Shown here in pieces: positions 1 to 64,000 of a stretch of DNA of 64,000 nucleotides. Made by a program: the position numbers and the translations under genes. Every line of letters starts with the position of its first letter. The first letter of the stretch is position 1. The notes below the pieces were generated by a model. It made no database searches, was not told the origin of the DNA, and worked only from the letters and a program-made list of their open reading frames with translations. The stretch is from Aureimonas sp. OT7 (GTDB lineage: Bacteria; Pseudomonadota; Alphaproteobacteria; Rhizobiales; Rhizobiaceae), in assembly GCF_014844055.1 (NCBI RefSeq), contig NZ_CP062167.1:387501-451500 (forward strand), given 5' to 3'.

Positions 1-312
1 TAGGAGTTTGGGCCGTGTCTCAGTCCCAATGTGGCTGATCATCCTCTTAGACCAGCTATGGATCGTCGCCTTGGTAGGCCTTTACCCCACCAACTAGCTA
101 ATCCAACGCGGGCTCATCCTTCCCCGATAAATCTTTCTCCCTCAGGACGTATACGGTATTAATTCCAGTTTCCCGGAGCTATCCCGTAGAGAAGGGTAGA
201 TTCCCACGCGTTACTCACCCGTCTGCCACTCACCCCGAAAGGTGCGTTCGACTTGCATGTGTTAAGCCTGCCGCCAGCGTTCGTTCTGAGCCAGGATCAA
301 ACTCTCAGGTTT
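1..312 (-). rRNA. rrs: 16S ribosomal RNA, 5' end (partial)
   Basis: Read on the minus strand, positions 304 to 285 give the universal 16S start motif AGAGTTTGATCCTGGCTCAG, and the rest of the segment is the conserved 5' domain, including the helix that ends in GAGACACGGCCCAAACTCCTA at the window edge. The gene runs out of the window at base 1, so only about 310 nt are present. The mature 5' end is placed near 312 by comparison with other 16S genes; the exact processing site is not visible. It is transcribed leftward, away from the putative origin at 38 kb. Confidence 0.97.
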
Positions 313-510
313 GATAAGAGTGTTCCCGACTAAGTCACTGTCTCAAAGCATCGACGAGAGTATTTTCCCTCAGGGCAAAAACCCCAAAGGCTCTCATCTT
401 GCGAAACGTAACCGTCAGTCATCTCTCGGGGCTACTCCAACCTGACAAAGGAATACCAGGCCAAAGTCCCCTCGCAGACAACCGCCGTCCACGTCTCTCT
501 TTCTTCTCAA

Positions 511-530
511 TCTTCAATTCTCAAAGAACC
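511..530 (-). promoter_or_regulatory. rrn leader boxA-like antitermination signal
   Basis: On the minus strand this reads GGTTCTTTGAGAATTGAAGA, close to the boxA element (TTCTTTGA core) found in ribosomal leader transcripts, where Nus factors bind to prevent Rho-dependent termination. It lies about 200 nt upstream of the 16S start. No protein gene is credible between 313 and 751; this stretch is the transcribed rRNA leader. Confidence 0.6.
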
Positions 531-751
531 CGGTCAACAATCGTCAACCGCCTCAGTCAAGCCATAAGGCCAAACCGCGAAAGCCACTCATCGCAACTCT
601 CTTAAAACCCAAAACCAACGGCCAAAGCGCAAAAACCCAGCCGGATCAACTAGGCTTAACCAAGCCAATCCAGCCATGCTTCCAAACTAACCTATCCAGT
701 TCCCTGAACCAGCTAGCCCGGCCCGGCGCCGCCGCCGTCTCGATGGCCGGC

Positions 752-780
752 TTATAGGACTACTCAGCTTCCAACGTCAA
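752..780 (-). promoter_or_regulatory. rRNA operon promoter
   Basis: On the minus strand a -35 TTGACG (780-775) and a -10 CTATAA (757-752) are separated by exactly 17 bp. The sequence upstream of -35 (781-820) is AT-rich with A and T tracts, as in an UP element, and the stretch just after -10 is GC-rich, the discriminator type associated with stringent control. The predicted start is near 745, giving a leader of about 430 nt. The promoter is inferred from sequence only. Confidence 0.6.
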
Positions 781-993
781 CACGGAAAATGGACCGTTCG
801 GAAAAATTCTAAAAACGACCAGTCTTTTCAACGCGATGGCGAGCGCCCCCGTGGTCACCGTCCTGTCATCCAACCGATCGAGGCCCAACCCGCCCCCGCC
901 AGGAAACGCGAATCCCGGTAGAATCGGCGGGGTAGAGCCGGAATCACCACGAGAGGCGGCGCATCACAATTCACATCGCAATTCGAAACCAGT

Positions 994-1440
994 ATGAGAA
1001 TCGGCATGAGTGCGTCGCAAACTGACAAGAGCCGCGCCTACGAGGCGATCCTGCGGGAAGCGGGCGTGCGCATCACGCGCCCGCGCAAGGTGATCCTGTC
1101 CATCGTCGGCGGGCATGGCGACCATCCGGATGCACTGGAAATCTACCGGCGCGCGGTTGCCATCGACCCGGCGATCTCGCTGTCCACTGTCTATCGGACC
1201 ATGAAACTGCTTGAGGAAAAGGGTGCGATTCACCGCCACGCCTTCGAAGGCGGGCCTTCCCGCTTCGAGCATGCCGCGGCCGAGCACCATGACCATCTGA
1301 TCGACATGGATACCGGCGAGGTGGTCGAGTTCCACTCCGAACGAATCGAGGCGCTGCAGGAAGAGATCGCGCAGCGCCTCGGATATGAGATCGTCTTCCA
1401 CCGCCTGGAGCTTTACGGGCGCAAACGGCGATCCGGCTGA
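994..1440 (+). CDS. fur: Fur-family metalloregulator (Mur/Fur type)
   Basis: 148-residue winged-helix repressor of the Fur family. The DNA-binding domain covers about residues 15-85 and the metal/dimer domain begins at HHDHLID (98-104), followed by TGEVVEF and the IEALQEEIA helix. There are no cysteines, so the structural CxxC zinc site of classical Fur is absent. The pattern resembles rhizobial Mur, the Mn-responsive member of the family; whether it senses Mn or Fe cannot be told from sequence. A start at 1006 (second Met) is equally possible because neither start has a strong ribosome site. Positions 781-993 upstream hold no gene. Its stop codon abuts that of convergent osmC. Confidence 0.85.
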
Positions 1441-1875
1441 TCAGACCAGTTTGGCATCCAGCGTCACCTCGATGGCGCCCAGCGCCTTGGAGATGGGGCA
1501 GTTTTCCTTGGCCTTGGTGGCCAGCTCCTGGAACGTCGAATCGTCGATACCGGGAACCTTGCCTTCGAGCGTGATCGCCGAAGACCTGACCTCGAAGCCA
1601 CCGGCAGCCTGCTCGACGCTGACGACGGACCGTGCCTTCAACTCGTCGGCCGGAGTACCGTTTTCGGCCAGGAAGTGCGACAGTTGCATCGCGAAGCAGC
1701 CGGCATGCGCTGCGGCGAGGAGCTCTTCGGGGTTGGTGCCGGACTTTCCGCTCTCATCCTCGAATCGGGCCTTGAACGAGTAGCCATGATTGTCGAGCGC
1801 GCCGGATTGGGTCGTCAACGCGCCCTTTCCATCGGCAAGGGCCCCGTTCCAGATCGCGGTTGCGTGGCGTTTCAT
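1441..1875 (-). CDS. osmC: OsmC family peroxiredoxin
   Basis: 144-residue OsmC-like thiol peroxidase that reduces organic hydroperoxides. The two redox cysteines are C60 in AHAGCFAM and C126 in ENCPISKA, spaced as in OsmC proper. The start at 1875 is chosen because an AAGGGAG ribosome site lies 8-14 nt upstream and the product then matches normal OsmC length; the frame stays open further upstream but without homology. Convergent with the Fur-family gene with no intergenic base, and divergent from xerC across about 140 bp. Confidence 0.92.
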   Translation of the reverse strand: MKRHATAIWNGALADGKGALTTQSGALDNHGYSFKARFEDESGKSGTNPEELLAAAHAGCFAMQLSHFLAENGTPADELKARSVVSVEQAAGGFEVRSSAITLEGKVPGIDDSTFQELATKAKENCPISKALGAIEVTLDAKLV

Positions 1876-2017
1876 GCGGTGTCTCCCTTCTTGTCGCTGC
1901 GGGTCGCGGCGTTCGTTGCGAAAGATGGTGTCGCGGCGCTTCCGTTCCACCCCGGCCTTCAAAAATGCGAAACCTTTTGTCCGGATGCTGGCACGGGAAC
2001 GCTTGAGGATGAAAAGC

Positions 2018-2992
2018 ATGACCGGCGAGATCCTGACCCATGCCGAGCCGGGCCTTTTGGACCGCAAAGCGGACTGGCTGAAGCGGCTGGAAGGGCAGCG
2101 AGGCGTTAGCCCGAATACGGTGGAGGCTTACGAGCGGGATGTGCGCCAACTCCTGGTATTCCTGACGCGTCACCACGGACGTCCGGCGCGCATGGCCGAC
2201 CTTGCCGATCTGCCGCAAGCGGACATCCGCGGTTTCCTGGCATCGCGGAAAACCGACGGGGCCGGGGCCCGGACCCTAGCGCGCGGGCTTGCCGGAGTGC
2301 GCTCGTTCATCCGCTTCCTGGAGCGTGACGGACAGGCATCCAGCGCCTCGGTGCGCACCGCGCGGACGCCCCGGCTGCCACGCCGCCTTCCGCGACCGCT
2401 GAGCCCGGCCGATGCCGTGACCGTGACGGACGAGGCCGGCGCCATGGCGACACAGCCGTGGATATCCGCCCGCAACGTGGCCGTGCTGACGCTGCTCTAT
2501 GGCTGCGGCCTCCGGATCTCGGAGGCGCTCGGCCTGCCGGGAGACAGCCTGACCGACAGCAGCGCCAGATCCATGCTGGTCGTCGGAAAGGGCGGGCGGG
2601 AAAGGCTGGTTCCACTGTTGCCGGCCGTGCATCAGGCGGTCGAGGCCTATCGTACGTCATGCCCCTGGCATCTCGACGCATCCGGGCCACTTTTTCGTGG
2701 CGCGCGCGGCGGGCCGCTGCGTCCACAGATCATCCAGGCCGAAATGCAGCGGCTGCGCGGACTGATCGGCCTGCCCGATTCGGCGACACCGCATGCCCTG
2801 CGCCACTCCTTCGCAACCCACCTCCTGGCCGGGGGCGGCGACCTGCGCACCATCCAGGACTTGTTGGGGCATGCCTCTCTTTCGACGACCCAGGCCTATA
2901 CAGGCGTGGACTCCGCCCGCCTCATGGCCGCGCATGCGGCCGCCCACCCCCGTGCCCGGAAATCCCGCAATGTTCCCTCCCCGGAAGCCTAG
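2018..2992 (+). CDS. xerC: Tyrosine recombinase XerC
   Basis: 324-residue site-specific tyrosine recombinase. An N-terminal SAM-like core-binding domain (about 15-105) precedes the catalytic domain with R166 (GLRISEAL), K191 (VVGKGGRE), H259 and R262 (HALRHSF), H285 (LLGHASL) and the nucleophile Y294 (TQAYT), so all catalytic residues are present. Such enzymes resolve chromosome dimers at dif with XerD. The start at 2018 is preferred because of a GAGG 9 nt upstream; starts at 1985 and 2009 are alternatives. XerC rather than XerD is chosen because of its place next to the lpdA/sucAB block, a usual alphaproteobacterial arrangement. Its end overlaps the next gene by 23 nt. Confidence 0.88.
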   Translation: MTGEILTHAEPGLLDRKADWLKRLEGQRGVSPNTVEAYERDVRQLLVFLTRHHGRPARMADLADLPQADIRGFLASRKTDGAGARTLARGLAGVRSFIRFLERDGQASSASVRTARTPRLPRRLPRPLSPADAVTVTDEAGAMATQPWISARNVAVLTLLYGCGLRISEALGLPGDSLTDSSARSMLVVGKGGRERLVPLLPAVHQAVEAYRTSCPWHLDASGPLFRGARGGPLRPQIIQAEMQRLRGLIGLPDSATPHALRHSFATHLLAGGGDLRTIQDLLGHASLSTTQAYTGVDSARLMAAHAAAHPRARKSRNVPSPEA

Positions 2993-4004
2993 CGCCGGCT
3001 TGCGCCGCATCCGCACCATAGCGTTCGTCGCGAGCCTGCTGGCGGCATCGGGGCTCGCCGTTGCCGCCGACGAATGCCCGGCCGGGCGCGATCTGACCGC
3101 CGAATTCTCGGCCGCCCAGCGCGATGCGGTCGCCGCGGCAGCGGCGGAACAGGCCAATGGCGAGGGAGTCCTGTACAGGCTGACCCGCGTCGATACCCCG
3201 GCGAACTTTCTGTTCGGCACGCTGCACGTTACGGACCCGCGCGTGCTGGCCATGCCGGCCGCCGCCAGGGAGGCCTTCGATACGGCGACGACGGTGGTGA
3301 TCGAAACCACCGATCTTCTCGATGACCGGAAGATGGCGGCCCTGATTCTGTCACGGCCCGACCTGATGAACCTTCCGGATGGCCAGACCCTGTCGGATCT
3401 TTTTTCGGGCAGCGACGCCGCCCTTGTACGGGACGGCCTGGAAGCGTCCGGCATGCCCGCGGCGACGGTGCGCACGATGCAGCCATGGTTCCTTGCGACC
3501 GGCCTGCTGATGCCGGCCTGCGAACAGCGACGGATCGCCGACGGGGCAACGATTCTGGATCTGGATCTCGCCCACAGGGCAAAGGATGCCGGCAAGTCGG
3601 TGCTGGGGCTCGAATCGGGGGCGGAGCAACTGGAGGCCCTGGCCTCCATGCCGATGCGGGACCAGGCCGACATGCTGCTATCGGTTCTGCAGAACCGCGA
3701 CCGCATGGACGACCTGTTTGAGACGATGACGGCGATCTACCTGCGCGGCGAGATTGCCACCATCGTGCCGGCGCTGGAGGAAATCGCGCCCACGAGCGAG
3801 AATTCGGGACGCTCGGCCGAAATCTGGCAGGCATTCGACGAGCGCATCGTGCGCCAGCGAAACCACCTCATGCGTCAGCGCGCGGAACCGATATTGGCCG
3901 AGGGCGGGGCCTTCGTGGCCGTCGGCGCCCAGCACCTGATCGGCGCGGAGGGCCTTGTCGAACTGTTTCGCCAGGACGGCTGGACCGTGGAGCGCCTGGA
4001 CTGA
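2970..4004 (+). CDS. TraB/GumN family exported protein
   Basis: 344 residues. A twin-arginine-poor but typical Sec signal (RRIRT then a hydrophobic run to about residue 32, AVAA cut) leads to a TraB/GumN domain. The family marks are GTLH at 83-86, near the mature N terminus, and GAQHLIG near 316-322, both thought to contribute to a metallo-active site related to Tiki proteases. The biological substrate is unknown. It overlaps xerC by 23 nt, so the two are probably co-translated. The start is set by the signal peptide; no strong ribosome site is visible because it lies inside xerC. Confidence 0.82.
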   Translation: MFPPRKPSAGLRRIRTIAFVASLLAASGLAVAADECPAGRDLTAEFSAAQRDAVAAAAAEQANGEGVLYRLTRVDTPANFLFGTLHVTDPRVLAMPAAAREAFDTATTVVIETTDLLDDRKMAALILSRPDLMNLPDGQTLSDLFSGSDAALVRDGLEASGMPAATVRTMQPWFLATGLLMPACEQRRIADGATILDLDLAHRAKDAGKSVLGLESGAEQLEALASMPMRDQADMLLSVLQNRDRMDDLFETMTAIYLRGEIATIVPALEEIAPTSENSGRSAEIWQAFDERIVRQRNHLMRQRAEPILAEGGAFVAVGAQHLIGAEGLVELFRQDGWTVERLD

Positions 4005-4018
4005 CTTAAGCATCACAT

Positions 4019-4056
4019 GACAGGGCCCGGCCGCACGATGGCGACCGGGCCCTGTC
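4019..4056. terminator. Hairpin between convergent TraB-like gene and lpdA
   Basis: A perfect 12-bp inverted repeat, GACAGGGCCCGG (4019-4030) and CCGGGCCCTGTC (4045-4056), with a 14-nt loop lies in the short gap between two convergent genes. There is no U-run on either side, so it is a likely two-way transcript end or 3' stabilising hairpin rather than a classical intrinsic terminator. Confidence 0.55.
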
Positions 4057-4078
4057 CGCATGGACTGCGTATCGATCC

Positions 4079-5488
4079 TTACATGTGGATCGGCTTGGCG
4101 AAGGTTGCGAAGGCAGCTTCGCGCACGGCTTCCGACATGGTCGGGTGCGCATGGCAGGTGCGTGCCAGATCCTCGGACGATCCACCGAACTCCATCAGGA
4201 CGGCCGCCTCGGCGATCAGCTCGCCCGCCCCGTAGCCGACGATGTGGACACCCAGCACCTTGTCGGTCGCCTTGTCGGCGAGGACCTTCACCAGGCCATC
4301 CGTATGCAGCATGGCGCGCGCCCGGCCATTGGCGGTGAAAGGAAACTTGCCGACGCGATACTCCACCCCGGCTGCCTTGAGCTCTTCCTCGGTCTTGCCG
4401 ACGGAGGCAACTTCCGGCGCGGTGTAGACCACCGAGGGAATGACACCGTAGTTCACGTGGCCGGCCTGGCCGGCAAGGATTTCGGCCAGGGCAACGCCCT
4501 CATCCTCGGCCTTGTGGGCCAGCATCGGTCCCTTCACTACGTCGCCGATCGCATAGATGCCCTTGACGCTGGTGGCATAGTGCCCGTCGATCTCGACGCG
4601 CCCCGCCTTGTCGAGCGCGACGCCTACCTCTTCCAGGCCAAGGCCGGCCGTGTAGGGACGGCGTCCCGTGGACACCAGCACGACATCGGCCTCCAGCGTT
4701 ACGGCATCGCCGCCACCGACCGGCTCGAACGTCACCCGGCCCTTGCCGCCCTCGGCCGAAACGCCGGTGACCTTCGAGCCGAGGTTGAATTCCAGCCCCT
4801 GCTTGGCCAGCAGCTTCTGCAGGGTTGAGGAGGCTTCCGCATCCATGGAGCCGAGGATCTTGTCGAGATACTCGACAACGGTGACCTTGGCGCCGAGGCG
4901 CGACCAGACCGAACCGAGTTCCAGGCCAATGACGCCACCGCCGACGACGATCATCGTGCCGGGGACCTGGGGCAGTGCGATGGCGTCGTCCGATGTCACG
5001 ACCACCTTGCCGTCGAAGGACAAGTCGACGCCCGGGATACCCGCCACTTCCGAACCGGTGGCGATGACGATCGACTTCGTCTGCAGCGTTTCCGCCGTGC
5101 CGTCTTCCCTGGTGACAGAAACCTCGCTCGGGGAAACGATACGCCCGGTACCGATATAGCCGGTGATCTTGTTCTTCTTGAACAGGAAGGCGATGCCGTC
5201 GACATTGGACTTAACGGTCTTGTCCTTGTGCGTCAGCATGGCACCGAGGTCGAGCTTCGGGTCCACGACGACGCCCAGCGCGCCGAAGGAATGCTGCGCC
5301 TCGGCGAACATTTCCGACGCATGCAGGAGCGCCTTGGAGGGAATGCAGCCGACATTGAGGCACGTGCCGCCATAGGTAGCGCGCTTTTCGACGACAGCGA
5401 CCTTGAGGCCCAGCTGTGCGGCCTTGATGGCGCAGACATAGCCGCCGGGCCCGGAACCGATCACCACGAGATCGAAAGTTTCAGCCAT
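4079..5488 (-). CDS. lpdA: Dihydrolipoyl dehydrogenase (E3)
   Basis: 469-residue FAD- and NAD-dependent disulfide oxidoreductase that reoxidises dihydrolipoyl groups of 2-oxo-acid dehydrogenases. It shows the FAD motif GSGPGG (11-16), the redox pair C43 and C48 (GGTCLNVGCIPSK), an NAD motif (GGGVIGLE) and the C-terminal dyad H448/E453 (HAHPTMSE). The start MAETFD at 5488 is taken from homology; the frame is open for 20 more codons. It is the last gene of the sucA-sucB-SDR-MAPEG-lpdA cluster and is therefore probably the E3 of the 2-oxoglutarate dehydrogenase complex. Confidence 0.96.
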   Translation of the reverse strand: MAETFDLVVIGSGPGGYVCAIKAAQLGLKVAVVEKRATYGGTCLNVGCIPSKALLHASEMFAEAQHSFGALGVVVDPKLDLGAMLTHKDKTVKSNVDGIAFLFKKNKITGYIGTGRIVSPSEVSVTREDGTAETLQTKSIVIATGSEVAGIPGVDLSFDGKVVVTSDDAIALPQVPGTMIVVGGGVIGLELGSVWSRLGAKVTVVEYLDKILGSMDAEASSTLQKLLAKQGLEFNLGSKVTGVSAEGGKGRVTFEPVGGGDAVTLEADVVLVSTGRRPYTAGLGLEEVGVALDKAGRVEIDGHYATSVKGIYAIGDVVKGPMLAHKAEDEGVALAEILAGQAGHVNYGVIPSVVYTAPEVASVGKTEEELKAAGVEYRVGKFPFTANGRARAMLHTDGLVKVLADKATDKVLGVHIVGYGAGELIAEAAVLMEFGGSSEDLARTCHAHPTMSEAVREAAFATFAKPIHM

Positions 5489-5510
5489 AATGGAAAGTCC
5501 AGTCCGATGT

Positions 5511-5915
5511 TCAGAGGAAGCGAATGAGCATGAGGAACAGCCCGACACAGGACGCTACGAAGGCGAGGCTGCGAAGATAGGGAATTCCGTAGATGTAAAG
5601 TGGCAGATAGACGAGGCGGGCGACAAACCACAGCCACGCGCCAAACGCCGCGACGCCGCCGCTGCGGGCGGTGACGGCGAGGCCCAGCGCAAGCGCGATG
5701 AAGGCGGGCCAGGTTTCCAGATAATTGCGCAGGGCGCGTTCGGCACGCCCGGCCTTGGGCCCCAATGGCTTCGACTCACCGTCACGCGGGCCGGCGTTCC
5801 ATTCCAGCCCACGCTCGCGCGTCGCCAGACGCCCCTGCAACAGGATATGCACGAACAGCAGCACGACCGAGAAGCCGAGCACGAGAAGCTCTGATGTCAG
5901 GGGAAGCTCGGTCAT
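5511..5915 (-). CDS. MAPEG family membrane protein
   Basis: 134-residue integral membrane protein with four hydrophobic segments (about 5-27, 65-85, 86-110, 113-134) and the MAPEG-family pattern (RxxRALxNYLETWPAFIAL). MAPEG proteins include glutathione transferases acting on lipid substrates, but bacterial members like this are mostly uncharacterised. It sits between lpdA and an SDR gene inside the 2-oxoglutarate dehydrogenase operon with gaps of 22 and 40 nt, so it is co-transcribed; a role in that complex is not implied by the fold. Confidence 0.85.
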   Translation of the reverse strand: MTELPLTSELLVLGFSVVLLFVHILLQGRLATRERGLEWNAGPRDGESKPLGPKAGRAERALRNYLETWPAFIALALGLAVTARSGGVAAFGAWLWFVARLVYLPLYIYGIPYLRSLAFVASCVGLFLMLIRFL

Positions 5916-5955
5916 GTCCGCAACTCCTTGCCGACCCGTTCGGGGCGGTCGATCT

Positions 5956-6714
5956 TCAGGGAAGTATGGCCCGTCCGCCGCTGACGTCCAGAATGGTCCC
6001 GGTGGAATAGGACGCCGAATCGGACACGAGCCACAGGATCGCTTCCGCCACCTCGTCGGCCGTGCCGGGCCGGCGCATCGGCAGGTTCGGGGTCATCTGC
6101 GCCACCCGGTCGGGGCGACCGCCGGAAGCGTGAATCTCCGTATCGATGATGCCCGGACGAACAGCCGTCACGCGGACGCCGTCGGCTGCAAGCTCACGTG
6201 CAAGGCCGATGGTGAAGGTGTCGATCGCGCCCTTGCTGGCGGCATAGTCGATATTCTCGCCGCCGGCACCCAGCTTGGCGGCTGCCGATGTGAGGTTGAC
6301 GATCGACCCGCCCTGTCCGCCCCGCGACCGCGCCATGCGCCGGGCGGCTGCCCGGGCGCACAGGAAACTGCCGAGGATATTGATACGGAACGTGCGCTCC
6401 AGCCGGTCGGCGGTCATGTCGGCGAGAAGGCTGGGCTGGTCGAAGACGCCGGCATTGTTGATGAGGGCCGAAAGCGGGCCCATGGCGTCGGCCGCGGCAA
6501 AGATGGCCTCGACGTCGGCTTCGCTGCCCACGTCGCCCCTGACGCTGTCCGCCGTCCCGCCCGCCTGGCGGATTCGCTCGACGACCGAGCCGGCCGCCTC
6601 CGCGTTGCCGGCATAATTGACCAGCACCGCGTAACCGGCCCCGGCGGCCTTGAGGGCGACCGCGGCGCCGATGCCCCGCGATCCGCCCGTAACAACCATG
6701 ACACGCACGACCAT
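5956..6714 (-). CDS. SDR family NAD(P)-dependent oxidoreductase
   Basis: 252-residue classical short-chain dehydrogenase. The cofactor motif TGGSRGIG begins near residue 9, the NNAG motif near 87, and the catalytic Ser and YxxxK lie in LTSAAAKL and YAASKG. The sequence is FabG-like but the substrate is unknown. It starts 13 nt after the sucB stop, so translation is probably coupled to sucB. A start five codons in (MVVTGG) is possible. Confidence 0.88.
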   Translation of the reverse strand: MVVRVMVVTGGSRGIGAAVALKAAGAGYAVLVNYAGNAEAAGSVVERIRQAGGTADSVRGDVGSEADVEAIFAAADAMGPLSALINNAGVFDQPSLLADMTADRLERTFRINILGSFLCARAAARRMARSRGGQGGSIVNLTSAAAKLGAGGENIDYAASKGAIDTFTIGLARELAADGVRVTAVRPGIIDTEIHASGGRPDRVAQMTPNLPMRRPGTADEVAEAILWLVSDSASYSTGTILDVSGGRAILP

Positions 6715-6727
6715 GATGCCGCGCCGA

Positions 6728-7981
6728 TCAGAGGTCGAGGACGAGGCGTTCCGGATCCTCCAGCGAGTCCTTGACGCGCACGAGGAAGGTAACGGCCTCC
6801 TTGCCGTCCACGATGCGGTGATCGTAGGACAGCGCCAGATACATCATCGGCCGGATTTCCACCTTGCCGCCGATCGCCATCGGCCGTTCCTGGATCTTGT
6901 GCATTCCGAGAATGCCCGACTGCGGCGCATTCAGGATCGGCGTCGACATCAAAGACCCGTAGACACCGCCGTTGGAGATGGTGAAGGTGCCACCCTGCAT
7001 GTCGGAAACCGACAGCTTGCCGTCACGGGCCGCAATGCCCAGCCGGCCGATCTCCTTCTCGATCTCGGCAACGCCCATCTGGTCGGCATTCCGCACGACC
7101 GGCACGACGAGGCCCTTGTCGGTGCCGACCGCCACGCCGATATGGGCGAAGTTCTTGTAGATGAGGTCGGTGCCGTCGATCTCGGCGTTCACGGCCGGGA
7201 TTTCCTTCAGCGCATGGCAGACGGCCTTGGTGAAGAAGCCCATAAAGCCCAGCTTCACGCCGTGCTTCTTCTCGAAGAGGTCCTTGTACTTCTTGCGCAG
7301 TTCCATGACCGCCGTCATGTCGACCTCGTTGAAGGTCGTCAGCATGGCTGCCGTGTTCTGTGCATCCTTCAGGCGCCGCGCGATCGTCTGCCGCAGGCGG
7401 GTCATCTTCACCCGTTCCTCGCGGGCGGCATCCGCCTCGCCGGAGGGCGCGCGCGCCGCGACGGGTGCTGCGGCGACGGGGGCCGAGGAGCCCTTCGCGA
7501 GGGCATCCAGCACATCGCCCTTCAAGACCTGGCCGCGCTTGCCCGAACCCTGGACGTCGGCCGCCGCGATACCCTTGTCGGCCATCATCTTCTGCGCCGA
7601 GGGGGCCGCGGGCATGGCATCGCCATGGCTGGGATTCGGCAGCGTGGTATCGGAGCCGTCCTCCGCGCCTTCCTTCGGTGCCTTCTCGATCGTCTCGGCC
7701 GGCTTGCTCGACGCCCTGGCCGGCGCGGCAGCGCCCGCGCCGTCACCTTCGCCGATGACGCCGATCAGCGCGCCCACCGCGACGGTCTCGCCTTCCTGGA
7801 CGACGATCTCCTGCAGGATACCGGCCGACGGAGCCGGCACTTCGACGGTGACCTTGTCGGTTTCGAGCTCGGCGATGGTCTCGTCCTGCTCAACCCGGTC
7901 GCCCGCCTTCTTGAACCACTGGCCGATCGTGGCTTCCGTCACGCTTTCGCCAAGGGTCGGAACTTTGATTTCGGTGCTCAT
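6728..7981 (-). CDS. sucB: 2-Oxoglutarate dehydrogenase E2, dihydrolipoyl succinyltransferase
   Basis: 417 residues that transfer the succinyl group from E1 to CoA. One lipoyl domain (1-77) carries the lipoylated K43 in ETDKVTVE; an Ala/Pro-rich linker follows; the E3/E1-binding domain lies near 125-165 ([24 protein letters not shown]); the catalytic domain ends with H388 and D392 in [11 protein letters not shown]. Length and layout are those of the normal E2o. It lies 38 nt downstream of sucA. Confidence 0.97.
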
Positions 7982-8019
7982 GGACGCTTCGTCTTCTCTT
8001 CCGGATTGACTTGATCGGT

Positions 8020-11000
8020 TCAGTTGCGGCCGGCCGGATCGCCGTTGCCGAGTGCATCCTCGAGGAAGGCCTCGAGCTGCTCAATATGCTTCGACATGGT
8101 GCCCGCCGCCGGCGATGCCGCGGCCTGACGGCCGGTGTAGCGCGCGCGGCGCTTATCGGTGCCGATCCTGTCGAGGACCCATTCCAGGTAGGGGTCGATG
8201 AAGCTCCAGGCGCCCATGTTCTTGGGCTCTTCCTGGCACCAGACGATCTCGGCCTGCTTGAAGCGCGACAATTCGTTGATCAGGGCCTTGGCCGGGAACG
8301 GATAGAGCTGCTCGACGCGCAACAGGTATATGTCGTCGATGCCGCGCTTCTCGCGCTCTTCGAGAAGGTCGTAATAGACCTTGCCGGAGCACAGGACGAC
8401 CCGGCGGATCTTGGAATCCTTGACCAGCGAAATATCGCCGATACCCCGCTGCGCGTCGTCGTGCAGCAGGCGATGGAAGCTCGACTCACCCGAAAAATCG
8501 GCCAGCGACGATACTGCCCGCTTGTGACGCAGCAGGGACTTGGGGGTCATCAGGATGAGCGGCTTGCGGAAGTCGCGCTTCATCTGCCGGCGCAGGATAT
8601 GGAAGTAGTTGGCCGGCGTGGTGACGTTGGCCACCTGCATGTTGTCCTGCGCGCATTGCTGCAGGAAGCGCTCCAGCCTGGCCGAGGAATGCTCCGGACC
8701 CTGGCCCTCATAGCCGTGCGGCAGCAGCATGACCAGTCCCGACATGCGCAGCCACTTGGCCTCGCCGGACGAAATGAACTGGTCGATCACCACCTGCGCG
8801 CCGTTGACGAAGTCACCGAACTGCGCTTCCCACAGCGTCAGCGCATTCGGCTCGGCCAGCGAGTACCCGTACTCGAAGCCGAGGACCGCCTCTTCCGAGA
8901 GCATCGAGTTGATGACCTCGTAGACCGCCTGGCCCTTGGCGATGTTCTGCAACGGGATATAGCGGTTTTCGCTGTCCTGGTCGTACAGCACCGAATGACG
9001 CTGGCTGAACGTGCCGCGCTCGGAGTCCTGCCCGGACAGGCGGACCGGATGCCCCTCGGCGACGAGGCTGCCGAACGCCAGTGCCTCGCCCGTGGCCCAA
9101 TCGATTCCCTCGCCCGTCTCGATGGATTTCGCGCGGTTGTCCAGGAAGCGCTGGATGGTGCGGTGGACCTGGAAGTCCGCCGGCACCTCGGTCAGGCGCT
9201 TGCCGATCTCCTTGAGCGTCTTGATGGGCAATGCGGTGGTGCCGCTGCGTGGCTCATCGTTGCTTTCGGCGCGGCGCAGGCCCGCCCAGGCACCGTCGAG
9301 CCAGTCGGCCTTGTTGGGCTTGTAGCCCTGTCCGGCCTCGAACTCGGAATCGAGCTGGCTGCGCCACTCTGCCTTGCGCGCGTCGACCTCCTCCTGGGAG
9401 ATCACGCCCTCGTCGATGAGCTTGCGCGAATAGATTTCAAGCGTCGTCGGATGGTTGCGGATCTGGCGATACATGATGGGCTGCGTGAAGCCCGGCTCGT
9501 CGCCCTCGTTGTGACCGAAGCGGCGATAGCAGAACATGTCGATGACCACCGGCTTGTGGAAGGTCATGCGGAATTCGGTCGCAACCTTGGCCGCGTAGAC
9601 GACCGCCTCCGGATCGTCGCCATTGACGTGGAAGATCGGCGCCTCGACGATCTTCGCGACGTCCGATGGATAGGGCGACGACCGCGAGAAGCGCGGATTG
9701 GTGGTGAAGCCGATCTGGTTGTTGATGATCACGTGGATCGAGCCGCCGACCCGGTGCCCCTTGAGGCCCGACAGGCCGAAGCACTCCGCGACAACGCCCT
9801 GCCCGGCAAAGGCGGCGTCGCCGTGGATCAGCAGCGGCAGAACCTGGTTGCGCACTTCGGCCGGCACGACCTCGGTGCGCGTGCGCCCGCCACCGAGCTG
9901 GTCCTGCTTGGCGCGCGCCTTGCCGAGGACGACCGGATTGACGATCTCCAGATGCGACGGGTTGGCCGTCAGCGACAGGTGAACCTTGTTGCTGTCGAAC
10001 TCGCGGTCCGACGAAGCGCCGAGATGGTACTTGACGTCGCCGGAGCCCTCAACGTCGTCCGGGGCGTACGAACCGCCCTTGAATTCGTGGAAGATGGCGC
10101 GGTGCGGCTTGGCCATCACCTGGGACAGGACGTTCAGACGGCCGCGGTGGGCCATGCCGAGCACGATTTCCTTGAGGCCAAGCTGGCCGCCGCGCTTGAT
10201 GATCTGTTCCAGAGCGGGGATCAGCGATTCGCCGCCATCGAGACCGAAGCGCTTGGTCCCCTTGAACCTGACGTCCAGGAACTTCTCGAACCCTTCGGAT
10301 TCGATCAGCTTGTTGAGGATGGCGCGCTTGCCCTCGCGCGTAAACTCCACGCCCTTGTCGGGCCCTTCGATACGCTCCTGCAACCAGGCCTTTTCGGCCG
10401 GGTTGGAAATGTGCATGAACTCGATGCCGATGGTGGAGCAGTAGGTGCGCGACAGGATGTCGACGATCTCGCGCACCGTCGCGAATTCGAGGCCGAGCAC
10501 GTTGTCGATGTAGATCTTGCGATCCATGTCGGCCGCCGTGAACCCGTAGGCCTCGGGCGACAGCTCGTTGTAATCGTCCTCCGGCTGGGCAAGCCCCAGC
10601 GGGTCGAGCTTGGCGTGCAGATGGCCACGAACGCGGAACGCGCGGATGAGCATCAGCGCGCGCACCGAATCGCGCGTCGCCTGGCTGACCTGCCCGTCCG
10701 AAAGCTCGACGCCGTCGGCCTTGGCCTTTTCGCGGACCTTCTTCTCGACGCGGATTTCGGCCTGGCCCCAATTGCCGTCCAGCGCCGACACGAGATCGCC
10801 GTTCGCCGCGATCGGCCAGTTGCGCCGTGCCCACGAGGCGCCTTCCGCATTCTTGCGAACCGTCGCCTTGTCGTCCTTCAACTCGCCGAAGAAGGAGCGC
10901 CATTCCTCGTCGACCGAGGCAGGGTTTTCTTCGTAAGCGGCGTAGAGCTCCTCGATATAGTCGGCGTTGCCGCCATACAGGAAGGAGGTGAGCGCGAAGG

Positions 11001-11025
11001 TTTCGTTCGCCGGATTGCGTGCCAT
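8020..11025 (-). CDS. sucA: 2-Oxoglutarate dehydrogenase E1 component
   Basis: 1,001-residue thiamine-diphosphate enzyme that decarboxylates 2-oxoglutarate in the TCA cycle. It begins with the conserved [14 protein letters not shown] segment for E2 contact and carries the E1o active-site stretches ([11 protein letters not shown], the [11 protein letters not shown]hDP-binding loop, [18 protein letters not shown]). The start MARNPANE at 11025 matches homologues; an in-frame ATG at 11043 lies behind a GGGAG and cannot be excluded. It is the first gene of sucA-sucB-SDR-MAPEG-lpdA and is separated from sucD by 170 bp with a strong hairpin. Confidence 0.97.
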
Positions 11026-11149
11026 CTCGTCTTCGCGGCGCATGCCTGGTGCGCCGTCTCCCAGATTGTATTGCGCTGAAGGGCCGTCATGACCCTCTTT
11101 TCACGCTGACGCCGGCGTAGCCGCCGCCACGCCGGTTATGCTGAACATT

Positions 11150-11175
11150 CCGGCCGAAGATAGGTCTTCGGCCGG
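11150..11175 (-). other. sucD-sucA intercistronic hairpin
   Basis: CCGGCCGAAGA (11150-11160) and TCTTCGGCCGG (11165-11175) form a perfect 11-bp stem with a 4-nt loop, 22 nt after the sucD stop. In the direction of transcription (leftward) it is followed by AATGTT, not a U-run, so it may be a 3'-end stabiliser or a partial terminator that sets the sucCD to sucAB ratio rather than a full stop. Confidence 0.55.
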
Positions 11176-11197
11176 CGATTTTGAGGGGCTTTGCGTT

Positions 11198-12100
<903 letters not shown>

Positions 12101-12139
12101 CGTGTTTCTTTCGAACTCCGGAGGGGTCGATGGGCTGGT

Positions 12140-13330
12140 TCAGGCGACAGCCGCGACGATCTTCTGGGCGGCGTCGTCCAGATCGTCTGCTGCGGTGATG
12201 GCAAGGCCCGATTCGTTCAGGATCTTCTTGCCCAGCTCGACATTGGTACCTTCGAGCCGCACGACGAGCGGAACCTGCAGCCCCACTTCCTTGACGGCCG
12301 CGACCACGCCTTCGGCGATGATGTCGCACCGCATGATGCCACCGAAGATGTTGACGAGGATGCCCTTCACGTTGGGATCGGCGGTGATGATCTTGAAGGC
12401 CGCCGTCACCTTCTCCTTGCTGGCGCCACCACCGACATCGAGGAAGTTGGCCGGCTCCTTGCCGTACAGCTTGATGATGTCCATCGTTGCCATTGCGAGG
12501 CCGGCGCCGTTGACCATGCAGCCGATATCGCCATCCAGGGCGACATAGGCGAGATCGTATTTCGAGGCCTCGATCTCCTTGGCGTCTTCCTCGGTCGTGT
12601 CACGCAGTTCGCGGATGTCGTCGTGACGGAACAACGCATTGCCGTCGAAGGACACCTTGGCGTCGAGGACGCGCAGATGCCCGTCGGTCATGACGATCAG
12701 CGGGTTCACCTCCAGCAGGGACATGTCCTTCTCGACGAAGGCGTTGTACAGCGCCGGGAACAGCGTTTCACCGTCGGTGCGCGCGGCGCCTTCCAGCCCG
12801 TAGGCATCGCTGATGCGGGCGGCATCCTCGGCCGTTACGCCCGTGGCCGGGTCGATGGCGACGGTGATGATCTTTTCGGGCGTATCGTGCGCCACCGCCT
12901 CGATGTCCATGCCGCCTTCCGTGGAGACGACGAAGGCGACGCGGCCGACCGAGCGGTCGACGAGCAGCGACAGATAGAGCTCGCGGTCGATGTCGGCGCC
13001 GTCTTCGATGTACAGGCGGTTGACCTGCTTGCCGGCGTCGCCCGTCTGCGCCGTCACCAGCGTATTGCCGAGCATCTCGTTGACGTTGGCGACGACGTCC
13101 TCGACGGACTTGGCCAGCCGCACGCCGCCCTTGGCCTCGGTGCCGAGTTCCTTGAACTTGCCCTTACCGCGTCCACCTGCATGGATCTGGCTTTTCACGA
13201 CGTAGAGCGGGCCAGGCAGCTGGCGGGCCGCGGCCTCCGCCTGGGAGGCCTCCGTTATGACCACGCCCTCGGCGACGGGCGCGCCGAAGCCCTTGAGAAC
13301 CTGCTTGGCCTGATATTCGTGGATGTTCAT
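12140..13330 (-). CDS. sucC: Succinyl-CoA synthetase beta subunit
   Basis: 396 residues with the ATP-grasp fold at the N terminus ([12 protein letters not shown], then the HAGGRGKGK nucleotide-binding stretch) and the CoA-ligase domain ending with the FGGIMRCD loop. It pairs with SucD as the ADP/GDP-binding subunit. It starts 78 nt after mdh, but an intrinsic terminator lies in that gap, so sucCD needs read-through or its own promoter. Confidence 0.97.
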
Positions 13331-13372
13331 TGACGATGGTCCTCGTGTTTCGCCTGGCGGCGCAACGAATGG

Positions 13373-13400
13373 AAAAACCGCCGCCCGGTGCGGGCGGCGG
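13373..13400 (-). terminator. Intrinsic terminator after mdh
   Basis: Read leftward, a perfect 10-bp GC stem (13400-13391 with 13387-13378, loop of 3) is followed at once by five T residues (13377-13373). It stands 8 nt after the mdh stop and before sucC, so most mdh transcripts should end here. Confidence 0.85.
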
Positions 13401-13408
13401 CAATATCT

Positions 13409-14446
<1,038 letters not shown>

Positions 14447-14505
14447 TCAAACACAATCGCCGAGGCCTGCATCTCAATGCATTCAACCGTTTAGAAGAAG
14501 TGGGG

Positions 14506-14521
14506 TTTACGTAAACGTAAA
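14506..14521. promoter_or_regulatory. Operator-like palindrome upstream of mdh
   Basis: TTTACGTAAACGTAAA has perfect 7-bp arms (TTTACGT and ACGTAAA) around AA. It lies in the 223-bp gap between zapE and mdh, about 135 bp before the mdh start. The form resembles sites described for MerR-family regulators of the LiuR type, but no such regulator gene is in the window, so the assignment is a guess. I could not place a convincing -35/-10 pair around it. Confidence 0.45.
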
Positions 14522-14594
14522 TCGAATTTCCTTGGCGGGGTAACATGCTGGCACATGACGACCGTCCTGAAAGATTTTTGCGATGCGGGACGCC

Positions 14595-15779
14595 TCAGGG
14601 GGCCATTCTGCGCCTGGCCGCCGCGCCGGCATGCGCGCGATAATCTTCCGAACGCATCTCGGTCAGGCGCGAGACCGTCCGCGCGAACTCGAAGGCTTCC
14701 GTTCCGCCCTTCGCCTCGTACAGATCTTCCGCCGGGACTGCCGCCGACAGGACGACATCCTTGCCGGCATCGTAGAAGGCGTCGACCAGGATGATGAACC
14801 GCTTGGCCGCGTTGCGCTCGGACCGTGTCAGGCGCGGCACGCCCTCGATGACGATCGTATCGAAGTTATCCGCCATTTCCAGGTAGTCACGCGGACCGAG
14901 AGGGCGTTCCATTAGGTCGGCGAAGGAAAACCGGGCGGCGCGGTTGCCGGCCCTCGGAACATCGATCGTGCGGCCGGTCACTGACAGGGAGGTTGCGCGT
15001 TCCGGCGTCCCGGCCAGGATGCGCGTCCATATGGCGTCGATGGCCTTATCGGCCTCGAGCCCGAGAGGCGTGACGTAAAGCTCGTCCCCGCCCAGCTTGG
15101 TCATGCGGTAATCCTGCGGTGCATCCAGCTCGAACATTTCGGCATTGCGCTTCAGGATGTCGATGAACGGAAGGAAGAGGCTGCGATTGAGCCCGTCCCG
15201 GTACAGATCGTCGGGTGTGACGTTGGACGTCGCCACGAGGATGACGCCGGCGTTAAAGAGCGCCGTGAACAGCCGGGCGAGGATCATGGCGTCGGCAATG
15301 TCGGTTACGGTGAACTCGTCGAAGCACAGGAGCTGCGCTTCGCGGGCGATCGCCTCCGCGACCGGCGGGATCGGATCGTCCCCCTTCGCCAAGCCGTCCT
15401 TGACGGATTGCCGGTGCGCCTTGATGCGATCCTGCACCTCCGACATGAAGGCGTGGAAGTGCACCCGGCGTTTCGGCATACCGGACAAGGTGTCGTAGAA
15501 CATGTCCATCATCATGGACTTGCCACGGCCAACCTGCCCGTAAATGTACAGACCCTTGACCGGCTCCGGGCGGCTGCGCCCGAAAAGCCAGCCCAGCGCG
15601 CTCTTCTTGGACGACAGGGCGCGGCTCTTGATCGCCCGCGCGAGCACGTCGAGCCTGTCGGCAAGGCGACGCTGGATGTCGTCCGGCGTTATGGTCGCGT
15701 CGCGGATGCGGCGCTCGAGCTCGGTCCTGACCGGACCGCGCTCGCTGCCCGGTACCCCGTATCCGACATTCTGCGGCAT
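14595..15779 (-). CDS. zapE: Cell division ATPase ZapE (AFG1-like)
   Basis: 394-residue P-loop ATPase of the AFG1/ZapE family. Walker A is GQVGRGKS (81-88) and Walker B is LLCFDEF with the following TVTDIADAMIL typical of the family. In E. coli ZapE acts at the Z-ring late in division; mitochondrial AFG1 acts in quality control of respiratory-chain proteins. Its place upstream of mdh is common in alphaproteobacteria. The stop is 223 bp from mdh. Confidence 0.93.
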   Translation of the reverse strand: MPQNVGYGVPGSERGPVRTELERRIRDATITPDDIQRRLADRLDVLARAIKSRALSSKKSALGWLFGRSRPEPVKGLYIYGQVGRGKSMMMDMFYDTLSGMPKRRVHFHAFMSEVQDRIKAHRQSVKDGLAKGDDPIPPVAEAIAREAQLLCFDEFTVTDIADAMILARLFTALFNAGVILVATSNVTPDDLYRDGLNRSLFLPFIDILKRNAEMFELDAPQDYRMTKLGGDELYVTPLGLEADKAIDAIWTRILAGTPERATSLSVTGRTIDVPRAGNRAARFSFADLMERPLGPRDYLEMADNFDTIVIEGVPRLTRSERNAAKRFIILVDAFYDAGKDVVLSAAVPAEDLYEAKGGTEAFEFARTVSRLTEMRSEDYRAHAGAAARRRMAP

Positions 15780-15798
15780 CTGCCCTCGCGGCTCATGC

Positions 15799-15821
15799 GG
15801 GCGTCGCGCAAGGCGACGCCC
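15799..15821 (-). other. Hairpin between Omp19-like gene and zapE
   Basis: GGGCGTCGC (15799-15807) and GCGACGCCC (15813-15821) form a perfect 9-bp stem with a 5-nt loop in the 54-bp gap. There is no U-run in the leftward direction, so termination would be inefficient or Rho-aided. Confidence 0.45.
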
Positions 15822-15833
15822 CGCGGGTTCGCG

Positions 15834-16364
15834 TCAGCGATAAAGGCTGATCTGCGTTCCGCCGGAGGTGGTGCCCTCGAAGCGCGTACCGCCCGTATTG
15901 TTGAGCGTCGCGACGGTGCCGCCCTGGTTGTCCTTCAGCACGACCTGGCTGCCGGACACGTCCCATGCGGAAATATCGGCAACCTGGCCGGGGCAGCCGC
16001 GGGATGCAGCGCGATAACCGCCCGTCCACTGCGTCAGCGCCATGAAGATCTGGCAGTTGCCGCCGCCCGCCGAAACGCGCCAGGCACCGACCAGCCCTTC
16101 CCGCGTCACGGGCGCGGTGGAGGCCGACTGGGCCGGAGCTGCGCCCGGCGTGGCCGAAGCGTCGGTTGGCAGCGTACCGGCCGCCGGCGCCGGAGGCGCG
16201 GGAGGCGGCGGAAGCTGGTTGGAATAGACTTGTCCGGTCGGCGCAGGCGTCAACGGGGCCGGCTGGCCATAGCCGCCGCCGAGCGAAGGCCCGGCCGTCT
16301 GCGTGCAGCCGGCCAGCATCGCCAGAGCCAGAGTAGCGGCACCCATCTTGATCCATTGCGTCAT
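15834..16364 (-). CDS. omp19: Omp19-like AprI/Inh family lipoprotein
   Basis: 176-residue outer-membrane lipoprotein. The lipobox LAGC places the lipidated cysteine at C20. A long Pro/Ala linker (about 30-90) leads to a C-terminal beta-barrel of the AprI/Inh protease-inhibitor family, with two cysteines (GGGNCQIF and SRGCPGQ) set as in Brucella Omp19. In Brucella that protein is a surface lipoprotein that inhibits proteases; the same role here is inferred. The start at 16364 has an AGAGGGA ribosome site 8 nt upstream. Confidence 0.85.
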   Translation of the reverse strand: MTQWIKMGAATLALAMLAGCTQTAGPSLGGGYGQPAPLTPAPTGQVYSNQLPPPPAPPAPAAGTLPTDASATPGAAPAQSASTAPVTREGLVGAWRVSAGGGNCQIFMALTQWTGGYRAASRGCPGQVADISAWDVSGSQVVLKDNQGGTVATLNNTGGTRFEGTTSGGTQISLYR

Positions 16365-16533
16365 ACGCCGATCCCTCTCTATCGCGTCCGGCCGACCAGA
16401 CATGGCCTGACCTTGACATAAGCCTTGCGTCAACCCTTCAAGATAATTTTTTAGCGGGCTTCGCAAGGGGCGGACACCCCAAACCCGGATCGACGATCGG
16501 TATTTTGTTGCCCGGCCGCCACAAAAGATACAC

Positions 16534-17211
16534 TCAGGGCCGTTCGGCCGCGACCGGCTCAGGGTCGACATCCACCAGCGGCCGCTGAAAATCGCCGGTC
16601 TGGGCGTCCATTGCCCATAATTCCCCGGTGGAAATATCGAACCATGCGCCATGCAGCGACAGCCGCCCCTTGCCTTCCAGGATGGAGACGCACGGGAAGG
16701 TACGCAGGTTGGCAAGCGACATGCGAATGGAAATGCGCTCCAGCGCGGTCTGTTTCTCGCTGTCGGTCAGCATCTCGTTGCCGGCCACGCCCTGCGCCAA
16801 CGGCTCGATGAGGCTCATCCACTTGCCGATGAAGTCACCGGGCGACAACGGCTTGGAGCCAGGGTGGAGCGCCGCATTGATGCCGCCGCAGCGGCCATGC
16901 CCCATGACGACGATGTGCTTGACCTTGAGCGCCTGGACCGCAAACTCCAGCGCTGCGGAAGTGCCGTGAAACTCGCCGTCCGGCGTGTAGGGCGGCACGA
17001 GGTTGGCGACGTTGCGCACCACGAACAGTTCGCCGGGCGCCGATCCGAAGATGGTTTCGGGCGCCGCGCGCGAGTCGCAGCAGGCGATGACCAGCGTCTC
17101 GGGCGCCTGCCCGTCCCTCGCGAGAGAGCGGTAGCGCTGCGTTTCCTGAAGATAGCGGCCTTCGATGAACTGGCGATAGCCGTCCAGGAGGTGTCCCGGC
17201 AGAAGTGACAT
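16534..17211 (-). CDS. Beta-class carbonic anhydrase
   Basis: 225-residue zinc enzyme for CO2/bicarbonate interconversion. Zinc ligands are C45, H105 and C108 (ACCDSR and GHGRCGG); D46-R48 form the catalytic dyad. The start at 17211 (MSLLPGHLLDG) agrees with homologues and has AGGGAG upstream; a Met seven codons earlier lacks a ribosome site. It stands between the Omp19-like gene and pdxY, all leftward; the 169-bp gap to the former holds only AT-rich sequence likely to be a promoter. Confidence 0.94.
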   Translation of the reverse strand: MSLLPGHLLDGYRQFIEGRYLQETQRYRSLARDGQAPETLVIACCDSRAAPETIFGSAPGELFVVRNVANLVPPYTPDGEFHGTSAALEFAVQALKVKHIVVMGHGRCGGINAALHPGSKPLSPGDFIGKWMSLIEPLAQGVAGNEMLTDSEKQTALERISIRMSLANLRTFPCVSILEGKGRLSLHGAWFDISTGELWAMDAQTGDFQRPLVDVDPEPVAAERP

Positions 17212-17284
17212 GGAAGGTGCTGCTCCCTGCATGGCGTCGGGTTTCGTCTACCTGCATTTTAGGCCCAAGCACAACAGTCCGCTT

Positions 17285-18193
17285 TCAGGCGCGGCGACCG
17301 CCCGCACCGGCCAGGCGCCGCATCTGGACCATCGCGAGCGGCGAGCGCAGCGCATCGGCGTCGGTTTCCAGCGTCAGCTCGTCGGCGCCCCGTTTCGTCG
17401 TACGGGCAAGGATTTCGTACACCGCCGCGGTGGTGGACTGAAGTGCCTTTTCGGGAGACGCACCGCCGAGCAGCCGGGCAAGGAAGACGGCGGCCGTCAG
17501 GTCGCCCGTGCCGCTGGGCGCCCCGTCGATATGCCGGTGTTCGGCCAGCGTCGCAGAGAATCCGTCCACCAGGAGGTTGGCGATCCCCCCGCGCAGGAGC
17601 GCGAAAGCGGAGGTGACGAGCACCAGGCGCGGCCCCAATGTGGCCGCCGCCTCGATCAGGTGCTGGTTCGTATTCAGTTCCAGCCCCGTCAGGAACTGAA
17701 GCTCGAAGCGGTTGGGCGTCGCGATGTCGGCGAGCGGAATGAGCAGTTCGCGGATGGCCTCAAGTGTTTCGGGCGGTTGATAGAGCCGGCCACCGCCCTG
17801 TCCGCCATCGCCCAGCACCGGATCGCAGACGAAGAGCGCATCCGGACTTCGCGCCTTCACCGCCTGCACCAGGCGCGCCATGTCCTCGACCTGGCCCGGC
17901 GCGCCGAAGTAGCCCGTCACCACGGCACCGATCTCGCCAAGCTTGGGCGAGTTGCAAAGATCCTCGACAAAGGCCGAGAATTCCTGTGGCCCGGGCACCA
18001 GCCGGGTCGCGTGGCCGTGGCCGGGGTGCCACGGCAATGTCACGGTCGGAACCGACCATACGGGATGCCCGAGCGATTCGAGCGCGAACACGATCGCCCG
18101 GTTTCCGACGGTGCCGCGGACGACATGGCTGGAGACGGCGATGACCGCAGCTTTATCGGTTCCGGAGCTTTCGGGATTCGAACGGAGCGCCAT
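17285..18193 (-). CDS. pdxY: Pyridoxal kinase PdxY
   Basis: 302-residue ribokinase-fold kinase that phosphorylates pyridoxal in PLP salvage. Motifs include AVSSHVVRGTVGNRA at the substrate site, CDPVLGD, and the anion hole GTGD with catalytic D231 (APSGTGDL). Length fits the family. It lies 9 nt after a small membrane-protein gene, so the two are probably one transcript. No PLP-linked regulator is nearby. Confidence 0.93.
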   Translation of the reverse strand: MALRSNPESSGTDKAAVIAVSSHVVRGTVGNRAIVFALESLGHPVWSVPTVTLPWHPGHGHATRLVPGPQEFSAFVEDLCNSPKLGEIGAVVTGYFGAPGQVEDMARLVQAVKARSPDALFVCDPVLGDGGQGGGRLYQPPETLEAIRELLIPLADIATPNRFELQFLTGLELNTNQHLIEAAATLGPRLVLVTSAFALLRGGIANLLVDGFSATLAEHRHIDGAPSGTGDLTAAVFLARLLGGASPEKALQSTTAAVYEILARTTKRGADELTLETDADALRSPLAMVQMRRLAGAGGRRA

Positions 18194-18202
18194 ATGGACG
18201 TG

Positions 18203-18460
18203 TTACGGGATGAGATAGGTGATGATGAGGGACCCCGCGAGAAACAGGAAGAATGCCAGACCGGCCAGCCGGCCGATGCGCGTTCCCAGCACCTCCATCC
18301 TGTCGGACTGGTCTGCGTCGGCCGCGCCGAAATGCCGTCGCGCATCGAGCACGATGCGCTCGATGCCGGCCCCGGTCTGCGGCTCTGTCTCCTGCCGGAC
18401 ACGGGTCAGGATAGCGTCGGACTGGCGCCGGCGCTCGTCTTCCGGATGCTGTTTTTCCAT
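18203..18460 (-). CDS. Small tail-anchored membrane protein of unknown function
   Basis: 85 residues from the Met at 18460: a charged N-terminal part (EDERRRQ, repeated Arg and Glu), then one hydrophobic helix at the very C terminus (about 64-84, LAGLAFFLFLAGSLIITYLI). I do not recognise it. The frame is open 38 codons further upstream, but that part has no visible feature. It directly precedes pdxY and is divergent from the glutamate dehydrogenase gene. The ribosome site is weak, so the start is uncertain. Confidence 0.6.
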   Translation of the reverse strand: MEKQHPEDERRRQSDAILTRVRQETEPQTGAGIERIVLDARRHFGAADADQSDRMEVLGTRIGRLAGLAFFLFLAGSLIITYLIP

Positions 18461-18557
18461 GCGCGCGAGCCTGACCGAAAACCCCGCCGAGGGCAATGGC
18501 CTTGCAGCCCGGTGGACATTAGCCGGCGCGCGCCGTATGTGCCGCCCCAAACAGCTG

Positions 18558-18580
18558 ATTCCCATAACGTTCATGGGAAT
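18558..18580. promoter_or_regulatory. Operator-like inverted repeat upstream of gdhB
   Basis: Perfect 8-bp arms ATTCCCAT (18558-18565) and ATGGGAAT (18573-18580) flank a 7-bp centre, AACGTTC, that is itself nearly symmetric. It lies 42 bp before the glutamate dehydrogenase ATG, where a -10-like TAATAC (18597-18602) follows, so it is placed to act as an operator. The cognate regulator is unknown. Confidence 0.45.
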
Positions 18581-18621
18581 TCTCTCGAAGAAACAATAAT
18601 ACGAATGACCGGAAACGACCT

Positions 18622-21600
18622 ATGATCACTTCCCAGAAGGCCCGGATAATCGAGGATGTCCTGAGAGAGGCTCCGGATGGGCCCGCCAGACGGCTGGTTC
18701 CGATGCTGCTGGCGCGTCCGCCGGCAGAGGATCTCAGTGCCTTTTCGGCCAAGGCCCTTGCCATATCCGCGGAACGGGCCTTCGCCGCGCTCGACGCGCA
18801 TCGCTCCGGCAGGCCGCTCGTGGTCACCGAACAGCCGGACGGGTTCGTTCTCGACGGGCGCAAGCTGCTCCTGATCACACTGGTCAACGACGACCGGCCG
18901 TTCCTCTTCGACAGTGCCGTCGCCGAAGTGGCGGATTCCGTTCCGGCGATCCACTACATCTCGCATCCGATCCTGGACATTCACCGCGATGGCGATGGCC
19001 GGATCGTCTCGTTCGAGGCATCGCGGCCGGAAGCGGCGAGCGACCTGGATTCCCGCGTCAGCCTGATCCAGTTCGCGCTGGAAATTCCGCTGGAGGTCGA
19101 ATCCATCAGCGGGCTCAAGGCCCGGCTCGAGACGATCCTGAACCAGGTGCTCGTCGTCAACAGCGATTTCGATGCGATGCTGGCCCGCGTGCGCCACGCG
19201 GCCGCGGAACTGCAGGCGCGGGCAGACCGGATCGACAACCAGGAAGACAAGGCGACCGCCGAGGAGGCCGTCAGGCTGCTGGAATGGCTGCTCGACAACA
19301 ATTTCAGCTTCTTCGGCATTCGTGAGTTCACCTATCACCGCGATGCGGAAGGTGAAACCATGTCCCGCGTCGAGGGGTCGGAGTTGGGCATCCTTCGGGA
19401 CAGGGACGTGCGGGTCCTGCGAAAGGAACGCACGGCCCAGGTGACGAGCCCGGAAATGCACGCGTTTCTGGACGAAGCGAACCCGCTCCTGGTCGCCAAG
19501 GCCAATACGCGATCGCTGGTCCACCGCCGCGTGTACATGGACTATGTCGGGGTCAAGGAGTTCGATGGGGACGGACGCATCGTCGGCGAAATGCGAATCG
19601 TGGGTCTGTTCACGTCCAGCGCCTACACCCAGTCGATCCGGACCATTCCGTTTATCCGGCAGAAGGCCGAGCGCGTCATCAGGCGCTTCGACTTCCGCCC
19701 GCAATCCCATTCGGCCCGGGCGCTCCTGAACATCCTGGAGACCTATCCGCGCGACGAGCTGTTCCAGATCGACGTGGACACGCTGGAAACCTTCGTCGGC
19801 ATCATGATGGAGCTGGGCGAGCGCCCGCGCGTCCGTCTGCTGCCGCGCATCGATCCGTTCGACCGGTTCGTTTCGGCCATCGTCTTCCTGCCGCGCCAGC
19901 GCTACGATACCCGTCTGCGCGAAGCGGTGGGCCAGTTGCTGGCACAGGCCTATGAGGGCCACGTCTCCGCCTTCTATCCCTCGATCTCGGACGGTCCGCT
20001 GACCTCCGTCCACTTCATCATCGGCCGCTCGGGCCGGGAAGGCGTCATCCCGCGCCCCGATGTGGAAGCTCTGGAAGCCGAGATCGCCCAGCTCTCCCGG
20101 GACTGGGCCGCCGATGTCGAGACGGCCCTGGCCAGCACGGGCCGGGCGGGCGACTACCGGATGCTCCTGGCCGCGCTGCCGGACGGGTATCGCGAGGTGA
20201 CATCGGCTGAGGATGCCGCGCGCGACCTCACCCGCATCGCAGCCCTGTCCGAGGCGTCGCCCTTCACGATCGATTTCTACCGTCTGGACGGCGATGCCGA
20301 CCATATCGTCCGGCTCAAGCTCTATACGCTCGGCGACACGCTGCCCCTCTCCACGCGCGTACCCGTCCTGGACAATATGGGCCTTTCGGCCCTGTCCGAG
20401 CGCAGCTTCACCGTGCACCGGCCAGACGGCCTCCTGGTCCATATCCACGACATGGACCTGACCCGCCGCAATGGCGGCACGATCGAACTTCTCGATGGCG
20501 GTCTGGCGCTCGAGTCCCTGTTCCAGGCGGTCTCGGACGGACGCATCGAAAACGACGGCTTCAACCGGCTGGTTCTCGAAGCCGGGCTGGAATGGCGGCA
20601 GGCCAACGTGCTGCGGGCCTATGCCCGCTACATGCGCCAGACCGGCCTGCCCTTCTCGCAGGAGTTCATCGCCGATACGCTGGTGCGCTATCCCCGGATC
20701 GCTGCGCTGCTGTTCGATCTCTTCGCCCGCAGCTTCGATCCGTCGCTGCCACGCGTACCCGACAGCGCCGAGCCGGAAGGCGACCTCCTTGCCAAGGCCG
20801 CCAGCCAGCGCGGATGCGGGGCCATCCTCGCCGATCTGCGTACTGCCCTCGACAAGGTCGATTCGCTCGAAGACGACCGCGTGCTGCAGCGCTTCGTCAC
20901 CATCGTGCTGGCGACGCTTCGGACCAATTACTTCAGCGTCACGGACGTCTCGGCCGCTTCCGACTCGGCGCCCGGCCATGTCGCGCCGGCCCTGGCCTTC
21001 AAGTTCGATCCGCACCGGATCGAGGGGCTGCCGCAGCCCGTGCCTTTCGCCGAGATCTTCGTATTCGACGCACGTGTCGAAGGCGTCCATCTGCGCTTCG
21101 GCAAGGTGGCGCGCGGCGGGCTGCGCTGGTCGGATCGCAGCCAGGACTACCGCACCGAGGTGCTGGGCCTGGTGAAGGCGCAGCAGGTCAAGAATGCCGT
21201 GATCGTGCCCGTCGGCGCGAAAGGCGGGTTCTACCCCAAGAGACTGCCCGATCCCGCCCACCGCGAAGCCTGGTTCGAGGCCGGCCGGTCGGCCTATGTG
21301 GTCTTCATCGCCTCCCTGCTGTCGGTCACCGATACAGTCACGCCCGAAGGAACCGTCACCCCGGCCAACCTTGTCCGCCACGATGCGCAGGACCCCTATT
21401 TCGTGGTCGCCGCCGACAAGGGAACGGCGACATTCTCCGATACGGCCAACGCCATCGCCATGGCCGACGGGTTCTGGCTGGACGACGCCTTCGCCTCCGG
21501 CGGGTCGGCCGGCTACGACCACAAGGCAATGGGCATCACGGCGCGCGGCGCCTGGGAGGCCGTGAAGCGCCATTTCCGGGAGATGGATCACGATATCCAG

Positions 21601-23496
21601 ACGACGCCCTTCACGGCGGCGGGCTGCGGCGACATGTCGGGCGACGTGTTCGGCAACGGCATGCTCCTGTCGCCGGCGACACGGCTCATAGCCGCATTCG
21701 ACCATCGCGATATCTTCATCGACCCCTCGCCCGACGCCCCCACATCCTTTGCCGAACGGCAGCGGCTGTTTCAGAAACCGCGCTCGAGCTGGGCCGATTA
21801 CGATCGCAGCCTGATTTCAGAGGGCGGCGGTGTCTTCTCGCGGCGTGAAAAGCGCATAACCCTGTCCGAGGCGGCCGCCGAAGCCATCGGCTGGGACAAG
21901 CGCACCGGCACGCCCTCGGAGGTCATCTCCGCCATTCTCAGGGCGCCCGTGGACCTCCTGTGGTTCGGCGGCATCGGCACCTATATCCGCGCCGATGCGG
22001 AAACCGCCGCGGATGTCGGAGACAAGGCCAATGACAGCGTCCGCATCGCGGGGCGCGAGGTACGCGCCGCCGTCGTGGGCGAAGGGGCCAATCTCGGCGT
22101 CACCCAGCGCGGCCGTATCGAATACGCCCTGCGCGGCGGCCGCATCAACACCGACGCCATCGACAATTCCGCGGGCGTGAATACCTCTGACGTCGAGGTG
22201 AACATCAAGATCGCGCTGAAGAGCGCCATGGCGGAAGGTCGCCTTGCGCGACCGGACCGCAATGCGTTGCTGGCGCGCATGACGCCGGATGTGGCGGACC
22301 TCGTTCTGGCCAACAATTACGAGCAGACGCTCGCTTTGTCCCTCGAGCAGATCGCCGGGGCCGACAGGTTGCCGCTCCAGGGCCGCCTCATATCGCGCCT
22401 GGAAGGCGAGAAGCGGCTGGACAGGGCGGTGGAGTATCTGCCGAACGACCGCGAGCTGGCCGACTTCAAGGCGGCCGGTCGTGGGCTGACGCGGCCCGAG
22501 CTGGCCGTCCTGCTGGCCTATGCGAAGATCGATCTCTTCGACCAGCTGATCGCCAGCCCCCTGCCGGACGATCCCTACCTGGAGGCAAGGCTGTTCGCCT
22601 ATTTCCCGCCTGCCATGCGTGACGGCCATCGGGGCGACATCCAGAGCCACCGGCTACGCCGCGAGATCATCGCAACCGATCTCGCCAACGCACTCGCCAA
22701 TCGCCTTGGGCCGTGCTTCCCGACGGCGATGAGCGACGCGACGGGCGCCACGTCGGCACAGGTGACGCGCGCCTTCGTCGTCGCCTATGACGGGCTCGAC
22801 ATGGCCGCGTTGATCTCCCGGATCGATGCGCAGGACAACCAGTTGCCCGGCTCCGTCCAGAACGAGCTGTATCGGACCGTGGCGCTGACCCTCCAGATCG
22901 TGACCGCATGGCTGGTCCGCAACATGCCTCCGGAAACGGAAACCTCGGTGGCCGTCGCGGCCCTGCAGCGCATGCAGTCCACCATGAAGCCGAAACTTTT
23001 GGAGCTTGCCAGCGACCGCGCTCGGGACAAGTATGCGGCCCGCCTGCAGGCACTGCTGGACAAGGATATCCCCGAGGAGCTGGCGCACGAGGTCGCGCTG
23101 CTTCCGCTGATCGGCCTGATTCCGGACGCCGCCCGCGTTTCACGTGAAACGGGCAAGCCGGGCGATGACGTCCTGTCGGCCTATTTCCAGATGACGAAGC
23201 GGCTGCGCATCGGCCGGCTGGAGACGGCGATCATGGGCATCCGGCCGCAGGATTATTTCGAGACCCTGACGCTGGAGCGTGCCGGCAGCCAGATATCCAA
23301 CGCGCGGCGCAGGCTGACCACCGATGTCCTGACGCGCTTCGGCCAGAGCGACGACCCGGTTGCCGCCTGGGCAGCCGAAGAGGGAGACAAGATCGACCGG
23401 ATTGCAGAGCGAATCAGCGAACTCGTCGGCAGTGGCGAAACATCGGTTGCACGGCTGACGCTGGCAGCGGGACTGCTGATGGACCTCGCGGGCTGA
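18622..23496 (+). CDS. gdhB: NAD-specific glutamate dehydrogenase, large type
   Basis: 1,624-residue glutamate dehydrogenase of the large (L_180-like) class, which deaminates glutamate to 2-oxoglutarate with NAD. An N-terminal half with ACT-like regulatory regions precedes the catalytic part near residues 760-1200, recognisable from [19 protein letters not shown], the K-rich [12 protein letters not shown] and the [14 protein letters not shown] stretch. Length matches this class (about 1,600). The product feeds the 2-oxoglutarate dehydrogenase encoded 8 kb away. Codons 1506-1510 (VSRET) are a parS-like site. A strong terminator follows. No strong ribosome site is visible; the start is set by homology. 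Confidence 0.95.
23136..23151. other. parS-like ParB site (inside gdhB)
   Basis: CGTTTCACGTGAAACG: the 14-bp core is identical to the parS consensus TGTTTCACGTGAAACA, and the outer pair is C/G, keeping perfect symmetry. It lies about 15.4 kb left of the putative origin, inside the glutamate dehydrogenase gene. Confidence 0.8.
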
Positions 23497-23517
23497 GCCC
23501 ATCGACAGACAGGAAAG

Positions 23518-23547
23518 GGGCGCGCCATGTCATGGCGCGCCCTTTTT
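23518..23547 (+). terminator. Intrinsic terminator after gdhB
   Basis: GGGCGCGCCATG (23518-23529) and CATGGCGCGCCC (23531-23542) make a very stable stem followed by TTTTT (23543-23547). It lies between convergent gdhB and purH; leftward it is followed by CTTTCC, so it may also serve purH. Confidence 0.9.
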
Positions 23548-23568
23548 CATGACGGGTTCCGGCCCGGA

Positions 23569-25182
23569 TCAGTGGCGGAAATGGCGCATTCCGGTAAACA
23601 CCATGGCAAGGCCGTTTTCGTCCGCCGCCTTGATGACGTCGTCGTCCCGCATCGAGCCACCCGGCTGGATAACGGCGGTGGCACCGGCCGCGACGGCCGA
23701 CAGAAGACCGTCGGCGAACGGGAAGAACGCATCCGACGCGACCACCGAGCCCCTGGTCAGCACCGGGCCGCCGGCTGCCTCGGCCGCGTCCTCGGCCTTG
23801 CGGGCGGCGATCCGCGCCGAATCCACGCGGCTCATCTGCCCGGCGCCGATGCCGACCGTCGCCAGGTCCTTCGCATAGACGATGGCATTCGATTTTACGT
23901 GCTTGGCGACGCGGAAGGCGAATTTCAGGTCGGCCATCTCTTCGGCGGTGGGCTGGCGCCGCGTCACCACCTTCAGGGTCACATCGTCGATATGACCGTT
24001 GTCGCGGCTCTGGACCAGCAGGCCCCCGGCAACCGACTTCACCATCAGCCCCGGCATGCGCGGATCGGGGAGGCCATCGGTCAGGAGCAGGCGCAGGTTC
24101 TTCTTCGCCGCGACGATCCGCATCGCCTCTTCGGCGGCGCCAGGCGCGATGATGACTTCGGTGAAGATCTGGGTGATCTCGGCGGCCGTGGCGGCGTCGA
24201 GACGGCGGTTGAGCGCGACGATCCCGCCAAAGGCGGACACCGTGTCGCACGCATAGGCGCGCCGATACGCATCCAGCAAGGTTTCGCCCTCGGCCACACC
24301 GCAGGGGTTGGCATGCTTGATGATGGCAACCGCCGCCGCCCGCGCCGGATCGAACTCGGCGACCAGCTCGAAGGCGGCGTCCGTATCGTTGAGGTTGTTG
24401 TAGGACAGTTCCTTGCCCTGCACCTGCCGCGCTGTCGCGACACCGGCCCGGTTTTCGGACGTATGGTAGAAGCTGGCGTGCTGATGCGGATTTTCGCCGT
24501 AGCGCAGGGTGCTGGCCAGCGTTCCGGCAAAGCTGCGGCGCTTGGGCGCCGCATCCTGCCCCACCGCCGCAAACCAGTTCGATACCGCGGCGTCGTAGCC
24601 TGCCGTCAGCGCGAACGCCTTGCCCGCCAGCTTGCGCCGAAGCTCCAGATCGGTCTGTCCGTCCCCTGCAACCATGGTGTCCATGAACGTCGCATAATCG
24701 GCGGGATCGGTCAGGACGGTGACATAGGGATGGTTCTTCGCGCCGGCGCGGATCATGGCAGGTCCGCCGATGTCGATATTCTCGACGATGGCGGCGGCAT
24801 CCGCGCCTGACGCCACCGTCTCCTCGAATGGATAGAGGTTGACGACCAGAAGATCGATCCCGGCTATACCGTGGGCCTGCATCGCCTCGGCATGGGCGGG
24901 GTCGGCGCGAATGCCCAGAAGGCCGCCATGCACGTTCGGATGCAGCGTCTTCACGCGCCCATCCATGATTTCCGGAAACCCGGTCAGCTCGGAGACATCC
25001 TTGACGACGAGGCCAAGGGCGCTCAGGGCACGCGCTGTCCCGCCCGTCGACAACAGTTCCACGCCCTGCCCGGCCAGAAAGCGCGCCAGCTCCTCTATCC
25101 CCGTCTTGTCGAAGACGGACAGAAGGGCGCGCCGGATCGGAAGTCGGTCCGGGGCAGGATAGGTGTTTGCTGCAATGGCCAT
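23569..25182 (-). CDS. purH: Bifunctional AICAR transformylase/IMP cyclohydrolase
   Basis: 537 residues catalysing the last two steps of IMP synthesis. The N-terminal MGS-like cyclohydrolase domain opens with [15 protein letters not shown] and [10 protein letters not shown]; the transformylase domain has the K-H pair in IIKHANPCG and ends with [12 protein letters not shown] and the FTGMRHFRH tail. The start at 25182 is chosen by homology and gives the normal length. It is the last gene of the leftward htpX-rsmB-heparinase-lipoprotein-purH row. Confidence 0.96.
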
Positions 25183-25318
25183 CACGATCTCCGGCTCGGC
25201 GCGCCTCATGTCGATAGGGCGCGCAGGATAGCTGACATGCGGGCAGCGCCCGCCTTCGAGCCGGGGTGATAGGGCATTTTGACGAAGAGTTAAATCGCCT
25301 GCTGATGTCGTTTGCGGC

Positions 25319-25477
25319 TCATTCGGCCGCCCGGCCGGCGCGGAACGGCTCTGTCTGCCGCGCCAGATCGTCCATCGTCTGGGGGGCAACCGTTACGGCG
25401 CGGCTCATGCCGCAACCGCTGAGGGCCAGGCATGCAGCCAATGCGGCCAATGAAAGACGAGGTGCTGAGGCAGCCAT
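25319..25477 (-). CDS. Small lipoprotein of unknown function
   Basis: 52-residue reading frame, short enough to be missed. A lipoprotein signal (Arg at 7, then [15 protein letters not shown]) gives a lipobox LSGC with lipidated C22, leaving a mature peptide of only about 31 residues ending in charged sequence ([12 protein letters not shown]). It fills the gap between the heparinase-like gene and purH on the same strand. I do not recognise a family. Gaps of 70 and 136 bp separate it from its neighbours. Confidence 0.65.
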
Positions 25478-25547
25478 GGCGATATCCCGGTCCCTTGAGG
25501 TCGACCGCGAATATAGGGCGCTCGCGCCGTCCGGCTGCCTCCGTCGG

Positions 25548-27293
25548 CTACAACCGTCGTTCGAGGCGCCAGTGAAGCTCGGCCTGATTATCGCCGAAGG
25601 TCAGGACGATCTGGCGTGTGCGCCGCGCACCGCGCGGATCCGCAAAGAAGATCGATTCCTCGAGCGCGGGGGCGCCATCGGCAAAGAACCACCAGACTTC
25701 GCCGCCGGCAAACAGGCGAATGCCGCTACCGGCGATTTCGGCTTCCACATCCGGGTGGAGGTGGAAACGGACATGAGTTTCGGCCACGGCGTTTCCGGCG
25801 CGGCCACGCGCCGGGCGATTGGAGCGGAACAGGCGGTCCCACCCCTCCACCAGGCGGCCATCGCGCGACAGGAACAGGTCCCGCTCGTGGACCAGTCCGA
25901 AATTCGCACGGTATCCATCATGCGCCATGGACAGATGCAGGCCGTCGGCCTTCTCCTGCCGCTCTGCGACCACCTTGGTCGGCCCCGATACGAGCGGGCT
26001 TCCGAGAAAGCGGTCGATCAGCCGCGACCGCGCGAAGCGTGACGAGGAATGGTCGGCGACCGTCAGCGTCGAATGGGCGGCCGTGCTGCGAGCCAGCCGC
26101 CGCCAGGCGGCCTCCGCCTTTGGCGGCGCGCCGCAGTTGACGATCAGGCGCCGTGCGCCGGACGAAAATTCGAAGGCCAGCGTACCGGCGTGGGCGTCCA
26201 CCGACAACGCGCCCTCGGGTGCAACGCCGGTATCGGCGACCAGGGTGCAATTGCCCTGCGCCAGCCGGTGATATCCAGTCTGCCGCATGTGGGATACCGG
26301 TTCGCCCAATGTCTCGTCGAACCGCAGAAGCGCGAGCATTAACGCCTGGCTGCCGGACGTCGCCCCGTTGAACAGAGCAAGCGCGCCATCGGCATGGCGG
26401 AAGAAGCGAAGTGCCGGCAGCATACGGTCGATCGCCGCCAGCAGGCTCCGCGGCACGGGCTGCTGGCGTTGCGAAAACAGCTGCCGCAGCGGCAGAAGGA
26501 GCGACAGAATCTCGACGATGGTTTCGGGATTACGCGAGACATGTCCGCCATCGGGAAAGATCTGGCGATCCAGCTCGTCAGACACGTTCTGCGCCGCCGT
26601 CTTCATCTGATGGGCGTGCGCATGGATACAAAGGGCGGCATAGGCCAGGGCGATCCGCACCATCAGGCGCGGCATGCCGTCGGTGACTTCCGGTGCGATG
26701 CGCCGCAGATAGCGCGCCTCGGCCGCGATGAGATCCAGGAACCGCCCCCGGAACTCGTCCTTGCCCTGGGCCATGACGATCGGGCAATGGGTCAGGAAGG
26801 AGATGACACGGCGCGCCATCACCTCCGGTGCGGTGCAGACAGGCGAACGCCGCCGCCGGGGCAAGCCCATGAAATCGTCGACGAGGGCGCGTGCGTTCTC
26901 CGCTGCGAGGGCGTCCTGCATTTCCGACAGGTGCCGCAGCCACGAGAAACCGTAAAGCTCGGCCTGCCAGGCCAGGGGCGCGTCACGCCGCTCGAAAGGC
27001 GACGTATCGGTAATCTCCACGCGGTGTCCCGCCAGATGGAAATCGCCGGCATAGATGGTCTCGGCGGTCGCCATGTCGCCGTGACGGAATTCACGCGGGA
27101 CGGCCAGGATGCGGTCCGGCCCCATGCCCGGCAGGATCGACAGCCAGGGTGCGCGCGCCACGCGCCGCGCCCGGCGCCATGCCTCTCTCAGCGCAAGACC
27201 TGCCAACCGTGGGTCGTCAACCAGTTCCGCAGCCATGATCGCCGGGCTCCCCTGCGCGGCCGCCCTCGTCAGGAAGCCGTCGCGATGATTCAC
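25548..27293 (-). CDS. Heparinase II/III family protein
   Basis: 581 residues with an alpha/alpha-toroid N-terminal half (repeated ALAYAALCIHAHAHQMKTA-like helices, FPDGGHVSRNPETIVEIL) and a C-terminal beta-sandwich of the heparinase II/III type (HSTLTVADHSSSRF, DGYRANFGLVHERDLFLSRDG). These are polysaccharide lyases or lyase-like enzymes; in rhizobia the gene next to rsmB and purH is conserved but its substrate is not known. It is 37 nt after rsmB. A start at residue 20 (MAAELVDD) is possible. Confidence 0.87.
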   Translation of the reverse strand: MNHRDGFLTRAAAQGSPAIMAAELVDDPRLAGLALREAWRRARRVARAPWLSILPGMGPDRILAVPREFRHGDMATAETIYAGDFHLAGHRVEITDTSPFERRDAPLAWQAELYGFSWLRHLSEMQDALAAENARALVDDFMGLPRRRRSPVCTAPEVMARRVISFLTHCPIVMAQGKDEFRGRFLDLIAAEARYLRRIAPEVTDGMPRLMVRIALAYAALCIHAHAHQMKTAAQNVSDELDRQIFPDGGHVSRNPETIVEILSLLLPLRQLFSQRQQPVPRSLLAAIDRMLPALRFFRHADGALALFNGATSGSQALMLALLRFDETLGEPVSHMRQTGYHRLAQGNCTLVADTGVAPEGALSVDAHAGTLAFEFSSGARRLIVNCGAPPKAEAAWRRLARSTAAHSTLTVADHSSSRFARSRLIDRFLGSPLVSGPTKVVAERQEKADGLHLSMAHDGYRANFGLVHERDLFLSRDGRLVEGWDRLFRSNRPARGRAGNAVAETHVRFHLHPDVEAEIAGSGIRLFAGGEVWWFFADGAPALEESIFFADPRGARRTRQIVLTFGDNQAELHWRLERRL

Positions 27294-27330
27294 TCATGCG
27301 GCATTTTCGTGAATCGAGGTAAAATTCTTA

Positions 27331-28731
27331 TTAACCGCCGGTCGCCGGAAGGCGCAGCAATCGCGCCGCGTAGAATCCGTCCAGGCCGGCCAGGGCCGGG
27401 TTGGCGTCCGGCACCATTGCCGGCGTGGTCCGGACATCGCCGGCCGGCGAGATGGCGGCTTCCAGCCCCGGCAGTTCATCGGCCGTCACGGGCTTTCTGC
27501 GATAGTCGGAATGGGCCGCCAGAAATGCCTCGACGATGGCTTCTCCTTCGGCAGGGTCCAGCGAGCAGTTCGAGAAGACGAGCACGCCCCCCGGTCGTAC
27601 GGCGCGGGCCGCGTGCCGCAGAAGGTCGGCCTGCACGGCCGCCAGCTTGTCCACTTCTTCAGCGCTCTTCGTATAGGCGACGTCGGGGTGGCGGCGGATC
27701 GTGCCCGTCGAGGAGCAGGGCGCATCCAGGAGCACGCCGTCGAACGACCCGCCGGAGACGATGTCGGCCTGCCTGATATCGCCGTGCACCGCCCTTACCG
27801 GCAGACGAAGCCGCTGGAAATTCTCTTCCAGGCGAGCCAGCCGGCTTGCCGATATGTCCATCGCGGTGACCTCGGCTCCCGCGGCGGCCAGTTGCGCCGT
27901 CTTGCCGCCCGGCGCTGCACAGAGGTCGGCGATCCGGGCACCTGCGACAGCACCGAACAGTCTTGCGGGTATGGCCGCGGCAGCATCCTGCACCCACCAG
28001 GCCCCCTCGTCGAACCCGGTCAGTTCCTGCACCGGTCGGGATGGGTCCGCCTCCAGGCGGACGGTTCCGAAGGACAGCAGATGACCGCCCAGACGCTCCG
28101 CCCACAGGGCCGCATCGCCGTCGCGGACGGTGATGTCCACCGGTGCGATGGCGCGATGGGCGGCGGCGATGGCGGCCAGCGCTTCCGTGCCATAGGCCGG
28201 CAACAGACGCTGCTGCAGCCATTTCGGCATATCGACCAGCGGATCGGCCTGCCCGGCGATCAGGCCGTCCCTCTCGCGGGATACGCGTCGCAGGATCGCG
28301 TTGACCAGGCCGGCGAACCGGCGAAGGCGGGGATCGCCATGCGTTTGCGAGACGGCAAGATCGACGGCGGCGGAATCCGGCACGTCCAGAAACAGGATCT
28401 GGGCCATGGCCGTATGGAGCAGGCTGTGCAGGGCGTCGGCATTGCCCGGTAGCGGGCGTTCGAGGCATTGTGCCAGGATCGCGTCCAGCGTTCCGCGCCG
28501 CCGCAGCGCCGAAACGAGAATGGCGCGCACCAGGGATTGGTCCCTGCCCTCCAGACGCCGGAAGGCCGGGTGGCCGCCTTTGCGGTCGGTCAGGCCATCC
28601 AGCGATGTCTGCGACACGACGACGGCCGACAAAAGCCGGGTGGCAACCTGGCGCGCCGCCAGGCCCGGCTTGTCGTCCCTATCCGCGTCCGCGAGCGCAC
28701 GCCCGGTCCGCGGCTTTTTCTTCAACCCCAT
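27331..28731 (-). CDS. rsmB: 16S rRNA m5C967 methyltransferase RsmB
   Basis: 466-residue SAM-dependent RNA cytosine-C5 methyltransferase. An N-terminal NusB-like RNA-binding domain (about 25-165) is followed by the Rossmann domain with [12 protein letters not shown] for SAM, the cysteine in [10 protein letters not shown] and the catalytic cysteine in [12 protein letters not shown], both of the NOL1/NOP2/sun family. The start MGLKKK at 28731 overlaps the end of htpX by 10 nt, implying coupled translation. Confidence 0.92.
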
Positions 28732-29702
28732 GGTCCTCGTCGTCCACCGCCGCTGTTGCTTCCGCCGCTCCATGGACCGCGCTGCCGCCCCTCGTCAAGG
28801 AAGCCGCTTTCCCGCGTCGCCGACGAGAGCCGGCCGGATCCGCCGGCGGCGGGCTGCATTTCGGCAGCCTGGGCCTTGAGGGCAGCAATCCGGTTGTTGG
28901 TGTCGGGATGTGTCGAGAAGAGATTGTCCATCCGCTGGCCATTCAGCGGATTGACGATGAACATATGGGCGGTCGCCGGGTTGCGCTCGGCATCGACATT
29001 GACGGTCCGTCCTGCGGCCGAGGCGATCTTGGCCAAGGCCGATGCCAGCCAGATCGGATTGCCGGCGATTTCCGCGCCGCGCCTGTCGGCCGAGTATTCC
29101 CGCGTCCGGGAGATCGCCATCTGGACGATCATGGCGGCCAGCGGGGCGACGATCACCGCTGCGAGGACGCCGATGATGCCCAGCGGATTGCCGTTGTTCT
29201 CGCGGTTGCCGCCAAAGAAGAACGCAAAGTTGCCGAGCATCGAGATGGCACCCGCCAGCGTGGCCGTGATGGTCATGATCAGCGTATCGCGGTTCTCCAC
29301 ATGGGCCAGCTCATGCGCCATGACCCCGGCGACCTCCTCCGGCGTCAGTTGCCGCAGCAGGCCGGTGGTCGCGGCCACGGCGGCATTCTGCGGGTTGCGG
29401 CCCGTTGCGAATGCGTTGGGCTGGTCGTTCTCGATGATGTACACGCGCGGCATCGGCAGGCCGGCATTGGCGGCCAACCCCTTCACGAGCCGGTAATAAT
29501 CCGGAGCGGTGCGCTCATCCACCTCATGCGCGTGATGCATGCGCAGGACCATCTTGTCGGCGTTCCAGTACGCAAAGAAATTCATGCCGATGGCGATGAG
29601 GAGTGCGATCATCATGCCGCCACGGCCGCCGATCAACAAACCGACCCCCATGAAAAGGGCGGTCATCACCGCGATCAGCATGGCAGTCTTGAGCCTGTTC
29701 AT
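28722..29702 (-). CDS. htpX: Membrane zinc protease HtpX
   Basis: 326-residue M48 metallopeptidase of the inner membrane, degrading misfolded membrane proteins. Two N-terminal membrane helices (5-25, 30-48) precede the zinc motif HELAH (H130, E131, H134); further helices lie near 140-205, then [12 protein letters not shown] with the third zinc ligand. The C-terminal tail after about 285 is Gly/Ser/Arg-rich and ends in a GRRGPWG run. The start at 29702 matches homologues. No heat-shock promoter could be assigned. Confidence 0.94.
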
Positions 29703-29813
29703 AAGCGTCGATATCTCCAGCGTTACAAGGCCGTGAGGCCTATGTACAATCTGGTAAGGCCATGTGCGTCCTTCAATACTGGGACGATCGGCAGCACGCC
29801 ATGGAGCAGGATC

Positions 29814-30014
29814 ATGACGCAGGACAAAGCAGCGCCGGCACGGCGTTTCGAGGATCTGCCGCCGGCGGCGCAACGGGCTCTGCTGGAAGCCCGGCAACGG
29901 CGCGCCGCCGAGCCGAAGACAGACGACAAGCCCGTCGAGATCAATGGACGCGACGGCCCGGAACCGGTCCGCTACGGAGACTGGGAAAAGAACGGCATTG
30001 CCTCGGATTTTTGA
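29814..30014 (+). CDS. DUF1674 / SDH assembly factor 4 family protein
   Basis: 66 residues, divergent from htpX. The C terminus [19 protein letters not shown] is the diagnostic DUF1674 motif shared with mitochondrial SDHAF4/Sdh8, which binds flavinylated SdhA during assembly of succinate dehydrogenase. The N-terminal half is polar and likely disordered. A GGAGCAGGA ribosome site precedes the ATG. A role in SDH assembly here is inferred from the motif; sdh genes are not in the window. Confidence 0.88.
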
Positions 30015-30083
30015 TGGTCGCAGCTTGATCGGACGGCGCCCGGCCCCCATTTCCCGCCATGGGACACCGCATTGGCGCGTGTC

Positions 30084-30128
30084 GAAGGACGACCTTCCCT
30101 CAAGGCCATTCCCGCTGGACGACCCGCG
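30084..30128 (+). ncRNA. Guanidine-II riboswitch (mini-ykkC)
   Basis: Two small hairpins each close on an ACGA tetraloop capped by GG-CC pairs: GAAGG-ACGA-CCTTC (30084-30097), and GG-ACGA-CC (30117-30124) extended by CGC/GCG outside one T-C mismatch (30113-30128). The linker is about 15 nt, and the exporter's GGAG ribosome site (30135-30138) follows 7 nt later. Twin ACGR-loop hairpins just before the ribosome site of an SMR gene are the definition of the mini-ykkC class, which binds guanidinium and frees the ribosome site. Found by eye, not by covariance search. Confidence 0.8.
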
Positions 30129-30146
30129 CTACTCGGAGTTTTCGTC

Positions 30147-30470
30147 ATGGCCTGGGCCTATCTTCTCGTCGCTGGTGTCCTGGAGGTCGTCTGGGCCTTC
30201 TCGATGAAGCAATCCGCAGGCTTCACACGCCTGGTGCCGAGCATCGTCACCATTCTGTTCATGGGCGCCAGCTTCGCCCTGCTGTCGATATCGATGCGGA
30301 CGCTGCCACTCGGAACCGCCTATGTCATCTGGACGGGCATCGGCGCCGTTGGCGCTTTCATCGTTGGCGTCGTCGTCCTTGGTGAAGCCGCCAATCCGAC
30401 CCGATTGCTGGCGGCGGCGTTGATCGTCACAGGGCTGATCCTGATGAAGCTCGCCACGCCCTCGGGCTGA
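30147..30470 (+). CDS. gdx: SMR family guanidinium exporter (Gdx/SugE type)
   Basis: 107-residue four-helix small multidrug-resistance protein that works as a dual-topology dimer. The conserved glutamate is E13 in the first helix (GVLEVVWAF), followed by [10 protein letters not shown], the pattern of the SugE/Gdx subgroup rather than of EmrE. Members of this subgroup exchange guanidinium for protons, and the riboswitch directly upstream supports that substrate. The ATG at 30147 is fixed by GGAG 8 nt before it; the frame is open 25 codons further upstream through the riboswitch, which is not translated. Confidence 0.9.
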
Positions 30471-30560
30471 AATTCGGGCCCCGCTACACCGAAAAGTGAT
30501 CGGCATCGCCCCAGACCCTTCCTCTGTTGCGATGCCGTGCTATTCTCAGGCGGACTTATC

Positions 30561-31874
30561 ATGCGGGGAGTGTTTCACGTGAGACACGAAATTGTTCGCG
30601 CCGAAGATGCGAGTGCCCGGACCCTCGCCCGGTTGATCCGGCAGGGATATGAAAGCTTCCAACCGGAAATCGCGGTCCGTCTGTGGACGGGTGAGCGCCT
30701 CGGGCCGGTGGATGGACCGGTCGTGGTACTGCATGATCCCGTGGCGTTGTCGCGCCTTGCCTTCCGGCCGACGATCACCACGCTCGTCGAGCTGTGGATG
30801 GAAAAAGCCTTCGATATCGAGGACGGCACGCTGTTCGACGTCGCTGGCGTCAAGAGCCGGGTCAAGACCAAGCAGGCCCTGAAACAGATCGGCAAGTGGC
30901 AGGTGGCGCGCGCGCTGCCTGCGCTGGTACGGCTGCGGCGCCAGGGAAAGGTCGTCCATGCGGCGATCGGGGAAGGCGCCGGCGCCAGTGGCTCCACCAG
31001 GCAGGCCATCCAATATCATTACGATGTCTCCAACGATTTCTACCGGCTGTTCCTGGACCAGCGCATGCTCTACTCCTGCGCGTACTTCGATGGCTGGCAC
31101 GACGATCTCGACAGGGCTCAGCGCGACAAGCTGGACATGATCTGCCGAAAACTGCGCCTGCAGCCGGGCGAACGTATGCTCGACATCGGCAGCGGCTGGG
31201 GTGCGCTCCTGATCCACGCAGTGTCCCATTACGGGGTCGTGGGCCACGGCGTCACGCTGAGCCAGGCCCAGTTCGACCTGTCGCGCGAGCGGATCGCCGA
31301 AGCCGGATTATCCGACCGGATCACGATCGAGCTGAAGCCGTTTCAGGATCTGTCCGGAAGCTTCGACAAGATATCCTCCATCGGCATGTTCGAGCATGTG
31401 GGCTTTGCCCATCACGACGAGTACTTTGCCGCGGTCCATCGGCTTCTGGAACCGGGCGGGCTCTATCTGCACCATGCCATAACGCGCCCCGCCAAGAAGA
31501 CGGTGCGGCAGTTCCATCGCAAATCGGCGGAATACAAGGCTTTGACGCAATACATCTTTCCGGGGGGCGAGCTGGATTATATCGGCCACTCCCTTCAGAA
31601 GCTCGAGGCCTACCGTTTCGAGATCCACGACGTGGAAGGGTGGCGGGAGCACTATGCCCGAACCCTCAGGCTGTGGGCCAATCGGTTGCAGGACAACATG
31701 GAAGCCGCGATCGGAATGATCGGAGAGCCGCGGGCCCGGCTCTGGCTGGCCTATCTCGTGGGATGTGCCATCAGCTTCGAACGCGGCGATGCGTTGATCC
31801 AGCAAACGCTGGCCTCTCGGAAGGTGAAGGGGCCCAGCAGGCTGCCGCCGACGCGCCGCGACCTGTATGCCTGA
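30561..31874 (+). CDS. cfa: Cyclopropane-fatty-acyl-phospholipid synthase
   Basis: 437-residue SAM-dependent enzyme that adds a methylene bridge to unsaturated acyl chains of membrane lipids. The SAM motif is MLDIGSGWGALLIHA; upstream is YHYDVSNDFYRLFLD and YSCAYF, downstream FDKISSIGMFEHVG, all typical of the family. An in-frame GTG at 30537 is an alternative start. A parS-like site covers codons 4-9 (30571-30586), so the gene start lies within a probable ParB-binding site. The gene is 66 bp or more from gdx. Confidence 0.93.
   Translation: MRGVFHVRHEIVRAEDASARTLARLIRQGYESFQPEIAVRLWTGERLGPVDGPVVVLHDPVALSRLAFRPTITTLVELWMEKAFDIEDGTLFDVAGVKSRVKTKQALKQIGKWQVARALPALVRLRRQGKVVHAAIGEGAGASGSTRQAIQYHYDVSNDFYRLFLDQRMLYSCAYFDGWHDDLDRAQRDKLDMICRKLRLQPGERMLDIGSGWGALLIHAVSHYGVVGHGVTLSQAQFDLSRERIAEAGLSDRITIELKPFQDLSGSFDKISSIGMFEHVGFAHHDEYFAAVHRLLEPGGLYLHHAITRPAKKTVRQFHRKSAEYKALTQYIFPGGELDYIGHSLQKLEAYRFEIHDVEGWREHYARTLRLWANRLQDNMEAAIGMIGEPRARLWLAYLVGCAISFERGDALIQQTLASRKVKGPSRLPPTRRDLYA
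30571..30586. other. parS-like ParB site (5' end of cfa)
   Basis: TGTTTCACGTGAGACA differs from the parS consensus by one base (A to G at position 13). It lies about 8 kb left of the putative origin, within the first codons of cfa. Confidence 0.7.
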
Positions 31875-31881
31875 ACCAAAA

Positions 31882-31907
31882 GGGCCGCCCCGTCGAAGGA
31901 GCGGCCC
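31882..31907 (-). terminator. Terminator downstream of the 23-codon ORF
   Basis: GGGCCGC (31882-31888) and GCGGCCC (31901-31907) form a stem with a 12-nt loop. Read leftward it is followed by TTTTGG, so it fits best as the end of the smr-xre-small ORF transcript; rightward it lies 8 nt after cfa but without a U-run, and may end that gene less efficiently. Confidence 0.55.
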
Positions 31908-31960
31908 CGTGATTGCGAGCTCTTGCCGTCAGGCCGTGCCTGAATGGCCGAAAGCCATCG

Positions 31961-32032
31961 TCAGAAAGAAGGCTGCCCCTTCCCGTCGACGCGCATTTCC
32001 GATCCTGTCGGCAATTGCAAACCACTCGACAT
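31961..32032 (-). CDS. 23-codon ORF with perfect extended Shine-Dalgarno
   Basis: The ATG at 32032 is preceded by AAGGAGGTGATCC, which is complementary to 13 nt of the usual 16S rRNA 3' end, with normal spacing to the ATG. The 23-residue product starts MSSGLQLPTGSE, ends GKGQPSF and has no hydrophobic segment. An in-frame ATG at 32062 would give a 33-residue form. It is downstream of smr-xre on the same strand and is followed by a U-tailed hairpin. I do not recognise it; it could be a real small protein, a leader peptide, or a ribosome-binding decoy. Confidence 0.45.
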   Translation of the reverse strand: MSSGLQLPTGSEMRVDGKGQPSF

Positions 32033-32109
32033 TGGATCACCTCCTTCCGTTTCGTTGAACATGGGTTGATATTGGGGACCACCGATGGCCATTGCAAGGC
32101 AGGCGAAGG

Positions 32110-32496
32110 TTATTTTACGCGTCGGCCCGCCTCGATACGTCCTGCGGCCTGCTCCAGTATCTCCAGAAGCTGCCGGATATCCGCCGGGCTGAGGGATCCG
32201 ATGGTTTCCGCCAGGCGATTGGCCAGCACCGTCGCCTCGGGCGCGAGCCCTCCGGTTTCCACCGTCACCCGTGGATGGGACAACTCGGCCAGCCGCTCCA
32301 GCTCTTCCGCATCGTCCCAGATCACACCCAGATAGCCGATCATCCGCTGCAGCAGATACCAGCTCGGACGACCGCGCCGGCCATGCTCCAGTGCCGACAG
32401 ATAGGCTCCGGAAACGCCGAGCGCTTCCGCCATCTGGCCCTGGCTGACCCCTTTTTCGCGCCGTAGCGCACGGACCTTCTCTCCGAATGGTGTCAT
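32110..32496 (-). CDS. XRE family helix-turn-helix regulator
   Basis: 128 residues. A Cro/CI-type helix-turn-helix spans about 5-60 (VSQGQMAEALGVSGAYLSALEHGRRG), followed by a helical C-terminal part (ERLAELSHPRVTV, LSPADIRQLLEILEQAA) that is probably for dimerisation. Its targets are unknown. The start codon overlaps the smr stop (ATGA), so it is translated with smr, an arrangement common in Hyphomicrobiales. Confidence 0.9.
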   Translation of the reverse strand: MTPFGEKVRALRREKGVSQGQMAEALGVSGAYLSALEHGRRGRPSWYLLQRMIGYLGVIWDDAEELERLAELSHPRVTVETGGLAPEATVLANRLAETIGSLSPADIRQLLEILEQAAGRIEAGRRVK

Positions 32497-33032
32497 GTCT
32501 TTCGCAGCCTGACGTAGAACGCGCCGTCCCCACCGTGGCTTCGCTCGGCGACGTCGAACCCCGAGACGAGGCGGCGGAAGGCATCCGTGGCGATCCAGTG
32601 CGGGAATGCGCGCCGCAATGCGCCGGTCGATCCGGACGAGGATCCCCGGCCGGTGATCACCAGAACATGGCGCAGCCCCATGCCGTGGGCAGACCGGAGG
32701 AAACCCAGCAGCGCATAATGCGCCACGGCCTCGGTCTTGCCGTGAAGGTCTATGCGGGCGTCGATCTCCAGCCGGCCCCGGCCCAGCTTGCGCCGTACCG
32801 GCCGGTCGATCGTCTCCTGGACAATATGGGAGCGCGCCGGCGGGCCCGGCGCAATGTCCGGCCGTGGGGCCGTGCCCGGCCTGACCTGCGCTTCCGGCGT
32901 TCTGCCGGCTCCGGCAAGGGCATCTTCAGGCGGCTCGGGCAGCAGGGCCCGCCCTGGCAGCGGACGCGCGGTGCGCGCGACGGCCGACCACAGGCGCTTG
33001 TCTTCCTCGGTCAGGACGCCTCGCCGCTTCAT
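32493..33032 (-). CDS. Smr domain protein
   Basis: 179 residues: a variable Pro/Ala/Arg-rich N-terminal part (1-85) and a C-terminal Smr domain from about 88, with the LDLHG-type motif (ARIDLHGKT) and the ITGRGSSS motif. Smr domains are nicking or RNA-endonuclease folds related to the MutS2 C terminus; stand-alone forms in alphaproteobacteria have no settled role. Its start is 15 nt after the Tim44-like gene, and its stop overlaps xre. Confidence 0.9.
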   Translation of the reverse strand: MKRRGVLTEEDKRLWSAVARTARPLPGRALLPEPPEDALAGAGRTPEAQVRPGTAPRPDIAPGPPARSHIVQETIDRPVRRKLGRGRLEIDARIDLHGKTEAVAHYALLGFLRSAHGMGLRHVLVITGRGSSSGSTGALRRAFPHWIATDAFRRLVSGFDVAERSHGGDGAFYVRLRKT

Positions 33033-33046
33033 GCCTCAAGAGAGCC

Positions 33047-33742
33047 TCAGCTTTCTTCAGATTCGGTCTCTACCAGCTTCCAGTTCGGATCGCGCGAACG
33101 GGTGTCGCGCGCGAAGGTCCACACGTCCCGAACCTCGACAACCGTCTCCGGATCGCCATCCGCAACGGTGCCGTCGGGCTTGAGAACGGCAGAGATAAGC
33201 TGGGAGACGATGCGCAGGGTCACGTAGGCCTCGGTGCCCTTCAACTCGGCCGATACGATCTTTGCATCGTCGATTCCGACGAACGAGGATTGCATGCGCT
33301 CGCCGCGCTTTTCGCGGTCGGTGATGGCCGTATCGAAGCCCTGGTAGACTTCCGGGGAAAGGAGGTTGCGCAGCAGCTTCCTGTCACCGTCCGCAAAGGC
33401 GGTCACGATCATTTCATAAGCGATCTTCGCTCCATCCACGAAGGTCGGTGCGTCGAAGGACGGATCTGCATCCTTGATCCTGCGCAGTTCGGTATTGGTT
33501 GCCGTGCCCGGCTCCGCCAGCTTGTCGATGGCCTCGTAGCTGCTGGCGACCGGCTCGGTGTCCGGCAGGCGGCGGCTGGGCAGGGTTACGACGTTGCCCG
33601 GGCTCGCGGCCCCGTTCTGGTCGTTGCGCGTGTAGGGATCGTAGGGCGGGCGCTCGTTGCCGGTGCGGCGCCCCAGTACCGTCCACAACTGGTAGAGGAC
33701 GATCACCGTCACCACGATAAAGAAGATCGTCCCGAAACCCAT
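33047..33742 (-). CDS. Tim44/TimA family inner-membrane protein
   Basis: 231 residues. An N-terminal membrane anchor (about 2-20, MGFGTIFFIVVTVIVLYQLW) is followed by a charged linker and a Tim44 domain (about 75-225: FVDGAKIAYEMIVTAFADGDRKLLRNLLSPEVYQGF). Mitochondrial Tim44 recruits Hsp70 to the import channel; the alphaproteobacterial form (TimA) is a membrane protein of unclear role. In many relatives a lytic transglycosylase gene, mltA, follows; here smr comes directly. Confidence 0.9.
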   Translation of the reverse strand: MGFGTIFFIVVTVIVLYQLWTVLGRRTGNERPPYDPYTRNDQNGAASPGNVVTLPSRRLPDTEPVASSYEAIDKLAEPGTATNTELRRIKDADPSFDAPTFVDGAKIAYEMIVTAFADGDRKLLRNLLSPEVYQGFDTAITDREKRGERMQSSFVGIDDAKIVSAELKGTEAYVTLRIVSQLISAVLKPDGTVADGDPETVVEVRDVWTFARDTRSRDPNWKLVETESEES

Positions 33743-33890
33743 GCTCTCCGCATCCCTTGAATCCGTGTAAAAGCTATCCGACGCATATAGACATGGTGCG
33801 CGCGGCATTCAAATCACGCCGCGCGATACCTATGTGCCCGATATTCACTCCGCCTCTAAGGCATCCGACCGGGAAAGACACCGCCTGCCC

Positions 33891-34421
33891 ATGCCCGCAC
33901 TCCTCGTCCTGATCGCAATTCTTGCTCTTCCAATGGTCGAGATCGGCGTCTTCATCGCCGTCGGCAGCCAGATCGGTATCGGCTGGACCCTGGCCCTCGT
34001 GGTGGTCTCGTTCCTGCTCGGCATCGTCCTGTTTCGCAGGCAGGGGTTCTCCACGCTCAAGGCCGCCCAGGCGGAAGCACGCGCCGGTGTTGTTCCGGAG
34101 CGCCCGATCGTCCATGGCGCGATGATCGTCCTAGGGTCGATCCTGTTGATGATCCCGGGTTTCGTCACCGACATCTTCGGCCTGCTGCTTTTCGTCCCGC
34201 CGGTGCGCGACATGATCTGGAATGCGATGCGCTCCCGCATCACCGTTCGGGCGTACGGCCCCGGCCATGCCACCTATACGGCCGGAACCGCGCATCGCGT
34301 GGGCCCGGAGGTGATAGACCTTCAGGAAGACGATTTCGAACGCCGGGACAGCGATCCGGACTCGCCATGGTCGGACGGCCAGGCAGGCGACAACCGTAGG
34401 TTGCCTCCAGACCGGTCGTAG
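33891..34421 (+). CDS. fxsA: FxsA family membrane protein
   Basis: 176 residues with three or four hydrophobic segments (about 3-22, 27-46, 85-117) and the family's [16 protein letters not shown] and [23 protein letters not shown] motifs. FxsA in E. coli counteracts phage T7 exclusion by F when overproduced; its normal task is unknown. A polar C-terminal tail (130-176) is longer than usual. Divergent from the Tim44-like gene. The start at 33891 is set by homology. Confidence 0.9.
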
Positions 34422-34494
34422 GCTCGCTTGTCTCGCCGGACCCGGCATGCTAGCGCAACACCAGCCTGACGCATCGATATCACGAGGAAATTTG

Positions 34495-34989
34495 ATGTCC
34501 GAAACCGAAAAGGCCAATGGCCAGACTGCCCCGGCCGCGGCCCCCAGCCTGAACGTGCTGACGCAGTACATCAAGGATCTCTCCTTCGAGAGCCCGAATG
34601 CGCCCGGCGTTCTTCGTGGACAGGGAAAGCCGCCGGCAATCAACATCGGCGTCAACGTCTCCGCCCTGCCGGTCACCGGCTCCAACGGCGAGTACGATGT
34701 CAAGCTGACGCTCAACGCCCGTGCGGGCGAAGGCGCGGAAGCGATGTTCCTGGTCGAACTGCAGTATGGCGGCATCTTCCGGGTCGAGAATTTCCCGCAG
34801 GAGCATCTCCTGCCGGTTCTTTTCATCGAGTGCCCTCGCCTTCTGTTCCCCTTTGCACGCCAGGTCATCGCCGACGTCACGCGGAACGGCGGTTTCCCGC
34901 CTCTGATGGTCGATCCTATCGATTTTGCTGCGCTGTTCCAGCAGCGCATGGCCGAAGAGCGCGCCCGCCAGCAGGTGCAGCCTTCCTGA
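34495..34989 (+). CDS. secB: Protein-export chaperone SecB
   Basis: 164-residue tetrameric chaperone that keeps preproteins unfolded and delivers them to SecA. Family marks are [19 protein letters not shown] near the start, [23 protein letters not shown], and [27 protein letters not shown] near the end. GAGGAA lies upstream of the ATG at 34495. A strong terminator follows the gene. Confidence 0.97.
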
Positions 34990-35015
34990 TACCAGGCCCA
35001 TCGGATCCATCGTCA

Positions 35016-35041
35016 GGGCGCCACTCGGTGGCGCCCTTTTT
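35016..35041 (+). terminator. Intrinsic terminator after secB
   Basis: GGGCGCCAC (35016-35024) and GTGGCGCCC (35028-35036) form a perfect 9-bp stem with a 3-nt loop, followed by TTTTT (35037-35041). It sits between convergent secB and dnaQ. Confidence 0.93.
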
Positions 35042-35059
35042 CATGGCCATTGCCCGGGA

Positions 35060-35770
35060 TCAGTCGGCGGGCAGATAGGTGCGCCAGATGGCCTCTTCGC
35101 CGAGCGTCGCCACGAAGGCGGCGTGACGGGCGCGCTGCGCGTCGTCCAACCGGGGCGGCAAGGCGATTGGCCGCTGCCGGGTCGGTTGCAGCACGACGTC
35201 GCCAAGCGTGTCGTTGCCCTGGGATCGGCCTTCTTCCGGATTCAGCAGCAAGGCCGCCTGGCGGCCACCGATCAGCTCGATATAGACCTGCGCCAGAAGC
35301 TCGGAGTCCACGAGCGCCCCGTGCTTGTCGCGGCGCGACGTATCGATCTGGAATCGCGAGCACAGGGCATCCAGCGTCGCCGGTGCCATCGGAAACTTGC
35401 GCCGCGCCATGGGGAGCGTGTCGATGATCGACGACAGGGGAATCTCCTGCCGTCCAAGGCGCTTCATCTCGGCGTTCAGGAAGCGCACGTCGAATGCCGC
35501 ATTGTGCGCGATCAGCATCGCATCGCTGAAAAACGCGACGAAGTCGTCCGCCACCTCTTCGAACAACGGCTTATCCTTCAGGAAATCGTCTGAAATCCCG
35601 TGGATGTCGAATGCCCCCGGATCGACCCGCCTTCCCGCCGGCCGAATGAAGCAATGGAACTCCCGGCCCGTCGGAATATGGTTCCACAACTCGATGCCGC
35701 CGATCTCGATGACCCGGTCGGCCTCGAAATCGAGCCCGGTCGTTTCCGTATCGAAGACGATTTCGCGCAT
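35060..35770 (-). CDS. dnaQ: DNA polymerase III epsilon subunit
   Basis: 236-residue 3'-5' proofreading exonuclease of the replicase core. Exo I is DTETTG (7-12) with its two acidic residues, Exo II is HNAAFDVRFLN, Exo III is KHGALVDSELL, giving the DEDDh set. The C-terminal part after about 180 should bind the alpha subunit and clamp. The start MREIVFDTETTG at 35770 is standard. It lies 73 bp after coaE in the leftward maf-aroE-coaE-dnaQ row. Confidence 0.95.
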   Translation of the reverse strand: MREIVFDTETTGLDFEADRVIEIGGIELWNHIPTGREFHCFIRPAGRRVDPGAFDIHGISDDFLKDKPLFEEVADDFVAFFSDAMLIAHNAAFDVRFLNAEMKRLGRQEIPLSSIIDTLPMARRKFPMAPATLDALCSRFQIDTSRRDKHGALVDSELLAQVYIELIGGRQAALLLNPEEGRSQGNDTLGDVVLQPTRQRPIALPPRLDDAQRARHAAFVATLGEEAIWRTYLPAD

Positions 35771-35843
35771 GGAACAACCCTTGACACCCCAGCCTGTCCC
35801 CTCTTCGCGCATCGGCTAGCGCGCCTCAACCCCGATCGTGAAG

Positions 35844-36422
35844 TTATCCAAGGTGCCGAACGATTGCCTCCACCGCCGTCCTGGCCGCGTCGAGGCCCGA
35901 CGCGGTATCGATCACGAAATCCGCCTTTGCCCGCTTGTCGGCGTCGGGGATCTGCCGTGCCAGGATCGCGTCCAGCTTCTGCGCCGTCATACCGGGCCTC
36001 GCCAGCACCCGCTCGCGCTGGACGGCCTCCGGCGCGGTAACGACGAGGACCGCGTCCATATCCGCCTCCCGTCCGGTTTCGAACAGCAGCGGAATGTCGA
36101 GGACGACGAGCGGATGGCCGTTGCGCCGCGCCGCATCCAGAAAGTCGGCCTCCGCCTCCCGCACCAGAGGATGGACGATCGCTTCCAGCGTGCGTAGTGC
36201 GTCGGGATTGCCGACAACCGCCTGCGACAGCGCAGCGCGGTCGATGACGCCGTCGCGCAGGGTCCCTGGAAAGGCGTCGTCGATCCGTTGTGCCCGAGGT
36301 CCGGCGTAGATGCGGTGCACGGACGCGTCGGCGCTGTACACAGGAACGCCCAGCGCCTCGAACATGGCCGCCGTCGTGCTTTTGCCCATCCCGATGGATC
36401 CGGTGAGGCCGAGGATCTTCAC
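35844..36422 (-). CDS. coaE: Dephospho-CoA kinase
   Basis: 192-residue P-loop kinase for the last step of CoA synthesis. The P-loop is GSIGMGKS (8-15). The LID and CoA-binding parts are seen as VHPLVREAE and [10 protein letters not shown]. The start is a GTG at 36422, because the frame upstream of it has no family match and the GTG gives the normal [11 protein letters not shown] opening. It is 4 nt after the preceding gene, so the two are coupled. Confidence 0.93.
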
Positions 36423-36426
36423 CCCG

Positions 36427-36831
36427 TCAGTCCGTGACCGTGCTGGTAATGCGCAAGGCATTGTCCTGCCCGTCCCGCACCAGAAGATACCGGCACGAGA
36501 ATTCCAGCGCCACGTCGCCGTCGGCGCGCTCGTGGCGCCACCGAAGAACGGCATTGGCGCTTTCGACGCCTCCCGTCAGCTCCAGGATGTCGAAGCGCGT
36601 ATGCACGATCTCTTCGCGCTCGAAGACGTCCAGCAGGGCCTCGATGTTTTCGAGGAGTTCGTCTTCGTCGGCAAAGCTATTGCCGCGTCCGCCCTGCCAC
36701 AGGGTTGCAGGGAAGGCAAAGCAGGCGGCCACGGCATCGCAGTCGAAATCGTCGAACCCTTCGGCGTAGTCGGTGAAGAGGCCCATCACCTCGTCCCTTG
36801 CCGTCTCTGCGCCCTGCCCTGCCGTATCCAT
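36427..36831 (-). CDS. NTF2/SnoaL-like protein of unknown function
   Basis: 134 residues with the cone-like NTF2/SnoaL pattern: an N-terminal helix ([17 protein letters not shown]), [16 protein letters not shown], an [16 protein letters not shown] helix, then strands ([38 protein letters not shown]). No catalytic residues can be named. It is inserted between aroE (2-nt gap) and coaE (4-nt gap), which are usually adjacent in the order, so it is part of that transcript. Function unknown. Confidence 0.78.
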
Positions 36832-36833
36832 CG

Positions 36834-37682
36834 TCAAACTCCCTTCTCGATATCGCGCAGGACGAGGCCACGAAGTGCCTCGTCCACCTGTGGCTTTACG
36901 CCGAACCATCGCTCGAAACCCGGCACGGCCTGATGCAGGAGCATGCCGAGCCCGTCCGCCGTCCGCAGGCCGCGGGCCCGCGCCGCCGCCAGCAGGGGCG
37001 TCTCGATGGGCACGTAGACGATGTCTGTCACAAGGGCCGCATCGGCAAGGCCGGTAAGGTCGCTTATCGCCAATGCCTCGCCATCGGGCGTGTGTGCCGG
37101 ACGCGTATTGACGAGGAGGTCCGCCCGGCGCATCAATCGCGCCTCGTCCTCGAGCCCGTGGGCCATGACGCGCCCGCCGAACCCATCGGCAACCGTCGCC
37201 GCCCGTGCCGGATTGCGGTTCACGATATGTACGCTGCGCGCGCCGGCCGAAAGAACGGCGTGGACAACCGCCCGTGCCGCGCCCCCCGCGCCCAGCACCA
37301 CCACCGTCTCGGCATCGCGCCAGCCCGCCAGCCGGTCATCCAGATTGGCGGCAAAGCCGTGGGCGTCGGTGTTGCCGCCAACCAGCACATCGTCCTCGAA
37401 CCACAGCGTGTTGACCGCGCCGATGGCGGTGGCTGCCGCATCGAGCCGACCGGCAGCGCGGAAGGCCGCTTCCTTGTGGGGAATGGTCACGTTGCCGCCG
37501 ACGAACCCCCCGGATCTGAGGTCCGACAGGAACTGCTCGATCTCCTCGGGCGGTACGCCTGCGCGCTGGTAACTGCCCGGCAGGCCGTGCCGCTGCAACC
37601 AGGCTCCGTGGATCAACGGCGAACGGGAGTGCCATACCGGCCACCCGGTGACGAAGGCGCGCGGTATCGCCACATCAGGCAT
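36834..37682 (-). CDS. aroE: Shikimate dehydrogenase
   Basis: 282-residue NADP-dependent enzyme reducing 3-dehydroshikimate in aromatic amino-acid synthesis. The catalytic pair is K70 (NVTIPHKE) and D106 (GGNTDAHGF); the cofactor motif is GAGGAARA; the C-terminal GLGMLLHQAVPGFERWFG motif is typical. The start at 37682 overlaps maf by 8 nt. Confidence 0.95.
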   Translation of the reverse strand: MPDVAIPRAFVTGWPVWHSRSPLIHGAWLQRHGLPGSYQRAGVPPEEIEQFLSDLRSGGFVGGNVTIPHKEAAFRAAGRLDAAATAIGAVNTLWFEDDVLVGGNTDAHGFAANLDDRLAGWRDAETVVVLGAGGAARAVVHAVLSAGARSVHIVNRNPARAATVADGFGGRVMAHGLEDEARLMRRADLLVNTRPAHTPDGEALAISDLTGLADAALVTDIVYVPIETPLLAAARARGLRTADGLGMLLHQAVPGFERWFGVKPQVDEALRGLVLRDIEKGV

Positions 37683-38274
37683 CGAGGGCGCCTTCCGCCT
37701 GCAGATCCTTGACCAGCGGCAGCAGAGGCAGGCCGACAATGGTGAAGAAATCGCCCTCTATCCGATCCATCAGGAGGATACCGGAGCCCTCGATCTGGTA
37801 GGCGCCGACACTGCCCAGCACCGCCTCGCCGGCCTTGGCGAGATACTGGCCGATCTCCTTGGGTGTCAATTGACGCAAGGTGATGGAGGCGGTCTCGACC
37901 CGTCGGCTCAGCACCACGCCGCTTCTGACAATCGCGTAGGCGCTGTGCAGTCTGTGCGTGCGCCCGGACAAGGCCAGGAGCGTGCGTCGCGCCTGTTCCA
38001 TGGATGTCGGCTTGTGGAAGAGAACGCCATCCAGCTCCAGAGTCTGGTCGGCCCCTACCACGAACCGCCCTGGCCGACCCTCCGACACGTCGACGGCCTT
38101 CGCTTCCGCCAGGATCGAGGCCAGGTCTTCGGCCGTTACCTCCGCATCCCCGAACGACTCCTCGACGGCGCGTTCATCGATGCCGGAGGCGATCGCCTCG
38201 ACGGCGATCCCCGCCTGTTCGAGAAGGCGTCGCCGATGCACGCTGCCCGACGCGAGAATGATGGGTTCCGTCAT
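37675..38274 (-). CDS. maf: Maf-like nucleoside triphosphate pyrophosphatase
   Basis: 199 residues. Maf proteins hydrolyse non-canonical or surplus nucleoside triphosphates and can arrest division when overproduced. The N-terminal IILASGSVHRRRLL loop, the ERAVEES segment and the GADQTLELDG site are the family motifs. It is the first gene left of the putative origin and opens the leftward aroE-coaE-dnaQ row. Confidence 0.93.
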   Translation of the reverse strand: MTEPIILASGSVHRRRLLEQAGIAVEAIASGIDERAVEESFGDAEVTAEDLASILAEAKAVDVSEGRPGRFVVGADQTLELDGVLFHKPTSMEQARRTLLALSGRTHRLHSAYAIVRSGVVLSRRVETASITLRQLTPKEIGQYLAKAGEAVLGSVGAYQIEGSGILLMDRIEGDFFTIVGLPLLPLVKDLQAEGALDA

Positions 38275-38455
38275 TCGAACCTCCCCTGAGCTGTCCCAGC
38301 ATCCCTTCTAGCCAGCCACGCGGCCGCGTTCCAGACGGCGGACTCGATTCTTAGACACGGTGCAAGGGGAACCAACCCGCCGCCCCCGACATTCTGGCAG
38401 GTCTGTGGGAATCACTGGATGGTATGGGGGAGCGCCCACGCCTTAGCCGGACGCG

Positions 38456-38481
38456 GTGGGAAAGCGCCATGCTTTTCCACA
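38456..38481. repeat. Inverted pair of DnaA-box-like sequences in putative oriC
   Basis: GTGGGAAAGC (38456-38465) and GCTTTTCCAC (38471-38480) are inverted repeats matching at 9 of 10 positions around a 5-bp centre. The right arm contains the DnaA-box-like TTTTCCACA; the left arm reads CTTTCCCAC on the other strand, a weaker match, so two DnaA molecules could face each other here. Confidence 0.5.
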
Positions 38482-38747
38482 TGGCTGACCAGGCGGACGC
38501 TTGTGGTCATGGCAATCTGAATATCGGGGAAAACGCCGTCGCACGCAGTGCATCGTGCACACCTCATCCACAGGCGCCGGTGATCCTTACCTTGTCCAAT
38601 ACGATGATTCTGCACGACTATTTCGAAAATGCGCGTCGCCCACACGATGCCGCGCACTGTCATCGACAGGCTCGACTGCCGGGGCCCCATTTGCATGGCT
38701 AACGATCCGTGACCATGAATTCCTGCAATCCACGGCCATAAAGAATA

Positions 38748-38771
38748 AGAATCCTTTTCTATAGGGATTCT
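38748..38771. repeat. Inverted repeat with paired GANTC sites before hemE
   Basis: AGAATCC (38748-38754) and GGATTCT (38765-38771) are perfect 7-bp arms around an AT-rich centre. Each arm contains a GANTC methylation site. It lies in the AT-rich part of the putative origin, about 65-85 bp upstream of hemE, where it could also affect hemE transcription. Confidence 0.5.
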
Positions 38772-38834
38772 ATATTTAGGGGATAAATGCGATCGCCGTG
38801 TCCGACGATCGATCGACGAGGAATGGATGCCATC

Positions 38835-39857
38835 ATGCCAAGACGCCGATTGCTGAGGGCCATCGACGGAGAAACGCTCGACACGCCCCCGATCTGGCTG
38901 ATGCGCCAGGCGGGGCGCTACCTGCCCGAATATCGCGCGACGCGGGCCGAGGCCGGCTCCTTTCTCGATCTCTGCTACAATCCGGCATTGGCGACGGAAG
39001 TCACGCTGCAGCCGATACGGCGCTTCGGCTTCGACGCGGCCATCCTGTTCTCGGATATCCTCGTCATCCCCGATGCCCTGCGCCGCAACGTCCGTTTCGT
39101 GGCGGGCGAAGGGCCGCAGATGGACCCGCTGTTGCCGCGCGAAGTCGAGACGCTCGACCCGTCCATGGCCGAAACGCATCTGGCACCGGTCATCGCGGCC
39201 GTCGCTCGTATTCGCGAAGCCCTGCCCGACGAGACTGCGCTGATCGGGTTCTGTGGTGCGCCCTTCACGGTCGCCACCTACATGATCGCCGGTCACGGAA
39301 CTCCCGATCAGGCCCCTGCCCGGCTGTTCGCCTATCGCCATCCGGACGAGATGGATGCCCTGCTGGCGCTGCTGGCCGACATGTCGGCGCAATATCTCAT
39401 CCGCCAGCTTCGTGCCGGGGCGGACTGCGTCCAGATCTTCGACAGCTGGGCCGGCATTCTCGACGAGGGCGGTTTCCGCCGCTTCGCCGTCACCCCGGTC
39501 AAGAGGATCGTCGCGCAGGTCAGGGCTGCCGAGCCGGGTGCGCGGATCATCGGCTTCGCCAAGGGCGCCGGCGCCTATCTCGATTTCTATCGCGCCGAAA
39601 CGGGCGTTGACGTCGTCGGGCTGGACTGGACCGTGCCGGCCGCACAGGGCCGCCGCCTGCAGGCGGATGGCGCGGTGCAGGGCAATCTGGACCCGCTGCG
39701 CCTGATCGCCGGCGGCGCTGCCCTGGAAGACGGCGTAGACGCCATCCTGGCAGCGCTGGGCGGCGGTCCGCTGATCTTCAACCTTGGACATGGCATCACG
39801 CCGGATACGCCGATCGCGCATGTCGAGGCGCTCGTGCGCCGCGTCCGCGGCGGCTAG
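38835..39857 (+). CDS. hemE: Uroporphyrinogen decarboxylase
   Basis: 340-residue haem-pathway enzyme that converts uroporphyrinogen III to coproporphyrinogen III. The N-terminal [14 protein letters not shown] motif gives R24 and R28 at the substrate carboxylates; [13 protein letters not shown] holds the central aspartate; [13 protein letters not shown] and [12 protein letters not shown] follow. Three starts are possible: 38787 (after AGGGGATAA), 38823 and 38835. I chose 38835 since it opens as homologues do ([13 protein letters not shown]). First gene right of the putative origin. Confidence 0.93.
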
Positions 39858-39871
39858 AGCATCTCTAGCCG
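39851..39871 (+). other. Hairpin spanning the hemE stop codon
   Basis: CGGCTAGAG (39851-39859) and CTCTAGCCG (39863-39871) form a perfect 9-bp stem with a 3-nt loop. The hemE stop TAG (39855-39857) is in the left arm. No U-run follows, so it is more likely to stabilise the message or slow ribosomes than to end transcription before hemJ. Confidence 0.5.
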
Positions 39872-39914
39872 AAGCGGCAACAAGAACGTCAACCTTCCAT
39901 CTCAGGAGATCCGC

Positions 39915-40418
39915 ATGAAATCCAACCGCGCCCTCTGGATCGCCCTCGGAGTGGGCGCCCTTCTGATGATCGCGCTGTTCGCGCTGGTTCCGCCGGAAGC
40001 GATGCCCTGGGTCAAATCCCTGCATATCGTGGCGGTGATCTCCTGGATGGCCGGGATGCTCTATCTGCCCCGCCTGTACGTCTACCACGCGGAATCGGCG
40101 GTGGGTTCGCAGCAGGCCGAGACCTTCAAGATCATGGAGCGCCGCCTCCTTAAAGGCATAGTGAACCCTGCCATGGTGGTGACCTGGGCCGCCGGCCTGT
40201 GGCTGGCCTGGATGTTCAGCTTCCAGGGTGGCTGGCTGCACGCCAAGATCGCGCTGGTGCTTGTCCTGTCGGGCATGCACGGCTATCTCTCCGCCTCGCA
40301 GCGCCGTTTCGAGCGCGACGAAAACAGGAAGAGCGCCAAGTTCTGGCGAAGCGTGAACGAGATACCGGCCGTGCTGATGGTGCTGATCGTCATTCTTGTG
40401 GTGGTCAAGCCGTTCTGA
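39915..40418 (+). CDS. hemJ: Protoporphyrinogen IX oxidase HemJ
   Basis: 167-residue membrane protein with four helices (about 8-26, 32-52, 85-105, 145-165) of the HemJ family, which oxidises protoporphyrinogen IX in bacteria lacking HemG/HemY. The conserved histidine is in KSLHIVAVISWMAGMLYLPRLYVYH, and a conserved Lys/Arg group is in RRLLKGIVNPAM. It follows hemE by 57 nt, so the two haem genes are one unit. GGAG precedes the ATG. Confidence 0.94.
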   Translation: MKSNRALWIALGVGALLMIALFALVPPEAMPWVKSLHIVAVISWMAGMLYLPRLYVYHAESAVGSQQAETFKIMERRLLKGIVNPAMVVTWAAGLWLAWMFSFQGGWLHAKIALVLVLSGMHGYLSASQRRFERDENRKSAKFWRSVNEIPAVLMVLIVILVVVKPF

Positions 40419-40458
40419 TCCCGATGGAGCGCCGGACGGACGAAGAAAAGGATATCGC

Positions 40459-41007
40459 ATGTCCGATACGAGCCGGCCTTTCGCCGCAATCGTCATGGGT
40501 CCGTCGGGGGTCGGAAAGACCACCACCGCCAAGGGTGTTGCAGACCGGCTGGGATGGCAGTTCGCGGAGGGAGACGAGTTTCACCCCAAGGCGAACATCG
40601 ACAAGATGTCGGCGGGCATCCCCCTCGACGACGAAGACCGTGCACCCTGGCTGCGGTCCATCCGCGACTGGATATCCGACAAATCGGATGCGGGCCTGAA
40701 CTGCGTTCTCACCTGCTCGGCCCTTAAGAAGCGCTACCGCGACATTCTGCGCGAGGCACGGGCCGAGGTCCTCTTCATCGAACTCGATGCACCCATCGAC
40801 CTGGTGGGCGAGCGCATGGCTCACCGCAAGGGCCATTATATGCCCACCTCGCTTCTCCAGTCGCAGTTCGACACGCTCGAGCCGCTGGAAGCGGGGGAAA
40901 GCGGAATCGTGGTCAGCGTCGAGGATACGCCGGAAAAAGTGATCGAGGACGCGGTGGCGGCTCTCGAAAAGGCGGGGGCGAAACCTGCCGGCCCCAAGGC
41001 GGCGTAA
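40459..41007 (+). CDS. gntK: Gluconokinase, GntK/IdnK family
   Basis: 182-residue P-loop kinase phosphorylating gluconate to 6-phosphogluconate. The P-loop is GPSGVGKTT with K20; GDEFHPKANIDKMSAGIPLDDEDRAPWL and the TCSALKKRYRDILR and HYMPTSLLQSQFDTLE stretches are the family signature. It stands between hemJ and rho, which are usual neighbours, so it looks like an insertion into a conserved order. Codon use is not visibly different. Start at 40459 by homology. Confidence 0.93.
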   Translation: MSDTSRPFAAIVMGPSGVGKTTTAKGVADRLGWQFAEGDEFHPKANIDKMSAGIPLDDEDRAPWLRSIRDWISDKSDAGLNCVLTCSALKKRYRDILREARAEVLFIELDAPIDLVGERMAHRKGHYMPTSLLQSQFDTLEPLEAGESGIVVSVEDTPEKVIEDAVAALEKAGAKPAGPKAA

Positions 41008-41019
41008 CGAGCGAACCCC

Positions 41020-41048
41020 TTGCCCTGCGGCTGAGAGCGGTTTATATG
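41020..41048 (+). promoter_or_regulatory. Candidate rho promoter
   Basis: TTGCCC (41020-41025) and TATATG (41043-41048) are separated by 17 bp in the 196-bp gap after gntK. The start would be near 41054, giving rho a leader of about 150 nt. The match to consensus is moderate. Confidence 0.4.
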
Positions 41049-41066
41049 CGGTCCATCCCGCCTTAT

Positions 41067-41091
41067 GGTCGGTACCTGCAAGGTACTGGCC
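41067..41091 (+). other. Hairpin in the rho leader
   Basis: An 11-bp stem (41067-41077 with 41081-41091, two wobble pairs, 3-nt loop) centred on GTACCT-GCA-AGGTAC. After it comes a C-rich, little-structured stretch (about 41100-41160, with CCCATCCCCCTA), the sort of sequence Rho binds. This suggests autoregulation of rho, as known in E. coli, though by a different leader. Confidence 0.45.
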
Positions 41092-41203
41092 CTGCAGTGT
41101 AGCCGAACCCGCTTTCCCAAGTTTACGGCCTGCGTCCCATCCCCCTACAGCATGCACCCACCGGCTCTTTCGGGTCCGCGATGGGTCGGAGCCATAGAAT
41201 TTC

Positions 41204-42469
41204 ATGCCTGAGATAAAACTCCAGGACCTCAAGAACAAAAGCGCCCCCGAACTGATCGCCTTCGCCGAAGAGAACGGCGTGGAGAACGCATCCGTCCTGC
41301 GCAAGCAGGAATTGCTGTTCGCGATCCTCAAGCAACTGGCCGCCCAGGATGTCGAGATCATCGGCGAGGGCGTGGTCGAAGTGCTGCAGGACGGCTTCGG
41401 TTTCCTGCGCTCGCCCGAGGCGAACTACCTTCCGGGCCCAGACGATATCTACATCTCGCCGTCGCAGCTCCGGCGGTTTTCCCTGAAGACCGGCGATACG
41501 GTCGAGGGGCCCATTCGCGGCCCCAAGGACGGGGAACGCTATTTTGCGCTTCTCAAGGTCAACACGATCAATTTCGACGACCCGGAGAAGATTCGGCACA
41601 AGAGCCATTTCGACAATCTGACGCCGCTCTATCCGAACGAGCGCTTCAAGATGGAAATCGCCGATCCGACCCGCAAGGATCTGTCGGCTCGGGTGATCGA
41701 CCTGGTGGCGCCCCTGGGCAAGGGTCAGCGCGCGCTCATCGTCGCTCCGCCGCGCACCGGCAAGACCGTGCTGCTGCAGAACATCGCCCATTCCATCACG
41801 GCAAATCATCCGGAATGCTATCTCATCGTTCTTCTGATCGATGAGCGTCCGGAAGAAGTGACCGACATGCAGCGGTCGGTGAAAGGCGAGGTCGTCTCCT
41901 CGACCTTCGACGAGCCCGCCACACGCCACGTGCAAGTGGCCGAAATGGTGATCGAGAAGGCCAAGCGCCTCGTCGAGCATGGACGCGATGTGGTCATCCT
42001 TCTGGATTCCATCACCCGTCTCGGCCGCGCCTACAACACCGTGGTGCCGTCATCCGGCAAGGTGCTGACGGGCGGTGTCGATGCCAACGCGCTGCAGCGT
42101 CCGAAGCGCTTCTTCGGTGCGGCCCGCAATATCGAGGAGGGCGGTTCGCTGACGATCATCGCGACCGCGCTGATCGATACCGGATCGCGCATGGACGAAG
42201 TCATCTTCGAAGAGTTCAAGGGAACCGGCAACTCCGAGTTGGTCCTCGACCGCAAGGTCGCCGACAAGCGCATCTTCCCGTCCATGGATATCCTCAAGTC
42301 CGGCACCCGCAAGGAAGACCTGCTGGTTCCGCGCCAGGACCTGCAGAAGATATTCGTCCTGCGCCGTATCCTTGCGCCGATGGGCACGACGGACGCCATC
42401 GAGTTCCTGATCGACAAATTGAAGCAGACGAAGACCAATTCGGACTTCTTCGACTCTATGAACACCTGA
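41204..42469 (+). CDS. rho: Transcription termination factor Rho
   Basis: 421-residue hexameric RNA helicase. The N-terminal helical part (1-45, [17 protein letters not shown]) precedes the cold-shock RNA-binding fold ([24 protein letters not shown]). Walker A is APPRTGKTV and Walker B is [16 protein letters not shown]; the secondary RNA site is in [14 protein letters not shown]. It ends with [19 protein letters not shown] as usual. It has its own leader and terminator, so it is probably a single-gene unit. Confidence 0.97.
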
Positions 42470-42495
42470 CGGGTCACGAGCCGCAAACGAACTGG

Positions 42496-42528
42496 GCGCC
42501 GGTGCGGTTGACGCATCGGCGCTTTTTT
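42496..42528 (+). terminator. Intrinsic terminator after rho
   Basis: GCGCCGGTGCG (42496-42506) and CGCATCGGCGC (42512-42522) form an 11-bp stem with one G-U pair and a 5-nt loop, followed by six T residues (42523-42528). It lies 27 nt after the rho stop. That rho ends at an intrinsic site makes its own end independent of Rho. Confidence 0.93.
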
Positions 42529-42650
42529 CATGCCTCGATAAGCAAGCGTTGGGGTAGGGCGGTGCCCATGAGGTCCAGGCGGCAAGCAGTCGAGGGCGCT
42601 CCTGAAATGACCCGTTGACGATGCGGCGTCGTCATGCCACCGCATCGCAC

Positions 42651-43964
42651 ATGTTTGACGCAACCGATACGATCCTCGCCCTGTCGAGCGGCAGCCTGCC
42701 GGCCGGCATCGCCGTATTGCGGATCAGCGGCCCGGCGGCCCTGGCCCTTGTTGGGCGCCATGTCACCCGGTTGCCGCCGCCCCGGCATGCCGGGCTGCGG
42801 ACGATCCGCGATGGCGATGGCGCCATCGTGGACAGGGGGCTGGTGATCCTGTTCCCGGGCCCGGACAGCGTAACGGGCGAGGATCTGGTGGAATTGCACC
42901 TGCATGGCGGCAAGGCCGTCGTGGCGGCATGTCTGGAGGCGCTGACGGCGCACCCGGGCGTACGGCTTGCGGAAGCGGGAGAGTTCACGCGGCGAGCTTT
43001 CGTGAATGGTCGAATGGACCTGACGGAAGCCGAGGGCCTGGCAGACCTGCTGGCCGCCGAGACGGAGCTTCAACGCAAGCTCGCCATCGCCCAGACTGGC
43101 GGCGCAATGCGCAAGGCGTGCGAGGGGTGGATGCGACGGCTGACGCACATCCGGGCAATGCTGGAGGCCGATTTCGACTTTTCCGACGAGGACGACGTCG
43201 CGGACGATGTCGCAGCCGGTGTTTCACGTGAAATCATGGCCCTGCGCTCCGAGCTTGAGGCCGCCCTTGCCAATGCCAAACGGGGCGAGATCCTCAAGGA
43301 TGGGTTCAAGGTCGCGATTGTCGGAGCACCGAATGCCGGTAAGTCGAGCCTCATCAACTGCCTTGCCGAGCGCGATGTCGCCATCGTTTCCGATATTCCC
43401 GGCACCACCCGCGACCGGATCGAGATAACGCTCGATCTCGGTGGGCTCGCGGTCCGCCTGATCGATACGGCGGGCCTGCGCGAAACGGCGGATCCAATCG
43501 AGCGTCTCGGTATCGAGCGCGCCGTCGACGCCGCCCGTCATGCCGACCTCGTCCTTCATCTTTGCCCTGTCGGAGAGGCGGCCGATCCGATCGACGCCGG
43601 CCCGGATGGCCCGCCGACATGGATCGTGACCACAAAGGCGGATACAAGCCCCGATGATCTGCCGGGGCTTGCCATTTCGGTGCGCAGCGGCGCCGGTATC
43701 GACCGCTTGGTCGAGCGGGTGCGCGGCCTTGCCAGCGAAACGGCGGGTGACCCGGAAGGTGGCATCCCGACGCGGAGCCGCCACCGCGACGCCATCGGCA
43801 TGGCCGTGGGCTATCTGCGCGAGTGCGACGTCGAGACGCTGCCGCCGGAGGTGGCGGCGGAATTGCTGCGGATGGCATCCGATGCCCTGGGCCGGATCGT
43901 CGGCAAGCGCGGCGTGGAAGACCTGCTGGACGTCATCTTCTCGCAGTTCTGTATCGGCAAATAG
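42651..43964 (+). CDS. mnmE: tRNA modification GTPase MnmE
   Basis: 437-residue GTPase that, with MnmG, modifies U34 of tRNAs reading NNA/NNG. An N-terminal tetrahydrofolate-binding domain (1-115, DTILALSSG, GEDLVELHLHGG) is followed by a helical domain and the inserted G domain: G1 GAPNAGKSS (225-233), DTAGLRE, TKAD. The C-terminal CIGK is intact. Residues 191-195 (VSREI) are written by a parS-like site. Start by homology; 181 bp after rho. Confidence 0.95.
   Translation: MFDATDTILALSSGSLPAGIAVLRISGPAALALVGRHVTRLPPPRHAGLRTIRDGDGAIVDRGLVILFPGPDSVTGEDLVELHLHGGKAVVAACLEALTAHPGVRLAEAGEFTRRAFVNGRMDLTEAEGLADLLAAETELQRKLAIAQTGGAMRKACEGWMRRLTHIRAMLEADFDFSDEDDVADDVAAGVSREIMALRSELEAALANAKRGEILKDGFKVAIVGAPNAGKSSLINCLAERDVAIVSDIPGTTRDRIEITLDLGGLAVRLIDTAGLRETADPIERLGIERAVDAARHADLVLHLCPVGEAADPIDAGPDGPPTWIVTTKADTSPDDLPGLAISVRSGAGIDRLVERVRGLASETAGDPEGGIPTRSRHRDAIGMAVGYLRECDVETLPPEVAAELLRMASDALGRIVGKRGVEDLLDVIFSQFCIGK
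43220..43235. other. parS-like ParB site (inside mnmE)
   Basis: TGTTTCACGTGAAATC matches the parS consensus at 14 of 16 positions, with both mismatches at the right end, so this may be a weaker site. It lies about 4.6 kb right of the putative origin. Confidence 0.65.
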
Positions 43965-44030
43965 GCCGGCGCGGCCGGTGCCGTCGACCAGCGATTGACA
44001 TGCGTCGCCGGACTTGGCTTAACCACCGGC

Positions 44031-45905
44031 ATGAAGGATGTCCTGAAGTTCGATGTCGTGGTTATCGGTGGCGGCCATGCCGGTTGCGAGGCGGCCGATG
44101 CGGCCGCGCGCCTGGGCGCACGCACCGCACTGGTGACGCATCATTTCGAGACCATAGGCGCGATGAGCTGCAATCCGGCCATCGGCGGCATCGGCAAAGG
44201 CCATCTCGTACGCGAGGTGGACGCGCTCGATGGACTGATGGGCCGTGTTGCGGACCGGGCGGGAATACAGTTTCGCCTGCTCAACCGGCGCAAGGGCCCT
44301 GCCGTGCGTGGGCCACGCACGCAGGCCGACCGGAAGCTGTATGCCAACGCCATGCAGCAGGCGATCCGCAGCCGCCAGGGGCTGACCGTCGTCGAAGGGG
44401 ATGCCTTCGACATCGCGATCGGTGACGGCGGTATAGAGGCGGTCGTCATGGCGGATGGACGCAGGCTTGCCACAGCCAATGTCGTCGTTACCACGGGAAC
44501 GTTCCTGCGTGGGCTGATCCATCTCGGCGAGCGGCAGATCCCGGCCGGCAGGGTAGGAGAGGCGGCAACGCTCGGCCTGTCCGCAACCCTCGAGCGCTTG
44601 GGGCTGCGCCTTGGCCGCCTGAAGACGGGCACCCCGGCGCGGCTCGATGGGCGCACCATCGACTGGGCTTCGCTGGAGGTGCAAAAGCCGGATGAGACGC
44701 CCTATGCCTTCTCCTATCTGACCCGCCGGATAGAAAACCCGCAGATCGACTGCGGCATCACACGCACTACACCACGGACGCACCAGCTCATCCGCGACAA
44801 TCTCCATCGCTCGGCCCTTTACGGCGGGCGCATCGAGGGGACAGGGCCCCGCTACTGCCCGTCCATCGAAGACAAGATCGTCAAGTTCGGCGACAGGGAA
44901 GGGCACCAGATATTCCTGGAGCCCGAGGGGCTGGACGATGACACGGTCTACCCGAACGGTCTGTCCACCTCGTTGCCCGAGGACGTTCAGGACGCGTTCC
45001 TGCGCTCCATCCCGGGGTTGGAGGCAGTGCGCATCGTCAAGCCCGGCTACGCAATCGAATACGACCATGTCGACCCGACCGAACTCAGCCGTGGCCTGGA
45101 GGTGCGCAAGGCGCCGGGCCTTTTCCTGGCCGGCCAGATCAACGGCACGACCGGCTATGAGGAAGCTGCGGCGCAGGGCCTGGTGGCCGGGCTCAATGCG
45201 GCCCGCCGGGCGTCCGGCCTCGAGGCTGTCCTGTTCGGACGGGAGGAAGCCTATATCGGCGTCATGGTCGACGATCTGACGCGGACCGGCGTCACCGAAC
45301 CCTATCGCATGTTCACCTCGCGCGCCGAGTATCGCCTTTCGCTTCGCGCCGATAACGCGGATCGCCGATTGACCCGGAAGGGCATCGAGTTGGGCCTGGT
45401 GGGAGCGGAACGCCAATCCGTGTTCCAAGCCAGTGAAGCCTTGCTGGTTGACGCGGAACAGCGATTGAAGTCCCTGTCGTTGACACCCGCCGAGGCGCAG
45501 CGGCAGGGGCTCCATGTCAATCAGGATGGGCGCCGCCGTACGGCCTGGCAACTTCTGGCACAGGATGGCGTCGATCTGGAGCGGCTGTCGGCCGTGTGGG
45601 CGGAGGAGATCCTGTCCTTACCCTATCAGATCCGCGAGCGCGTCGAGATCGAAGCGAGCTACGATGTCTACCTGGATCGCCAGCGACGCGAGCAGGCAAG
45701 TCTGAGGCGCGATGAGCAGAAAGCGATTCCGGATGGGTTCGATTTCGCGGCTTTGAAGGGATTGTCCATCGAGATCGTGCAGAAGCTTTCCGCGCGACAA
45801 CCGCGGACGCTGGCCGAGGCAGAGCGAATCGACGGAATGACACCTGCTGCCATGGCCATTCTTCTCGTAGCCTTGAGGCGTCATGAGTTCAGTAAAGCAG
45901 CCTGA
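44031..45905 (+). CDS. mnmG: tRNA uridine-5-carboxymethylaminomethyl synthesis enzyme MnmG
   Basis: 624-residue FAD protein, partner of MnmE in wobble-uridine modification. The FAD motif is GGGHAGCEA (13-21); [28 protein letters not shown] and [17 protein letters not shown] follow; the C-terminal helical domain binds MnmE. The start at 44031 is standard. It lies 66 nt after mnmE and its end overlaps rsmG by 23 nt, so mnmE-mnmG-rsmG are one transcript. Confidence 0.97.
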
Positions 45906-46539
45906 TATCGACGGCGACATGATGGCGGTGCTGGATCGCTGGCCTGTTTCACGTGAAACGCGGGACAGGCTGGCCGCCTATGCGAGCCTTGTTCGTACGT
46001 GGCAGAAGCATATCAATCTGGTTGCGCCTTCGACGCTGCCGACACTTTGGAGCCGCCATATCGAAGACGGCCTCTGGCTGAATTCCGTGGCCGGCCCGGT
46101 AAGGCATTGGGCCGACATCGGGTCGGGCGGCGGCTTTCCCGGATTGGTCCTGGCTTGCCTTGCCGCGGAGCGACCGGGACATCACGTCGATCTCGTCGAA
46201 GCCAATGCCAAAAAATCGGCTTTCCTGCGCACCGTGATCCGCGAGCTGTCGTTGCCGGCAAACGTCCATTGCCAGCGGATCGAAGCGGCGGGCGCGGTGC
46301 TCGAGCAGGCGGGCGCGATCAGCGCGCGGGCGCTTGCATCGCTGGAAAGTCTGCTGGGACTCGTAGCACCCTCAATTGAGCCGAAAGCTGTGTGTTACTT
46401 CCTGAAGGGCCGCGCGCATGAGCGCGAAGTTGCCGACGCCACTGCCCATTGGCACTTCGACATGGTAAAGCATCCGTCAAGAACGGAGGCCGAATCCGTT
46501 ATCCTGGAGATCCGGAACTGCCGCCCCGTGGCTGCATGA
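45883..46539 (+). CDS. rsmG: 16S rRNA m7G527 methyltransferase RsmG
   Basis: 218-residue SAM-dependent methyltransferase acting on G527 in the 530 loop. The SAM motif is [12 protein letters not shown] (77-88); [11 protein letters not shown] and [12 protein letters not shown] are family marks. Residues 22-26 (VSRET) are written by a parS-like site. It overlaps mnmG and is followed by parA after 54 bp that carry another parS-like site. Confidence 0.95.
45945..45960. other. parS-like ParB site (inside rsmG)
   Basis: TGTTTCACGTGAAACG differs from the parS consensus only at the last base. It lies about 7.3 kb right of the putative origin and 650 bp before parA. Confidence 0.88.
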
Positions 46540-46541
46540 CG

Positions 46542-46557
46542 TGTCTCACGTGAAACA
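46542..46557. other. parS-like ParB site (parA promoter region)
   Basis: TGTCTCACGTGAAACA has one mismatch to consensus (T to C at position 4). It sits in the 54-bp gap between rsmG and parA, where ParB binding could also affect parAB transcription. Confidence 0.8.
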
Positions 46558-46593
46558 TTCGGCGCCGGTCGAAAGAGGCGACAGGAGCATCCT

Positions 46594-47403
46594 GTGGATA
46601 GTTTGTCATCCGGGCGCATGCGGGTCATAACGATCGCCAACCAGAAGGGCGGCGTCGGCAAGACGACGACTGCAATCAACCTTGCAACGGCCCTGGCTGC
46701 GGTGGGCAGGAAGACCCTGCTTATCGATCTGGATCCACAAGGTAACGCCTCCACGGGGCTCGGCGTCGAAAAGGCCGTGCGCGAGCGCTCCTCCTACGAC
46801 GTGCTTCTCGGCTATGCGTCCGTGGCGCAGGCGGCCATGCAGACGGTCGTCCCCAATCTTTCGCTGATTCCCTCGACGCTCGATCTGCTGGGTGTCGAGA
46901 TGGAAATCGCCTCCGCTGCCGAGCGTGCCTATCGGCTCCGCGATGCCCTCCACGAGCATAGCCTGACGCGATCCCAGTTCGATTTCGTACTGGTTGATTG
47001 CCCACCGTCGTTGAACCTCCTGACCATCAACGCCATGGCGGCGGCGGATTCGATCCTCGTGCCGCTGCAATGCGAGTTCTTCGCGCTGGAAGGGCTGAGC
47101 CAGCTTCTGGAAACGGTCGAGCAGGTCCGCGATACGCTGAACCCGACACTGGCGCTGCACGGCATCGTGCTGACCATGTATGACGGCCGCAACAACCTGG
47201 CCGAGCAGGTGGTGGCCGATGTGCGCACCTATATGGGCGACCATGTCTACCAGACGGTCATACCGCGCAATGTCCGCGTTTCGGAGGCACCGTCCTTCGG
47301 TAAGCCGGCGATCCTGTACGACATGAAATGCCCGGGAAGCCAGGCCTATATCCGCCTGGCGTCCGAAGTGATCCAGCGTGAACGCGAAATGCTCGCCGCA
47401 TGA
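46594..47403 (+). CDS. parA: Chromosome partitioning ATPase ParA (Soj)
   Basis: 269-residue deviant Walker ATPase that moves the ParB-parS complex along the nucleoid. The motif is KGGVGKTTT (18-26), with DLDPQGNAST and VLVDCPPSLNLLTINAM as Walker A' and B regions. The GTG at 46594 is chosen because of AGGAG six nt upstream; an ATG at 46618 is an alternative. It is immediately followed by parB. Confidence 0.96.
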   Translation: MDSLSSGRMRVITIANQKGGVGKTTTAINLATALAAVGRKTLLIDLDPQGNASTGLGVEKAVRERSSYDVLLGYASVAQAAMQTVVPNLSLIPSTLDLLGVEMEIASAAERAYRLRDALHEHSLTRSQFDFVLVDCPPSLNLLTINAMAAADSILVPLQCEFFALEGLSQLLETVEQVRDTLNPTLALHGIVLTMYDGRNNLAEQVVADVRTYMGDHVYQTVIPRNVRVSEAPSFGKPAILYDMKCPGSQAYIRLASEVIQREREMLAA

Positions 47404-47414
47404 AGAGGGACCAG

Positions 47415-48371
47415 ATGAAGGAAGACAAGTCGCGTGCCCGCCTTGGACGGGGCCTCGCCTCGCTGATCGGCGGGGCTGGCGATGCCGGCCGGGAGGCTTC
47501 GGGCGGGCTCGCGCCGCGTCCGTTTGTGGCGCAGCCGCAGACCGGGGGAGAGCGCAAGGTTCCGGTTTCGGCCCTGACGCCGAACCCCAAGAATCCGCGC
47601 CGCACCTTCGAAGATGCCGATCATGCGGAACTGGTGGCATCCGTGCGCAATCACGGCGTCGTCCAGCCGATCCTCGCACGCAAGGTGCCGGGCCAGACCG
47701 AGCTGGAGATCGTCGCAGGCGAACGGCGGTGGCGGGCGGCACGCGCCGCCGGCCTGAAAGACGTTCCTGTCGTCATCCGGGACATCAGCGACCGGGAGTC
47801 GCTGGAAATCGCCCTGATCGAAAACGTCCAGCGCGCCGATCTGAACGCCATCGAAGAGGCGCTCGGATACGAGATGCTGATCGATGAGCACGGCTACACG
47901 CAGGCCGACCTTGCCGACATCCTCGGCAAAAGCCGCAGCCATGTCGCCAATACGCTGCGGCTTCTGAAGCTTCCCGATGCCGTCCGCACCATGGTGGTGA
48001 AGGGTGAGCTGTCGCCCGGTGCCGCACGCAGCGCGATTTCCATGGACGATCCCGAAGCGTTTGCCCGGCAGGTGATCGGGCGCGGGCTCAGCGTCCGCGA
48101 GGCGGAAAAGCTTGCGCGTGGAGACGACGTTGTTCCGACGCGGCGGACACGGAAGCCCGGTCCGGCCGGCCCCGCAACGGCAACGGAAGCCGCCGATGCG
48201 CCGAAGGACGCCGATACGGCGGCACTCGAGAAGCTGTTGGCCGAGGCGCTGCAGATGCCGGTGAGCGTGCGGCTGAAGGGCGAGGGCGGCATACTGACCC
48301 TCGAGTTCGGCAATCTGGAGCAGCTCGACGACCTGTGCCGGCTGCTGCAGGGCGGCAGCGTCGACGCCTGA
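47415..48371 (+). CDS. parB: Chromosome partitioning protein ParB (Spo0J)
   Basis: 318-residue CTP-dependent DNA clamp that loads at parS. The CTP-binding N-domain contains NPRRTF, NHGVVQPI and GERRWRAA (102-109); the helix-turn-helix is near YTQADLADILGKSRSHVANTLRLLKLP; the C-terminal dimer domain is at about 270-318. The start at 47415 has AGAGGG five nt upstream; an ATG at 47400 overlapping the parA stop (ATGA) is the alternative. Six parS-like sites in the window are its expected targets. Confidence 0.95.
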   Translation: MKEDKSRARLGRGLASLIGGAGDAGREASGGLAPRPFVAQPQTGGERKVPVSALTPNPKNPRRTFEDADHAELVASVRNHGVVQPILARKVPGQTELEIVAGERRWRAARAAGLKDVPVVIRDISDRESLEIALIENVQRADLNAIEEALGYEMLIDEHGYTQADLADILGKSRSHVANTLRLLKLPDAVRTMVVKGELSPGAARSAISMDDPEAFARQVIGRGLSVREAEKLARGDDVVPTRRTRKPGPAGPATATEAADAPKDADTAALEKLLAEALQMPVSVRLKGEGGILTLEFGNLEQLDDLCRLLQGGSVDA

Positions 48372-48374
48372 CAG

Positions 48375-49412
48375 TCAGTTTCGGCGGGAGCGCGCTGCTT
48401 CCACGCCGATGTCCATCAGCAGACGAAAGGTGATGACCTGCTGAAGGGCCGCTTCCTTGCGGCTCTTCAGAATGTCGGTCTCCATGCGTCGCAACACGGC
48501 GGCAATCGAGTCCTGCGACCATAGCGAAAGCGCTGCTTCCAGGGCGCCTTGCCGGCTGAAATGAACGCGGCGCCGCGCAACGATATCCTTTACCGATCTG
48601 CCATCGCGATCCATCTCCTGCCGCATGAGCTGCAATTGCTGAAAATGGCGCAGCATCGGGTTCTGAATCTGGAAGGCACTGACCCCGGACCCCATCAGGC
48701 GGTCGATGAGATGGGGCAGTCGGCGGACCTCGCCGGAGGCCGCGGCATCGATGGCTTCGTCGACCGTTTCGGACGATACGTCACCGACGATGGACAGGAT
48801 ATCGGTGCTGGTGATCGTGGCCTGGCCGCGCGCATATAGGCACAGCTTCTGGATTTCCCCGCGCGATGCCAGCCTGTCGGCACCGAGACGGCTTTTCAAC
48901 AGGTCCCGCCCCGCCCGGTCGATGGACAGGCCGGCAGCCGCCAATTCTTCGTCGATGAGCCGGTCGAGCCCGCGCTGTTCGTCCGGATAGCAGGGTAGGG
49001 CGAGGGCGGCCCGGCCGCGTTCCACGTTGACGCGGAGCGCCGATGATTTCCGAAGCTCGCCGGCTTCGATGACGATGGTGGTTTCGGCCGGCGGGTTGGC
49101 CGCAAGGTCCGCCACGGCATCGGCCAAAGCCTTGCCGTTGCCCGCATTCCGGATGCGGATCAGCCGGCGCCCGCCGAACATCGAGACGGTATTGGCCTCG
49201 TCGAACAGGCGGCCGATGGACTTCTCCAGCTCGTCGGCGGACAGGGTGATGCTGGCGAAGGGGTCGCCGAGGTCGACACCGGACAAGGCGGCCACGCGCG
49301 CCGAGCGTTCCGAGACAAGCCCGGTATCGGGCCCGTAGAGCAGAAGGACCGGAAAGGACGTGTCCGGCCGCGACAGGAATGCGTCGACCTCGCCGGCCTT
49401 CTTCTGAGCCAT
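48375..49412 (-). CDS. holA: DNA polymerase III delta subunit
   Basis: 345-residue clamp-loader subunit that opens the beta clamp. The N-terminal AAA-like domain has FPVLLLYGPDTGLVSERSARV without a working P-loop, as expected; a helical middle and a C-terminal collar domain (SAFQIQNPMLRHFQQLQLMRQ) follow. It is convergent with parB (3-nt gap) and follows lptE by 10 nt in the leftward leuS-lptE-holA unit. Confidence 0.94.
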   Translation of the reverse strand: MAQKKAGEVDAFLSRPDTSFPVLLLYGPDTGLVSERSARVAALSGVDLGDPFASITLSADELEKSIGRLFDEANTVSMFGGRRLIRIRNAGNGKALADAVADLAANPPAETTIVIEAGELRKSSALRVNVERGRAALALPCYPDEQRGLDRLIDEELAAAGLSIDRAGRDLLKSRLGADRLASRGEIQKLCLYARGQATITSTDILSIVGDVSSETVDEAIDAAASGEVRRLPHLIDRLMGSGVSAFQIQNPMLRHFQQLQLMRQEMDRDGRSVKDIVARRRVHFSRQGALEAALSLWSQDSIAAVLRRMETDILKSRKEAALQQVITFRLLMDIGVEAARSRRN

Positions 49413-49422
49413 GCCGGTTGCG

Positions 49423-49986
49423 TCAGCTTTGCGGCGCTTCGCGCTTCAGAACCGGCAGGACGGCCATACCCACGCGGTCGGCCAGTTCCCGCGCGGCGCG
49501 GGCGCGCGCATCTTCCACGGCGCTCTGCGAGGCGTAGAGCTGCGAGTTACGGTCGTAGGGCACGGTGCTGAACCGCGACCCCGCGCCGATCGTCTCGCCG
49601 TCCGACAGGCGGATGACCGTATAGTCGGCCTGCATACGGTAGGAGGCCGCCGACGGAACACCCGTGCCGCTCTCGACCGAGGTGACCTCGTCCAACGCCG
49701 TCACGATGTAGCGCACCTCATAGAGGGGGCTGGACACAGGGTCTGCACCATTGAGACGATAGACGAGCGCGTTGCGGAACAATTGATCGGTGCGCGTCGC
49801 GGCTGCCGCCACCGACACGCGCCCCCGCATGTCGGTCAGCAGGGCAGGGCCGTCGAAAGCCGGTCCCGTCGATGTCTGCGGCGGTGCGTAGGCAGGGCCC
49901 GAGGTGCAGGCCGCCAGCAGGGCAAGGCCGGCCAGCGCGCTGGCGGTGCAGACGCGGCGCAGCCGCGGGAGATCAGAGAACGACAT
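49423..49986 (-). CDS. lptE: LPS assembly lipoprotein LptE
   Basis: 187-residue outer-membrane lipoprotein that plugs the LptD barrel for LPS export. The signal peptide ends with LLAAC (lipidated Cys near residue 27). The mature part has the family pattern [12 protein letters not shown] and [17 protein letters not shown]. It overlaps leuS by 14 nt and precedes holA, the conserved leuS-lptE-holA order. Confidence 0.9.
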
Positions 49987-52615
49987 TGACAATCCTTCCG
50001 GGTACGACGACGACGCGCCTGGGGCTGGCCCCCGCAAGTGCGTCAAGCACGACATCTAGGGCGAGAACCGCCGCTTCAATCTCTTCAATGGGGCTGTCCT
50101 TGGCAACGCGCAGATCGGCGCGCTTCTTGCCGTTGATCTGCACCGGCAGCACGATTTCGTCATCCACCAGCAGCGCCGGATCGACGTTCGGCCAGGGCTG
50201 CGAGGCCACGAGGCCATCATGCCCTGCGGCCTGCCAGCACTCTTCGGCCAGATGCGGCATCATCGGCGCCACAAGCCTTATGAGGATGGACAGGGCCTCC
50301 GCGCCCGCGTCCCGGACGGCCGGGTCTGCGGCGAAGGCGGGCGTGGAAAATGCCGCCGACAGTGTGTTGACCAGTTCATACAGGCGCGCCACCGCCTTGT
50401 TGAAGGCCAGCCGCTCGATATCGTCGGCCACACCGGCCGCAGCCCGGTGCGCCGCACGCCTGACGTCCATTGCCAGGGCCGGGTCGGTGACGCCGCCCGC
50501 AGGCGCGGCGCGCAGCGTTTCCGCCGCCTCGTTGACGACGCGCCACAGGCGCTGGACGAAACGGAACGCCCCCTCGACGCCGGCTTCCGTCCAGATGACG
50601 TCCCGATCGGGCGGGGAGTCCGACAGCATGAACCATCGTGCCGTATCCGCCCCGTACGAGGCGATGATGTCATCCGGGTCCACCACGTTCTTCTTGGACT
50701 TGGACATCTTCTCGATGGGGCCGATCTCGATCTCCTGCCCGGTGGACAGCCGGCGGGCGATGCGGCGCCCATCTGTTTCCTCCAGCACGATATCGGCCGG
50801 TGCCACCCATTCCCGCCCATCGCGATAGGTCTCGTGCACCACCATGCCCTGCGTGAACAGGCCCTTGAAGGGTTCGTCCACGGCCATGTGCGCACAGGCG
50901 CTCATGGCGCGTGTGAAGAACCGGGAATACAGGAGATGCAGGATCGCATGCTCGACACCGCCGATATACTGGTCGACAGGCAGCCAGGCATTGGCCAGCG
51001 CCGGAACGGTCGGCTGCGCGGCATGCGGCGCGGTAAAGCGCGCGAAGTACCACGACGAATCCACGAACGTATCCATCGTATCCGTTTCGCGCAGGGCCGG
51101 GCCACCGCATTGCGGACAGGTGGCCTGCCGCCAGGTGGGATGACGGTCGAGCGGATTGCCGGGCGTGTCGAAATCGATATCGTCGGGCAGTACGACGGGC
51201 AGGTTTTCCGGGGCCTCGGGCACGATCCCGCATGCATCGCAATGGAGGACGGGTATGGGGCATCCCCAATAGCGCTGGCGTGAGATACCCCAGTCGCGCA
51301 GGCGGAAGTTGACCCGCCGCTCTGCCTGCGGGCGCCCGTTGAGCTGGGTTCCGGCCAGGCGTTCGGCGACCGCGTCGAAGGCGACGTCCGGCGTCATCCC
51401 ATCGAGGAAACTCGAATGGAACAAGGTGCCGTCGCCCACATAGGCCTCGTCGCCGATGGCGAAGTCGGCCGGCTTCGCGCCGGCGGGCAGGACGACGGGT
51501 TTGACCGGCAGGTCGTAGGCGCGGGCAAATTCGAGGTCGCGCTGATCGTGGGCCGGGCAGCCGAAGACGGCGCCGGTGCCATACTCCATCAGCACGAAAT
51601 TGGCGACGTAAACCGGGACCGTCCATGCCGGATCCAGCGGGTGGACGGCGCGCAGGCCGGTATCGTAGCCCCGCTTCTCAGCCGTTTCGATGGATTCGGT
51701 GCTGGTGCCGCCGCGCCGGATCTCGGCGATGAAGGAGGCCAGCTTGGAGTCCGTCGCGGCTGCCGCGCGCGCCAGCGGGTGGTCTGCCGCCACTGCGATG
51801 AAGGAAGCACCGAACAGCGTGTCGGGACGCGTGGTGAACACCTCGACCTCGCGCCCGACGCCTTCGCCGGACATCTCGGCAACGGACAGACGCTCGTTGC
51901 CCGCCAGGGCCCAGCGCAGCAGGAGACCCTCGGACCGGCCGATCCAGTTCTTCTGCATGACGCGGACCTTTTCCGGCCAGCCCGGCAGGGTGTCCAGCGC
52001 GTACAGCAGCTCGTCGGCGTAGCGCGTGATGCGGAAGAACCATTGGGTCAGTTCCCGCTGCTCGACCTCGGCACCCGAGCGCCAGCCGCGGCCATCGATG
52101 ACCTGTTCGTTGGCCAGCACCGTCTGGTCGACCGGATCCCAGTTGACCTTGCTTTTGCGGCGATAGGCCAGTCCTTCCTTGAGCAGGTCGAGGAACAGGA
52201 TCTGCTGGCGATGATAGTAGTCGACGTCGCAGGTCGCGAATTCGCGCGACCAGTCGAGCGACAGGCCCATGGATTTGAGCTGTCCGCGCATGGCGGCGAT
52301 GTTGGCGTAGGTCCACTCGCGCGGGTGGACCTTGTTCTGCATGGCGGCGTTTTCCGCCGGCATGCCGAAGGCGTCCCAGCCCATGGGATGCAGCACGTTG
52401 AAGCCCTTGGCGCGCTTGTAGCGCGCGACGACGTCGCCCATCGCATAGTTGCGCACATGGCCGATATGGATGCGTCCCGATGGGTAGGGGAACATCTCCA
52501 AAACGTAGTATTTCTCACCCGGCGCGTCGTCTCGCGTTTCGAAGAGCTTTGCGCTCGACCAGGCCTCCTGCCAGCGGGGTTCGGCGGCGCGCGGGTTGTA
52601 ACGTTCTGTGGCCAT
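49973..52615 (-). CDS. leuS: Leucyl-tRNA synthetase
   Basis: 880-residue class I synthetase. HIGH is HIGH at 50-53 ([15 protein letters not shown]) and KMSKS is near residue 640 ([16 protein letters not shown]). The CP1 editing domain ([10 protein letters not shown].. [22 protein letters not shown]) is intact. The start MATERYNPR at 52615 matches homologues; the frame is open 18 codons further. Divergent from yggS. Confidence 0.97.
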
Positions 52616-52761
52616 GGTGACGCGGCGATCTTTCGGCGGTGCTGTTATGTTTAAGGAGTGCTTCACCATGCCCCGTCCGCTCCGTCAACAGCGCAGGGTG
52701 TCGGATCGGACCAAACTGGGGTACAGCCGACGCCGGTGGAACGAAATGGGGATCGCTTTCG

Positions 52762-53436
52762 ATGATCGACGTGGCCGGGCAACTCGCTGAAGTCCTGGGG
52801 CATCTGCGCAAGGCGGAGCAGGAGGCCGGGCGGCCGGACGGTTCGGTCGAACTCGTCGCCGTATCCAAGACCTACGACGCAACGCACATCCGCCCTGCGC
52901 TGGAGGCAGGGCACCGCGTCTTCGGCGAAAACCGGGTGCAGGAGGCGCAAGCCAAGTTCCCCGCGCTGCGTTCGGAGTGTCCCGATATCCGCCTGCATCT
53001 GATCGGCCCGCTTCAGTCCAACAAGGCCGCCGATGCGGTTGCGCTTTTCGACGTCATCGAAACCGTCGACAGGGAGAAGATCGCCCGGGAGTTGGCCAGG
53101 GAGATCGAGCGGCAGGGGCGTGCGCCCAGGCTCTATGTCCAGGTCAATACGGGTGAGGAAGAGCAGAAGGCCGGTATCGCGCCGCAGGAGGCGCTCGATT
53201 TCATAACGCGATGCCGCGAGGTGCACGGCCTGGCGATCGACGGCCTCATGTGCATTCCGCCGGCCGGCGAAAACCCCGGTCCGCACTTCGCGCTGCTGCG
53301 CAAGCTGGCTCGCGAAGCCGGCCTGGCAAAGCTGTCCATGGGGATGTCCGGCGATTACGAAATCGCCGTCGCCTTCGGGGCAACGGGCGTTCGTGTCGGC
53401 AGCGCGATCTTCGGCGCAAGGAACGCCGTCGCCTGA
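52762..53436 (+). CDS. yggS: PLP homeostasis protein YggS/PROSC family
   Basis: 224-residue single-domain TIM-barrel PLP protein that helps control free PLP and amino-acid balance. The PLP lysine is K36 (LVAVSKTYDA); GENRVQEAQAK and LHLIGPLQSNK are family marks, and the C-terminal SMGMSGDYEIAVAFGATGVRVGSAIFG is standard. Start by homology. A parS-like site follows directly after its stop. Confidence 0.93.
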   Translation: MIDVAGQLAEVLGHLRKAEQEAGRPDGSVELVAVSKTYDATHIRPALEAGHRVFGENRVQEAQAKFPALRSECPDIRLHLIGPLQSNKAADAVALFDVIETVDREKIARELAREIERQGRAPRLYVQVNTGEEEQKAGIAPQEALDFITRCREVHGLAIDGLMCIPPAGENPGPHFALLRKLAREAGLAKLSMGMSGDYEIAVAFGATGVRVGSAIFGARNAVA

Positions 53437-53439
53437 TCC

Positions 53440-53455
53440 GGTTTCACGTGAAACA
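53440..53455. other. parS-like ParB site (after yggS)
   Basis: GGTTTCACGTGAAACA differs from the parS consensus only at the first base. It lies in the 38-bp gap between yggS and the AI-2E family gene, about 14.8 kb right of the putative origin; this is one of two sites (with the parA promoter one) outside coding sequence. Confidence 0.88.
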
Positions 53456-53474
53456 AATGCCCGGCACCCTGTGA

Positions 53475-54587
53475 ATGACGGGGGCGGGTCCTACTTCCCG
53501 GGTGCCCGCAACCGCCCGAAAGTCCCACATCGTGTTTCGACAATCCTCTTCGCCGGACATTGCCCGCCAGACCGTTACGATTACCGCGATCGTGCTGGCC
53601 ATGGTGGTCGGGCTGCTGACCTTGTACGTCGGCTCGTCCGCCGTCTTCATCCTGTTCGCCAGTTTCATCCTGGCGGCCATCTTCGACGGTTGCTCCAAGG
53701 TGTTCCAGCGGATCGGCATTCCGAGGCCGGTGGCGCTGCTTCTATCCTATCTCACCATCTTCGCCCTTGTCGCAACGCCTGTCGCCCTGGGCGGCGTGGC
53801 GCTCGTCCAGCAGTGGAACGAGTTGTTCGGCGCCGTGGAGCAGCAGTTCGGACGGGCGATGGATGCGCTTCGCGATAGCGGTCTTCCCGTCGGGGAAGGA
53901 TCGGAAGGGAATACGCTGAGCCAGCTTCTGCCCGATCCCTCAGGCGTCTTCTCTTCGGCGTCGCAGGCCCTGTTCTCCGTGCTTGGCGGGTTCGGCAACA
54001 TCTTCGTGATGCTCTTCCTGGCCATCTTCATATCGTGGCAGCCTGGGCTGTACCGTCGCGGGCTGGTCAGCCTCGTGCCGAAGGACAAGCGAGCCCGATT
54101 CGACGAGGTGCTGCGCAAGAGCGCGCATTCGCTTCGCCTATGGCTTGCCGGGGTCGGCATTTCCATGCTGATCGTCTTCGTCGTCTCGTGGATCGGCCTG
54201 TGGGCGATCGGAATGCCCTATGCCTTCCTGCTGGCCCTGCAGGCCGGCTTCCTTGCCTTCATTCCGACCATCGGGCCTTTCGCCGCCGGCGTCATCATCG
54301 TCCTGGCCGCGTGGTCGGAAGGGATGGAGATGGCCCTGTGGGCGCTGGGCGTCTACCTGCTGATCCAGGGCGTGGAAAGCAATGTCGCCGAACCGATCGC
54401 CCAACGGTTCACCTCCTCCATCGCCCCGGCGCTGATGGTCGGCGCGCAGCTTCTGTTCGGCGTGCTGTTCGGGCTTCTGGGCCTGATCCTTGTCGTGCCC
54501 ATGCTGGCCGTCGCGCAGACCCTGGTAAGCGAGCTTTACGTGAAGGACGTTCTGGGCGGGCCGGTGGAAGAGGGGGATGGCTCCTGA
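53475..54587 (+). CDS. AI-2E transporter family membrane protein
   Basis: 370 residues of the PerM/AI-2E exporter-like family. About eight membrane helices: two to three near 35-90, then a long soluble insert (95-150), then five or more from 150 to 355, including FIPTIGPFAAGVIIVLAAW and LLFGLLGLILVVPMLAV. Family members transport varied small solutes, some as Na/H exchangers; no substrate can be assigned. The ATG at 53475 lacks a good ribosome site; an in-frame GTG at 53532 is possible. Confidence 0.87.
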   Translation: MTGAGPTSRVPATARKSHIVFRQSSSPDIARQTVTITAIVLAMVVGLLTLYVGSSAVFILFASFILAAIFDGCSKVFQRIGIPRPVALLLSYLTIFALVATPVALGGVALVQQWNELFGAVEQQFGRAMDALRDSGLPVGEGSEGNTLSQLLPDPSGVFSSASQALFSVLGGFGNIFVMLFLAIFISWQPGLYRRGLVSLVPKDKRARFDEVLRKSAHSLRLWLAGVGISMLIVFVVSWIGLWAIGMPYAFLLALQAGFLAFIPTIGPFAAGVIIVLAAWSEGMEMALWALGVYLLIQGVESNVAEPIAQRFTSSIAPALMVGAQLLFGVLFGLLGLILVVPMLAVAQTLVSELYVKDVLGGPVEEGDGS

Positions 54588-54727
54588 CGCCGACCCTGTC
54601 GCAGAATTGCGGCATGCCGTGCGGCAATAAGGGGCCGGCGGCAATTCCCTTTGCGCTCGCTGCTGACTAGATTGCATGCAGGACAGCCGCGCGTCGCCTG
54701 TCGAGATGAAATGCTGGGAGGAATGGA

Positions 54728-56686
54728 ATGGAGACTTCGGTCGTCGCCATCAAGGACGAATGGAAGAAGGGCGCCCGCCTGGACGAGAGTACCTATGCCG
54801 ACTGGTACGCCCGCAGCATCGAAGATCCTAACGGTTTCTGGGCCGAGCACGGCCGGCGGATCGACTGGATCAAGCCGTTCGAAACGGTGAAGAACGCCTC
54901 GTTTGCCCCTGGCAACGTGTCCATCCGCTGGTTCGAGGATGGTACCCTCAATGTCGCGGCCAACTGCATCGACCGTCATCTCGAAACCCGGGGTGGCCAG
55001 ACCGCGATCCTGTGGGAGGGCGACGATCCCGCCGAAAGCAGGGCGATCACCTATCGCGAGCTTCACGGCGAAGTCTGCCGGATGGCGAACGTCCTAAAGG
55101 GCCGCGGCGTCAAGCGCGGCGACCGCGTGACCATCTACATGCCGATGATCCCCGAAGCGGCCTACGCCATGCTGGCCTGCGCGCGGATCGGGGCGATCCA
55201 TTCGGTCGTCTTCGGCGGCTTTTCGCCGGACGCCTTGGGCGGCCGTATCGAAGGGGCGGGCTCCTCGGTCCTGATAACCGCCGACGAGGGCCTGCGCGGC
55301 GGGCGTACGATCCCCCTGAAAAAGAATGCCGATCGCGCGGTGGAGATTGCCGGAAAGGCCGGCCAGGCGGTCGAGACCGTACTCGTGGTGCGGCGCACCG
55401 GCGGCGCCGTCGACACGGTCGACGGGCGGGATATCTGGTGGCATGAGGCGCGCGAAACCGTTTCGGACGATTGCCCGCCGGAAGAGATGAACGCGGAGGA
55501 TCCGTTGTTCATCCTCTATACCTCCGGCTCGACGGGAAAGCCCAAGGGCGTCCTGCACACGTCTGGCGGTTACCTCGTCTATGCCTCGATGACGCATGCC
55601 CATGTGTTCGACTATCGCGAAGGCGAGGTCTACTGGTGCACCGCCGATGTCGGATGGGTCACCGGGCACAGCTACATCGTCTATGGGCCGCTGGCCAACG
55701 GGGCAACGACGCTGATGTTCGAGGGTGTCCCGAGCTATCCGGACGCATCGAGGTTCTGGCAGGTCGTGGACAAGCACAAGGTCGCGATCTTCTATACCGC
55801 GCCGACGGCCATCCGGGCCCTGATGGGCGCCGGCGACGAGCCGGTGCGCAAGACGTCGCGCGCGTCGCTGCGCGTTCTGGGGTCGGTCGGCGAACCCATC
55901 AATCCCGAGGCGTGGACCTGGTACTACCGTGTGGTCGGCGACGAACGATGCCCGGTGGTCGACACCTGGTGGCAGACCGAAACGGGGGGCATCCTCATTT
56001 CCCCGCTGCCCGGCGCCACCCCGCTGAAGCCGGGCTCGGCAACGCGCCCCTTCTTCGGCGTGCAGCCGCAGATCGTCGACAATGAGGGCAACGTCCTGGA
56101 GGGTGCGGCCGACGGCAACCTCTGCATCGTCGATTCCTGGCCAGGCCAGATGCGTACGGTCTACGGTGACCACGAGCGCTTCGAACAGACCTACTTCGCA
56201 ACCTATGCCGGCAAATATTTCACCGGTGACGGCGCGCGGCGCGACGCCGACGGTTATTACTGGATCACCGGGCGGGTCGACGACGTCCTGAATGTTTCCG
56301 GCCACCGCATGGGCACGGCCGAGGTGGAATCGTCCCTCGTGGCGCATCCGAAGGTGTCGGAAGCGGCGGTGGTCGGCTATCCGCACGACATCAAGGGGCA
56401 GGGCATCTATTGCTATGTCACGCTGATGGAGGGCATCGAGCCCAGCGACGATCTGCGCAAGGAGCTGGTCCAGCACGTGCGCGCCGATATCGGGGCCATC
56501 GCCTCTCCGGACAAGATCCAGTTTTCGCCCGGCCTGCCCAAGACGCGCTCCGGCAAGATCATGCGCCGCATTCTGCGCAAGATCGCGGAAGACGATTTCG
56601 GCGCCCTCGGCGATACGTCCACCCTGGCGGATCCCGGTGTGGTCGATGACCTCATCGACAACAGGCAGAACCGAAAAGGCGCCTGA
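54728..56686 (+). CDS. acs: Acetyl-CoA synthetase
   Basis: 652-residue AMP-forming ligase that activates acetate. The adenylate motif is [15 protein letters not shown]; the acetate pocket includes [14 protein letters not shown] and [10 protein letters not shown]; the hinge is [18 protein letters not shown]; the catalytic lysine, often acetylated, is in TRSGKIMRR. All are intact. GGGAGG precedes the ATG. It has its own terminator, and the 140-bp upstream gap must carry its promoter; no regulator site was recognised there. Confidence 0.97.
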
Positions 56687-56713
56687 GCGCCGACGGACTT
56701 CGGACCAGAAATA

Positions 56714-56744
56714 GGCCGCCCGGCATGACGCCGGGCGGCCTTTT
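56714..56744 (+). terminator. Intrinsic terminator after acs
   Basis: GGCCGCCCGGC (56714-56724) and GCCGGGCGGCC (56730-56740) form a perfect 11-bp stem with a 5-nt loop, followed by TTTTCGTTT. It separates acs from the convergent RND permease gene. Confidence 0.92.
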
Positions 56745-56776
56745 CGTTTGGGCTCTTATTGGTGCAGGCGCGTCCG

Positions 56777-59700
56777 TCAGGCGCCTTGCACGGGTGCCGG
56801 GGCCTCGTCCTTCTTCGGCTTGTCCCGCGAGAAGGTCCGCATCACGAAGACGAAGAAGATCGGCACGAAGAACACGGCCAGCACGGTGGCCGAAATCATG
56901 CCCCCGATGACGGCCGTGCCGATGGCGTTCTGGCTGGCCGCGCTGGCGCCGGTGGCGATCGCCATGGGTATGACGCCCATGGTGAAGGCCAGCGAGGTCA
57001 TCAGGATCGGCCTGAACCGCAGATGCGCCGCCTCGACGGTCGCTTCGATCAGTCCCTTGCCTTCGGCACGCAGATCCTTGGCGAACTCCACGATCAGGAT
57101 GGCGTTCTTGGCCGAAAGTCCGATGATGGTGATGATGCCGACGGTGAAGTACACGTCGTTCTCCAGGCCCCGCAGCAGCACGGCGGCGACGCAGCCGATG
57201 ATGCCGAGCGGCACGACGAGCATGACCGCAAAGGGAATGGACCAGCTTTCATAGAGCGCCGCGAGGCACAGGAATACGAACAGCATGGCCATGCCGATCA
57301 GGATCGGCGCCTGCGAGCCGGATGCGATCTCCTGCAGTGACTGGCCCGTCCATTCGAAGGCGAAACCCTGCGGCAGGTCTCCCGCCAGCCGCTCCATCTC
57401 GGCGATCGCTTCGCCGCTGGAGAAGCCGGGAGCCGCGGAACCGGTGATACGGGCCGAAGGATAGCCGTTGTAACCGATCAACTGCGACGTGCCGACCGTC
57501 CAGTCCACCGTCGCCACCGCCGACAGCGGCACCATGCCGCCCTGGGCGTTGCGCACGTTGAGCTGGAGCACCTGCTCGGCATCCATGCGCGCCCTCTCGT
57601 CCGCCTGCACGATGACACGCTGCATGCGGCCATTGTTGGGGAAGTCGTTGACGTAGTTGGACCCGAGGCTTGTGGAGATGGTGTTGTTGATGTCGGCAAA
57701 GGTGATACCGAACGTGTTGGCCTTTTCCCGGTCGATATTGATGATCAGCTGCGGCCCGTCCGGCAGGCCGTCGAAGCGGACATCCGTCAGGACGGGGCTC
57801 TGCGAGGCCGCGCCCAGCAACTGGTCACGGGCAGCGGCAAGCGCTTCCGGGCTCTGGCCGCCCCTGTCCTGAAGGCGGAACTCGAAACCGCCCGCATTGC
57901 CGAGACCCTGGATGGGCGGCGGCGACAGGGCGAAGGCGATGGCATCGCGGAACTGAAGGAGACGCATGGTGAAGGCGCCTCCGAGCTCGCCCGCGCTCTG
58001 CCCTTCGCCGGTCCGCTCCGACCAGTCCTTGAGCGTGATGAAGGCGAGGCCCGCATTCTGCCCGGTGCCCGAGAAGGAGAAGCCCTGGATGGTGATCATC
58101 TTGTCGACGGCCGGGTCGGCAAGGATGAACTCCTCGCTTTGCCGCGTCACTTCGCGCATGCGGTTGGCCGTCGCGCCGGCGGGGCCCTGGAAGCTGGCGA
58201 TCAGGTAGCCCTGGTCTTCCTGCGGCAGGAAGGCGCTCGGAATCTGGACGTAGAAATATCCGAGACCGGCCAGCAGGGCGATATAGATGAGCATGAGGCG
58301 CCCGGCCTTTCGCACCGAGCGGCCCACGATGTTGCTGTAGCCGCGCGAGGTCTTGTCGAAGCCGCGGTTGAACCAGCCGAACACGCCGCCCTTGGCATGG
58401 TTATGGCCAGCCTTCACCGGCTTCAGGAAGGTGGCGCAAAGCGCCGGCGTCAGCGACAGGGCCATCAACGCCGAGAACAGGATCGAGGTCACCATCGTCA
58501 GCGAGAACTGACGGTAGATGACGCCGACGGAACCCGGGAAGAAGGCCAGTGGGATGAACACCGAAGCGAGCACCAGCGTGATGCCGATAATCGCGCCGGT
58601 GATCTGCGACATCGCCTTGCGGGTAGCCTCCAGCGGCGGCAACCCTTCTTCCGCCATGATGCGTTCCACGTTCTCGACCACCACGATGGCGTCGTCGACG
58701 AGAATGCCGATGGCGAGCACCATGGCGAACATGGTGAGGACGTTGATGGAGAAGCCTGCCGCAAGCATGACGGCGAGGGTGCCTGACAAGGCAACCGGCA
58801 CGACGAGCGTTGGAATGATCGTGTAGCGGAAGTTCTGCAGGAAGATGAACATCACCACGAAGACGAGCACGATGGCTTCGATCAACGTGTGCACGACCTT
58901 CTCGATCGATGCCTCGACGAAGGGGGCGGTATTGTAGGGGATGTCGTAGGTGACCCCCTGCGGGAACAGGGGCTGCAGCCGCGCCATCACCGCTTCCACG
59001 CCCTCGGCCGCGGCCAGCGCGTTGCCGGTGGGCGATAGCTGGACGCCGATCGCGGCGCTGGGCTGGCCGTTCAGGAAGGTGGTGAAGGCGTAGGATTCGG
59101 CGTCGATCTCCACATCCGCGACGTCGCGGAGGCGGACCAGCGATCCGTCTTCGTTGGATCGCAGAACGATGGCTCCGAATTCCTCCGGGGTCGACAACTG
59201 GCCCCGCACCAGGATGGTCGCGGTGGTCTGCTGGCTGACCGGGTTCGGCTGCGCGCCGATCGAGCCGGCTGCAACCTGCGCGTTCTGGGACTGAATAGCG
59301 GTGGTAACGTCGCCAACCGAGAGATTGAGCCCGATGAGCTTGTCGGGATCGAGCCAGATGCGCATGGCCCGCTCGGAAGCGAACAGCTGGGCGCGGCCGA
59401 TGCCCGGCACACGCCGGATCTCGTTGATGACGTTGCGGCTGAGATAGTCGCCCAGCCCGACGGCGTCGAGGTTCGAATTTTCATCTGCGATCAGCGAGAC
59501 GACCATCAGGAAGCTTGAGCCCGCCTCCTCGACCTGGAGGCCCTGCTGCATCACGACGGACGGCAGCGACGCTTCCACGCGCTTGATCCGGTTCTGCGTA
59601 TCGACCACTGCCTGGGCAATATTGGTGCCGGATTCGAACGTGACGGTGATCTCGACCCGGCCGCTCGCATCGCTCGTCGATTCGAAATAGATCAAGCCGG

Positions 59701-59917
59701 GAACGCCGTTCAGCTCTTCCTCGATCGGCTTCGTGACCTGCAGATAAAGGTCTTCCGGCGACGCGCCGGGATAATTCGTCGAGATGGTCAGCTGCGGCGG
59801 TGCGACGTTCGGGTACTGGGAGATCGGCAGGCTCGGGATCGAGATCACGCCGGCCAGTACGATGAAGATCGCGACCACCCAGGCAAAGATGGGTCGGTCG
59901 ATGAAAAAACGAGGCAT
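56777..59917 (-). CDS. RND efflux permease, HAE1 (AcrB/MexF-like) family
   Basis: 1,046-residue inner-membrane trimeric pump that exports hydrophobic compounds by proton antiport. It opens with MPRFFIDRPIFAWVVAI and has twelve helices in two repeats, with two large periplasmic loops. The charged proton-relay residues are in ILVDDAIVVVENVERIM. The C terminus is short and charged. It is 15 nt after the adaptor gene; no outer-membrane factor gene is beside it, so a TolC encoded elsewhere must complete the pump. Drug range unknown. Confidence 0.93.
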   Translation of the reverse strand: MPRFFIDRPIFAWVVAIFIVLAGVISIPSLPISQYPNVAPPQLTISTNYPGASPEDLYLQVTKPIEEELNGVPGLIYFESTSDASGRVEITVTFESGTNIAQAVVDTQNRIKRVEASLPSVVMQQGLQVEEAGSSFLMVVSLIADENSNLDAVGLGDYLSRNVINEIRRVPGIGRAQLFASERAMRIWLDPDKLIGLNLSVGDVTTAIQSQNAQVAAGSIGAQPNPVSQQTTATILVRGQLSTPEEFGAIVLRSNEDGSLVRLRDVADVEIDAESYAFTTFLNGQPSAAIGVQLSPTGNALAAAEGVEAVMARLQPLFPQGVTYDIPYNTAPFVEASIEKVVHTLIEAIVLVFVVMFIFLQNFRYTIIPTLVVPVALSGTLAVMLAAGFSINVLTMFAMVLAIGILVDDAIVVVENVERIMAEEGLPPLEATRKAMSQITGAIIGITLVLASVFIPLAFFPGSVGVIYRQFSLTMVTSILFSALMALSLTPALCATFLKPVKAGHNHAKGGVFGWFNRGFDKTSRGYSNIVGRSVRKAGRLMLIYIALLAGLGYFYVQIPSAFLPQEDQGYLIASFQGPAGATANRMREVTRQSEEFILADPAVDKMITIQGFSFSGTGQNAGLAFITLKDWSERTGEGQSAGELGGAFTMRLLQFRDAIAFALSPPPIQGLGNAGGFEFRLQDRGGQSPEALAAARDQLLGAASQSPVLTDVRFDGLPDGPQLIINIDREKANTFGITFADINNTISTSLGSNYVNDFPNNGRMQRVIVQADERARMDAEQVLQLNVRNAQGGMVPLSAVATVDWTVGTSQLIGYNGYPSARITGSAAPGFSSGEAIAEMERLAGDLPQGFAFEWTGQSLQEIASGSQAPILIGMAMLFVFLCLAALYESWSIPFAVMLVVPLGIIGCVAAVLLRGLENDVYFTVGIITIIGLSAKNAILIVEFAKDLRAEGKGLIEATVEAAHLRFRPILMTSLAFTMGVIPMAIATGASAASQNAIGTAVIGGMISATVLAVFFVPIFFVFVMRTFSRDKPKKDEAPAPVQGA

Positions 59918-59932
59918 CTGGCTGTCGGTCCC

Positions 59933-61204
59933 TTATTCGGCCGTCTGGGCGGCCGGAGCCGCATCGCCTTGCGGCGCGGCCTCGGTCGGGGTTTGTGTCT
60001 GGGCAGCGCCCTCATTCGCCGCGGCCGGATCGGCCCCGGCCGGCTGGGCCTGGGACGGATCGGTCCATTCGACAGGCTCGACGGTTGCGCCCGGACCGGT
60101 CTTCTGGAACCCGTCCACGACGACGCGCTCGCCCGCATCCAGACCCTGGGAAACGACCGCACGGTTGCCGATGGCGCGGCCGATGACGACGTTGCGGAGC
60201 ATGATCTTGTTGTCCGGGTCGAGCACGAAGAGCTGCGCCCGGCCCGCCGTATCGCGCTGCACGGCCTGGCTGGGCACGGCGATGGCGGCCTGGTCGATAC
60301 CCTGCTCCACCGCGACGCGCACATACATGCCCGGCAGGAGATTGCCGTCGGCGTTGGGGAACTCGCTGCGCAGCGTCACCTGGCCGCTGGCCGGATCGAC
60401 CGTGGCTTCCGAGAACAGGAGTCGTCCCGGCTCGCCATAGCTGGAGCCGTCGTCCAGCATCAGGCTGACCTTGGCGACGTCCGGCTCGATCTGCTCCAGC
60501 TCGCCGCGGGCCAGCGCGTTGCGCAGGCGGATGAGCTCCGTTACCGGCTGCTGGACGTCGGCGTAGACCGGGTCGAGCTGCTGGATGGTGGCCAGCGCTT
60601 CAGTATTGTTCTGGCTGACGAGGGCACCCTCCGTGACCAGCGCACGGCCGATCCGGCCGGCGATCGGCGCCCGGACCGTAGTGTAGTCGAGGTTGATCTC
60701 CGCGCCGCGCAACGAGGCCCGCGCCGATGCGAGGTCGGCCTCCGCCTGCTTCTGCGTCGCGATTGCGGTGTCGAGGCTCGACTGGCTGGTCGTACGCGTC
60801 GAGACAAGCTGGCGTGCGCGTTCGGCGTCCTGGTTGGCCTGCATGAGCACGGCCTCGGCGCGCATGACGGCGGCACGGGCGGCCTCCACCTCGACCTCGT
60901 AGGTCGCGCGGTCGATCTCGAACAGCGGCTGGCCCTCTTGCACGTCGGAGCCCTGTTCGAAGACGCGGCGCACGATGATGCCGCCCACGCGCGGACGCAC
61001 CTCGGCGATACGGGTCGGGGCGATGCGCCCCGGCAGATCGGAGACGACGGGCAAGGCCTCGCGCTGGGTGGTCACGATGCCGACCTGGGCTGGCGGCATC
61101 TGCGGAGCGCCGCCGCCGCCGGCCTGCTGCTCGTCCCGGCAGGCGGCCAGAAACAGTGTCGATGCCACGAGGGGCAGCAGGACGAGTGTCTTCAATCTAC
61201 GCAT
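59933..61204 (-). CDS. RND efflux periplasmic adaptor lipoprotein
   Basis: 423-residue membrane-fusion protein joining the permease to an outer-membrane channel. The lipobox FLAAC gives lipidated C22. A split lipoyl domain (GIIVRRVFEQGSDVQEGQPLFEID and VRAPIAGRIGRALVTEGALV) flanks an alpha-hairpin (about 100-165). The C-terminal tail after about 375 is unusually long and rich in Ala, Gln, Pro and Glu. The start at 61204 is set by the signal peptide. Confidence 0.92.
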   Translation of the reverse strand: MRRLKTLVLLPLVASTLFLAACRDEQQAGGGGAPQMPPAQVGIVTTQREALPVVSDLPGRIAPTRIAEVRPRVGGIIVRRVFEQGSDVQEGQPLFEIDRATYEVEVEAARAAVMRAEAVLMQANQDAERARQLVSTRTTSQSSLDTAIATQKQAEADLASARASLRGAEINLDYTTVRAPIAGRIGRALVTEGALVSQNNTEALATIQQLDPVYADVQQPVTELIRLRNALARGELEQIEPDVAKVSLMLDDGSSYGEPGRLLFSEATVDPASGQVTLRSEFPNADGNLLPGMYVRVAVEQGIDQAAIAVPSQAVQRDTAGRAQLFVLDPDNKIMLRNVVIGRAIGNRAVVSQGLDAGERVVVDGFQKTGPGATVEPVEWTDPSQAQPAGADPAAANEGAAQTQTPTEAAPQGDAAPAAQTAE

Positions 61205-61294
61205 CGGGATGCCTTTGCTGTTGCGGCGTCGGGCCGCACGGGCGACAGCGCGGACTCCGGGCATGGGTCGACGCGTCTGATTTGCAGTGCGACA

Positions 61295-61323
61295 TAGATA
61301 CATCGGTGCATGTATGTTCGCAA
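61295..61323 (-). promoter_or_regulatory. RND operon promoter with TetR/AcrR-like operator
   Basis: On the minus strand TTGCGA (61323-61318) and TATCTA (61300-61295) are 17 bp apart. The spacer and -10 are covered by the palindrome ATACAT-CGGTGC-ATGTAT (61298-61315). AcrR sites have the same half-site and the same 6-bp spacing, and repressors of this sort block RND promoters by sitting here. No TetR gene is in the window. The adaptor ATG is about 85 bp downstream. Confidence 0.55.
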
Positions 61324-61481
61324 CCCGGGCGTATCGTGAAAATCGCCCGTGCGCGCATTTTGCAATGCAGCATCGCTCCGTCGCAATGGTGCGAGGCTGG
61401 TGTTCCCCGACCGCAAGATGCTGCATAAGACGTCCAGTCGCAAGCGCGGTGAACAGCGCGCGTCCTCGGGAGGTCACCAGA

Positions 61482-62681
61482 ATGTCCGCATCGGATCAGT
61501 CCGTCGTCATCGTCTCTGCCGTCCGTACGCCGCTGGGGCGGCTGTCGGGTTCCCTCGCGCCGTTCGAGGCGCCGCAGCTCGGCGCCCATGTGATCGCGGC
61601 GGCTCTCGAGCGGGCGGGGATCGAGGATGGCGCATCCGTGGACGAGGTGCTCATGGGTTGCGTCCTTCCGGCCGGCCAGGGCCAGGCGCCTGCGCGGCAG
61701 GCGGTGCGCGGTGCTGGCCTGCCCGACAGCGTCGCCGCCACGACGATCAACAAGGTCTGCGGTTCGGGCATGAAGGCGACCATGCTGGCGCACGACCTGA
61801 TCCGCGCCGGATCGGCGTCGGTGGTGGTCAGCGGCGGCATGGAGTCGATGTCGAATGCCCCCTATCTGTTGAAGCGCGCCCGCAGTGGCTACCGCGTCGG
61901 CCACGACACGGTGTTCGATCACATGATGCTGGACGGTCTTGAGGACGCCTATGAGAAAGGGCGTCCGATGGGCGATTTCGGCGAGGCGGTCGCCGCCGCC
62001 TATCAGTTCTCGCGGGCCGACCAGGACGCCTTCGCCATGGAAACCCTGACGCGTGCCCGGTCGGCGGTGGCCGACAGCGCCTTCGCGGCCGAGATCGTGC
62101 CGATGGCCCTATCGGGAAAGGGCGGCGAAACCGTCGTGGACACGGACGAGCATCCGATGAAGGTGCAGCCCGAGCGCATACCTGGTCTGAAGCCGGCGTT
62201 CAGGCCCGATGGCACCATCACGGCGGCAAGCGCCTCGGTCAACGCGGATGGCGCGGCCGCGCTGCTTCTGACCACGTCCGCGCACGCACGCGCACACGGC
62301 CTGCCCGTGCTGGCCACGATACTGGGCCATGCCACCCATGCCCAGGAGCCGGCATGGTACGCCACGGCGCCCATCCCGGCGATCGCCAGGCTGCTCGACC
62401 GGCTGGGCTGGAGCGTCGGCGATGTTGACCTGTTCGAGATCAACGAGGCCTTCGCGCTGGTGGCCATGGCGGCCGCGCGCGAACTGTCGATTCCGCGCGA
62501 GCGGCTGAACGTCAATGGCGGCGCCTGCGCACTCGGCCATCCCATCGGGGCGACGGGCGCGCGCCTGATCGTGACTCTCGTCCACGCCCTTCGGGCCCGG
62601 GGTCTTCGGCGCGGCATCGCCGCCCTTTGCATCGGCGGGGGCGAGGCGACGGCCATCGCGGTGGAGTGCCCGCCGGCCTGA
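61482..62681 (+). CDS. Acetyl-CoA C-acyltransferase (thiolase)
   Basis: 399-residue thiolase that forms or cleaves 3-oxoacyl-CoA. The nucleophile is C93 (NKVCGSGMKA), with H353 in ALGHPIGATGAR and the second cysteine C383 (LCIGGG). After GGG the sequence is EATAIAVE where most thiolases have MGIAMAVE, a small departure. Acetoacetyl-CoA thiolase (PhaA/AtoB-like) is likeliest, but no partner gene such as phaB is beside it. GGGAGG lies 8 nt upstream of the ATG. Divergent from the RND adaptor. Confidence 0.92.
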   Translation: MSASDQSVVIVSAVRTPLGRLSGSLAPFEAPQLGAHVIAAALERAGIEDGASVDEVLMGCVLPAGQGQAPARQAVRGAGLPDSVAATTINKVCGSGMKATMLAHDLIRAGSASVVVSGGMESMSNAPYLLKRARSGYRVGHDTVFDHMMLDGLEDAYEKGRPMGDFGEAVAAAYQFSRADQDAFAMETLTRARSAVADSAFAAEIVPMALSGKGGETVVDTDEHPMKVQPERIPGLKPAFRPDGTITAASASVNADGAAALLLTTSAHARAHGLPVLATILGHATHAQEPAWYATAPIPAIARLLDRLGWSVGDVDLFEINEAFALVAMAAARELSIPRERLNVNGGACALGHPIGATGARLIVTLVHALRARGLRRGIAALCIGGGEATAIAVECPPA

Positions 62682-62745
62682 GGCGCATTGCCCTTGGCCG
62701 GCGCCGACCCACATCCATACGGACTCTCAGAATGGAGACCCGATA

Positions 62746-62940
62746 ATGAGTGAAACGGACGAGCGTGCGGCCCTGGATAGCGAGATCCAGATGGTGGAAG
62801 CCAATATGCGCGACCTGACGGAGGCCGCGGCAGCGGCCTCCGGGGCAGCCAACGAGGAAAACATCGCCCGTCGGCTGGAAGAGCAGCAGGAGACGCTGGA
62901 CGAACTGCACCGGCGTCGCAAGGCGCTTGGTGGAGAATAG
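62746..62940 (+). CDS. Small coiled-coil protein of unknown function
   Basis: 64 residues, highly charged, with heptad-like spacing over nearly all its length (EIQMVEANMRDLTEAAAAAS, then RRLEEQQETLDELHRRRKAL), so probably a two-helix coiled coil. No signal or membrane segment. A GGAG lies upstream of the ATG. It follows the thiolase gene by 64 bp, and its stop codon abuts that of the convergent HAD gene. I do not recognise a family. Confidence 0.7.
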   Translation: MSETDERAALDSEIQMVEANMRDLTEAAAAASGAANEENIARRLEEQQETLDELHRRRKALGGE

Positions 62941-63660
62941 CTAGCGCGTTTCGGCGCGATGGGCCGCGGCCAGGTCTGCCATGCTGTCGAAGCGAAAATC
63001 GACGTGCGGCATGACGCCGGGGTCCATCGTCGCGCCGAAGCCCGATTGCGCGTGCCGACGATAGATCCAGCAGCTTTTCAGGCCTGCGGCGTTGGCGGGC
63101 CCATGGTCGTGGAAGAGGCTTTCCGCCGTATGCAGGATACGGCCTTTTTCCACCCCCAGCGCTCCGAGATTGTCCAGCATATACTCGAAGTTCCGGGCGG
63201 CCGGCTTGTAGGAGCCGATGTCCTCGGCCGTATAGACGGCGTCGAATGCGACCCCCAGTTTGCGCTGGCTGTGCGCGAAGGAACGATTGTCGACATTGGA
63301 CAGGATCACCAGGCGATAATGCGACTTGAGGTAAGCCAGCGCCTCCGCTGAATCCGGGAAGGCCGGCCAGTCCTTGACGCTGTCGCCATAGGCCTCGCAG
63401 TCCGCCCACGAAACCTCGATCCCCCATTCTTCCGCGAGGCGCTTGTAGACGATGGCCAGGAGGTCGCGGTAGGGGCGGGCCGGGGTCCATGCCTGCTGGG
63501 CGGACTCGTGCCGGGCATGCGCCTGCAGGATCTGATCGCGGGTCAGGCTGTTCTTCAGGCGCCCGGTCAGGCTGCGCAAGCCCTCCATCATGCCGCTCTC
63601 CCAATCGATGAGCGTTCCGTAGCAATCGAAGGTCAGCGTGTCGAAGTCGGTCAGTTTCAT
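62941..63660 (-). CDS. HAD superfamily hydrolase, 2-haloacid dehalogenase type
   Basis: 239 residues with the HAD fold: nucleophile D12 in TFDCYGTLIDWE, the SNVDN motif II near residue 118, the lysine of YKPAARNFEYML (motif III) and acidic motif IV around ESLFHDHGPAN. The pattern is that of haloacid dehalogenase type II, but members act on varied phosphate or halide substrates. Convergent with the coiled-coil gene, without any intergenic base. Confidence 0.9.
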   Translation of the reverse strand: MKLTDFDTLTFDCYGTLIDWESGMMEGLRSLTGRLKNSLTRDQILQAHARHESAQQAWTPARPYRDLLAIVYKRLAEEWGIEVSWADCEAYGDSVKDWPAFPDSAEALAYLKSHYRLVILSNVDNRSFAHSQRKLGVAFDAVYTAEDIGSYKPAARNFEYMLDNLGALGVEKGRILHTAESLFHDHGPANAAGLKSCWIYRRHAQSGFGATMDPGVMPHVDFRFDSMADLAAAHRAETR

Positions 63661-63732
63661 GGCGCGTCCGCCCCGTCTTGATTGGATCGTAGCCTTGGGT
63701 AACCGGTTTTGCCTGCCCCGGATTGACGATTT

Positions 63733-64000
63733 CTACGACGAAGCGGCGTTTTCTCGCATGGCGCGGCGATAGGCGGCCGGCGTCGTATCCAGGGTGCGGC
63801 GCATGGCGCGCGACAAGGCGCTCTGGTCGCCGTAGCCGGCGGCAAGGGCGACGTCCGCCAGCGGCAATGTTCCGGTGGCCAGCAGATCGCCGGCCCGCCG
63901 CAGGCGCGCCGCGTCCAGGAAGGCGTGCGGCGTGGTGCCCATCGCCGTCCGGAACCGGTCGTGCAGGCGGCTGACGCTCATTCCGGCGGCCTGCGCCATC
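63733..64000 (-). CDS. AraC family regulator, C-terminal part (partial)
   Basis: The last 88 or so codons of a leftward gene that enters from the right edge. They contain both helix-turn-helices of an AraC DNA-binding domain: AAGMSVSRLHDRFRTAMGTTPHAFL and LADVALAAGYGDQSALSRAMRRTLDTTPAAYRR. The N-terminal ligand domain is outside the window, so effector and targets are unknown. It ends 72 bp before the HAD gene on the same strand. Confidence 0.9.
   Translation of the reverse strand, partial: MAQAAGMSVSRLHDRFRTAMGTTPHAFLDAARLRRAGDLLATGTLPLADVALAAGYGDQSALSRAMRRTLDTTPAAYRRAMRENAASS

Follow-up and report, generated by a model that had tools for sequence, protein, structure and literature searches.

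The maf–hemE intergenic region as the very probable chromosomal origin of Aureimonas sp. OT7, with a conserved module beside hemE

Gene order and sequence features of the maf–hemE gap

Aureimonas sp. OT7 is a bacterium of human-skin source with a circular chromosome, and it is close to A. altamirensis (PMC7936629), whose hemE loci are the closest named relatives of the locus described here (identity 97% and 96%). The window, meaning the whole stretch of DNA analysed, is 64 kb long and corresponds to positions 387,501–451,500 of the 4,181,223-bp chromosome; coordinates below are those of the window unless the chromosome is named. A gap of 560 bp (chromosome positions 425,775–426,334) separates the leftward genes maf, aroE, coaE and dnaQ from the rightward genes hemE, rho, mnmE, mnmG, rsmG, parA and parB, and dnaA begins at base 1 of the chromosome, 426 kb away. 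The gap had been reported in a preliminary description as a gene-free stretch at a strand switch; it is present as such, and profile matches confirm the gene names on both sides. The edge of a 16S rRNA gene lies at 1–312 on the minus strand, approximately 38 kb from the gap. The genes and the elements of the gap are the following:

37675..38274, minus strand: maf (PF02545)
38275..38834, no strand assigned: putative oriC region between maf and hemE, with boxes, GANTC sites and an AT-rich end, in the skew-minimum stretch
38340..38350, plus strand: maf-side block GGACTCGATTC with two overlapping GANTC sites; GGA.TC...T invariant in 20 genus gaps, the remaining positions at least 80% conserved
38404..38412, minus strand: DnaA-box-like TGTGGGAAT (ATTCCCACA on the minus strand); TGTG invariant in 20 gaps
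38473..38481, plus strand: DnaA box TTTTCCACA, one mismatch; 12 of the 20 gaps in the alignment carry TCATCCACA here
38499..38506, minus strand: weak DnaA-box-like GCTTGTGG; gc.TG.Tg conserved
38513..38532, minus strand: block conserved in the genus alignment, TTGTGA...CGGG in many congeners, degenerate in OT7
38564..38572, plus strand: DnaA box TCATCCACA, one mismatch; ATCCACA at this place only in L125–L128 of the 20 gaps
38735..38786, no strand assigned: AT-rich segment, candidate DNA unwinding element (sequence, AT content)
38835..39857, plus strand: hemE (TIGR01464, score above cut-off)
46594..48371, plus strand: parA and parB (PF13614; PF02195 and TIGR00180)

The right border of the gap depends on the start of hemE. 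The ATG at 38835 is kept in position in all 21 genus loci, OT7 included, and the in-frame ATG at 38787 is missing in L127; the former is the more likely start on this comparison, although the ATG at 38823 may serve as an alternative. A start at 38835 agrees with the border drawn earlier. When the gap sequence was sought on plasmids, none was found.

The two plus-strand 9-mers at 38473 and 38564 each differ from the DnaA box TTATCCACA by one mismatch. Markov shuffles of 38275–38786 yield a mean of 0.07 such boxes, and two or more appear in 0.15% of 2000 shuffles. No exact TTATCCACA occurs across the 64-kb window, where boxes with at most one mismatch are limited to 29293, 38473, 38564 and 46593. 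The gap also holds six GANTC sites (38341, 38346, 38409, 38606, 38749 and 38766), against a shuffle mean of 2.1, with six or more in 1.6% of Markov shuffles of the same interval. This count alone is not special, because six sites per 560 nt are also reached from 784 onward in the window and in three other sampled stretches. The combination is more selective: in 42,052 overlapping windows of 560 nt, taken across the 64-kb window and 40 sampled 20-kb stretches, the maf–hemE gap is the only place with at least two boxes and at least five GANTC sites. With 67% AT, 38718–38777 exceeds every other 60-bp segment of the window, whose average is 35%; values up to 83% occur in other sampled stretches, so that the segment is not the record of the genome. 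All three features had been noted before, as two one-mismatch boxes, six GANTC sites where about two are expected, and an AT-rich segment next to hemE, and each holds on recounting.

Conservation within the genus was assessed from an alignment of 20 of the 21 gaps, the 1075-nt gap of L137 being left out. The TGTGGG at 38404 is a conserved block in this alignment, and the strongest conservation falls at 38712–38751, with the best 20-nt windows starting at 38712 and 38732; the best of these has a mean majority-base fraction of 0.93, compared with 0.56 for the whole gap (20 gaps). GANTC is found 5–12 times per gap in each of the 21 genus gaps, where base composition predicts 1.4–3.5. Inspection by eye also revealed a CtrA-like TTAA-N7-TTCAA near maf in the Aureimonas gaps L131, L133, L135, L138–L141 and L143, which is absent from the OT7 clade.

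The gene ppsR, also known as COG1806/DUF299, is the usual, though not universal, second border of hemE-linked alphaproteobacterial origins, and it was not encountered here. A search of the whole OT7 genome for ppsR (PF03618) found none, and in a 297-genome family sample the profile was missing from 66 genomes, including all five of the genus, OT7 among them. A tblastn search with ppsR of four relatives found no match beside hemE in any of 21 genus loci and recovered all seven positive controls. The maf–hemE gap measures 440–1075 nt in the 21 genus loci. Around ppsR itself, 29 of 30 fetched loci show hemE and maf 1.24–1.37 kb apart and flanking the gene, and the remaining one (L170) has no hemE in reach; L049, L051 and L075 also lack ppsR and have short gaps. 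The absence of ppsR and the short gaps in 21 of 21 genus loci therefore bear out the earlier remark that maf borders the origin directly, which is true of the genus as sampled. Judged from these sequences, loss of the second border gene is a genus trait. Loss of PPDK as the reason for the loss of ppsR is unsupported: TIGR01828 matches, marking candidate PPDK-family proteins, remain in the OT7 genome while ppsR is missing.

A conserved module adjoining hemE

The most conserved part of the gap corresponds to a compact module at its hemE end, which consists of three elements:

38716..38758, plus strand: candidate unwinding module of weak DnaA box, spacer and A-rich triplets (model R1, single match in the genome)
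38726..38734, plus strand: weak DnaA box CAATCCACG, three mismatches, identified from sequence and alignments (TGATCCACC in several congeners)
38741..38752, plus strand: four NAN triplets AAG AAT AAG AAT, the central adenine of each unchanged across 36 rows

Model R1 is a sequence-only model built from 36 aligned rows, with the OT7 sequence among them. Of 41 family genomes, 37 contain a single match, a count that includes OT7 as a training row, and hemE adjoins the match in all 40 loci fetched from this search and a wider one over the order; seven further family matches had no locus to inspect. In the wider order sample only 12 of 297 genomes gave a match, which means little because that search filtered more strictly and considered a smaller number of candidates in each genome. 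Independently of the model, 28-mers resembling the module, with at most nine mismatches to one of two references, occur upstream of hemE in 50 of 57 loci, and among the seven weaker loci L052 and L161 lack the module by eye. Outside the family, the best 28-mers at L053–L123 (71 loci, mostly of other families) have 11–16 mismatches, the same as reversed or complemented controls. In the Sphingomonas gaps L099, L107–L110, L113 and L119–L121, TAGTAGAAGAAG was seen by eye adjoining hemE, and it is perhaps another version of the module.

The module consensus comprises a box core ATCCACC or a variant of it, GACTC, and then AGAA-n-n-AGAA; of 38 rows, 28 have a box with two or three mismatches. The invariant adenines occupy model columns 29, 32, 35 and 38, and columns 19, 31 and 37 are invariant as well. 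Since the rows are related, agreement in 36 of 36 represents one conserved element and not 36 events. The period-3 spacing of the adenines may partly reflect chance: with six invariant A columns among twelve, simple arithmetic gives a probability of about 9% that one full phase is covered. A description of the module was sought in the open-access literature, the scope of the search, and none was found. It is this conserved module that is the part of the locus worth following.

Position of the probable origin on the chromosome

GC skew was computed for 40 sampled 20-kb stretches, and the cumulative sum was rotated round the circle by hand. The minimum falls in the 420–440 kb stretch that holds the gap, and the maximum follows 2.415–2.435 Mb. 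Skew is positive in 18 of 19 stretches from 525 kb to 2.43 Mb (the remaining one has −0.0002) and negative in 18 of 21 stretches from 2.52 Mb round to 0.44 Mb, the exceptions lying at 105 kb, 3.255 Mb and 3.57 Mb; the 105-kb stretch thus carries positive skew on an otherwise negative arm. The local minimum is at 42466 in the window, approximately 3.6 kb to the right of the gap. A cumulative skew minimum was the check proposed in the preliminary description, and in the sampled stretches it places the minimum at the gap to within about 4 kb.

The polarity of KOPS-like GGGNAGGG motifs points to the same place. Between 340 and 520 kb of the chromosome, 2 plus and 13 minus sites lie to the left of the gap, and 20 plus and 4 minus sites to the right. 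The best split, at 426,814–430,052, accommodates 35 of 39 sites and falls to the right of the gap by 0.5 to about 4 kb; two minus sites are situated in hemE. On the far side of the chromosome, seven plus sites (2,415,020–2,433,135) are followed by eleven minus sites (2,443,442–2,497,545), all consistent. Within this flip, between 2,433,135 and 2,443,442, a dif-like 16-mer palindrome, CATAATCTATCTTATG, lies at 2,440,787–2,440,802 with one mismatch to the pattern, and its region is likely the terminus by these sequence signals. The skew maximum within 2415–2515 kb is found at 2,461,026, 20 kb from the dif-like site, which is roughly opposite the gap and divides the chromosome into arms of 2.01 and 2.17 Mb. 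Among congeners, G007 shows KOPS in agreement with hemE and GC skew that does not agree (best positive arc from 770 kb, hemE at 255 kb), while in G009 KOPS fails to agree in one stretch; the GC skew of both congeners is noisy.

A scan of the window also detected six parS-like palindromes within 16 kb of the gap, three exact and three with one mismatch, spread over about 30 kb that includes the gap and parAB (no strand assigned):

23137..23150: exact match to the palindrome
30572..30585: one mismatch
43221..43234: one mismatch
45946..45959: exact match to the palindrome
46543..46556: one mismatch
53441..53454: exact match to the palindrome

Taken with the family-wide conservation, the skew, KOPS polarity, dif-like site and parS-like sites support the earlier proposal that Aureimonas sp. 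OT7 replicates its chromosome from an origin (oriC) in the maf–hemE gap, and on this sequence evidence it almost certainly does. In kind, an origin between maf and hemE is ordinary, in the standard place for alphaproteobacteria.

A quite improbable alternative is that the gap is merely the divergent promoter of maf and hemE, the module being the hemE promoter, and that the true origin is a few kb further right, between hemE and mnmE. The constant adjacency of module and hemE would suit such a promoter, as would the 38–60 nt between the module end and hemE in the non-Aureimonas family loci that show the module, and the skew minimum and KOPS split both lie to the right of the gap. Within Aureimonas, however, the module lies anywhere from 78 to 395 nt from hemE; its first part is a DnaA-box core, and conservation extends to several other box-like blocks of the gap. 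Because the first box with at most one mismatch on the right side of the gap is at 46593, the offset of the skew minimum is treated as the resolution limit of skew. The two roles of the module, as part of the origin and as hemE promoter, are in any case compatible and not exclusive.

A location beside dnaA, where the public record opens and which is a common origin place in other bacteria, is rejected as scarcely credible: although dnaA begins at base 1, the negative skew from 2.52 to 0.44 Mb extends over both sides of it and turns only between the 0.42 and 0.53 Mb stretches, no DnaA box with at most one mismatch occurs in the 2,223 nt before the gene, and no GANTC in the last 560 nt. With the origin at maf–hemE, the zero point of the chromosome is displaced by 426 kb from the start of the public record; gene-dosage and strand-bias work on Aureimonas should therefore use the maf–hemE origin.

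Proposed opening and comparison with known origins

Initiation at the maf–hemE origin would begin with DnaA binding to the boxes spread over 38404–38572 and to the weak box at 38726. The DnaA assembly would then open the AT-rich duplex at 38735–38786 next to hemE, where the replicative helicase would be loaded and from which forks would leave both ways; the candidate role of this AT-rich part as unwinding element fits its conservation. ParB bound to the nearby parS sites would segregate the new origins. A CcrM-type enzyme may methylate the GANTC sites, a plausible form of control; the genome encodes GcrA (PF07750) and a protein with a RAMA domain (PF18755), which we take to be the C-terminal domain of CcrM. 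In Agrobacterium, according to PMC11514494, changes in CcrM had effects on ori2 rather than ori1.

The gap shares some features with other alphaproteobacterial origins and lacks others. A search of 38201–38900 for CtrA sites (TTAA-N7-TTAA, at most two mismatches) found none, and neither an exact TGATCCACA G-box nor a TCCCCA W-box was found in the gap, in which it differs from Caulobacter. The oriC of Sinorhizobium adjoins hemE. Cori of Caulobacter crescentus and other hemE-linked origins likewise adjoin hemE and possess an AT-rich stretch and several DnaA boxes (PMC1914354, PMC4285127); unlike these Caulobacter-type origins, the OT7 gap has no DUF299 neighbour. The predicted origin of Wolbachia resembles that of OT7 in keeping the hemE border and losing the DUF299 border (PMC1914354); in Wolbachia a gene with a CBS domain takes the second place and DUF299 lies elsewhere in the genome, whereas in OT7 the neighbour is maf and DUF299 is gone.

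The module itself resembles the basal unwinding system (BUS) of Bacillus subtilis in its box, short spacer and period-3 adenines, and differs from it in strand use. The DnaA-trios of B. subtilis and Helicobacter pylori (PMC8287927, PMC8235120) read 3'-GAT-5' opposite to the box sense, that is, NTN on the box strand. In the module, 36 of 36 rows carry NAN triplets on the box strand and 0 of 36 have a run of three NTN, so that the invariant adenines have the reverse of the published polarity. Three or more 3'-NAN-5' trios no further than 16 nt from a box, as the published rule requires, were found in 5 of 21 genus gaps with the published polarity (1.4 in shuffles) and in 16 of 21 with the inverted one (1.7 in shuffles). 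The OT7 gap has one run of three trios in the published polarity, after 38564, and does not pass in the inverted polarity because its module box has three mismatches. BUS trios of published polarity are unsupported as a conserved feature. A search for a concealed box on the minus strand, on the right-hand side of the A-run, did no better than shuffles (38 rows from 50 loci at no more than nine mismatches).

It is conceivable, though rather doubtful, that origins of the family (Rhizobiaceae and kin) open via the single-copy module, through a weak box and trio-like adenine triplets of inverted polarity on the box strand. If this reading is true, the way in which DnaA takes hold of the opened strands would not be that of the B. 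subtilis system, and a single match to the module could be enough to locate an origin. The module offers a clear test of the published DnaA-trio polarity in alphaproteobacteria and a simple origin marker across the family.

The Escherichia coli origin provides a further comparison. Like the module, R1 of E. coli oriC has an adenine-triplet run on the box strand (TAA TAA GAG, spacer 14), and a second run (ATC CTA ATA, spacer 10) conforms to the published trio rule; because R1 passes both polarities, the likeness is weak and R1 leaves the polarity undecided. In E. coli the strand that DnaA recruits is the upper one, where TT[A/G]T(T) motifs lie (PMC10380432), and the TT[A/G]T motif is present on the bottom strand of the module in only 6 of 36 rows. 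We lean towards an E. coli-like opening, in which DnaA would engage the T-rich bottom strand of the module.
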